Positions 1 through 40,818 of a stretch of DNA of 40,818 nt are shown piece after piece (the stretch's first letter is position 1; each line of letters opens with the position of its first letter). The notes under the pieces were generated by a model. It did not search any database, was not told the DNA's origin, and was given only the letters and a program-made list of their open reading frames with translations. A program made the position numbers and the translations under genes. This DNA comes from a virus: the IMG/VR virus record IMGVR_UViG_3300022221_000015, positions 1 through 40,818 of that record. One strand, written 5' to 3'.

Positions 1-58
<58 letters not shown>

Positions 59-77
59 ACAGAGAAGGAGATGCCAT

Positions 78-209
78 TAGGAATTAGGAATTCTAGGAAT
101 TATGACGTAAGTCTTTGATATTAAAGAGCTTTTCGCGTTTTTGAATTAGGAATTGATTAGGAATTATCGCGTAAGTTGTTGATTTTAAAGAGCTTTTCAA
201 TTAGGAATT
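78..209 (+). repeat. left iteron array, six TAGGAATT copies
   Basis: Exact copies of TAGGAATT begin at 78, 85, 94, 147, 158 and 202, all in + orientation. They group as 3-2-1, with start-to-start steps of 7, 9, 53, 11 and 44 bp. The right end carries the same layout in the opposite orientation. Iterons next to an A-rich segment are typical of replication origins; a packaging or partition site is also possible. The repeats and spacing are direct observation; the role is inferred. Confidence 0.85.
94..198 (+). repeat. two 41-bp direct repeats inside the left array
   Basis: Positions 94-134 and 158-198 are copies with about five mismatches, offset by 64 bp. Each starts with an iteron and ends in AAAGAGCTTTTC. 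The right arm has its own, different repeat at nearly the same offset (66 bp), so the spacer sequence is arm-specific while the period is kept. Confidence 0.8.
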
Positions 210-215
210 CATATT

Positions 216-225
216 ATTGTACAAT
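216..225. promoter_or_regulatory. isolated ATTGTACAAT palindrome
   Basis: A perfect 10-bp palindrome identical to the outer part of the half-site found in the five 35-bp palindromes. It sits between the left iteron array and the terminator of the 314-691 gene. It may be a low-affinity single site for the same protein. A related GTACAATCCTTTA word occurs at 1177-1189 and again in the 38-kb palindrome. Confidence 0.4.
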
Positions 226-265
226 CTCAACTACTTTCTTTGTCACATATGGAAGAATTTAGACA

Positions 266-297
266 CAAAAAAGCCCCCTCTCGTTATGAAAGGGGGC
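266..297 (-). terminator. rho-independent terminator of the 314-691 gene
   Basis: Read on the - strand, a GC-rich stem pairs GCCCCCT (273-279) with AGGGGGC (291-297) and is followed by six T (plus-strand A at 267-272). It lies 17 bp past the stop codon of the - strand gene and isolates it from the iteron array. Confidence 0.85.
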
Positions 298-313
298 GAT
301 TATTGTCTTAATA

Positions 314-691
314 TTAGATTGTTATACCGAGTTTTTCGGCTATTTCACTTGGTGAGAGACCGCTAGCCTTTTGAATCGCGGTCATTAGTGCTCTATCGCT
401 TGTCTGTTTATCTTCAATGGAAGCCTTGAGTAGATTACGTTTCGAGTCTTGGAGCCTGATTACCCGAATCTCATTGAACTTAGAGAGAATTTCCTCTTCC
501 TTATACTTCTTAGTCAATTCGGAAAATGTAGTAGGCTGATCGTAGTCAAACGTCTCGACTAGATAAGTTTTCCCACTTTTCTCATTCTGGGAAACAACTG
601 CGAGATCATGCGCCTTAGCGTACTCATTAGCCCTTTCCAGTTGCTTCTCGTCCTTAACTTCTGTCTTTGCTGTTAATGTAATCTTCTTCAT
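314..691 (-). CDS. small phage protein with half-HTH C-terminal tail (paralogue of 31044-31340)
   Basis: A 125-residue hypothetical protein. ATG is preceded by AGGAGAATTACA, a good ribosome binding site. Its second half aligns by eye with the protein at 31044-31340: a segment rich in EE, L and N, then a QDxKRxxL block, then RALM and a tail ending AEKLGI. The tail resembles the first helix and turn of a helix-turn-helix but stops before a recognition helix. The gene is monocistronic, with two inverted repeats upstream and a strong terminator downstream, next to the left iterons. A DNA-binding or replication role is inferred from position only. Confidence 0.8.
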   Translation of the reverse strand: MKKITLTAKTEVKDEKQLERANEYAKAHDLAVVSQNEKSGKTYLVETFDYDQPTTFSELTKKYKEEEILSKFNEIRVIRLQDSKRNLLKASIEDKQTSDRALMTAIQKASGLSPSEIAEKLGITI

Positions 692-707
692 TGTAATTCT
701 CCTGAGA

Positions 708-730
708 GTGTATAGTTAAATGTTATACAC
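708..730. promoter_or_regulatory. inverted repeat before the 314-691 gene
   Basis: GTGTATA (708-714) and TATACAC (724-730) form a perfect 7-bp inverted repeat, 17 bp upstream of the - strand ATG. It could be an operator or a 5'-leader hairpin. Confidence 0.4.
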
Positions 731-743
731 TTCCCCGCGCGTC

Positions 744-763
744 ATGTTATAAACTAATAACAT
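744..763. promoter_or_regulatory. ATGTTAT/ATAACAT inverted repeat, possible operator
   Basis: Perfect 7-bp arms at 744-750 and 757-763 with a 6-bp spacer. Read leftwards, the region holds a weak promoter-like pair (TTGAAT, 17 bp, TATTAG) overlapping the repeat, which would place an operator on the promoter of the 314-691 gene. The promoter match is weak. Confidence 0.4.
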
Positions 764-1042
764 ATGCGGTAAAGCTATTCAATTATCAAAGAACTATTCT
801 CAACTTCTGAATATAGTATCTCATATTCAAATAAAGATGTCAAATAAAAAATGCAGGTAAATAAAAATAATTCTCTTATATAATGATAGACTACAAGAGA
901 GAGTAGACAAATATAAATAAAAGAGGGGATACGGGGGTCCGGGGGGAATTCCTTTTACCAATATTATGTGAAGTCAGGAATATTTTATCAAATTTTTCGT
1001 TCATTGTTCTATTATTCTACCTACTAATATTGCAGGTAAGGA

Positions 1043-1077
1043 ATAGTACTATAGACCTCTGAGGTCTATTGACCAAT
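1043..1077. promoter_or_regulatory. 35-bp palindrome, copy 1
   Basis: Half-sites ATAGTACTATAGACC and, on the other strand, ATTGGTCAATAGACC are separated by 5 bp. The inner nine bases on each side are perfectly complementary. It lies upstream of the terminase genes. It belongs to a five-member set with half-site consensus ATTGTACAATAGACC and fixed 15-5-15 geometry. Confidence 0.75.
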
Positions 1078-1114
1078 CACTAACATTATATATGTCAAAT
1101 ACGTCACTTTTTTC

Positions 1115-1148
1115 TTGACATAGCCCCAGCGATAGAGTAGTTTATAAC
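1115..1148 (+). promoter_or_regulatory. candidate late promoter
   Basis: TTGACA at 1115-1120 is a perfect -35. At 17 bp the -10 is poor (TAGTTT, 1138-1143); a better box, TATAAC (1143-1148), has a spacer of 22 bp. The mismatch fits a promoter needing an activator, with the 35-bp palindrome just upstream as a possible activator site. It lies about 55-85 bp before the terminase start. Confidence 0.35.
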
Positions 1149-1201
1149 TAGATGGGGAGAGTTACGCCCTATAATCGTACAATCCTTTATGGAGTAACCA
1201 A

Positions 1202-1621
1202 GTGAGCATAGGTAAATTAACAACTAGACATATGAAGATCATGATGGCCCTTGTTGAAGGGAGTCGTCCTTGTGAAGTATGTGAAGAGTTTGGAATCACG
1301 GAGTCTCGTTTATCCGTCCTAAGAGCCACGGCTCTATGGAAGAGTAAGGAGGAGGAGTTGACTAATCAATCACTGGCGGATTCCTTACTTCGTATTAATA
1401 GTCTGAGAGGTTCGGCAGTTGATGCCTTGGAGGATTGTCTCAAATCTGAAGACGATCGGGTTAAGTTAGCCTCCGCTCGTGATATTCTCGATAGGACCGG
1501 TATTAAAGCCGGGGCCGAATTGACCGTTAGCGGAGATACAAGTATTAATCTTTATATACCGAAAGGATGGAACAACAGTGAACAAGGAGTCCCTAGTGAA
1601 GCTGGAGCCTCAAGAGATTGA
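1202..1621 (+). CDS. terS: terminase small subunit
   Basis: A 139-residue protein directly before and overlapping the large terminase gene. The N-terminal part (about residues 5-45) reads as a helix-turn-helix, with PCEVCEEFGITESRLSVLR the best candidate, followed by a long helical segment. This is the usual build of phage small terminases, which recognise the packaging site and pass DNA to the large subunit. GTG start with GGAG 8 bp upstream. It is the first gene of the late + strand operon. The call rests on architecture and position. Confidence 0.75.
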   Translation: MSIGKLTTRHMKIMMALVEGSRPCEVCEEFGITESRLSVLRATALWKSKEEELTNQSLADSLLRINSLRGSAVDALEDCLKSEDDRVKLASARDILDRTGIKAGAELTVSGDTSINLYIPKGWNNSEQGVPSEAGASRD

Positions 1622-3023
1622 CCTTTTATATGGTAGGAAAGGACCCACGGTTAAACAAGAACTCTTTCGAGACCACCCAGCGAAGTATAGATTATACGGA
1701 GGAGCAGTTGGAGGTGGTAAGAGTTGGGCCATATGTGCTGAAGGACTTAGGGTATCTCTAGCCTATCCAGGGAATAAAGGATTCATGTGTAGGCATGAGT
1801 CAACTTCGTTTAAGAATACAACCCTTGCCACTCTCATGAAACTTATAGGAGAGCTGGAGGAACTAACAAAGAAGAAAATATTGGTAAATCACCATCGAAC
1901 GGATAGAGTTATAACTCTTATAAATGGAAGTGTTATAGTCTATGGAGCACTTGGAGACTCCAGTGATGTAGAGAGGATAAAGTCTCTCGAAATAGGATGG
2001 TTCGCAATAGACGAAGCCAGTGAGACAGCCGAGGGGAATTACCAAATGCTCAAGTCTCGTCTTAGGTGGAGACTTCCGAATGGAGGATTTCCTCCCTTCT
2101 TCGGTTTATTAGCCTCTAACCCTGAACCGGGTTGGGTGAAGAATACCTTCGTAACTCCGGAGAAAATGGGAATGCCTCTCCCGAATCACGTATTTATCCA
2201 AGCACTCCCTCTAGATAATCCTCATCTTCCACCGGATTACCTAGAGGACCTAAGAGCGAGTAACCCGGAACATTGGGTTGTTAAATATATAGAAGGTTCA
2301 TGGGATGCCTTGAAGGGACAGATATTCGACGGATTCAATTCTGAGAAATCAGTTATTGATCCTTTTGATATTCCCTCCAACTGGTTAAAGTTCCGAACTC
2401 TAGACCACGGACAGAATAACCCAACCTGTTGTCTATGGTGTGCGGTAGACCCAGACAGTAATATCTTCGTCTATCGAGAATACTATTCCTCCGGAGTGGT
2501 GAGTAAACATTGTAAAGAGATTAATCGTCTATCCGAAGGAGAAGAGTACGAATATACCGTACTCCCTCACGACCTTTGGAACAAGACAAGAGAGAAAGAT
2601 GGAAATTTATGGTCAGTTTATAACGAATACGTGGAACACGGAATCTATGGAATCCGAGCCAATAACGAGGTCAATGCCGGACTCAATAGAGTTAATGAGT
2701 TCTTTTTCTCCAATTCAGAGAGAATACACCCGATTACGGAGGAGAAGGGAAGCCCTCGATTATTTATCTTTTCCAATTGCCGAAATCTAATCCTTGAGAT
2801 TCCAGACTATATCTGGAAAGATGGAGAGGATAAACCAGTTAAGGTAAACGACCATGCCTGTGACGCTCTTCGGTATGGGATAATGACAAGACCTTCCCCA
2901 GCCTTAGAAGATGAAGTAATACCAATTAACTCTTTCATGGCCATGAGAAAGAGAATGATACAGGCTAATAAACGAGCGGAGAGAAGGGGAACCTCTCCAT
3001 ATGAAGAGTACAGGAGGATTTAA
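1578..3023 (+). CDS. terL: terminase large subunit (packaging ATPase/nuclease)
   Basis: A 481-residue motor protein that pumps DNA into the prohead and cuts it. The ATPase domain has a phage-type Walker A, GGAVGGGKS (residues 41-49), and a Walker B ending in D145-E146. The C-terminal RNase H-like nuclease begins near residue 272 with LDHG (D276) and ends with DHACDALRYG, supplying acidic residues. GTG start, overlapping the end of the small subunit gene by 44 bp. Length and motif order are normal for the family. Confidence 0.93.
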   Translation: MNKESLVKLEPQEIDLLYGRKGPTVKQELFRDHPAKYRLYGGAVGGGKSWAICAEGLRVSLAYPGNKGFMCRHESTSFKNTTLATLMKLIGELEELTKKKILVNHHRTDRVITLINGSVIVYGALGDSSDVERIKSLEIGWFAIDEASETAEGNYQMLKSRLRWRLPNGGFPPFFGLLASNPEPGWVKNTFVTPEKMGMPLPNHVFIQALPLDNPHLPPDYLEDLRASNPEHWVVKYIEGSWDALKGQIFDGFNSEKSVIDPFDIPSNWLKFRTLDHGQNNPTCCLWCAVDPDSNIFVYREYYSSGVVSKHCKEINRLSEGEEYEYTVLPHDLWNKTREKDGNLWSVYNEYVEHGIYGIRANNEVNAGLNRVNEFFFSNSERIHPITEEKGSPRLFIFSNCRNLILEIPDYIWKDGEDKPVKVNDHACDALRYGIMTRPSPALEDEVIPINSFMAMRKRMIQANKRAERRGTSPYEEYRRI

Positions 3024-3025
3024 AG

Positions 3026-3241
3026 ATGTCAAGTTTTACTGATATATTCACGGACCTGGTAAGTTCCAAGTCTAAGAGACAAAAGATGTATGAACAAGGA
3101 GCTTTAGACGAGAGTGACCTTTCCGAAGAAGAGAAGAAGAAGTTTAAAAAGAAGAAGAAGAAAAAGCCTATTATGAATAACAATTCCTCCACTACGAAGG
3201 AATCGTCAGGGAGTCTTCTAAAAGCAATAACTGGGAAATAA
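3026..3241 (+). CDS. small lysine-rich hypothetical protein
   Basis: A 71-residue protein with an acidic patch (about residues 27-37) followed by a run of some 11 Lys/Phe residues and a Ser/Thr/Asn-rich tail. ATG lies 3 bp after the terminase stop, with AGGAGGATTTAAAG upstream as a strong ribosome binding site. The basic stretch suggests binding to DNA or to another acidic protein. It has no recognisable family. It is the last gene before the RNA-like element. Confidence 0.75.
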   Translation: MSSFTDIFTDLVSSKSKRQKMYEQGALDESDLSEEEKKKFKKKKKKKPIMNNNSSTTKESSGSLLKAITGK

Positions 3242-3243
3242 TA

Positions 3244-3392
3244 AATAAGAGAGGGGGAAGAAATCCAGGCACTGTTCCTTCCACCCCTTGCGAACAACTT
3301 GGGCACATGAAGCTCCCTCTCTTATTGACCAATAACAAAACGCGGCTTCATGTGGGAAACGTAAGGGGTGTGGGGTCGAGGGGCGAAGCCCC
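3244..3392 (+). ncRNA. candidate pseudoknotted structured RNA upstream of an HNH gene
   Basis: Four pairings were found by eye. Stem A: 3244-3255 with 3315-3326, 12 perfect pairs. Stem C: 3282-3292 with 3360-3370, 11 pairs including one G-U. Stem B: 3304-3313 with 3345-3354, 10 perfect pairs, nested inside C. Hairpin D: GGGGC-GAA-GCCCC at 3380-3392. The 3' strand of A lies in the loop of B, so A and B cannot nest and would form a pseudoknot. The element fills the gap between a stop codon and an HNH gene that begins 20 bp after D. Mobile RNA-plus-HNH units and group I intron remnants are possible relatives, but I could not match it to a known class. Confidence 0.65.
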
Positions 3393-3411
3393 AGATAAAC
3401 AGGAATTCCAA

Positions 3412-3765
3412 ATGAAAGTTATAGTTGGGAAACTACTTACGAAGAAGAGAAGAAGGAAGAGATTACAACCTGATATTGAATATTGCAAGAACGCTACAAG
3501 TGAGGAGAAGTTCCTCCAGTTTCTCGATTATTATAAAGGATTACCTTTCAAGGATATTTATAAGAAATATAACGAGACACTTGATTGGAAGAGGAAGAGA
3601 GATAATAAATTCCGATCAGCCAATTGGAAATGTGAGAAGTGTAAAGGAAGGAATAAGTTACAGGTTCATCATAAGAATTATAAAAAATGGTTTGATGTTA
3701 CCATGAAAGACCTTATCGTATTATGTGATAAGTGTCATAGAGAAGAGCATCCGGATAAAGTATGA
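3412..3765 (+). CDS. HNH endonuclease
   Basis: A 117-residue nuclease of the zinc-stabilised HNH type: C74-x2-C77, the catalytic VHH (H86-H87), then C105-x2-C108 with H109 and H113. Such small HNH proteins are usually homing endonucleases in phage genomes. An in-frame ATG at 3307 would extend the protein into the RNA-like element; I chose 3412 because it has AGGA 7 bp upstream and leaves the element intact. The stop overlaps the next ATG (ATGA), so it is translationally coupled to the virion gene that follows. Confidence 0.85.
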   Translation: MKVIVGKLLTKKRRRKRLQPDIEYCKNATSEEKFLQFLDYYKGLPFKDIYKKYNETLDWKRKRDNKFRSANWKCEKCKGRNKLQVHHKNYKKWFDVTMKDLIVLCDKCHREEHPDKV

Positions 3766-4343
3766 ATGTAGATAAGAAGACTGTCCATGCCGATATTTCG
3801 GTTGGAGATAAGGTAATTAGAAAGAAGTACTACTGGCACGAAGATCATCATGATGAAGATCGTATAAAGCTTAACAAAGCTACTAACTACCTATCTGCTT
3901 ATATGACAAATGCAGGTGAGCCTGACATGGCAGTTAATGGAGGTACTCCGGTTACATATTCATATACAGTCCCAGAAGGAAGTACTGTCGAGATACACAG
4001 ACTTTTACTTGCGATAGAACATGGAACAGTTGCTTTTGTATCAGGACATTTTGGAGCACTCGGAGCAGCTTTAACTAATGGAGTTGAGATATCAGTAACT
4101 AATTCTGGAGTAACTACGATATTAGAGACTTGGAAAACTAATAGGCAAGTGCGAGATACCATGTTTGACTTTGATCAGGCGTTTAAAACAAATGGTGCGT
4201 ATACTGGAAGATGGACATTCACAAAAGACTTAAATGCTGTAGGAATTGAATTGAAGTCAGGAGATTCTTTTCAAGTTAAAATTCAAGATGACTTGTCTAG
4301 CTTAGACTACCTAAGTATGAGACTTAAAGGGAATATATCATAA
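3762..4343 (+). CDS. probable virion protein between terminase and portal
   Basis: A 193-residue protein of unknown family. The N-terminal 35 residues are charged and His/Asp-rich (WHEDHHDEDR). The rest alternates short hydrophobic and Thr/Gly/Ser-rich stretches typical of beta-sandwich virion proteins. Start overlaps the HNH stop by 4 bp and its own stop overlaps the portal start (TAATG). Position in the head operon suggests a minor head or capsid-surface protein. No enzymatic motif is visible. Confidence 0.65.
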   Translation: MNVDKKTVHADISVGDKVIRKKYYWHEDHHDEDRIKLNKATNYLSAYMTNAGEPDMAVNGGTPVTYSYTVPEGSTVEIHRLLLAIEHGTVAFVSGHFGALGAALTNGVEISVTNSGVTTILETWKTNRQVRDTMFDFDQAFKTNGAYTGRWTFTKDLNAVGIELKSGDSFQVKIQDDLSSLDYLSMRLKGNIS

Positions 4344-6136
4344 TGAGTAAATCAGATTTAGTTCAGGAATGGGAAGCTAAGATAAAAGATGGTAAGGAAG
4401 TCCGTGATACATGGATTAAGACTTTCCGCATAGCCGATCTTGATAAATACTATGAAGGATTTCAACGTCCATCTAATTGGGTTGAGGATGATTTCTTCGC
4501 GGTTAATCTTATCAATCCTAATATAAGAGAGCAAATGGATTCTCTTTATGCCAGGGACCCAGAATTTATAGTTAAACCTAAGACTACTCAATTACCAGTT
4601 ACTCCAGAAGTAACTAAGTTTCTAGAACTCCAAGGTACTCTTAGACAATCGGCTATTAATTATCTCTTTAAGGAGAAGAGATATAGGAAGGAGATTAAGA
4701 GAGCACTTTATGATGCCTTCGTTAAGTTCGGAGTGGTGAAGACTTACTATGAACCTTACCTAGAAGGGAATGAGAAAGCTGGTGAGAACTTCCTGGATAA
4801 GAATCAACTTCCGGTTATAGATAGACAAACTGGAGAAGAGCTTAAACAACCTAATGAGTTACTTGTAAAGGAAGTATTCGAGGTTAAGAGAAGAAACCCC
4901 CTTTGTATTATCTTCGACCCTTGGGCTGACTCAATCGAGAATTGTAAATGGATAGCCGAAGAAGTTGAGTATACAGTTGAGGAGATTAAGAATAACGACC
5001 TGTTTAAAAATACCGAGGATATCAAGGCAACGAGTATTATAAGAACAGGAGAAGGTGACCAACTTAAACAGAAAGAGAAGATTAGGAAGAAAGGAGACAA
5101 ACTAGAAGGTAAGAGGACTACCTCATTCTGGGGAGAGAAGGGAGAATATGACGAGCAAGAAGTCGTCACCCTCTACGAGATATATGATATTGAGAATAAC
5201 CAGATCATCGTAATCGCCGATGGGCACGAACTAGAACTAAGGGAAGACCCTACTCCTAATGGAATAGAAGGACATCCGTATGAATTCCTTATCTTCCAAA
5301 ATAGAAGTGATTGTGCTTATCCTATTCCAGAGATATTCAACCAACTTGATGTACAGGATGAATATAATATAACCAGGAATCAAATAGTTCTTCATAGGAA
5401 GAGGTATGGAAGGAAGTATGAATGTGAGGAAGGAGCCTATCATGAAGACGAACTTTCAAAGTTAGAGGAACCCTACGACGGAATAATTATTAAGAGAAAG
5501 AATGGAGCTCATAAATTAACCGCTATAGAAGACCCAGGTCTCGATCAAGCTACCTACTTCGACACTCAGCAATTAAAGGGAGACTTCCTTGACATAGCTG
5601 GAGGAATTGGAGAAGGACAATTTTCCAAGATTGAAAAGGCGACCGTTGCCGCAGGTGTTGAGAAAAGGGCACAGGCTAGGAGAAGTGGCAAGGAGGTTGA
5701 ATTCTATGATTTTCTTTCTAGTATCAGTTCCAAGTTATTGATGTTATTAGAGGAAGAAATGACTCTTCCTATGTCAATAAGTGTAGTAGGTCCGGCGGGA
5801 CAACAATGGCAATCTCTACATCAAGGAGATATTAACTCACTCCATTCTGAGTTTACACATAATGTGGTAATAGGAAGTACTTCTCCACGGAATCTCGACA
5901 GTGATAGAAGTTCTTGGTTAGCCTTCCTCCAGATATTAGGAGCTAGTCCTATGATAGGAGCAAGTGAGCATCTTCTAAGGATTACGGCTGAAATGTTTTA
6001 TATTACTGATGAAGTCTTAATTCAAGAGCTATTGGTAATAAGTCAGAAGATGCAAGAACAAGCCGCCGAACAAGGGCAGTTAGGAAAACCTGGAGTTAAT
6101 GTACCAGGACAAGGGGCGCAAGCTGGAGGACAGTAA
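4343..6136 (+). CDS. portal protein
   Basis: A 597-residue protein, the right size for a podovirus portal, the dodecameric ring at the vertex through which DNA enters and leaves. It starts with an amphipathic helix and FFAVNLINPNIREQMDSLYA, the kind of N-terminal clip region seen in P22-like portals. Long helices follow (residues about 440-500), with a Gln/Gly-rich end. It follows terminase and precedes scaffold and capsid, the standard order. Identity is from size, composition and order rather than a catalytic motif. Confidence 0.8.
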   Translation: MSKSDLVQEWEAKIKDGKEVRDTWIKTFRIADLDKYYEGFQRPSNWVEDDFFAVNLINPNIREQMDSLYARDPEFIVKPKTTQLPVTPEVTKFLELQGTLRQSAINYLFKEKRYRKEIKRALYDAFVKFGVVKTYYEPYLEGNEKAGENFLDKNQLPVIDRQTGEELKQPNELLVKEVFEVKRRNPLCIIFDPWADSIENCKWIAEEVEYTVEEIKNNDLFKNTEDIKATSIIRTGEGDQLKQKEKIRKKGDKLEGKRTTSFWGEKGEYDEQEVVTLYEIYDIENNQIIVIADGHELELREDPTPNGIEGHPYEFLIFQNRSDCAYPIPEIFNQLDVQDEYNITRNQIVLHRKRYGRKYECEEGAYHEDELSKLEEPYDGIIIKRKNGAHKLTAIEDPGLDQATYFDTQQLKGDFLDIAGGIGEGQFSKIEKATVAAGVEKRAQARRSGKEVEFYDFLSSISSKLLMLLEEEMTLPMSISVVGPAGQQWQSLHQGDINSLHSEFTHNVVIGSTSPRNLDSDRSSWLAFLQILGASPMIGASEHLLRITAEMFYITDEVLIQELLVISQKMQEQAAEQGQLGKPGVNVPGQGAQAGGQ

Positions 6137-6453
6137 TGGCTAGACAGAAAGCACAATTAGTGGATATATCGTCTTCAGGAAGCAATGATATCATAGTAGT
6201 CTCTGGAAAGCAGTTTATTATACTTAGTAAACTGTACTACAATCCCAGTGAAACTATCGTAGGTGATGTAATAGTAAAACTTGGGGATAGAGTTGTTGGA
6301 GGAATTACAAACCCAATAGCTGGAGGTAATCATCCTCTTGTATCATTTTGTGGGAATAGGCACGAACAAGGAGAAGGCGGAGAAAATCTTACAGTGGTTC
6401 TCCCAACAGCAACAGCTAGTAAGGTTACATTTCATGGGGAGGTAAAACCTTGA
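6136..6453 (+). CDS. small beta-rich virion protein, unknown
   Basis: A 105-residue protein starting at the portal stop (TAATG). It alternates Val/Ile-rich strands with Gly-rich turns and ends in a Thr/Ala-rich segment, as in capsid decoration or fibre-associated proteins. It has no known motif. Its place between portal and scaffold suggests a structural or head-surface role. Confidence 0.6.
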   Translation: MARQKAQLVDISSSGSNDIIVVSGKQFIILSKLYYNPSETIVGDVIVKLGDRVVGGITNPIAGGNHPLVSFCGNRHEQGEGGENLTVVLPTATASKVTFHGEVKP

Positions 6454-6469
6454 TTAAGTATCCTCTAAC

Positions 6470-7834
6470 GTGTATTATAAGGGGCAGAGAATAGTGGTTG
6501 AATTAACACATAAGCGTGGTTGGGATTCCAAGGTCTTTGACACTGGGAAAGTCTTTGTAGATAAAGACAATAAAGAACTCCCCATATATGGAACAAAGCT
6601 CCAAAATGGCCTTCATGATATCGAGACTGACGGTTCTTTTGTAGACGTTATTAATAGATTCCGGCCTTATGTTGGGAATGTTTCCACCGATGAGGTTATA
6701 AGAAATCGTGGCAAGGTAAAAATCTCCGACACCGGTAGTGAGTCTAAGGATAGGGTTAAGGTAACAACGAAGAGAGATTGTGGTGTAAGTCTCAAGCTGA
6801 AAGGGTATAGGACTTACGGCCCTCATTTCGACACTTTAAAAGATACTTATTACACTACAGATAATGGAATAACTCTGAGGTATTACCCTAATTATAAAGG
6901 GGTAAATATTGTTATAGAGGTGGCTAATCCTGCTACTGCATTAAATGTATTTAGATTTACTCTTAAAGAATATGGGTGCTCTTATACCTACGAGAAGATT
7001 GAGGGAGGTATTAAGTGTATAAGCTCTACGGGCCAGGATGATCTTTATATCAAGGCTTTATATGTTAAAGATGCTAATGATGATTACGGCACAGTAGATA
7101 TAGACCTTGACGGGGTCGAGGATGGACGGCAGATAATAAAGAAGACTATTGCTCCTGTATGGTTAGGTAATGCGGTAGGTCCAGTTGAATTAGACCCTAG
7201 TGTTACCATTGAAGACGGTGTTGCAGGTGGTGTAATTGAAGATGCGGTTATGGCAGGCGGGACTACACTAAACTATGGCGCTAGAGTCAACATGAACTGC
7301 AATGACTTTACGGGGGGGAACTATCAGAACTGGTGGATAAATGTGGACTTATCAGGGGAAGATTCGTCGAGGACTGTAACTCTGGCAAAGTTTATTAATT
7401 ATTGTGATTATGTTTTCGGTGGAGGCGGTTTTGAATGTAGTTTATGGCCGAGCTTGAGACAGGCGGTTGAAGGTACGAAAGATGGTGTTTCTGAGGTTGG
7501 GTCTATTTGTGGATTAGCTGCTAGATATACAATAGAAAACTGGACTACAATAAATGGTCAAAGTGCTGGTAATGACTATGACGATACACTTGCAACAGCT
7601 ACTTTTACCGCACCAACGGCAACAGGATCTTACGACATCGTTTGCGCTAACAGTATTATTCAGGCGAGATTAGGGAGTAGTTATTTCGGGGATATTATAC
7701 ATTCCACAACAAGAACAGCTAGCAAGTCATTCAGAACTCAAACAAGCGAGGGAGCAAATAAGCCTCAATTTTACTATGAATATACAGAAGGTGGTTTTAA
7801 CGGTTTTCCAATATTCTTTCAAGAGGAGTGCTAG
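6470..7834 (+). CDS. large hypothetical virion protein
   Basis: A 454-residue protein of unknown family. Gly, Asn, Thr and aromatic residues are frequent, and there is a repeated Gly/Val/Glu stretch around residues 235-260 (VTIEDGVAGGVIEDAVMAGG). This suggests a beta-rich exposed protein such as a head fibre or surface protein. GTG start has only a weak ribosome binding site, so the N-terminus is uncertain. A run of seven G at 7312-7318 lies inside the gene and could be a slippage or sequencing-error spot; the frame stays open across it as written. Confidence 0.6.
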   Translation: MYYKGQRIVVELTHKRGWDSKVFDTGKVFVDKDNKELPIYGTKLQNGLHDIETDGSFVDVINRFRPYVGNVSTDEVIRNRGKVKISDTGSESKDRVKVTTKRDCGVSLKLKGYRTYGPHFDTLKDTYYTTDNGITLRYYPNYKGVNIVIEVANPATALNVFRFTLKEYGCSYTYEKIEGGIKCISSTGQDDLYIKALYVKDANDDYGTVDIDLDGVEDGRQIIKKTIAPVWLGNAVGPVELDPSVTIEDGVAGGVIEDAVMAGGTTLNYGARVNMNCNDFTGGNYQNWWINVDLSGEDSSRTVTLAKFINYCDYVFGGGGFECSLWPSLRQAVEGTKDGVSEVGSICGLAARYTIENWTTINGQSAGNDYDDTLATATFTAPTATGSYDIVCANSIIQARLGSSYFGDIIHSTTRTASKSFRTQTSEGANKPQFYYEYTEGGFNGFPIFFQEEC

Positions 7835-7836
7835 AC

Positions 7837-8079
7837 ATGCCAATGTACGATTTTAAATGTGTATGTGGAGAGGAAGCGGAATTTTATTTATCCGTTAAGG
7901 AGTATGATAATGAAATGAAATGTAAGTGTGGTGAGGTAATGAAAAGAGTTATGTCAATACCTGCCAATTCTTATGTGTCAGGTTATCCCTATAACGATCC
8001 TAGTTTAGGTATGACCATAACAGACCCTGCTCATAGGAAGAGAGTTATGAAACAACACTCTTTAGTTGAGAAGGGATAA
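7837..8079 (+). CDS. FmdB-like zinc-ribbon protein
   Basis: An 80-residue protein beginning MPMYDFKCVCG, the N-terminal signature of FmdB-type zinc ribbons, with a second CKCG pair near residue 30; the two CxC-type pairs would bind one zinc. ATG at 7837 has GGAG 8 bp upstream. An upstream GTG (7828) overlaps that signal and is less likely. Small zinc ribbons are common in phage head operons. The target is unknown. Confidence 0.75.
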   Translation: MPMYDFKCVCGEEAEFYLSVKEYDNEMKCKCGEVMKRVMSIPANSYVSGYPYNDPSLGMTITDPAHRKRVMKQHSLVEKG

Positions 8080-8097
8080 ACCTTAAAGGAGGATGGT

Positions 8098-8844
8098 ATG
8101 GCTGTAGAAGAAGATGAGATCCTAGAAGATGAGATCCTGGAAGATGAGGAACTTGAGGAGGAACTCGAAGAAGAAGGAGACGGTGAAGAGGAAGAAGAGG
8201 ACGGAGATTTAGAGGAGGAAGAAGAAGAGTTTGACCCTGAGAAGGTTAAAAATCTCTTTGACCCTAATGAATATCCAAAAGAACTTCAACCAGCATTTAA
8301 GAAAATGCAGGGAATCTTCACTAGGAAGTTACAGGAAAATAAGGATAAACTCACCTTAGTTGAATTAATGGAGAGTAATCCGGAAGAACTTGTAGCAATG
8401 CTGGCTAAGAAGACTGGACTTACGGTGACTAAGGAGGCGGAGGAAGAAGGGAAGGAACTTTCTGAAACAGAGAAGTGGATAGTCGGGTTGATAAAGGAGC
8501 ATACTAAAGGTGCTGGCAGTGATATCAGAACTGAAGTGGCTCAAATGAAATCCGCTCAGAGACTTGAGTTGTTATCGGAGAAACATCCGGACTGGACTAT
8601 GTATGAAGATGAAATGGCCGCTATTGTTAAGAAGCATCCTACAATGGCAGACGATCTTGATACTGTTTATACCTTGGCCAAGAAGTCTATCGATGAAGCT
8701 GGTACTGTATTAGCGCGTAGTAAAAAGAAAAAGCAAGTGGCTACAAAGACAAGGACAAGTAAGAAGGTTAAGTCGGAACCTCGTCCTAAAACTGCCAAGG
8801 AAGCTCTCGAAGCTGCCTTTAGTAAATTGTATGGGAAGGATTAG
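8098..8844 (+). CDS. capsid scaffolding protein
   Basis: A 248-residue protein with a very acidic first 50 residues (repeats of ILEDE, then runs of Glu), a helical, coiled-coil-prone middle and a basic C-terminal segment (KSKKKKQ and KKVKSEPRPK). An acidic helical protein with a basic end just before the major capsid gene is the normal scaffold arrangement, where the basic tail touches the capsid protein. Ribosome binding site AAGGAGGATGGT. It is separated from the capsid gene by palindrome copy 2. Confidence 0.8.
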   Translation: MAVEEDEILEDEILEDEELEEELEEEGDGEEEEEDGDLEEEEEEFDPEKVKNLFDPNEYPKELQPAFKKMQGIFTRKLQENKDKLTLVELMESNPEELVAMLAKKTGLTVTKEAEEEGKELSETEKWIVGLIKEHTKGAGSDIRTEVAQMKSAQRLELLSEKHPDWTMYEDEMAAIVKKHPTMADDLDTVYTLAKKSIDEAGTVLARSKKKKQVATKTRTSKKVKSEPRPKTAKEALEAAFSKLYGKD

Positions 8845-8875
8845 TACAATAAACCATTAAGGTCCATTGGACAAT
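8841..8875. promoter_or_regulatory. 35-bp palindrome, copy 2
   Basis: Half-sites TTAGTACAATAAACC and, on the other strand, ATTGTCCAATGGACC with a 5-bp centre. It overlaps the scaffold stop codon and lies 20 bp upstream of the major capsid start. It could boost or separately control capsid expression, or act as an RNA hairpin or processing site in the transcript. Confidence 0.7.
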
Positions 8876-8895
8876 AAATAAGGAGGAATTAAATT

Positions 8896-9987
8896 ATGGC
8901 ACCTAGTCAAAGAACTATAGACTATGATGCTGTTCTAGCCACTACCCTAGATGCTTATAGGCCAGAGATGGTTAATAACATCGCTAAGGAAAGTGTCCTT
9001 ATGTCTGCTATTAAAGAGAAAGGTGGTTACCGTTCTCAAGACGGTGGTGATAGAATCAGAATCGAATTGATGTATGGAAAGACTCCGGTCGCTTCCTACT
9101 CCGGTTACGATACTCTTGATACCACTCCAGCAGATGGTATGACAACTGCTTTTTATGATTGGCGTCAAATCGCGACTCCAATTGCTATTAGCAGGAAAGA
9201 GGAAAGAAAGAACAGCGGAAAATCTAAGATCATATCGCTCTTAGATAGTAAGATCAAACAGGCAGAAATGTCAATAACCGAAGAATTGAATTACCAACTT
9301 CTTGGTAAGACAGTTTCAGGTGGAGTATTTGTAGAAGGTAATAATACTAAAGATATTACCTCTCTTGCTCAAATGCTTCCGAAAAACCCAGGTGGGGCAG
9401 TTAGTATTGGTAATATTGACCCATCTACGTATTCTTGGTGGAGACCTAAAGTTGTTGACGGTTCTACGGACGGAGCTACAACTCAGGACACTAATACAAA
9501 CGCCGGTTTCGATCTGAATACATATGCAGAACTTCGGCAGGCTATGAAGAGAACTTATAACTTCTGTACTCGTGGCCCCGGTGGAGCTCCTAATATGGTC
9601 ATGACCGATCAAGTTGGTTACGAGACGTATGAGAATGCTCTTGAGGATAAAGTTCGTTATGGTGTTGAGTCCGCTCATATGCCTTTCGATAATATCCTGT
9701 TCAAGCCTGGTTGTCCCATCTATTGGGATGAGCAAATGCCTGACATAGAGAATGGAGCGAATTATGAGAATCCTAATGCTACTCCTACATCTACCTTCTA
9801 CTTCCTTAATACGAAGTTCCTGGAGATAGTATACGATAGCCAGACGGACTTCATGACAACTGCATTCACCAAGCCTGAGAATCAAGATGCCAAAGTGGCT
9901 CACATTCTCTGGTATGGTAATCTTACCTGTAGTAATAGAAGGAAGCAAGGTCTTCTCTACGGTGTAAGTCAATCTATAACTTCATAA
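8896..9987 (+). CDS. major capsid protein
   Basis: A 363-residue protein directly after the scaffold gene, with a very strong ribosome binding site (AAGGAGGAATTAAATT). The sequence includes an N-terminal arm, a GGYRSQDGGDRIRIEL-type beta region (about 43-58), a helical segment around 105-140 (KSKIISLLDSKIKQAEMS) and a C-terminal beta region, consistent with an HK97-fold capsid subunit. The call rests on position, size and expression signals. No protease gene was recognised nearby. Confidence 0.8.
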   Translation: MAPSQRTIDYDAVLATTLDAYRPEMVNNIAKESVLMSAIKEKGGYRSQDGGDRIRIELMYGKTPVASYSGYDTLDTTPADGMTTAFYDWRQIATPIAISRKEERKNSGKSKIISLLDSKIKQAEMSITEELNYQLLGKTVSGGVFVEGNNTKDITSLAQMLPKNPGGAVSIGNIDPSTYSWWRPKVVDGSTDGATTQDTNTNAGFDLNTYAELRQAMKRTYNFCTRGPGGAPNMVMTDQVGYETYENALEDKVRYGVESAHMPFDNILFKPGCPIYWDEQMPDIENGANYENPNATPTSTFYFLNTKFLEIVYDSQTDFMTTAFTKPENQDAKVAHILWYGNLTCSNRRKQGLLYGVSQSITS

Positions 9988-10006
9988 TCCAAAGGAGGAA
10001 ATTAAT

Positions 10007-10459
10007 ATGTTATGGCAAAGAATTAACAGAGGCGATCCTGAGAAATGTTTCATTGTTGTTTACAACAGTTACTCAACAGCCTCACTAACAAATGGGCAAG
10101 CGGTATCTTGGGACTATGTAACTGATGCCGATGGTGTCGGAGTTACTCTTCCCCCGGCTCGTGCGGTATCTGGAGGTACATCTATTGCAGGTGTTGCCGC
10201 TGATACGATAGCCGCTGGTGAGTACGGACTCTGCCAGACTTACGGTTACCATAGTGCGGTAAGGATGAGGACTGCTACAGGTGGTTCTCCAGCGATTGCT
10301 GCTGGGCGTCCATTGGTAATGAGTGCTCTTACCACATTCGCTCTTGAAAGTGTTTCAACAGCCTCGACTGCGGTATTGACATTCCCTTGTGGATTCTCTC
10401 TCGCTGCTCAAGCTAGTTGGACTACTAAGGCAGTCGCTGCCTTTATCAAAGCACTGTAG
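10007..10459 (+). CDS. probable head decoration protein
   Basis: A 150-residue protein rich in Ala, Gly, Ser and Thr, with an AGVAADTIAAGEYG stretch near residue 65. This is the composition of capsid cement or decoration proteins with a small beta-barrel (DUF2190-like). It follows the capsid gene, has AAAGGAGGAAATTA as ribosome binding site, and is followed by a strong terminator, as expected for abundant head proteins. Exact family not confirmed. Confidence 0.65.
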   Translation: MLWQRINRGDPEKCFIVVYNSYSTASLTNGQAVSWDYVTDADGVGVTLPPARAVSGGTSIAGVAADTIAAGEYGLCQTYGYHSAVRMRTATGGSPAIAAGRPLVMSALTTFALESVSTASTAVLTFPCGFSLAAQASWTTKAVAAFIKAL

Positions 10460-10467
10460 TTTTATTT

Positions 10468-10500
10468 GGGAGGAGGACTATTCTTCTCCTCCCTTTTTTT
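10468..10500 (+). terminator. rho-independent terminator after the head genes
   Basis: GGGAGGAG (10468-10475) pairs with CTCCTCCC (10486-10493) and is followed by seven T. It splits the late operon into head and tail parts, lowering read-through into the tail genes. Confidence 0.9.
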
Positions 10501-10528
10501 CTAACACTAATTCAATAAGGGGTTTAAA

Positions 10529-10804
10529 ATGAGTGAAGCAGTTGTAGGTAAGTACGAAGGTAGGAAGAAAACATACTTAGAGATAAATGGACTAGGTCAT
10601 GATTCCATTCTACGTTGCGGTAAATGCCTTAAGTTAATACTCATGGAAGATGTAAAGAAGAACGGTCAATGTCACCTATGTGGCAGTACTAAGGTAACGG
10701 AAGTAAGAACACTTACAGATGAAGAGAGAAACCAGATTATTAATGAGATGGATTTTCCCTTCAAAGAAGAGTTCTTAAAGGAGTTTACCAATGACAAAAA
10801 ATAA
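10529..10804 (+). CDS. small zinc-ribbon protein
   Basis: A 91-residue protein with CGKC (about 31-34) and CHLCG (about 47-51), a four-cysteine zinc ribbon, then an acidic helical C-terminus. It overlaps the glycosyltransferase-methyltransferase gene by 14 bp, so the two are probably co-translated and may work together. The precise role is unknown. Confidence 0.7.
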   Translation: MSEAVVGKYEGRKKTYLEINGLGHDSILRCGKCLKLILMEDVKKNGQCHLCGSTKVTEVRTLTDEERNQIINEMDFPFKEEFLKEFTNDKK

Positions 10805-12173
10805 GAAGAAAGTATTTATAGGAATACCTTGTTTCGGAACAGTAGCACCAGAGATATTGGAAGATTGGATGAGATGGACATATCACCTTGGTAGGCGATT
10901 GACCAATTATGATTTCTTCCTTGGAATTAAAACTAAGAGTGAACAGTTCAGAGCTAGGAATTCAATAGTAACAGCGGCTAGGCAGATAGGGGCCGATTAT
11001 CTTCTCATGCTGGATGATGATATGATTATTGATATTGATAAGAATATTGGAGAGAGTTCTAGTTATTCTTTTATTGATAAGCTCATCAATCACGGGAAGG
11101 ATATTTGTGGAGCCTTATATTACCACCGTGGTGGAGAGTGTCGTCCTATAGCCATGATGGAATATGGAACTGCTCATAGGTTCTTAAGGGATGATGAGAT
11201 AACTCATTCACTTCAAGAGGTAGATGTAGCCGGTGGTGGTTGCCTTATGATTGATATGAAGGTATTCGACGGACTGAAGGAACCTTATTTCGCTCCTGAA
11301 TTCGAATATGGAACGGATATACAACTATGTAAGAAGGCGAAGGAAGCTGGATTCTCCGTGTTCATAGATTCGAGTATTGAATTCGGACACCTTAAGAATG
11401 AGCGTTCTATCGTTACTTCCAGAAACCGTCACATTCATATGGCTCAAGATATGGTAGCCGGTGAGGAGAGTGTGAAGTTTGTAACCAGTGAAATTCTTAT
11501 GGATCTTGTTGAGGATGCCAAGAAGTTTACCGGTTACAATACTATAGACGAGATGGTAGGTGCTGGTAATTCCTTCATGGATGAATGGGAAGAAGGACTT
11601 GGTCCAGAGGAAGTAGCAGATTGGTACAGGAAGTATCCTAATGAGAGAGTGGCTAGGCAGGTGGCTTATCTCACGCAGACTGCTCATAAGAAACAACTAT
11701 TGGATACAGTTCTCCAGTCCGTCTCTGATGCCAAACCTTATCGTATTCTAGACTTCGGTTGTGGAACTGGTACTATTGGATATGAGCTTGCTAAGAGAGG
11801 TCATGATGTTCACTTTATGGATATAAAAGATACAGCAACATTTAAGTTTCTCCAATGGAGAATTAAAGAGAATAATCTCAAAGGTATATTTATAGATTCA
11901 CATGGAGGTCCTCCAGTAGGATTGGATGGGAATAAGTTTGATGTTATAATCGCTATGGATTCCATAGAGCATATAGAGGATTGGCCAGAAGCCGTTAGGA
12001 TACTTGCTGATAGGTTAGATTCTCAAGGAGTAATGTTCTCGAATAACGGAATACTAGACGATCAAGGACACCCTGAGCATTTCCCACTTAAGCCTAAGGA
12101 TTTCCAGATTGAAATGATTAAGAACGGATTGCAACCAGTAAATCAAATTACGTATATTAAACAAGGAGGTTAA
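10791..12173 (+). CDS. glycosyltransferase-methyltransferase fusion
   Basis: A 460-residue two-domain enzyme. Residues about 7-240 look like a GT-A glycosyltransferase: FRARNSIVTAARQIGADYLL followed by LDDDM, with D75-D77 as the likely metal and sugar-nucleotide site. Residues about 300-460 are a class I SAM-dependent methyltransferase with motif I ILDFGCGTG (319-327). It sits inside the structural operon between head and tail genes. Modification of a virion or host-surface glycan is a reasonable inference; DNA modification is less likely from the position. Substrates are unknown. Confidence 0.8.
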   Translation: MTKNKKKVFIGIPCFGTVAPEILEDWMRWTYHLGRRLTNYDFFLGIKTKSEQFRARNSIVTAARQIGADYLLMLDDDMIIDIDKNIGESSSYSFIDKLINHGKDICGALYYHRGGECRPIAMMEYGTAHRFLRDDEITHSLQEVDVAGGGCLMIDMKVFDGLKEPYFAPEFEYGTDIQLCKKAKEAGFSVFIDSSIEFGHLKNERSIVTSRNRHIHMAQDMVAGEESVKFVTSEILMDLVEDAKKFTGYNTIDEMVGAGNSFMDEWEEGLGPEEVADWYRKYPNERVARQVAYLTQTAHKKQLLDTVLQSVSDAKPYRILDFGCGTGTIGYELAKRGHDVHFMDIKDTATFKFLQWRIKENNLKGIFIDSHGGPPVGLDGNKFDVIIAMDSIEHIEDWPEAVRILADRLDSQGVMFSNNGILDDQGHPEHFPLKPKDFQIEMIKNGLQPVNQITYIKQGG

Positions 12174-12174
12174 C

Positions 12175-12444
12175 ATGTTATCGCCAATAATCGAAAGAGT
12201 TTCATTGTATTCTACTAACCATGGTGGAATTAGATTCCACGACTTCAATCTTGTTCAGACTACACTAGGAGCTATGATTGAAAGTAGGAATCTGTCTCCT
12301 ATCCCAGTTGAGCAAGGTGCGGATATAGCTAATTTCGATCAGGAGAATAATGAGATTACGGCGTTGAGACAAGTAGATGAGAATAAGATATTTGGTTGGT
12401 ATTCTCATAATGGAAGCCAGGTACCTTATGATGTGAGGATTTAA
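12175..12444 (+). CDS. small structural-operon protein, unknown
   Basis: An 89-residue protein of no recognised family. Ribosome binding site AAGGAGGTTAAC; its stop directly abuts the next start (12445). Its place between the fusion enzyme and the adaptor suggests a head-tail junction or tail component. Confidence 0.6.
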   Translation: MLSPIIERVSLYSTNHGGIRFHDFNLVQTTLGAMIESRNLSPIPVEQGADIANFDQENNEITALRQVDENKIFGWYSHNGSQVPYDVRI

Positions 12445-13107
12445 ATGTTTATATTATCCGACCTAAAGACAAGAGTTAAGGATATAATTGGAGACTTTTC
12501 TCCAGAGACTCTTTGGGATTCTACTCTCGATGCCGGGATTGAGGATTATATTAATGATGCCTTTGAGGAAATCAGTGTTAAAACTGGAGCCTATAAAGAG
12601 CAGATGTATATTCCTCTTTCGGCCGGAAAGAGAAGTTATCAGATAGTTCCCAGTTCGCGAGGAGGCCAGTTTTTATATCCAACGAATGTACGTCTTATGG
12701 GACAAAGGCGTGACTTGGTACTAACCGATGTTCGCAAATTGTCACGTAACGACTACAGGTGGATGACAAGAACTGGCTCTCCTCAAGAATTTTACATGGT
12801 CGGAGTTGATGTTATTAGAACTGTTCCCTATTCAAGTGAGGGAGGGGATGTATTACTTCTAGAGGGTGTGGTCATTCCACCCTCCTATTCTTCAAACACG
12901 GAACCAATAGATATTCAAGATAGTTTTATTAATACAATTTGCGAGTATGCCAGTTACATGATGCTTCTGGAGATGAGAAAACTTCCAGCGGCTAGTAAAG
13001 CTTTTACCATGTATGCCCAGAGTATAGGGTTATATGATAATAAAGTTATCAATAAAACTAATAAGGTTTGGAAACTAGAAGGAGTAGGTTCAAATGAATC
13101 TTGGTGA
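12445..13107 (+). CDS. head-tail connector/adaptor-like protein
   Basis: A 220-residue protein with an N-terminal helix-rich segment (LKTRVKDIIGD, then YINDAFEEISVKTG), a beta-rich middle and a C-terminal helical bundle (about 165-205). This resembles podovirus adaptor proteins that bind under the portal. It overlaps the next gene, which has a similar N-terminus and may be a related junction protein. Confidence 0.6.
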   Translation: MFILSDLKTRVKDIIGDFSPETLWDSTLDAGIEDYINDAFEEISVKTGAYKEQMYIPLSAGKRSYQIVPSSRGGQFLYPTNVRLMGQRRDLVLTDVRKLSRNDYRWMTRTGSPQEFYMVGVDVIRTVPYSSEGGDVLLLEGVVIPPSYSSNTEPIDIQDSFINTICEYASYMMLLEMRKLPAASKAFTMYAQSIGLYDNKVINKTNKVWKLEGVGSNESW

Positions 13108-14134
13108 TAGTAGGAATAAAATTAGGAGAATGGTTAGGGATAAGGGAAGTAATATCTTCTCGGATTCTCAAATAGATAGGATATGGAACGAGATGCAATA
13201 TAAGTTTGCAGCCGATACAGATATCCTTGAAGAGGAAGTTGTTCTCCCAGTTCCTGCTCTTATACAAATGGTTTATACCTATAGATGGGAAGATGAGTAT
13301 GCTGGGAAACCTTCGAATCTTCTATATTCTTTTATGGATGACTATACTTATACACAACCATGGGAGCCTATTATTCTCCGGCCTATAACTCCAACTATAG
13401 ATGGAGGTATTACCAGTACTCAATCATGGGAGGCGTTCTATGCTAATGTCCAGAACAGATTGGTGCATTATTTCCCTAGTGATTACCTTACTTATTCTTT
13501 CGTGGCTTATGACGAGAAACCAATAGAGAGTCAGAATAGGAAGAAACTAGATACAGGGAATGAAGCATTTCTTACCAAGACAGGAGTTAATCCTGTTCTC
13601 TATGTAGATGATTATTCCTCTGGGATATTTTATCTCTATCCTAAGGTTACGAGTGCGTATGGAGGACAGGAGCTTAATTTAGATACCGGGGTGGTGGGAT
13701 ATGATAGTGGAGGGAATATTAATCCAGATAACGATTATGGAGCCGTTGTCTATTCCAGTGAGTATCACATAGATAATGATTACGGAGTTGTTACGAGTTT
13801 TAATATTCCTGCGAATAACCTCACTCTTATTTATTCTAGAATTCCTAGGATGATTAGCGAGGATACGAATAAAAGTGATCTTCCTATGTGGTGCCTTAAG
13901 TATGTAGAGTTTGCAGTATTAGAAAGACTCTTTCGGATGGAAACTGATATACAGAATTTAGAACTTTCTCAACACTTTGGAGATAGGTACAATGCAGGAT
14001 TAAGATTGGTAAGTGAGTATAAATCTAACTGTAAAACTATGAGAGCTTATAAATTGGAACAAGAGAACCATAAAACTAATTATCGGAGAAGGCTCGCTGA
14101 TCTTCCTAGCCATTATCCATCCTACTGGAGATAA
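13094..14134 (+). CDS. tail adaptor-like structural protein
   Basis: A 346-residue protein. Its N-terminus (SRNKIRRMVRDKGSNIFSD, then IDRIWNEMQ) resembles the N-terminal helices of the preceding protein and of connector families. The middle is Tyr/Asp/Gly-rich and the C-terminus helical (about 285-330). GGAG lies 9 bp before ATG, and the start overlaps the upstream gene by 14 bp. A tail-adaptor role is inferred from order and resemblance. Confidence 0.55.
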   Translation: MNLGDSRNKIRRMVRDKGSNIFSDSQIDRIWNEMQYKFAADTDILEEEVVLPVPALIQMVYTYRWEDEYAGKPSNLLYSFMDDYTYTQPWEPIILRPITPTIDGGITSTQSWEAFYANVQNRLVHYFPSDYLTYSFVAYDEKPIESQNRKKLDTGNEAFLTKTGVNPVLYVDDYSSGIFYLYPKVTSAYGGQELNLDTGVVGYDSGGNINPDNDYGAVVYSSEYHIDNDYGVVTSFNIPANNLTLIYSRIPRMISEDTNKSDLPMWCLKYVEFAVLERLFRMETDIQNLELSQHFGDRYNAGLRLVSEYKSNCKTMRAYKLEQENHKTNYRRRLADLPSHYPSYWR

Positions 14135-14137
14135 GAT

Positions 14138-15403
14138 ATGACTATTGAGAAAGGTAAAATAGGGGTTGAGGATATTGAATTTGGAACTGATACTTTTACT
14201 AGGACTGGAAGGAGTGGAACGCCAATTACTGTTAGTAAGTTTAACGCTTCGCATCTTCCCATAGCAGATGCAGGAAGTAAGTTCACCAGTGAAACTACAG
14301 AAGGAGCCCTTCAAGAATGTCTTACTGAAAATGGAGAAGGTTCTGGAGCGAAGAATTATACTAATAAAAGTGGTGCCCAGCGTGTAGCTGGAGATGTAGT
14401 AAGGATAGATACAGATACCGATGAAGCGTTTGAATTAACTACTACCAGTGGTGATACTCTCGTCTTTGGAGTAGTTGCTGAGACAATTGAGAATGATGCT
14501 TCTGGTAAGGTCATAACAGGTGGGTATGTTTCCGCTATTAAAGTGGATGGAGCATGTGCTAGAGGTTCCTATCTAAAGACAAGTTCTACTACTACTAAGG
14601 CAACACCTATAGCAAGTTACGAATCAGGGGCCTTCGCTATAGCACTTACAAGTGTAGGTGGTGCGGGAGAAGTTAGTGCTTTTATTTTCGGAGGTATCTC
14701 AGCAAATTATCTTCCTCTTACTGGAGGAACAATGACTGACGAATTTACCAGTGCAGGTAGGAGAGTTGGATATGTTGCTAAGTCCTCTGCTTATCAGACG
14801 GTAGATACAGACGAGTTCATAGACGTAGCTGCTGGAGCTGGAGGAGTTACAATAACTATACATAGTGCAGGGATATTGAAAGCAGGTAAAAGATGGTACA
14901 TACATAATGCAGACGGAGGGGCTGGTAATGTAACCATTGCTACCGAAGGAAGTGAGACTATTAACGGAAATGGTACGTTAGTATTATCTAATCAATATGA
15001 TGTTACCGAACTTGTGAGTGACGGAACTAATCTAACGTCAATAGGTACTCCTTACATATTAGACCCTATTAATGATACAGGGGAAGTTGTTCTAACAGAC
15101 CAAGCAACTATAACTACAGATGCAAGTTTAGGAACTGCCTTTACTGTAACACTGTCAGGTAATAGAACTCTAGGAGCTCCTTCTAATCCTACAACTGGAC
15201 AAAGATGTATATGGAGACTCCTTCAAGATGGTACAGGTACAAGGACAATAACACTTGCTAGTGGTGCAGGAGGATTCAGATATGGAACAGATATTACAGG
15301 GATTACTCTATCTACTGCAGCCAATAAAGCAGATTACATAGCTGCTTATTATAATTCAACTGCCGATAGATGGGACGTAATCGGATTTATAAAGGGGTTT
15401 TGA
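14138..15403 (+). CDS. tail or head fibre-like protein
   Basis: A 421-residue protein rich in Gly, Thr, Ser and Ala. It contains LPLTGGTMTD near residue 191, a motif common in phage fibres, and ends with a compact Thr/Gly/Arg-rich domain. Residues 35-60 (ASHLPIADAGSKFTSETTE) also fit fibre shaft sequences. It probably helps contact the host or the virion surface. It is followed 2 bp later by a beta-propeller gene. Confidence 0.6.
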   Translation: MTIEKGKIGVEDIEFGTDTFTRTGRSGTPITVSKFNASHLPIADAGSKFTSETTEGALQECLTENGEGSGAKNYTNKSGAQRVAGDVVRIDTDTDEAFELTTTSGDTLVFGVVAETIENDASGKVITGGYVSAIKVDGACARGSYLKTSSTTTKATPIASYESGAFAIALTSVGGAGEVSAFIFGGISANYLPLTGGTMTDEFTSAGRRVGYVAKSSAYQTVDTDEFIDVAAGAGGVTITIHSAGILKAGKRWYIHNADGGAGNVTIATEGSETINGNGTLVLSNQYDVTELVSDGTNLTSIGTPYILDPINDTGEVVLTDQATITTDASLGTAFTVTLSGNRTLGAPSNPTTGQRCIWRLLQDGTGTRTITLASGAGGFRYGTDITGITLSTAANKADYIAAYYNSTADRWDVIGFIKGF

Positions 15404-15404
15404 T

Positions 15405-16304
15405 ATGTATTGGAGAAGTATAAGTAGATCATGCACTACTCTTGCGTACGGAGCGGGCCTATATGTTGTAGGAACTAACGACGCTAAAATTTACTCCTCT
15501 CCAGATTTAGTTACTTGGACTGAAAGAACTAATCCTGGAGGGTCTCTTCATGATGTAGTAAGTATATGCTGGAATGGGAGTATATTTGTTGGAGTAGGTA
15601 ATGATGGGTCATCATCTCCGGGAGGAAGTTATATCGTCACCTCTTCTGATGGAGTAACATGGACGGAGCGTACTGGTCCTGGAGATGATTCGCACCTGAA
15701 TAAAGTTGCATGGAACGGGTCTGTATTTTGTGCGGGAGGGTCTCAAGGAGTAACTAATACGTATATCATTACCTCTCCTGACGGTATTACGTGGACAGAA
15801 AGAACTTCTACCTTGACCAGCATACAAGGTATTGCATGGAACGGGTCTGTATTTTGTGCGGTTGGAGGAATAACTATAGAGACCTCTCCTGACGGTATTA
15901 CGTGGACAAGTAGGACTGTTGCAGGAAGTCCGGCAGGCATGGTAGATGTTACCTGGAACGGAACTGTATTCTGCTCTGTCGGTTATCAATCGGGTCCTCC
16001 ATATTCATATGCTGCGACCTCTCCTGACGGTATTACGTGGACAGAACGTACTACAGGAGCCTATTGGTTTTTATACGGAATAAATTCAGATGGGACAGAT
16101 TTGCGTGCAGTAGGATATGGCGGCTCAGGACCTGCTACTCAAGCCGTAAAATCTGTAGATGATGGCGTAACATGGACAGATTTTGACAATAGGGGTAATT
16201 TTAAAACGCCTAGTGATGTAGAATACACTAATAATCAATGGTTTGTTTTAAGCGATTATGGTAGTTATGTAGGAGTTGAGGGAGTTGGAATATTATGGAT
16301 GTAA
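15405..16304 (+). CDS. beta-propeller (Asp-box repeat) surface protein
   Basis: A 299-residue protein built of repeats of about 40 residues. Each carries an Asp-box-like TSPDGITWTERT or close variant plus a WNGSVFCAVG-type strand; at least six units are visible. Asp-box repeats mark blades of sialidase-like beta-propellers, often used for binding glycans. No sialidase arginine triad could be assigned, so binding rather than catalysis is more likely. Several repeats are nearly identical in DNA, showing recent internal duplication. Confidence 0.75.
   Translation: MYWRSISRSCTTLAYGAGLYVVGTNDAKIYSSPDLVTWTERTNPGGSLHDVVSICWNGSIFVGVGNDGSSSPGGSYIVTSSDGVTWTERTGPGDDSHLNKVAWNGSVFCAGGSQGVTNTYIITSPDGITWTERTSTLTSIQGIAWNGSVFCAVGGITIETSPDGITWTSRTVAGSPAGMVDVTWNGTVFCSVGYQSGPPYSYAATSPDGITWTERTTGAYWFLYGINSDGTDLRAVGYGGSGPATQAVKSVDDGVTWTDFDNRGNFKTPSDVEYTNNQWFVLSDYGSYVGVEGVGILWM
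15708..16046 (+). repeat. near-identical internal DNA repeats of the propeller gene
   Basis: A 28-bp stretch starting GCATGGAACGGGTCTG is identical at 15708-15735 and 15834-15861 (126 bp apart). A second word starting ACCTCTCCTGACGG recurs near 15771, 15882 and 16017. Identity at DNA level, not just protein level, points to recent duplication or ongoing gene conversion between blades. Confidence 0.85.
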
Positions 16305-17950
16305 AATTAGATGGGGGTTTGAATCTCTCAGATGCCAGCTCTCTTCAACCTAATGAGCTTGCCATAAGTCTTAATACAGATTTCAGGAAAGACGGAGTTG
16401 TTAGAAGTAGGGACGGAAGGCTTCCTCTTTATTCATCTACAGATAGTAGTTCGATAGAGGGTGCTAATGGAAACATCTTCTCATTCGATACAGATGTTTA
16501 TAAGAATGGCGCTTCCCTTTCTGCTTCCATAGCGTCTCTTTCTAGTATCGGGAAAATGGCTCTTAGTAATTTATCAGAGGAGACTTTATTCCTAGCCACT
16601 AATACCAATCAGAAGGTGGAGAATGACGGGACGGTTTCTAAGTGGGGAATATCTGCTCCGTCTGTTGCACCTACTCTAGCTATTGGAGCGGCTGGTTCTT
16701 TAACAGGAGATTACTATTTCAAATACACTTATGTAAGAAAGTCTGGAAGTATATTAGTTCACGAAAGTAATCCTTCTCCGGCTAGTTTGGTAATTGCTGC
16801 TACATCGGATAAGATAGATGTTACCTGTACAGCTAGTTCCGATTCGCAGGTTACTCATATTAGAATATATAGAACTCTTGCTAACCCCTCTGGAGGAGCT
16901 ACTGGAGAATATTACTACGATCAGGAGATTACCGGAACAACTGCTACTTCTGAGGATGTTGATACACTACTCGGTACACTGATTGAGCAGAATAATGATG
17001 TTGTTCCATCTTCTATAGATTGTATTGGAGGACCAGGACAGTATAATAGATTATTTATAGGAGTTGATAATAAGCTTCACTTCTCAAAAGCGTTGAAGCC
17101 TGAAAGTTTCCCTGCTCTTTATTATGTAGAAGTTGGTACTCCTTACGATCAATTGTTATCTCTACAAGATTGGGGAGGTTCCTTGTTCATGTTTACTAAG
17201 GAGACAATATATGCTCTGCAAGGAACAGCTCCTGATAACTTCTACCCTAATCGGACGCTAGTGAGCAGGGGATTATTTAGTAAGAAGGCAATCGTTAAAA
17301 CAGAGAAAGGAATATTATACTTAAGTAATGATGGGATATATCTTTTTAATGGACAAGTTGAGCAAAAGATTAGTGGTAAGGTTGATGCCTTATTTAGAGG
17401 AGATATAGTTAATGGGATTAATCCTCTCAACCAAACTCATATAGATACTTGTTGGATAGTATATCATAAGAATAAATTATTTCTTGGATATCCAGATAGT
17501 GTGAATACTCTTCCGAATAAAGTATTGGTTTTCGATTTCGATAAAGCTAAGTGGAGTATATATGATTACAACCTTATTTTATTAAGTGCGTATGTGGATA
17601 AAGCGAATAGTCGATTATTAGCTGGAGATTCTAATTCGACCATACACACTCTTGAAACGGGGGATGATGATAATGGAGATGCTTTTACTTTCAAAGTTAG
17701 GAGCAAGGAATTTTCAAATACAGAATCCGTTGCTCCGATTTATGTAAGGTATGATATTGACAATGATGGAGGGAATACACTCTATTCTCGTATTCTTTCT
17801 AAGGGAGTTACAACTCATACTCATACTATAACTGATAGTGAGAATATGAGAAGGCGTTTCTTGGAGCAGGAACAATACGAAAAGATATCCTTCGAGATAG
17901 AAGGACAAGTTTCTTCCCGTGTAGAAATAGGAGACCTCAATGTCAATTAA
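16295..17950 (+). CDS. tail nozzle-like protein
   Basis: A 551-residue protein with mostly beta-strand character and short repeated motifs (GGSLFMFTKETIYAL, KGILYLSNDGIYLFNG, KWSIYDYNL) typical of a propeller-like tail nozzle. The start MDVKLDGGLNLSDASSLQPNE resembles nozzle proteins of podoviruses, in the position T7 gp12 holds. It would form the end of the short tail. It overlaps the propeller gene by 10 bp and the next gene by 11 bp. Confidence 0.65.
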   Translation: MDVKLDGGLNLSDASSLQPNELAISLNTDFRKDGVVRSRDGRLPLYSSTDSSSIEGANGNIFSFDTDVYKNGASLSASIASLSSIGKMALSNLSEETLFLATNTNQKVENDGTVSKWGISAPSVAPTLAIGAAGSLTGDYYFKYTYVRKSGSILVHESNPSPASLVIAATSDKIDVTCTASSDSQVTHIRIYRTLANPSGGATGEYYYDQEITGTTATSEDVDTLLGTLIEQNNDVVPSSIDCIGGPGQYNRLFIGVDNKLHFSKALKPESFPALYYVEVGTPYDQLLSLQDWGGSLFMFTKETIYALQGTAPDNFYPNRTLVSRGLFSKKAIVKTEKGILYLSNDGIYLFNGQVEQKISGKVDALFRGDIVNGINPLNQTHIDTCWIVYHKNKLFLGYPDSVNTLPNKVLVFDFDKAKWSIYDYNLILLSAYVDKANSRLLAGDSNSTIHTLETGDDDNGDAFTFKVRSKEFSNTESVAPIYVRYDIDNDGGNTLYSRILSKGVTTHTHTITDSENMRRRFLEQEQYEKISFEIEGQVSSRVEIGDLNVN

Positions 17951-18131
17951 AGTTGAAGACTATTCTATCAACCTATCTTCTATTACCGAACCTCAGATTC
18001 TTCAATTGTCTCAGAATTTGAATAGAACTTTTCGTAAGCTTGAGGATAGACTTGATGAGATGGAAGCGGTAAGAGGTAGTCAGTATTTTAATACTTATAG
18101 ATGGGAGTTAGAATATGTTAAGGAGGAATAA
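17940..18131 (+). CDS. small coiled-coil tail-region protein
   Basis: A 63-residue protein; residues 18-45 form a likely coiled coil (LQLSQNLNRTFRKLEDRLDEME). Ribosome binding site GGAG. Coupled to both neighbours. Probably an accessory of the tail or of internal proteins; no family recognised. Confidence 0.65.
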   Translation: MSIKVEDYSINLSSITEPQILQLSQNLNRTFRKLEDRLDEMEAVRGSQYFNTYRWELEYVKEE

Positions 18132-18133
18132 TC

Positions 18134-18940
18134 ATGCCTAGTAGACAATTACAGAAAGCACTGGAAGACCAGAGATTGGATGAATTTTACAATGTTCTTG
18201 GGAAGTCTCCAGGAATAGAAGGAACGAGAGCAGGTATAGCCGGGATAGAGCGTCCTGATATTGCAGGACTTACGGAGCAGGCTAGGACTGCAAGTGAAGG
18301 AGCGGTTTCTCCATTAAGACGTTTGCTAGAAGGGCAGGTTGGTGGGTATTTAGGAGGAGAAACTCCTATATCCGAGATACCTATGTTCGCTTCAGGTAAG
18401 AGTACAATAGAAGCCCAGATTGGCAAAGCTAGGGAAGGTGCTAGAGGGAGACTTGGAAGGGGAGGCGCTCTTGAATCAACTCTTACCGATATAGATATTG
18501 GAAGAGCTAGAGGACTTGGAGATTTGGAATCGAATTTATTCGGTCAAATGTACGGGACTGGAACTGAACTCGCTAAACTAAAGTCTGGAGAGTTTGCTCA
18601 ATCCCTTGCTAGCCTAAGTGGATTAGCTGGACAGACCTATGGAGCGGACGTTCAAGCTCAATTAGGATTGGGAGAACTTGAATCAGATATCTTCAAGACT
18701 AAGGTTAGCGGTGCCGGAACTCTTGCACAATCACTTGCCGATGTTTATTCTAATATTGGAGCAGGTCAAGGATTTGGAGAGACTGCTGGAGGAAGTGGGG
18801 GATTCACTTCAACAGTAAGTCCAGAAGTTCTGAGTGGATTTGATAGAAGTGGTCCTTCTGTATTCGGAGAAGGATATTGGAGTACCCCTAAAAAGGGAGA
18901 AGATACAAGTCGGTATAGTTCAGCATATGCCAATTTTTAA
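18134..18940 (+). CDS. internal virion (ejection) protein, Gly/Ala-rich
   Basis: A 268-residue protein rich in Gly, Ala, Leu and Ser, with loosely repeated helical units (LASLSGLAGQTYG, LAQSLADVYSNIGAG). Its place after the tail genes and before two further large proteins matches the T7-like order of internal proteins that are ejected to make a channel across the cell envelope. Ribosome binding site AAGGAGGAATAATC. The function is inferred. Confidence 0.6.
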   Translation: MPSRQLQKALEDQRLDEFYNVLGKSPGIEGTRAGIAGIERPDIAGLTEQARTASEGAVSPLRRLLEGQVGGYLGGETPISEIPMFASGKSTIEAQIGKAREGARGRLGRGGALESTLTDIDIGRARGLGDLESNLFGQMYGTGTELAKLKSGEFAQSLASLSGLAGQTYGADVQAQLGLGELESDIFKTKVSGAGTLAQSLADVYSNIGAGQGFGETAGGSGGFTSTVSPEVLSGFDRSGPSVFGEGYWSTPKKGEDTSRYSSAYANF

Positions 18941-18951
18941 GGGAGGATATC

Positions 18952-19998
18952 ATGCCACAAGGAAGTTTAGCAGGACAATTATTCCAAGCCAATCTTATGA
19001 AGGGAAGGGCTCTTGGGCAATTAGAGGTAGCCGATAGAGAAGAGAAGAGGGCGTCTAGGATAGAACAACATAAGATAGAAGGACAGAAGCTTAAGTTGGA
19101 AGAGAAGGAAGGAGAACTCAAGCGGAGAAATGCTCTTCAACTCCGAGATAAGATGGACCAAGCTAGTATGCAACAGCAGTTGGTACAGACTCAAGGAGCC
19201 CTTCAACAATCTCTTGTGGCTGCCGCCTCTAGAGGAGCTATTGTTTCAGAAGAAGATAAACCTGGGTATACGAGTGGTATACCTACTGAAGTCGGAGTTG
19301 TTAGGGCGCCGTTTGAAGAGGAGACTAAGGAAGGAGGTGCTTGGAAGTTCCTCCACGAAGTTAAGAGAGGAGATAAGGCCACTGGAATATTCCTTACTCC
19401 TGATGGGAAGATACAGGAAAAGGATTACGATATTAAGGAATCTGTTTCCGAGAGGACTAAGAGAGGAGCTAGTGAGAGGGCTGGAATGGTATCAGCCGCT
19501 AAAGGAGTTCTCGGTTCCTTAAAGGATAGATTTAAAGAAGGGGAATTGAATCCAATGCTCCAGATGATAGCAGCTATGGAGTCAGCCAAGTCTCCGGGAG
19601 AATCTAAGTTCCTTCTAGAGTCTATGGGACAAGTAGCTCCTCCAGATTTCGTAGCTAAGATGGGACCGAAGGAAAGGAATCTTTGGAATAAGACAGTTAG
19701 GAGACTGGAGCAATTAGCCGGTATGACTACAGAGAGGAGTTGGACAGAGAGTCAGCTAGGTTTGAGGAAGGAAGAACCATTCTCTAAGATACAAGCAGAG
19801 ATTACAGCAGGGAGAGGTCTGGCTGAGGAAGCGGAGAGGAAGAAAGGTATGATGGGGAAACCTCCTCAAGCTGTTCAATCTAGATTCGAGACAGAACAGG
19901 CGAATAATCTTCTTCCAAAAGGGACTACCTTAGGTAAGCTTACTCCTAAGGGTTGGGAAGTTAAACAAGATGGTAAGACTGTAGGATACTTTGACTAA
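18952..19998 (+). CDS. internal virion protein, coiled-coil
   Basis: A 348-residue protein whose first 110 residues are strongly charged and helical (EEKRASRIEQHKIEGQKLKL and following), a likely coiled coil. The rest is helical and Lys/Glu/Gly-rich. Ribosome binding site GGGAGGATATC. The stop overlaps the start of the large internal protein (TAATG). Probably part of the ejection complex. Confidence 0.6.
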   Translation: MPQGSLAGQLFQANLMKGRALGQLEVADREEKRASRIEQHKIEGQKLKLEEKEGELKRRNALQLRDKMDQASMQQQLVQTQGALQQSLVAAASRGAIVSEEDKPGYTSGIPTEVGVVRAPFEEETKEGGAWKFLHEVKRGDKATGIFLTPDGKIQEKDYDIKESVSERTKRGASERAGMVSAAKGVLGSLKDRFKEGELNPMLQMIAAMESAKSPGESKFLLESMGQVAPPDFVAKMGPKERNLWNKTVRRLEQLAGMTTERSWTESQLGLRKEEPFSKIQAEITAGRGLAEEAERKKGMMGKPPQAVQSRFETEQANNLLPKGTTLGKLTPKGWEVKQDGKTVGYFD

Positions 19999-22900
19999 TG
20001 GCATTTACTCCGATTGAAAAAATTGAAGTTAAAAGTTCTTTCACTCCTATTAATGAGGAGGAGAAGACTGGATTCACTCCGATTATTCCTGAAGAGGAAG
20101 TTATGGAGGATGAGATAGGCAGACCTGTTTTTAATTCTCGTCTTGGTATGGAGAGAGAGTTGGAGCAGGAACCTTGGGACCCTAGTATTCTTAAGACTTA
20201 TGAGGAAAAGATATCTGATAAGTATGGATTGGAACCTAAGGAAGTAGCGGAGATTGTTATTCAAAGCAAGAAGGAAGGGATATCTCCAGAACAAGTTCTT
20301 GATAGAAGGTTATCTGTCGAGGACCCTACCTTCGACCCCATTCCTGTAGCTGTTACAGGAGGGACTATGGTAGGAGTTAGAGCGTTGCAGTCTGGAGCTT
20401 CACTTGCTCAATCCTTTTTAAAGGGAGGTATTACGTCCCTTGCTAGTCTTCCTACAGAGGTAGTAGCGGAAGTAGTTAGTAGAGAGGTGCCGGAGGAATG
20501 GAGACTTCTTACGAATATTGCCACTGGTATTGGATTGGGAATGACCTTGGAATCTAAACTTATCAATTCAGCCGTTAAGAAGTTTACGAAAGAAGTTACA
20601 AAGGAAGCTGTTAGTAAAGCAGCTGGGAAGATTACTAAGGAGACTCCTAACATAGACCTTCCTGACGAGATACTGGTGAATCCGGAGAAGGTATTAGAGA
20701 AGGCTCCTAAGATTCAAAGAGCGGAGAAAGCAGTTGCTCCTGGATTAGAACAATATATTTCTCGTGAGTCTACCATGAATAAGACTCCATGGACGAGGCA
20801 GATTTATAGAGCAGGTAGGACCTTCGCTGATAACATGGGATTCTCTCGTACCTTCTATGATGAGACCGTAGATGATATGATGAAGAAGGGAGGATTTAAT
20901 AAGCTGAAGGGGAAGGATGCGGAAGATGTATTCCTTTCTCTTGAAGAGAAGACAGACCTTTCTAAGTTATCTCCTCAAGCTCTCAAGGCCAGGACTGAAT
21001 TGGAGAAACCGGTTCGAGAATTCAACGATGCTCTATGGACCGGTATGGCCCAGAACGCCTTGAAGGAAAAGGGAGTTCCTGTTAATGAAATCCTTTCGGC
21101 TGATGGGATAGAAGGTTTGACTAAGCTCCTTGGAGAGAATGAAATCCCTATAGGATATCTTGATAACTATCTCTCTCATGTATTCCAAGGAGACTATTGG
21201 TTAGAGGTTGGAGGGAAGAAGTTAAAGAAATATCCTAATGAATGGAAGGCTCTCTTTGATGCTCAGAAGTTAGTGAAGGAGGACCCGAGTCAAGAGGTTA
21301 AAGTTATAGTAGATTCCATAACTTCTCCTGACGATGTTACCTATCTTTCTCAAAGAGGTTTGTGGGGATTAGTCTCCAGGATTAAGGAGAAGATAGGGGA
21401 AGATGGAATGGAGGTAATGACTAACGAGCAGATTAGAGATTCCCTTCGTGGTACTGTATCGACTAGACCTAAGAGAAGATTCGTTGGGAACTTTATGAAG
21501 AGACTTTCGGATAACCCTAACTATGAGAAGGACCTTCCTAAGGTTATGAAGTATTATGGATATCAAGTTTCTCGTAAGTTGAATCAAGATAAATTTACTC
21601 GTGAGGCGGAGAGACTCACCAACGCCATGATGAAAGATGGTGATAGGTATGGTGAGATGGCTAAGTATTCTAAGGATAAGTTTATCCCAGCCGTTCTCGG
21701 ACATCCTAGTGGATTCGATAAGACTCTTTCTCACGCTGCCGGTTTAATGGGACTTGATAAGCAGATATTTAAGAAGCTGGCTGGTAGAGGACAGACTGCA
21801 CAGTTTATTTGGGACCTTGGATATTCAGCATCCTCTGCCATGGTTAATAGTCTTCAAAGTATGAATACAATAGCACTTGCCGGACCTAAGGCATTTGGGA
21901 AAGCTCTTAAACATGGGGCTGGAGTTAAAGTTAGAGGGAAGATATTGTCTCCATGGGCCGACCCTAAGGTAGTGGAAGAAGCTATAACTGCTATCGAACA
22001 TGAGGCTTCTCTCCTCGGTACGAGTGTAAGGCATAAAGCTAAATCTCTGCTAATGCCTACTGGATTATTTAAAGAAGTAGAATTGAGGAATAGATTACAG
22101 GCTTATTTCTCTGGGAGGGAATATGGGTTTGAAATATTCGATTCACTTAAGAAGGGAGGTAAGTCTGCGGAGAAAGCATTGTCTAGGCTTCGTCTTGTTG
22201 TGCCGGATACCGACCCCCTTTACGAATCTGCGCTTGATGTTATACGGAAGAAAGGTGGAGACAAGACGACCTTTGCAACGGAAGCTGCATATGAGATGGT
22301 TGAGAAAACTCAATTCAGATATGGGAAGGTAGCGGGGAGTCCTATATTCGACCAAGGGTTTGTTAAGATGATGAGTCCATATAAGTCCTTTCTCATTAAT
22401 CAGAGCAAGCTTTCTTACGATCTTTTAAATCCTTATGGAATATTCAAGCATCCGAAGGAGGCGGCTACATTTGCGGGATTATATTTCGCTGCTGGAGGGT
22501 TGGAAGGGAATCCAGTTCTTGCGGCTTATGGACATTTGGCTGATACAGTTATGACTAAACTTTATCCAGAGAAAAGGAATCTCTCGGAGTATCTTGAGGA
22601 TAAGGGATTCGATTCAGGTATTCTTGGGAAAGCCGGGGTTGATATAAGTGGTCAACTTGCGGTTAATCTCCCGACTTCTCCTAGTGAAATGATCGGTAGA
22701 GTTGGAACTATTATCGGAGATACTTATGAGTTGAAGAAAGCTAAGGCTAGAGTTACTCCTGGGATTGGGGACAGACCTCTGGCTACTAGAGAGAAGAGGA
22801 AGGTTTTTCGTAACTTGCTTCCAAGTCAAGCACGTAGGTTATATGAAGCTAATAGAGTTTTTAAGACAGGAGAAGTTATTCGTCCCATAACTGGTTCACT

Positions 22901-23348
22901 TGTGAGAAAGGTAGACGACCCTACTTTGGAAGCGTTAAAGGTTGCATTTGGAGTTAGAGGATATGATGAGTCTCGTTTGCTTAGAGATGAGATGGCCCTT
23001 CAAGAGAGGAAGGAAGCGTTGAAGAAAAGGACTGGGGATTATCGCCAACAGTTTGTAGATTCCCTGGCGGAGGGTGACGTAGGAGGAGCTTTGAAATTAG
23101 TAGAGAGTTCCTTAAAAGGGGTAAGTGATTCTCTCCAGATGATTCAAAGAGCAACCTCTCCTAGGAGGAAGAGTGAAGCTATAACGGAATTACAATCTTG
23201 GATAGATACTTATGGAAGTACACGTACCTCAGCACTTCAGAATCCTATGATGAGACGATTCATTCCGGAGATGGAAAGGAAGATATTAAAGGGAACTCCA
23301 GAAGGCATGAAGTTCGAATCTATTGTTAAATTATATGGAGGCCGCTGA
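19998..23348 (+). CDS. very large internal virion protein
   Basis: At 1116 residues it is the largest protein of the genome, in the position of T7 gp16-type ejection proteins. The N-terminus carries three FTPI motifs within about 30 residues, then mostly helical sequence with some hydrophobic stretches (about 115-190 and 825-860). No lysozyme or transglycosylase motif was recognised. Such proteins leave the virion during DNA entry and form the trans-envelope conduit. Coupled to the previous gene without a clear ribosome binding site. Confidence 0.7.
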   Translation: MAFTPIEKIEVKSSFTPINEEEKTGFTPIIPEEEVMEDEIGRPVFNSRLGMERELEQEPWDPSILKTYEEKISDKYGLEPKEVAEIVIQSKKEGISPEQVLDRRLSVEDPTFDPIPVAVTGGTMVGVRALQSGASLAQSFLKGGITSLASLPTEVVAEVVSREVPEEWRLLTNIATGIGLGMTLESKLINSAVKKFTKEVTKEAVSKAAGKITKETPNIDLPDEILVNPEKVLEKAPKIQRAEKAVAPGLEQYISRESTMNKTPWTRQIYRAGRTFADNMGFSRTFYDETVDDMMKKGGFNKLKGKDAEDVFLSLEEKTDLSKLSPQALKARTELEKPVREFNDALWTGMAQNALKEKGVPVNEILSADGIEGLTKLLGENEIPIGYLDNYLSHVFQGDYWLEVGGKKLKKYPNEWKALFDAQKLVKEDPSQEVKVIVDSITSPDDVTYLSQRGLWGLVSRIKEKIGEDGMEVMTNEQIRDSLRGTVSTRPKRRFVGNFMKRLSDNPNYEKDLPKVMKYYGYQVSRKLNQDKFTREAERLTNAMMKDGDRYGEMAKYSKDKFIPAVLGHPSGFDKTLSHAAGLMGLDKQIFKKLAGRGQTAQFIWDLGYSASSAMVNSLQSMNTIALAGPKAFGKALKHGAGVKVRGKILSPWADPKVVEEAITAIEHEASLLGTSVRHKAKSLLMPTGLFKEVELRNRLQAYFSGREYGFEIFDSLKKGGKSAEKALSRLRLVVPDTDPLYESALDVIRKKGGDKTTFATEAAYEMVEKTQFRYGKVAGSPIFDQGFVKMMSPYKSFLINQSKLSYDLLNPYGIFKHPKEAATFAGLYFAAGGLEGNPVLAAYGHLADTVMTKLYPEKRNLSEYLEDKGFDSGILGKAGVDISGQLAVNLPTSPSEMIGRVGTIIGDTYELKKAKARVTPGIGDRPLATREKRKVFRNLLPSQARRLYEANRVFKTGEVIRPITGSLVRKVDDPTLEALKVAFGVRGYDESRLLRDEMALQERKEALKKRTGDYRQQFVDSLAEGDVGGALKLVESSLKGVSDSLQMIQRATSPRRKSEAITELQSWIDTYGSTRTSALQNPMMRRFIPEMERKILKGTPEGMKFESIVKLYGGR

Positions 23349-23560
23349 TGTCCCTTGATGAATTGTCTAGAGTATTAGGAAGGATTGAAGGAGAGTTGAA
23401 AGGTATTAAAGGAGATATTCAAGAAGTGAAGGAGGAACAAATAACACAAAGAGAGATTGTTACCAATCAAAGAATTAAGTCTGCTAAGATATCAGGATTG
23501 GTTACGATTGGGGGGATTGGCCTATGGGAGGTTATCAAAAATAAATTTAATCTAGGTTAA
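23348..23560 (+). CDS. XhlA-like holin or holin-associated membrane protein
   Basis: A 70-residue protein: a charged coiled coil (about 5-45, LGRIEGELKGIKGDIQEVKE) followed by one transmembrane stretch (SGLVTIGGIGLWEVI, about 49-63) and a short basic tail. This matches XhlA-type proteins that assist cell lysis. It starts at the stop of the large internal protein, with GGAGG upstream, and is followed by a second membrane protein. Confidence 0.65.
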   Translation: MSLDELSRVLGRIEGELKGIKGDIQEVKEEQITQREIVTNQRIKSAKISGLVTIGGIGLWEVIKNKFNLG

Positions 23561-23570
23561 GGAGTTAGTT

Positions 23571-23777
23571 ATGTCAGATGGAGTAAAGAGTGGATATAAG
23601 ACTACAGAGTTTTGGACTACAATGGCGTTAAATCTCGGAGGAATTATAGGTATGATTCCAATGGAACCGAATTCATACGTTATATTGAATGCGGTTTATG
23701 CCATATCTCGTGCGTTGTCTAAGATGGGAGTTATTCGCGGAACTCTCGGTCATGTGTTGAAGGATATACCTGAGTAA
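23571..23777 (+). CDS. putative holin
   Basis: A 68-residue protein with a soluble N-terminus SGYKTTEFWTT, a hydrophobic segment (MALNLGGIIGMI) and a second one (YVILNAVYAISRAL), the build of small phage holins that begin KSGYKTTEFW. It is the last late gene, followed by a terminator, a typical place for lysis timing. The endolysin is not next to it but on the other strand at 30068-30541. Confidence 0.65.
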   Translation: MSDGVKSGYKTTEFWTTMALNLGGIIGMIPMEPNSYVILNAVYAISRALSKMGVIRGTLGHVLKDIPE

Positions 23778-23784
23778 ATAGATT

Positions 23785-23813
23785 GCCCCTCCTTGAGAGG
23801 GGCTTTCTTTTAT
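23785..23813 (+). terminator. terminator of the late operon
   Basis: GCCCCTC (23785-23791) pairs with GAGGGGC (23797-23803) and is followed by a T-rich run TTTCTTTT. It ends rightward transcription where the two programmes converge. Confidence 0.9.
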
Positions 23814-23823
23814 CCCTTCTTTA

Positions 23824-23858
23824 ATTGTACTATGAACCTCCTTGGTCTATTGTTCAAT
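23824..23858. promoter_or_regulatory. 35-bp palindrome, copy 3
   Basis: Half-sites ATTGTACTATGAACC and, on the other strand, ATTGAACAATAGACC with a 5-bp centre. It lies between the late terminator and the end of the leftward operon, where no gene start is near, so a plain promoter or operator role does not fit this copy. Confidence 0.75.
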
Positions 23859-23874
23859 CAACTTCTTTACTTTC

Positions 23875-25071
23875 TCAAACCCCCTCATCTGTTAATATCC
23901 AATACCTCTTACTTCCTGAAATCTCCTGCTTGGCCATCCCTTGCTCCTCCATACCGTATAAAATCTCCTTAACTGTATTCGCCTTCGCGTGGTACCACAT
24001 CTTCTTTAATAACGTCCCGTGCTCTATCTTCCCTCCACACTTCCTCATTATCATTCTAACCATTTCATTATGCTTAGTATCATCTGAGAAGGTGACACTT
24101 GCGAAGGCGTCCGGCATTTTCAATTCAATCTGTTGAAGGAAGACAAGCGCCTGTTCAATGTCACTCTCGTCCAGTCTCAAGTCATTACACCTACTCGCGT
24201 TCAAGGCCATAGCTACTTTAAATACATGCTCACCCTTTCGAGAATAGTAGGACTTTAGTCTAACGTCAAAGTCATTATCTTTAGAATGTATTTGTTCGTA
24301 CCAATGTTTATATAATGCCTTGGCCTTCGGAGTTATCTCGAAGGAACCCTTGAGTTTCCCGATTTGTATTAGGTCGTGCATAAGGTCTTCCCTTATATCT
24401 CTATCTCCAGGTTCGGGAAACGCTACGTTTTTTCTCGGCCCGTCTTCGACTACGAATATAGACCTTCCAGAGAATCCACCTTCAATCATTGTCTTAGGCA
24501 TTTCTCCTAACCAATTCGGGACTGTGGCTCCAAGTAGATTGATGAAAACGTTTTTATAAGAGTCACAACCTTGTGTCGCTGTTTCGTATTCATCATAGTC
24601 TGGGCAGTCATAGAAGTCCGTTAAGAAGGTCATGAGACCTGATGTATAGCTGTCAGACCCTAGCATTTTATGAAGCTCTGGCGAGTACAAGAAGACGCTT
24701 GAATGTTTATCGGTCTCAAATGTTTTGTGCATCCTCTTCGACAAAGCTCTCATTGTTATTTTGCCCTTGAAGAGATACTTTAACTCTGCCTCTTTATATA
24801 AGGCTACTGCGTAATTCGCCGCTGTTGACTTTCTCGAACCAGAATCTCCAATGAGAATAATATACTGATTCGGATAGGAGAAGAAATGTCCTCTGTCCAT
24901 CCAGCACTTCCTTCCCAGGGTATTAGAGATAACGCTTATCCCTGACCAGAGATGGTATATCTCCTTAGCTTCTTGATCTTCCGTTAAGTCAAGGTAGGAT
25001 TCAAGCCAACCCTTCGTACATCTTCGTTCTTCTGGCTGAGTATCTTCAATCTGTGGTTCAATTTTAGCCAT
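23875..25071 (-). CDS. DUF3987-like primase-helicase-type ATPase
   Basis: A 398-residue protein with Walker A GDSGSRKST (residues 75-83), a likely acidic Walker B-type segment near VFLYSPELHKM (about 125-135) and a conserved INLLGATVPNWL region, then a C-terminal winged-helix-like part. This matches phage DUF3987 proteins, which act as replication ATPases beside a polymerase. No separate DnaB-type helicase was found, so it may be the replicative helicase or primase-helicase. It is the last gene of the leftward operon. Confidence 0.7.
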   Translation of the reverse strand: MAKIEPQIEDTQPEERRCTKGWLESYLDLTEDQEAKEIYHLWSGISVISNTLGRKCWMDRGHFFSYPNQYIILIGDSGSRKSTAANYAVALYKEAELKYLFKGKITMRALSKRMHKTFETDKHSSVFLYSPELHKMLGSDSYTSGLMTFLTDFYDCPDYDEYETATQGCDSYKNVFINLLGATVPNWLGEMPKTMIEGGFSGRSIFVVEDGPRKNVAFPEPGDRDIREDLMHDLIQIGKLKGSFEITPKAKALYKHWYEQIHSKDNDFDVRLKSYYSRKGEHVFKVAMALNASRCNDLRLDESDIEQALVFLQQIELKMPDAFASVTFSDDTKHNEMVRMIMRKCGGKIEHGTLLKKMWYHAKANTVKEILYGMEEQGMAKQEISGSKRYWILTDEGV

Positions 25072-25103
25072 GTTTGCTTACTCCTGTCCATACGTTATCC
25101 CCT

Positions 25104-25322
25104 TTATTTTCTATCCATATGTTTATTCCCTGCTTCTTCTACCATCGCTCTCTCTTTGTGCATGGTGGAATTGATGGAATATTTTCTAACCTGTCCCCAT
25201 TCTCTCATATGTCTTCTGGAAACGTGAGTTATTAATTTATCCCAACCGTCCATAGAGACCGAACTGTCCCACCCCTTTTGGAATTCTTCTCCACAAAATT
25301 TACAAACAAGGTTATCTCCCAT
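25104..25322 (-). CDS. C2H2-type zinc-finger protein
   Basis: A 72-residue protein with CKFCGEEF (about 7-14) and, after about 20 residues, H-x4-H (THVSRRHMREW), a single zinc finger, then a basic tail. I placed the start at ATG 25322, one base after the stop of the upstream gene, implying translational coupling; an upstream ATG (25385) would overlap that gene. Possibly nucleic-acid binding in replication. Confidence 0.6.
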   Translation of the reverse strand: MGDNLVCKFCGEEFQKGWDSSVSMDGWDKLITHVSRRHMREWGQVRKYSINSTMHKERAMVEEAGNKHMDRK

Positions 25323-25323
25323 A

Positions 25324-25497
25324 TTACAACCACATTCTTCTGTCTTTTTCTTGTTCGTATAGGTAATCGCCCTTATCTGAATCATCTAATGGATGCTTGC
25401 GAGTATCCTCTTCATACTTATCACATTCATTACAGTCTTGATGTCCTCTTGCATAAGGACATTCTACATCATTAATCCATTTACAATCAGATTCCAT
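25324..25497 (-). CDS. small Cys-rich protein
   Basis: A 57-residue protein with CKW, VECPYA, and QDCNECDKY, giving five cysteines plus a nearby histidine in a short span, probably a zinc site, and a highly charged C-terminus. Ribosome binding site AGGAGGTTAAA before ATG. It lies just downstream of the polymerase gene and 1 bp before the zinc-finger gene. Confidence 0.65.
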   Translation of the reverse strand: MESDCKWINDVECPYARGHQDCNECDKYEEDTRKHPLDDSDKGDYLYEQEKDRRMWL

Positions 25498-25506
25498 TTT
25501 AACCTC

Positions 25507-27783
25507 CTATCCCTTACACTCACTCCAATTACTACCTGTTTCAATATCTAACGGGATTGTTAGATAGTCTCCTCCTACTATAACTGGTCTTTCTACTACT
25601 CTCCTGAGTGTATCATGTACTTCTTTCTCCTGCTCTGGATATCTCTGGACGACTACTTCATCATGGACTTGTATGAGAAGTTCTGCTCCCTTCGGCAGTG
25701 CATGGTCAAGTCTGACAAATGCAGCGTTTATATAATCCGCAACTGTAGACTGCGGGATATAGGAGATTGCTTCCCTTTTTATAGGGTCTCCCCATCTACC
25801 GAAGAAGGTTCTCTTCCTTCCCATCGGTGTCATTAGTTGTCTTGTACTATTCAACTCTCCCTCTATCTTATGATGCCAGGCTTTGACCATTGGGAATAGT
25901 TTGAAGTACTCACCTTGGACTATCTTAGCTTGGCTTACCGGTATTTCACAAAACATGGCCAGAGTGTTAATACCCATGCAATAGTTTGTACCATGGACCA
26001 CTCGCTTAGCCAAAGATCGCTGCTCTTTCGTAGGCGTTACGGTATTAAATATAAGACGTGCAATCGAAGAATGTATATCCCCGCCTTCGTTAAATACATT
26101 CTTGAGTCCTTCATCTCCACTCTCCCATGCTACTGCCATTGCCTCGGCTTGTTTAAGGTCAGCGGCATCCAATACCTTCCCTTCATCTGGTACGAATATC
26201 TTCCTCGACGAAGGAGGTATATTCTGGAGATTCATGCCACTTCCGAATATATTCTTCCTCGAGGACAGCCTTCCAGAGACTGTTAATCCATAGGATGTTC
26301 TCATTCTGAAATCCTTATCCATCTTTATATCCACGTATGTAGATTTCAACTTACGGATATTCCTCAACTCAAGGATCTTCTTCAACTCCGGTTTATGATG
26401 TTTGACCGCTAGTTTTTCTATAATATCTTTACCACTAGAGAGTCTCCCACTTTTCCTATCATACTGTTTCGGAAGCTTAAGTTTATTATAAAGATATTCG
26501 GTTAACTGTTTCGGAGAATTGATATTAACTCCTCCTGTTATTTCGTCAACCTCTTTTGATAACTCTTCCTCCCTATTATTAATTTCAATAGAAACTTCCT
26601 TAAGAAGATCAAGGTCAATCTTCACTCCTCTCATCTCCATTCTCCATAGAGAGTACATTAGCTGGTGATCATAGGAGAAGTAGAACTCTTCCATCTTTGT
26701 CTCTTTTAGCTCTTCCCACAATTCCATAGCTATTTCGAAAGTGGCGGCTACATCGTTACAGTTGTATTCCCATAATTTAGAATCATCACTGTCATCCTTA
26801 GTAGTCTTCCCGTCTTCCTTCCAATATGGAATATCAGTGTACACACTCCCAAGGAAATCGAGACCGTGAGGGAATTCTGGATAGAGCAGAGCATGTGCTC
26901 TCATCGTGTCCATCCATATGTTCATGGAAGACTGTGTAAATTCTTCCATCTGAGTCAACTCGAAGTTGGCGTTCTGTGCAATAACTTTTTTGGTGGCTAG
27001 TAGTTTGACTACTCTTCTCCATATCTCATTTTCCTCAGTCTCACTCCATACAGGAGTCATCTTATTTAGGAGAGGGATACAGAGGGCATAGTCTTCCCTG
27101 TGACCTAAGCCTATACAACGTATGACCTTCGCTGATCGGAATGTCTCAAGGTCAAGGCTGATATACTCTCCCTCTTCTTGCATCATGTCAAGTTCGGTTA
27201 TATAATCTTGGAAGTTAGTCATACCGAATTTATAATTTCTTTCCTTCCTCTGCACCTCTGGGAACTCGCTTTCCTTTCTTATCCTTTGAAGATCGAATGA
27301 GAGAAGGTGAACGAAATCATATTGCCTTAAGGCTAGAGCAGGGTGAATGCTTGGAATTATTTTATAATCCCTGTCTGCTTTAATCCCTCCCTCACCTTCG
27401 GACAGTTTGAATATACTACCTCTATACTTAGTGATAGAATTAAAACTATTACCCATGACAATGCGAAGAGCAAGATTCCCGAGAGGTATGATAACATTCG
27501 GATTGACCTCATTAATCTCCTCTTGAAGTTCCTTTATATAGTCCTCTGTCTTAATTCCTATTTCGTATAACCTCTCTATCTTATTCCCAGGAGGACGAAC
27601 CTTAACCACATTGGTTATATAGATTTCATTCCTTCTCAGACCGGCACGGGATAGGCAGTTATCAAGAAGTCTCCCTGCTGTGCCAACGAATGGTTGACCA
27701 TGCTTCTCTTCTTCTGTACCAGGAGCCTCTCCTATTATCATTATCTTTGCGTCTTTGGGACCTATCGCTTCAACTCTTTTCAT
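25507..27783 (-). CDS. uracil-glycosylase-like/3'-5' exonuclease/family A DNA polymerase fusion
   Basis: A 758-residue replicative polymerase. Residues 1-175: family 4 UDG-like domain with GEAPG (18-22) and HP (147-148). Residues about 205-350: DEDDy exonuclease with D211, E213, N273 and Y340-D344. Residues about 370-758: polymerase with motif A DLKQAE (D542, E547), O-helix R589-x3-K593-x3-H597-x3-Y601, and motif C HDE (707-709). Fusion of UDG and PolA is known from SPO1-type phages. Odd points: all four UDG iron-sulfur cysteines are absent, and H597 sits where E. coli Pol I has F762. GGAG lies 5 bp before ATG. Confidence 0.92.
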   Translation of the reverse strand: MKRVEAIGPKDAKIMIIGEAPGTEEEKHGQPFVGTAGRLLDNCLSRAGLRRNEIYITNVVKVRPPGNKIERLYEIGIKTEDYIKELQEEINEVNPNVIIPLGNLALRIVMGNSFNSITKYRGSIFKLSEGEGGIKADRDYKIIPSIHPALALRQYDFVHLLSFDLQRIRKESEFPEVQRKERNYKFGMTNFQDYITELDMMQEEGEYISLDLETFRSAKVIRCIGLGHREDYALCIPLLNKMTPVWSETEENEIWRRVVKLLATKKVIAQNANFELTQMEEFTQSSMNIWMDTMRAHALLYPEFPHGLDFLGSVYTDIPYWKEDGKTTKDDSDDSKLWEYNCNDVAATFEIAMELWEELKETKMEEFYFSYDHQLMYSLWRMEMRGVKIDLDLLKEVSIEINNREEELSKEVDEITGGVNINSPKQLTEYLYNKLKLPKQYDRKSGRLSSGKDIIEKLAVKHHKPELKKILELRNIRKLKSTYVDIKMDKDFRMRTSYGLTVSGRLSSRKNIFGSGMNLQNIPPSSRKIFVPDEGKVLDAADLKQAEAMAVAWESGDEGLKNVFNEGGDIHSSIARLIFNTVTPTKEQRSLAKRVVHGTNYCMGINTLAMFCEIPVSQAKIVQGEYFKLFPMVKAWHHKIEGELNSTRQLMTPMGRKRTFFGRWGDPIKREAISYIPQSTVADYINAAFVRLDHALPKGAELLIQVHDEVVVQRYPEQEKEVHDTLRRVVERPVIVGGDYLTIPLDIETGSNWSECKG

Positions 27784-28154
27784 AGGTTCTCCATTAATTC
27801 CGGATTTTCGTAAATATTACCGATTATTTCTACTTCTTCCATACTTACCACTTCTTGGTAATCTGGAGTATCTAATTTATCATCAAAACAAAAACACGCA
27901 TTCTCACTATCCCACGCAACTAACTGCTTTCCAAATTGAGGTTCAAATATTATATCCCCCTCATATATCTCCTTGCCGTTTTTATCTTTGAGGCCGGTGT
28001 ATTGCTGAAAGACTATATAATCCGGCACGAAGTCGGAACTAATAAGCTTGCGATTTTCTAATACAGCCCTAACGTCCGTAAACGCTCCTATGAATTTATC
28101 TCCTTTTTTCGTCACTCTAGGACTCCAAGCTCTGAACTTAATCTCTCTATTCAT
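27780..28154 (-). CDS. YopX family protein
   Basis: A 124-residue protein with the family signatures NREIKFRAWS at the start and QYTGLKDKNGKEIYEGDI (about residues 51-68), ending in EIIGNIYENPEL. YopX proteins are widespread in phages; their function is not settled. It overlaps the polymerase start by 4 bp and the upstream regulator by 4 bp, so the three are translated together. Confidence 0.9.
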   Translation of the reverse strand: MNREIKFRAWSPRVTKKGDKFIGAFTDVRAVLENRKLISSDFVPDYIVFQQYTGLKDKNGKEIYEGDIIFEPQFGKQLVAWDSENACFCFDDKLDTPDYQEVVSMEEVEIIGNIYENPELMENL

Positions 28155-28321
28155 GACACCTCCCCTTGTTCTTTAGCTTCCACACTCTTGCAGAAATCTT
28201 CTAGGATTATCCTACAAACCTTAGACTTTTGTCCTTTCCTTTTAAATATCTTCTTCAATCTTTCATCCAGTTCTACCGGTATCTCAATTTTAAAATCTCT
28301 TAGATTATCCTTCCTCGGCAT
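28151..28321 (-). CDS. ribbon-helix-helix DNA-binding protein
   Basis: A 56-residue protein: a beta-strand-like DFKIEIPVELDERLKKIF, then a helix with QKSKVCRIILEDF. This is the Arc/CopG-type ribbon-helix-helix layout, which binds operators as dimers. Its stop overlaps the YopX start (ATGA), and it overlaps the end of the upstream gene by 17 bp. It is one candidate binder of the palindromes seen in this genome. Confidence 0.75.
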   Translation of the reverse strand: MPRKDNLRDFKIEIPVELDERLKKIFKRKGQKSKVCRIILEDFCKSVEAKEQGEVS

Positions 28322-28505
28322 AGTTCTTCTCCAATTTAAGAAGTTTGGCGGTTAGATTCTTCTCCGCTTCGGTTAGTTTTTCAATTCCTTCCATGGCATT
28401 CGTCGCTCCCTCTTCCACACACATGCAGATACCTCGTACTATCCCTTGGAAGTTAGCGTAATCGTGGAGCTTATCTATATAGTATCTTCTCTCTTTATCA
28501 TCCAT
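28305..28505 (-). CDS. small helical protein, unknown
   Basis: A 66-residue protein, mostly helical, with a Cys/Met patch (RGICMCVEEGATNAMEGIEKL) and a Leu/Lys coiled-coil end (LTAKLLKLEKNY). It starts inside the end of the methyltransferase fusion gene (8-bp overlap). No family recognised. Confidence 0.65.
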   Translation of the reverse strand: MDDKERRYYIDKLHDYANFQGIVRGICMCVEEGATNAMEGIEKLTEAEKNLTAKLLKLEKNYAEEG

Positions 28506-29799
28506 CTTTTAATACCCCCTTCATATTATGTTTAGTTCCATAGGTTAATAACTTCTCACTTCCTACATTAAAGTGGTTCTCTGATAATTCGGTTGATATA
28601 CACTTCCTCTCTGTGACTAGACAACCCTCTGCTGTCCATCCGCTTCCCCCGAACCAATCAACTACTAACTCTCCCTTTATACTACCGAGTTCAATAAGCT
28701 CAAGTGCCAATCCCAATGGCTTCTCAGCAGGATGTCTCTTATCTTTCGCAGGTAGTGAATCAAAATTAAATACACTATAGTGAGGAGAGTTCAACTTGTT
28801 TGGCTTGTCTCCTTTCCAGACGTGGAAGAATGGTTCATAGTTTGGAGCGAAGTTGGTGTACGGTCTGAAAGATGTACCTCCATGAGCTTTGTTCCATATT
28901 GCTGGGATTGGGTCCACATTAAAACCTGATTCCTGAAGCATAAGATGGTGCTCATGGTGGAACCTACTTGCGTAAAATATAAACGCATGACAACCCTCCT
29001 TTAATACACGGTAAGATTCTTTATAGATGGCGTCACAAAGTTCCAATATATCCTTCTCATCATCTTCATATACCTCATCCCAAGATTTCTTAAAGTCGTA
29101 GTTCTCTCCCAGTCCTACGGCATATGGTGGATCTGTTATAATTAGGTCTACGGAGTTGTCGTCCATAGAGGCCGCTACGTCAAGACACGAGGAGTTGATT
29201 AGAGAGACGTTTTTCACTTTTGTGATCTTAGCACTGTCTTTTATTTTGTCGTCTACTGGTGAGCTATCTGAGAGACTTGAGACTAGCAATTCTCTCGTCT
29301 CTCTCTCTTGTATTCTGATCGCTTTTCGATAAGCATTACTCTTGTCTTTCTCATCCAGCAATTCAGGATATTCCTTAGACATTTCATGTAACATGGTGTC
29401 ACGGACTATCTCCTGTTTACTCACTCCCATGAACTCGGCGGTGTCTTCTTTGTTCCACTTACCTCCAGCCTGTTCGGACTTGAGAGAGTGAATGTCAGAC
29501 TTCAACTTGCTTTCTTCCTGCCATGTCATGGACTTCCTTCTGAAGTTTTCCTCAAGCTCTACCTCTTTCTTTTGGAGAGGAGTTAGTTCCTCGTATACCC
29601 TAACTGGTATATCTTCCCACTTAAGGAGCTTCATTGCTTCTAGCCTACGCTCACCGGCTATGAGCGTACCATCCTTATGGATGGTTATAGGATTTATTAA
29701 TCCGTTATGACGTATACTCTCGGCTAGTTCGGAGAGGTTACCGAAGTCCTTTCTGGCGCGGTCGGTTACTTTGATCTCTTTAAATTTAATTAAGGTCAT
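28498..29799 (-). CDS. ParB-like domain/DNA methyltransferase fusion
   Basis: A 433-residue protein. Residues 1-140 resemble ParB: SIRHNGLINPITI, the GERR box (49-52) and a helix-turn-helix-like stretch (about 112-135, KEDTAEFMGVSKQEIV). Residues about 195-425 are a beta-class amino-methyltransferase with DPPY (223-226), then RHPAEKP (355-361) and FGGSG (383-387). It would methylate adenine N6 or cytosine N4 to protect DNA or regulate. Such fusions are common in phages. The ParB part may guide it to specific sites, possibly the 35-bp palindromes. Ribosome binding site GGAGGAGAT. Confidence 0.9.
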   Translation of the reverse strand: MTLIKFKEIKVTDRARKDFGNLSELAESIRHNGLINPITIHKDGTLIAGERRLEAMKLLKWEDIPVRVYEELTPLQKKEVELEENFRRKSMTWQEESKLKSDIHSLKSEQAGGKWNKEDTAEFMGVSKQEIVRDTMLHEMSKEYPELLDEKDKSNAYRKAIRIQERETRELLVSSLSDSSPVDDKIKDSAKITKVKNVSLINSSCLDVAASMDDNSVDLIITDPPYAVGLGENYDFKKSWDEVYEDDEKDILELCDAIYKESYRVLKEGCHAFIFYASRFHHEHHLMLQESGFNVDPIPAIWNKAHGGTSFRPYTNFAPNYEPFFHVWKGDKPNKLNSPHYSVFNFDSLPAKDKRHPAEKPLGLALELIELGSIKGELVVDWFGGSGWTAEGCLVTERKCISTELSENHFNVGSEKLLTYGTKHNMKGVLKDG

Positions 29800-30071
29800 A
29801 TCTCCTCCACATCTTTAGGTAATGCGTATTCAGGATTTTTATAATAACCAGTAGATATCTTATATACAAAATGTTTTTTCTTAGTAATAAAATATCTGCC
29901 ATCACTATAACATCCTTTAATATCTCCGTCACATTTCCAAGTACCTCCAACTATAATACCTTCTCTTGTTTTTGATTGGCTAGGCATAGTCACAATCTCT
30001 ACTTGAGAAGATGTAATCCATTTCCTGTATACAGGAGTAAATTTTACTTTAGTTCCTATAAGATATTTCAT
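29796..30071 (-). CDS. hypothetical protein, beta-rich
   Basis: A 91-residue protein rich in Lys, Tyr, Gly and Val, probably a small beta-barrel (GTKVKFTPVYRKW, then GIIVGGTWKC). Overlaps the amidase stop and the methyltransferase start by 4 bp each. No family recognised. Confidence 0.65.
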   Translation of the reverse strand: MKYLIGTKVKFTPVYRKWITSSQVEIVTMPSQSKTREGIIVGGTWKCDGDIKGCYSDGRYFITKKKHFVYKISTGYYKNPEYALPKDVEEI

Positions 30072-30541
30072 AAATCCTCCAATTCTTTCCTAACAAGTTC
30101 TCTTATCTCCTGAAGGTTAAAGAAATCTCCGGGACAGGTTCTAGTTTCATCTCTCTCCTTATGTCCCTTAACTTCGTCGAATGGTATATCCATTATGTAA
30201 CATAGGCCGGTTACCAACTTTATTAATTCATTCTTAACAAGGGTTTCTAGGTCATTGACATTATAATTCCCTACTATACAAATTCCAATAGTATCATCAT
30301 TGGCCCCGAGACAGTGCGCTCCGTCACGGTAGAGAGCACGTCCGACTAATACTTCTACCTCTCCCTTAACCTTCTCAATACCGAAATGATAACCAACGTC
30401 GTCCCATCCTTTCCCTTTATGATGTCTTCGGATAGCTCTCCAGTTTAGAGAATCTCCGTCTTCAGATAGACTATGGTGGATGGTGATTCCTTTCCATTTT
30501 TTGTGCATTTTAGATATGTCTTTTACTTTCGGTTTAACCAT
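30068..30541 (-). CDS. T7-lysozyme-like N-acetylmuramoyl-L-alanine amidase (endolysin)
   Basis: A 157-residue zinc amidase that cuts the bond between muramic acid and the stem peptide. The sequence parallels T7 lysozyme: ITIHHS (zinc ligand H22), IRRHHKGKGWDDVGYHF (Y51), GHKE (H127) and TCPG (C136). The position matching T7 Lys128 is Arg134. No signal peptide, so release depends on a holin. It lies in the early strand, away from the holin-like genes. In T7 the enzyme also inhibits the phage RNA polymerase; no such polymerase exists here. Confidence 0.93.
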   Translation of the reverse strand: MVKPKVKDISKMHKKWKGITIHHSLSEDGDSLNWRAIRRHHKGKGWDDVGYHFGIEKVKGEVEVLVGRALYRDGAHCLGANDDTIGICIVGNYNVNDLETLVKNELIKLVTGLCYIMDIPFDEVKGHKERDETRTCPGDFFNLQEIRELVRKELEDL

Positions 30542-30592
30542 GATGATTTCTCCTTAGGTTTATCTTCTTTGGTATTATTTTTTCTGGCATAT

Positions 30593-30772
30593 TTATTCTC
30601 CCTTCTCCTCACATATAGGTTTATTCTTACATTCCTTACACATTTTAGATAAGTGCCAATAAACTACTCTCCTTAGATATGGAATGGACATCTCGACTCC
30701 ATTCCTAATACAATATAAATTCTCTGGTTGAGGTTCAAATTCATCATTATACTTTCTTCCCGGTTCTCCCAT
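30593..30772 (-). CDS. small hypothetical protein
   Basis: A 59-residue protein with an acidic start (GEPGRKYNDEFEPQPEN) and a C-terminal CKECKNKPICEEKG that could bind zinc. GAGGAG upstream of ATG, 2 bp after the stop of the preceding gene. No family recognised. Confidence 0.65.
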   Translation of the reverse strand: MGEPGRKYNDEFEPQPENLYCIRNGVEMSIPYLRRVVYWHLSKMCKECKNKPICEEKGE

Positions 30773-30774
30773 AT

Positions 30775-30948
30775 TTACTCCTCTTTATATTTATATAATA
30801 TACACGGTAGTGAAGAGATATCTTCACAAGTTTTCTCGTATCTACAGTTATGACAACGGGCGTGAACGAATCCCGTCTTGCTGTCTATATAGGTAACGTT
30901 ATCCCTCTTCTCTATATATTTAACTACGGCTTGCAAGTCTTTTCTCAT
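30775..30948 (-). CDS. small Cys-containing hypothetical protein
   Basis: A 57-residue protein with ARCHNCRYEKTCEDI followed by a further Cys, a likely small metal site. Ribosome binding site GGAGACAAG before ATG. Coupled to the following gene. It is the first gene after the terminator at 30970-31007. Confidence 0.65.
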   Translation of the reverse strand: MRKDLQAVVKYIEKRDNVTYIDSKTGFVHARCHNCRYEKTCEDISSLPCILYKYKEE

Positions 30949-30969
30949 CTTGTCTCCTCAGAGTGTATT

Positions 30970-31007
30970 TAAAATTGGGAGGAGAGGTCTTGCCTTCCTC
31001 TCCTCCC
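30970..31007 (-). terminator. terminator after the 31044-31340 gene
   Basis: An 11-bp perfect stem (30977-30987 with 30997-31007) of GGGAGGAGAGG type, followed on the - strand by AATTTTAAAT. It closes the unit of the paralogue of the 314-691 gene. Confidence 0.8.
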
Positions 31008-31043
31008 TATTATTGTATTAGAATCCTTTATCTGTTATAAGGA

Positions 31044-31340
31044 TTAACCTTCGAGACTGATACCAAGTTTCTTAGCAACGTCCTCGGCAGATATACCCTT
31101 AGCCTTAAGAGCGGCCATAAGAGCGCGTGAACCGGTACCACCACCACTAGTAAGTTCCCTTCTCTTATTATCCTGAGCTATGATTACCAGTCGCTGGTTA
31201 ATCATGTTGAGAAGTTTCTCCTCACCGAGACTTTTCGTCGCCTCTGATACGGAGGTATACTGCTCTACCTCAAGTGTTGCAAGTACTTCCTTTTTGTCGC
31301 CACGGCCTTTAGATACTTCTACTGTTTTTACTGTTGACAT
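31044..31340 (-). CDS. paralogue of the 314-691 protein, half-HTH C-terminal tail
   Basis: A 98-residue protein that shares with the 314-691 product a helical block (GEEKLLNMINQRLVIIAQDN then KRREL) and the tail SRALMAALKAKGISAEDVAK then KLGI. The centre has a GGGTG linker. Like its paralogue it is isolated, with a 35-bp palindrome upstream and a strong terminator downstream, suggesting high expression. Next to DUF669-like and Sak4-like genes, it may act in DNA replication or recombination. GGAG before ATG. Confidence 0.75.
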   Translation of the reverse strand: MSTVKTVEVSKGRGDKKEVLATLEVEQYTSVSEATKSLGEEKLLNMINQRLVIIAQDNKRRELTSGGGTGSRALMAALKAKGISAEDVAKKLGISLEG

Positions 31341-31374
31341 TTTTACTACTCCTTATTTTGTTTATGGGTTTATT

Positions 31375-31409
31375 ATTGTACTATAGACCACCATGGTCCA
31401 TTGTACTAT
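31375..31409. promoter_or_regulatory. 35-bp palindrome, copy 4
   Basis: Half-sites ATTGTACTATAGACC and, on the other strand, ATAGTACAATGGACC with a 5-bp centre. It fills the gap between the stop of the DUF669-like gene and the start of the 31044-31340 gene. On the - strand its outer part contains TACAAT, a five-of-six match to a -10 box, so it could be an operator over a promoter here. Confidence 0.8.
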
Positions 31410-31808
31410 TTAATTGGACACCAATTTCTTAATAGAGTTGGTGATTTTATCCTGATACTGCTGTTGAGTGACGACGGCTATACAGTTTCTACCAAGCGCA
31501 TCATCAGTTTCGAATGAACCATCCTTACCAACACTGAGACCGAGTGCCTCTAGGTGATTGGCGAGGGAGAAGTTCTTTGATGTGTCTTCGTTGATAACGG
31601 TATAGGACCATAGTCTCCTGCCAACGTAATCAGGATTGTTTATAACGTCGAAGGTCCACTTGATCATGGGACTACCACTTGACTTTGAGGTTGTTACCTC
31701 GGTAGCCTGACAGCTTACTTCGTACTGACCGTCTGGAAGTGGTTCGAAATCACCACCAGCCGCTGCTTCCTTTATTTCCTTGTCGTTCATGTTTACTTCT
31801 ATCTTCAT
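31410..31808 (-). CDS. DUF669-like protein, possible single-strand DNA-binding protein
   Basis: A 132-residue protein with the family-like segment FEPLPDGQYEVSCQATEV, SKSSGSPMIKWTFDV, then GRRLWSYTVINEDT and LANHLEALGLS. Such phage proteins sit next to recombinases and are thought to bind single-stranded DNA. The gene lies near a Sak4-like ATPase and a RecB-like nuclease, in keeping with a recombination module. GGAGAAAAT before ATG. Confidence 0.75.
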   Translation of the reverse strand: MKIEVNMNDKEIKEAAAGGDFEPLPDGQYEVSCQATEVTTSKSSGSPMIKWTFDVINNPDYVGRRLWSYTVINEDTSKNFSLANHLEALGLSVGKDGSFETDDALGRNCIAVVTQQQYQDKITNSIKKLVSN

Positions 31809-31879
31809 ATTTTCTCCTTTCTTTGTTTTGTATTCCCCCTAGGCAAGAGAGGGAAGGTTGTTTATGTTATAATCTATTT

Positions 31880-32635
31880 CTACCCCAAAGGGATGGCTTT
31901 TACTTCCAACCTCTCTTGATTCACACTTGTCAATTCCTTCACGTGAGAGAGTGTGGCCTGTGTAATAGCCGTTGACTCATTCGCTGCAAGGATTGTAACT
32001 GGACCGAATACAATCTTACTCACCGCTGCCCTCTCCTCTACTTCTATTGGTGCTGGGTTCTCTACTGCTATTACTTGATATATTTTTCCGTGCATTTTAG
32101 ACTCCTTCGTTATAGGTTTAATTACATTAGTTACGTTTGTTGTTGATTCCAATTTACCTGTTTTACAATTAACTTCAACCTTCCCAAATACTTCCTGCAT
32201 CAACTCATTAGGTGACTTTGGTTTTAGTTCTTGTTCCAATTCCATACTCACTACCCATTTTAGGTAAGCATCTCTATTAGGATTCGTATAATCTAAAACA
32301 CAAGTTGCGCAACTGTTAGGCACTAAGGTAGTACATGCAGTTAAACCACTATTACAGAAGGTAATATACTTACCTTCTTTGGTTATTGGTATGTGCTTTC
32401 CCTCAAATTGAGGACAACTCTTTGTCTTCTCCTTACTTCTCATATATTCCTCAAAGGTGTCTGAGTGTGCATTACGTAGTATACATTCCGAACAGGAAAA
32501 ACTACTGCACTCAACCGCATTACCGATTACATCACATAGATTGCCCATTGACTTGGCTCTATCTATATCTACATAAATGTCCTCAAGACGATCACATTTA
32601 GGAATATATAAATTGTTAAACTTTTTGTGCTTCAT
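31880..32635 (-). CDS. Cys-rich hypothetical protein with a C-terminal beta domain
   Basis: A 251-residue protein. Residues about 30-125 contain some 12 cysteines in clusters (CSSFSCSEC, CNSGLTAC, CATC), probably zinc-binding. Residues about 180-250 form a separate beta-rich domain beginning GKIYQVIAVENPAP and containing VFGPVTILAANES, a type seen in other phage replication regions. Coupled to the ATPase gene upstream. Function unknown. Confidence 0.65.
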   Translation of the reverse strand: MKHKKFNNLYIPKCDRLEDIYVDIDRAKSMGNLCDVIGNAVECSSFSCSECILRNAHSDTFEEYMRSKEKTKSCPQFEGKHIPITKEGKYITFCNSGLTACTTLVPNSCATCVLDYTNPNRDAYLKWVVSMELEQELKPKSPNELMQEVFGKVEVNCKTGKLESTTNVTNVIKPITKESKMHGKIYQVIAVENPAPIEVEERAAVSKIVFGPVTILAANESTAITQATLSHVKELTSVNQERLEVKAIPLG

Positions 32636-32636
32636 A

Positions 32637-33335
32637 TCACTTCACCTCAAAGTCTAGTTCACTATCTTTCAGTTCCACCCCCTTATAGTATTCATCAATC
32701 CTCTTACTCATAAGATTAATGTCGTTAGGAATAATCTGTGGGAACATTCCCATCGGACTCTTCGCGTTCGTTACTCCATTAGACTGTGTGGTGAATACGT
32801 ATTTATTACCACCTTCTTCATTGATAATATCTCCGTATACCACCACGCTTGACATACCTTCCGGCGTAAGTTTCTCAGATAGGAGTTTCCCAAGAGTCTT
32901 CATCTTTCTATCCTCCCCGTCTTCCTCATGTGAGAGAAAATAGACTTTCAACCCGGGACGAAGCTTATTCGCCAGGATTAATATGTCCCATATATTCTTA
33001 GCCATTTGAGTGAACTTGTCGAAGCCTTTGATACTGGCTTTCTGCATAAACTCGGTGGCCATGATATACTGACCGTCGTCGATTATGAGGTTCTCTACTT
33101 CTTTACTCTCGGAGGAAGCTCTCATCACCCTCATCACGTCCGTGGCCGAGGATACGTTAAACATATTCTCATTCGGGATATATGAGTGAGCCTTCGGGAA
33201 TGGTAATTGTTTTCCCATTACATTCACAATTACTGTATGTTCCGGGTCACAGTTACGAATGGCAGTTGTCTTACCTCTTCCTGATTTAGATAGGACTAAT
33301 ACCAGGGTACTATTGTGCTGAGTAGTTTCTGCCAT
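32637..33335 (-). CDS. Sak4-like RecA-fold ATPase (phage recombinase)
   Basis: A 232-residue protein with Walker A SKSGRGKT (residues 16-23), Walker B NLIIDDGQY and an FLSHEED segment, the pattern of phage nucleotide-binding proteins of the Sak4 group, which promote single-strand annealing. I chose ATG 33335, which has GGGGAGGAG 7 bp upstream. A TTG at 33386, also with GGGGGTGAG upstream, would add 17 residues. The DUF669-like gene lies one gene downstream. Confidence 0.82.
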   Translation of the reverse strand: MAETTQHNSTLVLVLSKSGRGKTTAIRNCDPEHTVIVNVMGKQLPFPKAHSYIPNENMFNVSSATDVMRVMRASSESKEVENLIIDDGQYIMATEFMQKASIKGFDKFTQMAKNIWDILILANKLRPGLKVYFLSHEEDGEDRKMKTLGKLLSEKLTPEGMSSVVVYGDIINEEGGNKYVFTTQSNGVTNAKSPMGMFPQIIPNDINLMSKRIDEYYKGVELKDSELDFEVK

Positions 33336-33372
33336 TTGTTTCTCCTCCCCTTTTCTAAAGTCTGCTATTGCG

Positions 33373-33486
33373 TTATTCTTTTCCAATTATCTCACCCCCT
33401 TTTTCGCTTCTTAGTTTATGCTTCAATCTCTTCTGTCCCTTTAGATCACTTACCCTTAGGTTGGATAGTACCTTTACTTCCGTCAT
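33373..33486 (-). CDS. very small basic protein
   Basis: A 37-residue protein beginning MTEVKVLSNLRVSDLKGQ, with many Lys/Arg. AAAGGAGGTGAAGA precedes ATG, one of the best ribosome binding sites in the region, and the ATG overlaps the upstream stop (ATGA). It may be a genuine micro-protein or a leader that couples translation into the ATPase gene. Confidence 0.55.
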   Translation of the reverse strand: MTEVKVLSNLRVSDLKGQKRLKHKLRSEKGGEIIGKE

Positions 33487-33716
33487 TTCTTCACCTCCTT
33501 TACATACATTTTCTTACTTGTTGATGTTTGTTCTTTCCAGTTATATAGAACTTCATTTAATAAGTGCAACGCATCCTCTAATCTTACCTCTTCGTCAGAG
33601 GTAAATACTCCCTCTGAACCTGCTTGTTTTAGCATACGTCCTAAATTACCTTGCAAACCCATTAATCTAAACTTACTGAAATTCCTAATTCTCGCCCATT
33701 TCTGTGCATTGGTCAT
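33483..33716 (-). CDS. small hypothetical protein
   Basis: A 77-residue basic helical protein (MLKQAGSEG then LEDALHLLNEVLYNWKEQ). GGAGG lies 9 bp before ATG and overlaps the end of the upstream gene. No family recognised. Confidence 0.7.
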   Translation of the reverse strand: MTNAQKWARIRNFSKFRLMGLQGNLGRMLKQAGSEGVFTSDEEVRLEDALHLLNEVLYNWKEQTSTSKKMYVKEVKK

Positions 33717-33720
33717 ATGC

Positions 33721-34113
33721 TTAATCCTCCAATAATTTTAAAATCTCCTCAACACTCTTGCCTTTCAACATATCTTCAATCTTCTTCTCAATGGATTTCT
33801 CTTTCTTCTGATAACTACTTACACCTATCAATCTAAGCTTCTCATCCTGGTAATCTCGCATTAATCCTCTTTGACTCTCATCATCCTTAGTAAGTAGTTG
33901 GAGATAGAAGGGAAACTTAAGTTGTTTATCATCCTTGTCTAGTGGACGGTGGATGAATTCCAAATCTTCTATCAACACATTGGCACTTGATAGGAGAGGA
34001 CGATATCCTTCCGAAAGGGAGATACATTCTATCCCAGCTCGGTTCGTATCTATCCATTGGATACGTCCGAGAGCTAATTTGTTGCCTATTATATCCCCAA
34101 CTTTTAGTTTCAT
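33721..34113 (-). CDS. SH3-like plus C-terminal-tail protein, copy 1
   Basis: A 130-residue protein: an N-terminal small-barrel-like part beginning MKLKVGDIIGNKLALGRI, a charged coiled-coil middle, and a short end KIEDMLKGKSVEEILKLLED. Both ends resemble the protein at 38241-38621, suggesting paralogues. ATG 34113 has CAGGA 6 bp upstream; an ATG at 34137 adds only eight residues without a site. Role unknown. Confidence 0.7.
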   Translation of the reverse strand: MKLKVGDIIGNKLALGRIQWIDTNRAGIECISLSEGYRPLLSSANVLIEDLEFIHRPLDKDDKQLKFPFYLQLLTKDDESQRGLMRDYQDEKLRLIGVSSYQKKEKSIEKKIEDMLKGKSVEEILKLLED

Positions 34114-34154
34114 ATTTTCCTGGAGGCTACTCTGCAAGCCCCTTAGCTCTCTCG

Positions 34155-34298
34155 TTAAATGCCTATCTCATTAAATAGAACCATAGCTGTGTTTAAATAT
34201 TCCTTAGCAGATGCAGCCTCGTTTATTGCCACTCCCTCGCCTTTCTGATCAAGTCGTCTTTGCGCAGGCTTCAATAGTCGCGCTGCATAACCCCTCAC
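34155..34298 (-). pseudogene. open frame continuing the 34249-34380 gene in another frame
   Basis: A 47-codon frame beginning at GTG 34298 without a ribosome binding site. It reads through a protein-like helical sequence (ARLLKPAQRRLDQKGEG, then AASAKEYLNTAMVLFNEIGI). It overlaps the upstream small gene in a different frame. It may be the second half of one frameshifted gene, a product of programmed frameshifting, or an overlapping gene. Confidence 0.4.
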
Positions 34299-34380
34299 TG
34301 AAATTGGACTTGTTAACTTTTCTCTCTAATTCATTTATTCTATTCATAAAGTCAATATATTGCTGTGTTGTTAATTCCAT
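34249..34380 (-). CDS. small helical protein, possibly truncated
   Basis: A 43-residue product with a strong start (GTGGAGGATGGC before ATG) and a helical N-terminus (QQYIDFMNRINELERKVNK). After about residue 30 the sequence becomes Cys/Ala/Thr-rich and stops, while another frame continues with more plausible helical sequence. The reading frame may have been broken by an indel. Confidence 0.5.
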   Translation of the reverse strand: MELTTQQYIDFMNRINELERKVNKSNFSEGLCSATIEACAKTT

Positions 34381-34411
34381 GCCATCCTCCACAAGCCATT
34401 TAGTTTATTCG

Positions 34412-34624
34412 TTATTCACTCGTCTTAACATCGAATGCTGCCTTCATAAATCTTGCTGCCCCTGCGTTGGTCCACACCATTTTACAATTTTCATCTATGC
34501 AATTTTCATCCATAGCGTCATAAAATGACATCGCAAGGTTACAATGCCAACTATTGGCATAGTCTGGGTCGGCCTCAAATGCCTCTTTCAAGGTTTTCAT
34601 TGCCTCTTCTACTTTTTTACTCAT
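34412..34624 (-). CDS. small phage protein of a conserved-looking type
   Basis: A 70-residue helical protein (VEEAMKTLKEAFEADPDYAN, then SWHCNLAMSFYDAM, then GAARFMKAAFDV). The SWHCNLA and GAARFM words occur in small uncharacterised phage proteins. Ribosome binding site AAGGAGAATATCG. Function unknown. Confidence 0.75.
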   Translation of the reverse strand: MSKKVEEAMKTLKEAFEADPDYANSWHCNLAMSFYDAMDENCIDENCKMVWTNAGAARFMKAAFDVKTSE

Positions 34625-34676
34625 CGATATTCTCCTTGTTTACATCTCATAATCCGCAACCCCCTTAGTTTAATTG

Positions 34677-34883
34677 TTAGAGGGGTCTTTTGCCCTTCGG
34701 TGTCCGTTCGTAAAGCATTAGCGCCACCTCTGTTATTCCCGGCACTCTTCGTGCGTTTTGCCCCGTTTCAGTTTCCCAGTTTCGCCATGTGGTCGGTGGG
34801 GTTTTAAATTTAACCGCCACCTCGCCCAGAGAAAGACTGGGGAATAATCTTTCTCTGGCCTCTTTTAATTCCTGCGGTGTCAT
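34677..34883 (-). CDS. small helix-turn-helix DNA-binding protein
   Basis: A 68-residue protein reading as an XRE-like helix-turn-helix: MTPQELKEARERLFP, then LSLGEVAVKFKTPPTTWRNWETE. This would bind DNA as a repressor or Cro-like factor. GGAGG lies 4 bp before ATG; start overlaps the upstream stop (ATGA). A candidate for the inverted-repeat operators of the genome. Confidence 0.7.
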   Translation of the reverse strand: MTPQELKEARERLFPSLSLGEVAVKFKTPPTTWRNWETETGQNARRVPGITEVALMLYERTPKGKRPL

Positions 34884-35095
34884 ACAACCTCCACCAGCCT
34901 TGCCTTTGTTCCATCTGAGTTATCAGACCATCCCTGCCTGATAAGGAACTCGCTCCAAAACTGAACCCCGAATGTAAACTTGTTTCTCTTATACTTAGTT
35001 TTTACATAAACTGGCTTAAAACCGTTCTGCTCTACAAATGTTCCCTCTTTTGCGTTTTTTACTTCTATTTTTGCTGCTTCAAGTGTTTTGGCCAT
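34880..35095 (-). CDS. small hypothetical protein
   Basis: A 71-residue protein starting MAKTLEAAKIEVKNAKEGTF, with a beta-rich basic middle (VYVKTKYKRNKFTFGVQFW). ATG 35095 has AAGGAGAAACAAA upstream; an in-frame ATG at 35149 would add a Lys/Arg-rich stretch and overlap another frame more. Coupled to the helix-turn-helix gene. Confidence 0.65.
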   Translation of the reverse strand: MAKTLEAAKIEVKNAKEGTFVEQNGFKPVYVKTKYKRNKFTFGVQFWSEFLIRQGWSDNSDGTKARLVEVV

Positions 35096-35244
35096 TTTGT
35101 TTCTCCTTGGTTTCTTTTTATTCTTGCCCATGTTTGCAGTTTTCCGCATGGCCCATCTCCTTTACTATACCTATTATAAAAACAAATAAGCGCATTATCT
35201 ACGCAACCAGCAAGCCACATAACCCCACGCTGCAAAGTACTCAT
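35065..35244 (-). CDS. possible small protein overlapping its neighbour
   Basis: A 59-residue frame starting at an ATG that overlaps the upstream stop (ATGA) and running 31 bp into the next gene. The sequence is Cys/Trp-containing and basic at the end (GVMWLAGCVDNALICFYNRY). It has no ribosome binding site of its own and would depend on coupling. Confidence 0.45.
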   Translation of the reverse strand: MSTLQRGVMWLAGCVDNALICFYNRYSKGDGPCGKLQTWARIKRNQGETKWPKHLKQQK

Positions 35245-35390
35245 GCCTTCTTAGCCTCTTCCTTGAAATCATCCTTTATTAACTCAAGGGTTCCTATTAT
35301 TCCCGCAAAAGTGATTTCATTTTTTTCAGCATGTCGCCTTATCACCGCTTCTATTTCTTCTGCCATCTTGTCTAATTTATCATCTTTCAC
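35241..35390 (-). CDS. small helical protein, GTG start
   Basis: A 49-residue acidic/basic helical protein (LDKMAEEIEAVIRRHAEKNE, then FAGIIGTLELIKDDFKEEAK). GTG with AGGAAGATAAAAA upstream. Typical of small phage early genes; no family recognised. Confidence 0.6.
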   Translation of the reverse strand: MKDDKLDKMAEEIEAVIRRHAEKNEITFAGIIGTLELIKDDFKEEAKKA

Positions 35391-35435
35391 TTTTTATCTT
35401 CCTTTCAACGGCATAATCCGTTGAGCTTAAATGTT

Positions 35436-35627
35436 CTATTTCTTTTGCCTATAAGCCTTGCAACACTCGGCACTACACCAGCTATTATTGTGCTTGTGTT
35501 CTTTGCCACACTCTAGGCATTGCTTTACGGGCTTTGGTTTTGCTTTAAAATATCTAGATGGTTCCGTCAAATGCCATCCGCTTGCCGCCATTGTTGCCAC
35601 CAATCCAAGATACCCTGCCTTTTTCAT
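35436..35627 (-). CDS. small zinc-binding protein
   Basis: A 63-residue protein; after a basic linker the C-terminal half holds CLECGKEHKHNNSWCSAECC, a compact Cys/His cluster likely to bind zinc. The N-terminal 20 residues are hydrophobic/Gly-Ala (AGYLGLVATMAASGW). AAGGAGAAATAAA before ATG. Confidence 0.7.
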   Translation of the reverse strand: MKKAGYLGLVATMAASGWHLTEPSRYFKAKPKPVKQCLECGKEHKHNNSWCSAECCKAYRQKK

Positions 35628-35686
35628 TTTATTTCTCCTTAATTAAAGTTTCACATAACAAGGCGCTCATGATATCACCTTGTCTT

Positions 35687-35872
35687 TCATGTCCACGCCC
35701 CAGAATATTTCTTTCTCAGAGCAAAGCTGCATTGATGCTGGAATAATGTAGCTTGAGGCAATGCCATTTCTATCGTTGACATTTTGGAAGCTTTTTTTAT
35801 TTCCTCTATGCTCATAGTTTTCAAAACTTCATAAGCCTTATTCATCATGTTGCATACTTTAGTAGGTGTCAT
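35687..35872 (-). CDS. small hypothetical protein
   Basis: A 61-residue helical protein (VCNMMNKAYEVLKTMSIEEIK). Strong ribosome binding site CCAAGGAGAAACAA. No family recognised. Confidence 0.65.
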   Translation of the reverse strand: MTPTKVCNMMNKAYEVLKTMSIEEIKKASKMSTIEMALPQATLFQHQCSFALRKKYSGAWT

Positions 35873-35929
35873 TTGTTTCTCCTTGGTTTCTAGTGTGTTC
35901 TTGGTTGCGGCTTCCGCTTACCTCAAGCG

Positions 35930-36142
35930 TTATAAAGCTGGCTTATATACAAATCGTTTGTCATCAACCCGCCTGAACCTCAATATCATTTCAAAGGGTC
36001 TTTTTACTGGTTCGTCACCCTTGCACTCAAGGAAGTTATGTAGTCCAGGCTCCACCCTTGCTTCTACAACCCCACTGTGATAAGTGTTGGCACTAATATC
36101 TATCTCCTTTGTGAACCCGAATAAGTCTAATTCAATACGCAT
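35930..36142 (-). CDS. small beta-rich hypothetical protein
   Basis: A 70-residue protein (MRIELDLFGFTKEIDI, then MILRFRRVDDKRFVY) with alternating strands. AAGGAGAGGAAACC before ATG. Function unknown. Confidence 0.65.
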   Translation of the reverse strand: MRIELDLFGFTKEIDISANTYHSGVVEARVEPGLHNFLECKGDEPVKRPFEMILRFRRVDDKRFVYKPAL

Positions 36143-36294
36143 GGTTTCCTCTCCTTGGGATGTTTCGCCAGCACGCTAAGTCTATCGTTATATCCCTCAC
36201 CACGTGACACCAATCCTTGCCCTGTTTCTCGGTAGCTGCTACTTTGTGGTTGCATTTTCAGTGCCCCTACTCGTGCAGTCATAAAGCGTTGCAT
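36127..36294 (-). CDS. doubtful small open frame
   Basis: A 55-codon frame with no clear ribosome binding site. The product is basic (LVSRGEGYNDRLSVLAKHPK). It fills most of the gap between 36142 and 36314 and overlaps the next gene by 16 bp. It may be a decayed gene; included only because the gap is otherwise empty. Confidence 0.25.
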   Translation of the reverse strand: MQRFMTARVGALKMQPQSSSYRETGQGLVSRGEGYNDRLSVLAKHPKERKPCVLN

Positions 36295-36313
36295 CTGTCA
36301 ACTGCTTTTCAAG

Positions 36314-36439
36314 CTACTCGTCATTTCCACAGACCAAGTTCCGTACATTTCTGGTGCCCCATACTCTGCCTTTCCTTGGCGACTGATGCCACTCGGAAAA
36401 GGATATAACTTTGTCTTTGCACTCGTATGCTTTAATCAT
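36314..36439 (-). CDS. very small protein overlapping the nuclease stop
   Basis: A 41-residue product (MIKAYECKDKVISFSEWHQS, then VWGTRNVRN). ATG lies inside the last codons of the nuclease gene, suggesting coupling; GGAAAC lies upstream. Short but with plausible composition. Confidence 0.45.
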   Translation of the reverse strand: MIKAYECKDKVISFSEWHQSPRKGRVWGTRNVRNLVCGNDE

Positions 36440-37226
36440 CCCACGGTTTCCATATTTCCTCTACGTATAACCCCTTAACTTGTGCCTCACACATTAATTC
36501 ATTAGAAGAGGCGCAGAGTTTAACGAAGGTGCAGTTCCAACATGAGCCGGTATACATTGGGAAATATTTATTCCCTAGACATTCGTCTATCTTTCTTTTG
36601 GTATCCATAACCCAGAGTTTCCATTGGAATATCTCCTCGTCTGACCTCGTTGTGACCTTTCTAAGGAAGTCTTCCTTGGTCTTGTAGACTCCTAGGATAT
36701 TAACTATGACTCCCTTACAATCATACCCTAGTTCCCTAACGGCCCAAGTATATCCGGTCATTTGGTGGTTCGGTTTATCATTGAAGGAAGTCATATTTGA
36801 GGAAGTCTTATGTTCCATTATATAGATTCCATTCTTCATTTCTACGATAAGGTCTGCCCTTCCCACGAACATTATATCTGAGGATAATTCGGCTGTAAGA
36901 CCACTCTCAACCTCAAGGACTTTGAAATACTCCGGGAAGTATTGCTTGACGTAGGACTTCATTATCTGAATTCCTTTCCCTAAAGTTCTCTTAGAGTCGA
37001 GGCCATCGTATTGAGAATAATCATTCTCGAATAGGCATATGGCTTCCTCTAATGTTCCGCCCTTATAAAGGGCCTCAAGAGCTAGGTGGATAGAGCTTCC
37101 GAATAATAAGGCCGAAGGGACGGCTCCCTTAGGAACAAGGTGTCGAATATGTCTCCAGTAGAAATGCTTAGGACACTTATTAAAAGCCTGGAGCATGGTG
37201 TTGTCTAGGTATAAGGTTTCCGACAT
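36432..37226 (-). CDS. RecB/Cas4-like PD-(D/E)XK nuclease with iron-sulfur cysteines
   Basis: A 264-residue nuclease. The active site reads GRADLIVEMKNGIYIMEHK: D125, E138 and K140, with H47 (SSIHLALEAL) and Q155 in supporting motifs. Four cysteines, C18 and C229, C232, C238 (CWNCTFVKLC), match the [4Fe-4S] clasp of Cas4/AddB-type enzymes. It probably resects DNA ends during recombination-dependent replication, next to the Sak4- and DUF669-like proteins. There is no CRISPR array, so a Cas4 role is not implied. AAAGGAGGAGTA before ATG. Confidence 0.88.
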   Translation of the reverse strand: MSETLYLDNTMLQAFNKCPKHFYWRHIRHLVPKGAVPSALLFGSSIHLALEALYKGGTLEEAICLFENDYSQYDGLDSKRTLGKGIQIMKSYVKQYFPEYFKVLEVESGLTAELSSDIMFVGRADLIVEMKNGIYIMEHKTSSNMTSFNDKPNHQMTGYTWAVRELGYDCKGVIVNILGVYKTKEDFLRKVTTRSDEEIFQWKLWVMDTKRKIDECLGNKYFPMYTGSCWNCTFVKLCASSNELMCEAQVKGLYVEEIWKPWDD

Positions 37227-37711
37227 TACTCCTCCTTTATTGCTTCTATCTGCTTAATTTTCTCTTCCTCTTTGAACTCTTCTGTTGTCACTTCTTCAAA
37301 ACTTGCCTCTGTTAATTTCTTGGAGGTTTCTCCAGTAACAAAACTTTCTGCACTTTTATAGGCTTCTATTTTACGTTCAAGTTCTTTCTTTTCTTTTTCT
37401 ATAGTATCTGAGAGTCCTTTAAGCGCACTTGCCATATCGTCTTTAACTTCCTCAATAGTAGCAGGGAATAAAGATATATCATCATTACCATTATATATTT
37501 TAACCTGTCCCGTTACGTTGTTATAATCGCGCTTGAATAAAAGCAATTGGATGAATGTTTTTTTACCTGAATTTAATAGATCAGTTACTACTCCAAAATA
37601 AGCTTCGTTACTATTGTAAGTTTCATCTATTAACTTAATAACATTCCCTTTGTGTAGTTCGGTTATTCTTAATATATTTGTGCTTGATTGTATTAACGTT
37701 CTAGTTTGCAT
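37226..37711 (-). CDS. hypothetical protein with SH3-like start and acidic coiled coil
   Basis: A 161-residue protein. Residues about 15-80 look like a small barrel (ELHKGNVIKLIDETY, then FIQLLLFKRDY). The rest is a charged coiled coil ending in a Glu/Lys-rich acidic tail. ATG 37711 has GAGGAGATTTAAG upstream; an ATG 15 bp earlier is less well placed. It overlaps the nuclease start by one base. Acidic tails are common in phage DNA-metabolism proteins. Confidence 0.7.
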   Translation of the reverse strand: MQTRTLIQSSTNILRITELHKGNVIKLIDETYNSNEAYFGVVTDLLNSGKKTFIQLLLFKRDYNNVTGQVKIYNGNDDISLFPATIEEVKDDMASALKGLSDTIEKEKKELERKIEAYKSAESFVTGETSKKLTEASFEEVTTEEFKEEEKIKQIEAIKEE

Positions 37712-37712
37712 C

Positions 37713-37859
37713 TTAAATCTCCTCAATTATTGGTTTCCAACTTTGGTCCCATTCTAGTCTGACGGCTATATTCTCTGCTCGGTATTTGGATGGGAAGAGT
37801 CCGATTAGGACTAGACGCTTACCTCTTTTCATAGTTAGTTTATGAGTATATCTATTCAT
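37713..37859 (-). CDS. small basic protein
   Basis: A 48-residue basic protein (MNRYTHKLTMKRGKRLVLIG, ending KPIIEEI). ATG 37859 has AAGGAGAATTAAA upstream; the longer frame from 37967 lacks a site and covers a leader region. Palindrome copy 5 lies 133 bp upstream. Confidence 0.6.
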   Translation of the reverse strand: MNRYTHKLTMKRGKRLVLIGLFPSKYRAENIAVRLEWDQSWKPIIEEI

Positions 37860-37991
37860 TTTAATTCTCCTTAGAGAGTATTTGTTCGGTAATAAGTGGG
37901 AGAAGGTAACGTGCTTTCTCAAGATTGAGCCTATCTCAACTCCGGTAAGACTGTCCGGACACGTCACTTTCTCCCATGGTGCTTATCTCTT

Positions 37992-38026
37992 ATTGTACTA
38001 TAGACCGTTGGTGTTCATTGTACAAT
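37992..38026. promoter_or_regulatory. 35-bp palindrome, copy 5
   Basis: Left half-site ATTGTACTATAGACC is identical to that of copy 4; the other-strand half is ATTGTACAATGAACA, with a 5-bp centre. It lies between the membrane protein gene at 38039 and the 37859 gene. On the - strand the outer part again contains TACAAT, a possible -10 box. Confidence 0.75.
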
Positions 38027-38038
38027 CCTTTACATACT

Positions 38039-38239
38039 CTAATACTTCCTCCGCTCACTAATCCCAGCCAACACCCCTAATACGAAGGGTATGAATACGA
38101 ATACGAATGCCATTAGCGCCATTGTCCAGTGGTACGGCTCTTGAGGATTAGAAGGCATATCCCCTATCCTTGTGATGAAGTAATAGGTGAAGCCTAGGAT
38201 ATAGGTTATTCCTGATATTTCAAATATATTTATTTTCAT
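38039..38239 (-). CDS. small two-span membrane protein
   Basis: A 66-residue protein with two predicted transmembrane segments (ISGITYILGFTYYFI and WTMALMAFVFVFIPFVLGVL) joined by a short polar loop, and a basic C-terminus. It could be an early membrane factor or a holin/antiholin, though it is far from the late lysis genes. GGAGATTAAG before ATG. Confidence 0.7.
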   Translation of the reverse strand: MKINIFEISGITYILGFTYYFITRIGDMPSNPQEPYHWTMALMAFVFVFIPFVLGVLAGISERRKY

Positions 38240-38240
38240 C

Positions 38241-38621
38241 TTAATCTCCTATTAGTTCGAGTATTTGGCTTGGTGTTAGCTTCTCAAGTAACTTCGCCAT
38301 CTGCTTCTCTTCCTCAGTTTTCTCCTTCTTCCTTCCCTTGGAGATAGACTTCTTTTGAATCCTCTCGGCGTTTAGAATTTGGAGCCTTTTTAATTCTATG
38401 TCTCGATTCCTTATCTGCTCCCTGAACTCGGTTGGAATTACTGCTTCCATCACTTCTTTCGGAGAACAGATATATTTAAGGTCTCTGAGCTTATTCGTCC
38501 ACGTCTGCATACTTGGAAGGTTTCTCTCCAAATAGGAGAGTGTAGCGACTTCTCCGTTTATTTCCCTTATAATGGCAATACCGATTCCTTTCTCGACTAT
38601 ATCTCCCTTTTTTAATTCCAT
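38241..38621 (-). CDS. SH3-like plus C-terminal-tail protein, copy 2
   Basis: A 126-residue protein: N-terminal barrel-like part (MELKKGDIVEKGIGIAIIRE), basic coiled-coil middle, and end MAKLLEKLTPSQILELIGD. Architecture and both ends match the protein at 33721-34113. The chosen ATG lies 1 bp after the upstream stop, with GGAG 9 bp before it; a longer frame from 38672 would overlap the upstream gene. Confidence 0.72.
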   Translation of the reverse strand: MELKKGDIVEKGIGIAIIREINGEVATLSYLERNLPSMQTWTNKLRDLKYICSPKEVMEAVIPTEFREQIRNRDIELKRLQILNAERIQKKSISKGRKKEKTEEEKQMAKLLEKLTPSQILELIGD

Positions 38622-38622
38622 A

Positions 38623-39015
38623 TCATATAACTCCAAGTTTATCAAATATATCTTGAATGGATAATCCTTCAAGCTGTTTCATTATGTATCTTTCCTTTGC
38701 TCTCTCACTCCTCTCGGCCTTCTTAATTGACTCCTGTCTGGAGAGTCTTTCGAAATTAGCCTTCAATCCTTTCTTGAAACTTTCATCCGTAATATAAGGG
38801 GTTATCTTATCAACCTTCTGTGAGAAAGTCTCGAATTCGAGATTATATTTAGCCTTTTTAAGATTTCCTAAGGTGGTATGTCCCACATGAGTCACTTGAT
38901 TTCCTTCCCTGTCAAGTATCTCAACTACACAAGTTTCCTTTGAATCCCTTTTTATGTGAAGTATTTGTGTCTTATTATCCGATAATTGCTTATTCAGTAA
39001 TCTTATAGCTCCCAT
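38623..39015 (-). CDS. hypothetical protein with the shared C-terminal tail
   Basis: A 130-residue protein: beta-like N-terminal part (QILHIKRDSKETCVVEILDR), a long Lys/Glu/Arg coiled coil, and the end MKQLEGLSIQDIFDKLGVI, the tail also seen in four other proteins of the genome. GGAGATTTAAA before ATG. Coupled to the next gene. Function unknown. Confidence 0.72.
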   Translation of the reverse strand: MGAIRLLNKQLSDNKTQILHIKRDSKETCVVEILDREGNQVTHVGHTTLGNLKKAKYNLEFETFSQKVDKITPYITDESFKKGLKANFERLSRQESIKKAERSERAKERYIMKQLEGLSIQDIFDKLGVI

Positions 39016-39079
39016 TTTAAATCTCCGTTGATTAGGTGGAGTTCTTTAGGAATGTTCAGTTCCCTACTCGTTTAAGTAT

Positions 39080-39271
39080 TTAATCGCCCACAACTACATG
39101 GTTATTCGTAACATGTATCTTGATTCCTACTGCATAGTACCATGGCAGTTCAATTCCTTTTGTTTCTTTTAAAAGAATTGCTTTTCCAGTACCATCTAGG
39201 TATAAGATACCGACTACTAAAAGTATATAAAATGTTATAATTAGCACCTCTGTTTTATCAAATGAATCCAT
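39080..39271 (-). CDS. small single-span membrane protein
   Basis: A 63-residue protein with one transmembrane helix (VLIITFYILLVVGILYL, about 8-24) and a beta-like C-terminus. ATG 39271 has AAGGAGAATTTAAA upstream. Possibly a membrane-anchored early factor. Confidence 0.65.
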   Translation of the reverse strand: MDSFDKTEVLIITFYILLVVGILYLDGTGKAILLKETKGIELPWYYAVGIKIHVTNNHVVVGD

Positions 39272-39293
39272 TTTAAATTCTCCTTTTCGACTT

Positions 39294-39349
39294 TTGAACC
39301 TCACTACGCTCGTATGAACCTCGTTAAAACTCGTTAAAACTCGAAAGGT
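39294..39349. repeat. short CTCGTTAAAA repeats in an intergenic gap
   Basis: Two adjacent copies of CTCGTTAAAA are followed by a partial third (CTCGAAAGG), with further CTCG words upstream. They lie between the small membrane protein and the next gene. No role is evident. Confidence 0.4.
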
Positions 39350-39538
39350 TTAAGCGTAATCTTTAACCTTCAGATCGAAATTTGTTAAGATTTTTCCAAG
39401 CTCGTAAGCCTGAGTTGTGAAGAGAGTCTTTATCATTGATACCTTTAGATTATGTGCATCCTTTGGCTCGTGATATTTGGTATTATTAGAAATTCTCTTC
39501 AATGTACCTGTAGAACGACTACCGATATAATTAGTCAT
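39350..39538 (-). CDS. small hypothetical protein
   Basis: A 62-residue basic protein (MTNYIGSRSTGTLKRISNNT, then MIKTLFTTQAYELGKILTN). ATG 39538 has AGGAGAAATCAG upstream and overlaps the end of the preceding small gene by 8 bp. No family recognised. Confidence 0.65.
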   Translation of the reverse strand: MTNYIGSRSTGTLKRISNNTKYHEPKDAHNLKVSMIKTLFTTQAYELGKILTNFDLKVKDYA

Positions 39539-39689
39539 CTGATTTCTCCTCTTCTTCAATTTCTAAAATCATGGTCATTTTAACTCCAAGTGGAATTTCA
39601 CTGAAGTTATTTAACATTGGTTTTGTATCTGAGATATGTGGAACTAATGTTCCGCCAACTCTTTCACAAACAATTTCCTGTAATATCAA
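39531..39689 (-). CDS. small protein, TTG start
   Basis: A 52-residue product with protein-like sequence (EIVCERVGGTLVPHISDTK, then MTMILEIEEEEKSDD). No ATG fits the full length; TTG 39689 is preceded by AGAGAG and a GGGAG 13 bp further up. Fills the gap between two supported genes. Confidence 0.5.
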   Translation of the reverse strand: MILQEIVCERVGGTLVPHISDTKPMLNNFSEIPLGVKMTMILEIEEEEKSDD

Positions 39690-39699
39690 TTTCTTCTCT

Positions 39700-39903
39700 C
39701 TAATTCTCCCTTTTAAAAGTGCCCTTAGGCGTTATTGAATCTAATCTTGTCTTGTGGGATGGTACATATGCAGTGTGTTCCAATAAGGCAAAGTGAACAT
39801 ATTGAATCCACCCATGCAACGGGTCACTACATCTTCCATATCCCCTTCTCCCTTCCTCTATTATTTCCTTCATACAGAAAGGACAAAGCTTAACTGTGTC
39901 CAT
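39700..39903 (-). CDS. small zinc-ribbon-like protein
   Basis: A 67-residue protein with CPFC (residues 7-10), RCSD and HGW, in the pattern of small phage zinc ribbons, then a basic tail. AAAGGAGGTGATCTAGA before ATG is a very strong ribosome binding site. Confidence 0.7.
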   Translation of the reverse strand: MDTVKLCPFCMKEIIEEGRRGYGRCSDPLHGWIQYVHFALLEHTAYVPSHKTRLDSITPKGTFKREN

Positions 39904-39923
39904 TCTAGATCACCTCCTTTTTC

Positions 39924-40124
39924 CTATGGCTTATTTTCTAAATTCTCTGATGACTCGTTACACTCAGTAATATGTACCGAATCAATAAACTTATCTAATA
40001 TTCTCCTAACCTGTTCACTAAAGGTAATTTGATTTTTATCTGCAATATAACCTACTACTTCAACTTCCCTAGGTGTGAAGTATATCTGCTTAGGTATTTT
40101 GTTCTGTTTATCTTGATTTTGCAT
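39924..40124 (-). CDS. possible ribbon-helix-helix DNA-binding protein
   Basis: A 66-residue protein with PKQIYFTPREVEVVGYIADK and TFSEQVRRILDKFIDSV, resembling the strand-helix-helix order of CopG-type regulators. Overlaps the first early gene by 17 bp. As the second gene of the early operon it is a natural candidate for autoregulation at the promoter operator. Confidence 0.6.
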   Translation of the reverse strand: MQNQDKQNKIPKQIYFTPREVEVVGYIADKNQITFSEQVRRILDKFIDSVHITECNESSENLENKP

Positions 40125-40335
40125 TTTTAATTTCCTTTGGTAAATTGTAGTCTTTGCAAGTTGACGCTTTTTGTATTCCCTTTCTTAAATCAGGTAACTG
40201 ATAATCTAAATTTCCTAATAATGTCCAATGTCCTTTAAGGCAAGACATTTCTGACGATTCCCAAGTATTTGAAGAGAGTGCAGAACCTTCTTCATATTCA
40301 AGGTGAGTACAGAATAAGCAAAGTTTGATTTCCAT
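40108..40335 (-). CDS. first early gene: small Cys-rich protein
   Basis: A 75-residue protein with CLFC (about 6-9), then SSEMSCLKGHW, a pattern seen in small uncharacterised phage proteins and likely to bind zinc. ATG 40335 lies about 48 bp after the predicted transcription start, with CAGGGAC upstream; a longer frame from 40443 would run through the promoter and is rejected. Confidence 0.65.
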   Translation of the reverse strand: MEIKLCLFCTHLEYEEGSALSSNTWESSEMSCLKGHWTLLGNLDYQLPDLRKGIQKASTCKDYNLPKEIKNAKSR

Positions 40336-40390
40336 TTTATATGTCCCTGGGTTTTGTCTTGTTTGTATGATCGCTCTCTGATCTGTGCTA

Positions 40391-40419
40391 AGTATCTCAT
40401 ATTGACATATGTTTGTCAA
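40391..40419 (-). promoter_or_regulatory. sigma70-type early promoter
   Basis: On the - strand: TTGACA (40414-40419), a 17-bp spacer, then GATACT (40391-40396), a perfect -35 and a four-of-six -10. It points into the early operon; the start would be near 40384. It is the best host-type promoter found in the window. Confidence 0.8.
40402..40419. promoter_or_regulatory. operator overlapping the early -35
   Basis: TTGACATATGTTTGTCAA is an inverted repeat with perfect 6-bp arms and a 6-bp centre; one arm is the -35 box itself. A dimeric repressor bound here would block RNA polymerase. Confidence 0.6.
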
Positions 40420-40612
40420 GCATATAGTGAGATTTATTTTCAAGCGATATGAGAGACGTTCTTAAGTCATATAAACGTGACTATCAGTCTATGCTCATAC
40501 GTGCTCTATAAGACGATCTCGTTCGCTCAAGACATACTTTCAACGTGATTGATTGCGTACTATATAATGATACAAGTCACATGATGAAAATGTAACTAGA
40601 TTACTTTCGCAG

Positions 40613-40746
40613 AGTTCCTAATTGAAAAAGCTAATAAAAACAAGTACTTATGAGAGAATTCCTAATAATTCCTAATGTTGAAAACTCACTTAAGTATCTA
40701 ATATCATTGAGAAATATGAGAGAATTCCTAAAATTCCTAATTCCTA
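40613..40746 (-). repeat. right iteron array, mirror image of the left
   Basis: On the - strand TAGGAATT begins at 40746, 40739, 40730, 40674 and 40664, with a degenerate sixth copy (TAGGAACT) at 40620. Steps are 7, 9, 56, 10 and 44 bp against 7, 9, 53, 11 and 44 bp in the left array. Two exact copies of TAGGAATTCTCTCATA, 66 bp apart, lie within it. GACAGAG outside the arrays is also shared in mirrored position. Confidence 0.85.
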
Positions 40747-40770
40747 ATAGCCCCTCTGTCTCTCCTAAGG

Positions 40771-40818
40771 TTTATTAAAAAAAAAAAAAAAAAAAAAATA
40801 AAATAATAAAAGAGACTA
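40771..40818. repeat. right-end A-tract region
   Basis: A run of 22 A (40777-40798) followed by an A/T-rich stretch and AGAGACTA at the very end. It resembles the left end as a direct, not inverted, copy, although the iterons beside it are inverted. Confidence 0.7.

Follow-up and report, generated by a model that had tools for sequence, protein, structure and literature searches.

A predicted pseudoknotted RNA directly before a small HNH endonuclease gene in the head operon of an uncultured phage

What occupies positions 3242–3411 of the genome of an uncultured phage, directly before a small HNH endonuclease gene, and does it belong to that gene? The DNA analysed here (the window, 40,818 nt) is an IMG/VR virus without close kin. 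The gap is located in the head operon, and its surroundings are as follows.

1578–3023, + strand: terminase large subunit (TerL)
3026–3241, + strand: 71-aa ORF flanking the insert 5′; Vibrio phage 1.021 has an ORF of equal length in this position
3401–3404, + strand: Shine–Dalgarno sequence AGGA of the HNH gene, read from the sequence, outside all four stems
3412–3765, + strand: small HNH endonuclease gene, 117 aa, with intact CxxC..HH..CxxCH..H (PHROG phrog_119, E = 1e-11)
3762–4343, + strand: 193-aa protein (p193) on the 3′ side of the insert, with a homologue in Vibrio phage 1.021
4343–6136, + strand: portal-like head-to-tail protein, homologue of an annotated 'head to tail joining protein'

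According to the PHROG match, the gene behind the gap is an HNH gene, as the preliminary description had stated. The RNA and the gene had been called fused, but they are adjacent, and the start codon ATG at 3412 follows the gap directly. The Pfam HNH profile gives 18.1 bits, below its cut-off of 21.4, and residues 57–115 match positions 179–238 of the IscB profile with 20.9 bits against a cut-off of 175. The Shine–Dalgarno sequence and the start codon lie outside the stems described below, and the Shine–Dalgarno sequence is predicted to be about half unpaired. No stop codon interrupts the HNH frame within the element, for which the chance is about 0.04–0.12, and a coding role of this open frame is possible. 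At its end, the HNH gene overlaps the start of the 193-aa gene by ATGA at 3762. Elsewhere in the window (25507–27783, − strand), a uracil-DNA glycosylase domain is fused to a family A DNA polymerase (Pfam UDG, DNA_pol_A_exo1 and DNA_pol_A).

Using capsid alignment, 80 relatives were retrieved, with a best capsid identity of 52%. TerL and portal are neighbours in most of them, and neither this RNA nor any HNH gene is located between TerL and portal in any of the 80. In Vibrio phage 1.021, a distant phage, the order is TerL, 71-aa ORF, p193 homologue and portal, and the 71-aa ORF is separated from the p193 homologue by 2 nt. The two p193 proteins show 34% identity (pairwise E = 6e-17), and no similarity is detectable between the two 71-aa ORFs. 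Therefore, this comparison, which had been proposed as a means of finding the exact borders, gives a closed site by synteny and not an empty site at the nucleotide level, and it places the borders at the gene level only. As the flanking genes are without the insert in Vibrio phage 1.021 and the relatives, the RNA and the HNH gene look like one insert. Judged from the sequence, the two appear to have been inserted together (about 3242–3761) between two head genes, and, since the RNA is absent from the relatives, it seems to have travelled with the HNH gene. The earlier view of a mobile unit in the head operon thus agrees with the single insert, and we infer the mobility from position only. The HNH gene stands alone between conserved phage genes and is absent from relatives, which is the setting of a free-standing homing endonuclease. 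In another phage locus (L049:865–3324), the terminase large subunit contains an intein (Pfam Intein_splicing), and an HNH-like ORF (2460–3086) is nested in another frame.

The region 3242–3411 was searched for inverted repeats, and three long stems were found within 3244–3370, followed by a short hairpin.

3244–3255, + strand: stem A, 5′ strand AATAAGAGAGGG, all 12 nt complementary to 3315–3326
3282–3292, + strand: stem C, 5′ strand CACCCCTTGCG, 11 pairs with 3360–3370, one of them G–U
3304–3313, + strand: stem B, 5′ strand CACATGAAGC, 10 of 10 Watson–Crick pairs with 3345–3354
3315–3326, + strand: stem A, 3′ strand CCCTCTCTTATT, within the loop of stem B
3345–3354, + strand: stem B, 3′ strand GCTTCATGTG, from the same search
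3360–3370, + strand: stem C, 3′ strand CGTAAGGGGTG, from the same search
3380–3392, + strand: hairpin D, GGGGC-GAA-GCCCC, from the same search

These results confirm the three near-perfect stems of 12, 11 and 10 pairs, the GAA hairpin and the crossing of A and B that had been described before. All 12 pairs of stem A and all 10 of stem B are of the Watson–Crick type, and the G–U pair in stem C is the single one overall. The strand order is A5 C5 B5 A3 B3 C3, so that stem B is enclosed by stem C and stem A crosses both. Because the 3′ strand of stem A is located in the loop of stem B, the arrangement is a pseudoknot. No T-run follows hairpin D, and thus it is not an intrinsic terminator; no T-run follows stem C. 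G/C hairpins with a GAA loop resembling D are frequent behind the capsid gene of relatives.

The same strand order with close spacing was then scored in 60 dinucleotide shuffles of the 40.8-kb window and in 2.68 Mb of other phage loci. The site in the window scores 85.5, whereas the best shuffle reaches 73.5 (any hit was obtained in 4 of the 60) and the best site elsewhere 79.0. This bears out the earlier remark that chance would rarely give such an arrangement. Single stems are less informative in this regard, as about 20 Watson–Crick stems of at least 9 bp are found per shuffled window, and two of the three stems are purine/pyrimidine-rich. Ordinary minimum-free-energy folding gives an unremarkable z of −0.9, because plain folding of this kind cannot score a pseudoknot. 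The predicted energy of C and B without A is about −30 kcal/mol, and that of A as a duplex is about −17. The nested alternatives are nearly equal in predicted energy (−49.9 with A alone and −46.6 with C and B alone), and therefore the modelled RNA may be either a pseudoknot or a two-state switch. We conclude that the three-stem crossing arrangement is a real, non-random pseudoknot, as predicted from the sequence.

A short sequence before the terminase operon resembles both ends of the element.

913–952, + strand: 40 nt sharing ATAAATAARAGAGGGG (5′ end), GGGGTCNNGGGG and GGAATTCC (3′ end) with the element, the core being missing

The resemblance suggests that the element has its borders near 3241 and 3409 and that 913–952 may be a deleted second copy. 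The imperfect palindrome ATTGACCAAT is present in exactly three copies in the window, at 1068–1077, 3324–3333 (in the loop of stem B) and 10898–10907, which may be chance.

Relatives of the element were sought by several approaches. In Rfam, no match is obtained at the gathering score, and none with E up to 5 in 3150–3500, whereas the same tool detects a group I intron in L022 and the int-alpA RNA in nine loci. The Rfam search suggested in the preliminary description thus places the element in no known class. The element itself gives nothing credible in BLASTN searches of phages and plasmids, and single-protein scans of IMG/VR with the HNH protein and with TerL give nothing. A pattern scan with the GGGGTCNAGGGGCGAAGCCCC hairpin finds only unrelated high-GC repeats, and one with the joining segments finds three matches, all coding and attributable to chance. 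The HNH loci in bacterial genomes and plasmids contain distant HNHs only. No homologue of the element was found by sequence in any of the collections, and the fold is predicted from a single sequence. Thus, the fold has no covariation support, and a conserved function is not indicated.

Four known systems were compared with the element, and each was rejected as its identity. The omega RNA of HEARO/IscB (OMEGA) is likewise structured and is followed immediately by a gene for an HNH nuclease. Its protein, however, has PLMP, a split RuvC and HNH in about 400 aa or more, whereas the protein here has 117 aa and neither RuvC nor PLMP, and Rfam gives no match. Group I introns with HNH also combine a pseudoknotted RNA with an HNH gene in phages, but the element has no Rfam match and no split exon and is located between intact genes. 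The earlier statements that the IscB layout and a split exon are lacking therefore hold, as only the HNH part of the 117-aa protein matches and the flanks are intact separate genes. In L022, a group I intron (RF00028, 3141–3460) overlaps the end of an HNH ORF. The int-alpA RNA is a compact phage RNA that also precedes HNH genes of this kind directly, but the element has no RF02996 match and differs in sequence and stem order. Type III toxin–antitoxin systems (ToxIN) consist of tandem pseudoknot repeats, a terminator and then a ToxN-fold RNase; here tandem repeats and a terminator are absent, and the gene is HNH and not ToxN.

Scans with HNH alignments showed that many small phage HNH genes start 10–30 nt behind a compact knotted RNA. 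A crossing-stem score was calculated for the 170 nt before each gene, and the controls were ORFs preceded by a gap of 100 nt or more. A score of at least 52 is reached before 8 of 70 phage HNH genes and before 1 of 628 other ORFs (Fisher p = 6e-8). Not all of the HNH loci are independent, L145 and L190 being similar, but the eight top cases represent about seven RNAs, unrelated by eye. At a score of at least 40, the counts are 29 of 70 and 77 of 628. The score upstream of the HNH gene in the window is 60. The enrichment is contributed by the int-alpA RNA (RF02996), by a family not in Rfam that is named family I here, and by others (L145/L190, L173, L178, L028 and L019). The int-alpA RNA stands directly before a small HNH gene in nine phage loci (L127, L148, L149, L153, L155, L160, L161, L163 and L166), with about 10–25 nt from the end of the RNA to the HNH start. 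Further knotted RNAs, unrelated by eye, are found in the 170 nt before HNH genes in L145, L190, L173, L178, L181/L191/L196, L028, L021/L176 and L023/L182. The Bacteroidetes-type promoter TATATTTGC is present in some further knotted RNAs preceding HNH genes. Pseudoknotted RNAs with the strand order of the window element and a U-run at the end are also present in L276 (845–940) and twice in the L310 phage (9306–9406 and 9985–10082).

Family I is a phage RNA family without an Rfam match, present at no fewer than 120 IMG/VR sites; one example is the following.

L119:1386–1488: family I RNA, on the same contig as L012

The other loci are L120–L125, L129, L184–L187 and L199–L318. The layout comprises a −10-like box, a hairpin P1, two pseudoknots (TTGGCGG/CCGCCAA and GGGTA/TACCC) and a terminator stem with a U-run. 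In 36 aligned members, the A, C and B pairs are retained throughout. Compensatory changes occur in A (CG/AT/TA) and in B, and stem D occurs as GC, AT, TA and CG. The genes behind the RNA, named mostly by eye, are DUF1376-like, ParB-like, HNH, GIY-YIG and NUMOD4 genes. Among the matches listed, an HNH gene of the window type is located behind the RNA at 10 of about 115 readable sites; about 15 further listed sites have, by eye, a NUMOD4-HNH, GIY-YIG or other HNH-like gene (three confirmed by Pfam), and the remaining readable ones have ordinary phage genes. As family I is mostly without HNH, the RNA there exists independently of the homing endonucleases that settle behind it. Family I resembles the window element in the strand order A5 C5 B5 A3 B3 C3 and in its occasional position 10–30 nt before a homologous HNH gene. 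Unlike the window element, it comes with a −10-like box of its own, additional stems and a U-run, and it is covarying, widespread and mostly without HNH. The two show no sequence similarity, and the boxes TAAGCC, TCTGC, CCAAC and CTAGGGCTTTT and the U-run of family I are absent from the window element.

We propose, with moderate confidence, that the element (about 3241–3411) is a compact pseudoknotted cis-acting leader of a free-standing HNH homing endonuclease, and that both were inserted together between head genes. This proposal is built on the stems, their crossing order, the improbability of the arrangement, the HNH gene behind it, the closed site elsewhere and the enrichment before such HNH genes. 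Several other explanations have to be weighed against it. Accidental complementarity within purine/pyrimidine-rich DNA would agree with the ordinary z-score and with the failure to find a homologue that shows conservation. It is nevertheless highly improbable, since the topology score exceeds all 60 shuffles of the window and all 2.68 Mb of other phage DNA, and crossing stems are enriched before HNH genes. The pseudoknot might instead help ribosomes to pass from the 71-aa ORF into the HNH frame by programmed frameshifting or read-through; the HNH frame is −1 to that ORF and open from 3181 through the element. This reading fails for lack of a slippery heptamer: no X XXY YYZ precedes the TAATAA at 3239–3244. 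Moreover, the open frame has a chance of about 0.04 and the HNH gene has its own Shine–Dalgarno sequence and ATG, so that we give frameshifting hardly any weight. The inverted repeats could act as DNA, either as hairpins or as binding or cleavage sites for the HNH protein or a recombinase. The sequence 913–952 repeats both ends of the element without the core, as a deleted or solo copy would, and exact copies of the loop sequence ATTGACCAAT are present at 1068 and 10898. However, interleaved arms are the layout of neither a transposon nor a cruciform, and the single G–U pair in stem C suits RNA; a role as DNA is improbable.

It is conceivable, though unlikely, that the element is an independent small RNA of the phage, regulatory or of the early region, and that the HNH gene has simply settled downstream of it, as homing endonucleases do with other knotted RNAs of phages. 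The minority of family I sites with a window-type HNH, the GIY-YIG, NUMOD4-HNH and ordinary phage genes behind the other sites, and the int-alpA RNA, known from other contexts and found directly before HNH in nine loci, agree with this explanation. Against it, the window element is located in the head operon without a clear promoter or terminator, and its absence from the same place in relatives suggests that it came with the HNH gene. In a ribonucleoprotein, by contrast, the RNA would guide or restrain the nuclease, as a HEARO/IscB-like guide or a type III-like RNA antidote. Unrelated pseudoknotted RNAs do recur with one HNH family, and the HNH domain weakly matches the HNH segment of IscB. 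But the 117-aa protein is without RuvC, bridge helix and PLMP, no guide region is recognisable, the tandem RNA repeats of type III systems are absent, and most copies of the commonest paired RNA have no HNH gene behind them. A complex of this kind is accordingly doubtful in our view. As family I stands mostly before other genes, a partnership between RNA and protein is not implied, and we give it low confidence. The HEARO-kind partner considered in the preliminary description is likewise not supported, for the commonest family is mostly located before unrelated genes, and GIY-YIG and NUMOD4-HNH genes take the same place behind the knotted RNA. More doubtful still is the idea that very small phage HNH nucleases with dedicated upstream pseudoknotted RNAs (guide, activator or antidote) form a minimal RNA-dependent HNH system independent of IscB and Cas9, with the pair in the window as a member.

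In the leader model, the control of expression by the element is what we infer by analogy. The pseudoknot and the GAA hairpin, as part of the late transcript, would act in cis. The structure would halt ribosomes and nucleases arriving from the 71-aa ORF, or shield against them, and the nuclease would be translated only from its own Shine–Dalgarno sequence just downstream, in small amounts or at a set time. Translation of the 193-aa and portal genes would follow by coupling through the ATGA overlap. The HNH protein would then spread the unit of RNA and HNH gene by cutting genomes without it. Among the points against this model are the failure to find a homologue of the element and its lack of the U-run and the promoter carried by most RNAs of such kind.

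In T4-type phages, RNA hairpins before homing endonuclease genes limit translation, and seg43(25) of Aeromonas phage 25 has a hairpin of very high stability immediately upstream of its ribosome-binding site (RBS), which is left uncovered (PMC2988022). The leaders of mobE of Aeh1, segB of T4 and seg43(25) resemble the window case, as a free-standing nuclease gene is located between conserved genes with a stable RNA upstream of the RBS (PMC2988022). The likeness to seg43(25) extends to the free RBS, as the Shine–Dalgarno sequence in the window is outside all stems. The T4-type leaders, however, are simple hairpins, most of which cover the RBS, whereas the window element consists of three crossing stems and a GAA hairpin, has no sequence relation to them and contains no known late promoter. 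Thus, structured RNA leaders of homing endonuclease genes are known, and a three-stem pseudoknot without known relatives as such a leader is most likely new.

The restraint of phage homing endonucleases by RNA hairpins has so far been known from a few T4-type phages. Knotted RNAs before phage HNH genes most likely control or shield the expression of these genes. The window case on its own is perhaps of less value than the general pattern and the new family I RNA. It can now be asked directly whether such nucleases bring an RNA device for their own control with them, insert behind phage RNAs already in place or bind the RNA. The window case and the enrichment suggest that small HNH genes are widely preceded by elaborate pseudoknotted RNAs, most of which are undescribed.

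Follow-up and report, generated by a model that had tools for sequence, protein, structure and literature searches.

The window analysed here is a virus record of 40,818 bases, in which one gene encodes a predicted glycosyltransferase (GT) fused to a predicted class I methyltransferase within a conserved order of major capsid protein, decoration protein, zinc ribbon, GT-methyltransferase, 89-aa protein and SU10-type adaptor genes (Table 1). As the original prediction stated, the fusion lies between head and tail genes (here a decoration protein upstream and an SU10-type head-tail adaptor downstream), and the overlapping zinc-ribbon gene that precedes it is real, its four cysteines being invariant in 23 homologues. 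The product of the gene next to the major capsid gene, as modelled, folds like known capsid decoration proteins, matching the HFTV1 capsid-interface chain (Z 13.1) and then the decoration proteins of Sf11, Pa193, Pam3, T1 and TW1 and the phi29 head fibre base. In relatives it is 51-71% identical to the window's protein, against 38-62% for the capsid protein, and is thus the better conserved of the two. Tandem decoration genes, in two or three copies, stand ahead of the enzyme island in contigs L019, L023, L034, L040 and L126. No convincing Pfam or PHROG match was obtained for the 89-aa protein.

Table 1. Positions of the genes, domains and signals at the fusion locus, with a gene family found beside the fusion in related contigs
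Feature	Position	Strand	Details
Major capsid protein	8896..9987	+	363 aa; phrog_9953, 2.3e-48; alternative candidate acceptor
Capsid decoration (cement) protein, predicted	10007..10459	+	150 aa; AF2 model, fold search; weak PF09956; first candidate acceptor
Zinc-ribbon protein	10529..10804	+	91 aa; overlaps fusion start by 14 nt; four Cys
Shine-Dalgarno AAAGGAG for fusion gene	10777-10783	+	Sequence; within zinc-ribbon gene
GT-methyltransferase fusion gene	10791..12173	+	460 aa; intact ORF; ATG start
GT-A glycosyltransferase domain, predicted	10806..11438	+	Residues 6-216; DDD 75-77, GTD 174-176, GH 199-200
Class I SAM methyltransferase domain, predicted	11601..12164	+	Residues 271-458; motif I DFGCG 321-325, acidic D344, DSIEH 390-394
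Small conserved protein	12175..12444	+	89 aa; HMM matches 3' of fusion in almost every core fused contig
SU10-type head-tail adaptor	12445..13107	+	PF24175, 1.2e-13; right border of variable slot
Family of about 210 aa with HDD motif	L015 7394-7999; L019 9377-9988; L031 9398-10075; L034 9377-10036; L035 9401-10057; L039 9159-9794		Related contigs

The N-terminal half of the fusion is a predicted glycosyltransferase of GT-A fold. It fell below detection in the Pfam scan, where a TAGT match at 0.042 was the sole trace, and in a PHROGs search it matched phrog_1574 (1.8e-7), a family of no assigned function that is also matched by 13 of 15 homologues of the fusion. An AlphaFold (AF2) model built from 15 homologues reached a pLDDT of 83.7 and a pTM of 0.55, a value at which the relative placement of the domains is uncertain and their arrangement is not to be relied upon. 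Structure prediction, suggested at the outset as a check for the lack of either fold, places both in the one chain. The best solved match to the GT domain is STIV A197 (2c0n; Z 19.0, 174 residues aligned, 2.5 Å, 18% identity), and the GT-like domain of LH3 also matches (Z 17.7). The DXD metal-binding motif appears in the sequence as DDD at residues 75-77, in keeping with the DDD type first proposed; D75, D76, D77, G174, T175, D176 and H200 are kept in all 36 fused homologues and G199 in 35 of them. Judged by position rather than by geometry, H200 would be the metal-ligand histidine and D176 the catalytic acidic residue.

The C-terminal half is assigned by its modelled fold and motif I to the class I SAM-dependent methyltransferases. 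It resembles UbiG and ChlM in a fold search with the AF2 model (UbiG 4kdr, Z 17.8, 175 residues, 2.5 Å), and Pfam Methyltransf_23 matches residues 307-416 above the cut-off (7.7e-14). D321 is kept in 35 of 36 fused sequences, and G325 and D344 in every one. A profile of this domain matches many O- and N-methyltransferases, none of them dominant, including the D-glucose O-methyltransferase 6uv6 (3.7e-5).

The first scans detected the zinc-ribbon gene in every fusion-bearing contig, the partial L040 among them, and also beside the GT-truncated copy in L028 described below. It is likewise found upstream of the GT in several relatives that have the GT alone, and so goes with the GT rather than with the methyltransferase. 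The two genes overlap or almost touch in most contigs, and other genes intervene between them in L015, L019, L031 and L035, so strict translational coupling in cis, in the manner of Mu com-mom, is not general. A single-protein Pfam scan of the zinc ribbon returned no Com match and only weak matches to NOB1-type ribbons. The protein may be a partner of the GT or of its acceptor, or a regulator of translation. Many relatives share with the window another small zinc-ribbon gene, which precedes the scaffold gene (window positions 7828-8079) and matches a PHROG named as a transcriptional regulator (E 1.6e-4).

The fusion family and its linkage to the decoration gene

Searching viral contigs with the fusion protein alone gave no confirmed relative, and tblastn of annotated phages returned matches to the GT domain only, none to the whole fusion. 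The first two relatives, both with the fusion at the corresponding position, were instead reached through the major capsid protein, and a three-sequence alignment then opened the family. Later scans seeded with the capsid or decoration protein raised the total to 35 further viral contigs (36 sequences including the window), which excludes a chance joining of the two domains; the search of other phages for the same fusion and its neighbours, called for by the original prediction, recovered both. A bacterial genome collection yielded one copy only, truncated in the GT, and the fusion is therefore unlike a common host gene. This copy (L028 195-1216, CAIOZP010000289.1) lies on a Fibrobacteres MAG contig, where a zinc ribbon and a GT half ending near residue 239 are followed by genes on the opposite strand; it could be a remnant, a misassembly or a hint of the host. 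A tree of GT domains unites the fused sequences in a single well-supported group (40 rows, 100/99), four of whose members are unfused, and in L139 and L148 the GT and the methyltransferase are separate neighbouring genes. These sequence relationships suggest that the fusion arose once or a few times, with possible later splits.

So that the sample would not be biased towards the enzyme, scans for linkage between the GT and the decoration gene took the major capsid protein or the decoration protein, and not the enzyme, as seed, and were pooled with the earlier loci. The contigs counted were those that carried a decoration gene and extended at least 4.5 kb beyond the capsid gene (n=83; L016 was counted as decoration-positive). 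A homologous GT was found nearby in 78 of the 83: 33 contigs carry the fused GT-methyltransferase, 4 a GT with a separate related methyltransferase and 41 a GT, and in 5 none was detectable. Here "GT only" means that no methyltransferase of the fused type is present; the profile of the fused methyltransferase missed most stand-alone methyltransferases in these contigs, and in a small sample of the contigs Pfam did recover them. None of the six related phages without a decoration gene (MW202803, MW202489, Mx9, ppBjS10J-1, L098 and L115) has a GT of this family. The association is partly one of shared descent, which inflates it, and the decoration-free comparison set has only these six members. 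GT genes are linked to virion genes in this lineage, as they are in loci of the Corndog and Che8 kind.

Sugar-tailoring genes in the decoration-adaptor slot

The window's own slot, between the decoration and adaptor genes, contains no nucleotide-sugar gene, and its zinc ribbon and fusion enzyme are the minimal version of the arrangement. In relatives the same slot holds a UDPG/MGDP dehydrogenase (L014, L015), an NDP-sugar epimerase (L014), a PhyH dioxygenase (L015), CmcI/rhamnosyl O-methyltransferases (L019, and as CmcI homologues L031 and L035), a DegT-type sugar aminotransferase (L031, L035) and sulfotransferases (two in L019, one in L024, and homologues in L031 and L035). Among the GT-only relatives, Pfam places a GT4-family enzyme with a stand-alone methyltransferase in the slot of L157 and L188, and L079 has a radical SAM enzyme with a methyltransferase; a GT and a methyltransferase therefore recur together in this slot even when unfused. 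Genes of unrelated function also occur there (lysis in L018, recombination endonuclease VII in L030), so that position in the slot is no proof of a shared pathway.

Two further families were noted in the slot. In six contigs a gene beside the fusion belongs to a family of proteins of about 210 aa that carry an acidic HDD motif (Table 1); the family has no Pfam and almost no PHROG matches, and looks like an undescribed glycosyltransferase-like family. Radical SAM/SPASM enzymes occupy the slot in L022 (7720-8589), L039 (8422-9129) and L079 (1875-2735), with homologues in L023 (same slot) and in L034, where the gene precedes the scaffold gene, which suggests peptide or sugar modification beyond glycosylation.

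Comparison with other viral glycosyltransferases

Glycosylation of virions is already known from the mycobacteriophages Che8 and Corndog, and the kind of system is not new. In the cluster O phage Corndog, an O-methyltransferase (gp35) and glycosyltransferases (gp36-gp38) have been proposed to modify the capsid with methyl groups and glycans (PMC4351075). As in the window, these enzymes are encoded within the virion structural operon; in Corndog, an unrelated siphovirus, they are separate genes between portal and protease, whereas the window has one fused chain, with a zinc ribbon, between decoration and adaptor. In Che8, the head proteins are proven to bear glycans that GTs of the phage attach (PMC11256854 and PMC12619734, citing Freeman 2023). 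The viral fold matches of the fusion include a Che8 GT. The citing accounts, as far as available, mention no fusion, and the acceptor that is proven for Che8 is a proposed one here. STIV A197, the closest solved fold, is a candidate enzyme for the glycosylated STIV coat protein (PMC4187194); it is a stand-alone archaeal virus protein without a methyltransferase and is itself uncharacterised.

Homologous GT domains with 26-31% identity occur in phrog_1574, in the cyanophages S-TIM54 and S-SCSM2R and in the Manatee Spring phages MW202711 and MW202496. In the latter two the GT also lies between capsid and tail-tubular or adaptor-position genes, but all of these proteins have the GT only, without the zinc ribbon or the methyltransferase domain. 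The best viral fold match, A0A0F7L1S0 ("Family 2 glycosyl transferase", uncultured marine virus; 41% identity over 326 columns of 350 aa), is probably a member of the family already deposited, known from automatic annotation only. No description of this GT-methyltransferase fusion was found in the open-access literature searched. The new features are the joining of GT and methyltransferase in one chain, the zinc ribbon as its partner, the nearly constant link to a decoration gene and an exchangeable island of sugar-tailoring genes.

Acceptors, mechanism and alternative roles

Taken together, the gene neighbourhood and the predicted folds make it likely that the fusion belongs to a late, capsid-linked locus for glycan modification whose acceptor is a head protein. 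As the constant partner of the GT, the decoration protein is the first candidate acceptor, the major capsid protein being second. We hypothesize that late transcription of the head operon would lead to joint production of the decoration protein, the zinc-ribbon protein and the fusion enzyme, whose genes follow one another in the observed layout. The GT-A domain, with DDD and His200 as putative metal ligands, would then use a nucleotide sugar as donor to glycosylate a residue of a head protein, and the methyltransferase domain would methylate the added sugar in cis, capping it. In relatives, the additional enzymes encoded in the slot could alter the glycan by oxidation, epimerisation, amination, sulfation or the action of extra GTs or methyltransferases, and the finished glycan might, more speculatively, protect the capsid surface outside the cell or adjust its properties. 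The original prediction that a methylated sugar is added to a virion protein gains strong circumstantial support, although nothing in the window bears on the change in host recognition or immune evasion suggested with it; the support comes from the near-universal decoration-gene linkage and from the nucleotide-sugar, sulfotransferase, O-methyltransferase and second-GT genes in relatives' slots; the enzyme's activity and product, its donor and acceptor, the placing of the methyl group on the sugar, the order of steps and the benefit we infer.

The acceptor could instead belong to the tail or to the receptor-binding or remaining virion proteins, or be the 89-aa protein encoded downstream, with the glycan tuning adsorption. 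The slot borders the head-tail adaptor gene, and the 89-aa family tracks the core fused clade, its gene falling within the sugar island of L014 and of L019. We regard this as improbable, however, since in fused and GT-only relatives alike the constant upstream neighbour is the decoration gene and not a tail fibre gene.

Modification of the host surface is a classic role of phage GTs, and bacterial surface polysaccharides contain methylated sugars and sulfation. The enzyme might accordingly glycosylate or methylate host O-antigen or capsule during infection, leading to superinfection exclusion or a change of serotype. Such a role is unlikely, given that the gene sits in the head operon rather than beside integrase or tail-fibre genes, that, although serotype conversion is typically a trait of lysogens, just 1 of 17 records contains an integrase, and that a GtrA-type flippase was detected in none of the 17 (the control was positive in 7 genomes). 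Many of the records may be incomplete, which weakens the absence of GtrA and integrase and, equally, that of the hydroxymethyl-base synthesis genes considered next.

DNA is itself the target of some phage GTs (PMC12619734, citing Pyle 2024), and the fusion could act in DNA hypermodification, its GT glycosylating a modified base and its methyltransferase tailoring the base, so that the genome is shielded from restriction. Besides the TAGT match there is one to a glucosyl-HMC glucosyltransferase PHROG (0.015), both weak and spanning about 26 residues around the DDD, and the phage carries a separate ParB-DNA methyltransferase (window 28498-29799, minus strand), in which a ParB N-terminal domain is fused to an N6/N4 DNA methyltransferase (PF02195 and PF01555). 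We nevertheless consider this role unlikely: the gene sits between decoration and adaptor genes and is linked to capsid proteins, it has sulfotransferase and rhamnosyl O-methyltransferase neighbours, and the thymidylate-synthase/hydroxymethylase family (PF00303) was found in none of the 17 possibly incomplete records, with the control positive in 9 genomes. A search of the same records for Tet/JBP dioxygenases (PF12851) also gave none, but its control was equally silent and the result is uninformative. Modification of DNA or of the host surface is less likely than modification of the virion.

On the reading that the virion is modified, phages of this lineage probably coat their heads with modified sugars. 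A broader proposal, which we put forward tentatively as nearly an even call, is that a large uncultured phage lineage has glycan-decorated capsids in which the decoration protein serves as a dedicated scaffold, the fast-changing adjacent enzyme island builds a diversified glycan (methylated, sulfated, or with uronic acids or amino sugars) and the zinc ribbon is a partner or regulator of the GT. If true, capsid glycosylation would be a common and evolving trait, where sugar coats on phage heads have so far been documented in few phages. The locus offers a single candidate acceptor, a compact enzyme predicted to be bifunctional and a set of naturally occurring variants with which the function of capsid glycans outside the cell could be approached.

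Two other features of the structural operon were noted. At window positions 15405-16304, between the adaptor-region and Hc3 genes, lies a gene for a repeat protein with a weak beta-propeller match (DUF6242), which may be an appendage. In L011 (12027-12560), L017 (13968-14489), L036 (10531-11067) and other contigs, and likewise in Mx9 and ppBjS10J-1, the Hc3/stabilisation gene is followed by a GNAT-type acetyltransferase-like gene, which possibly encodes a further virion-modifying enzyme.
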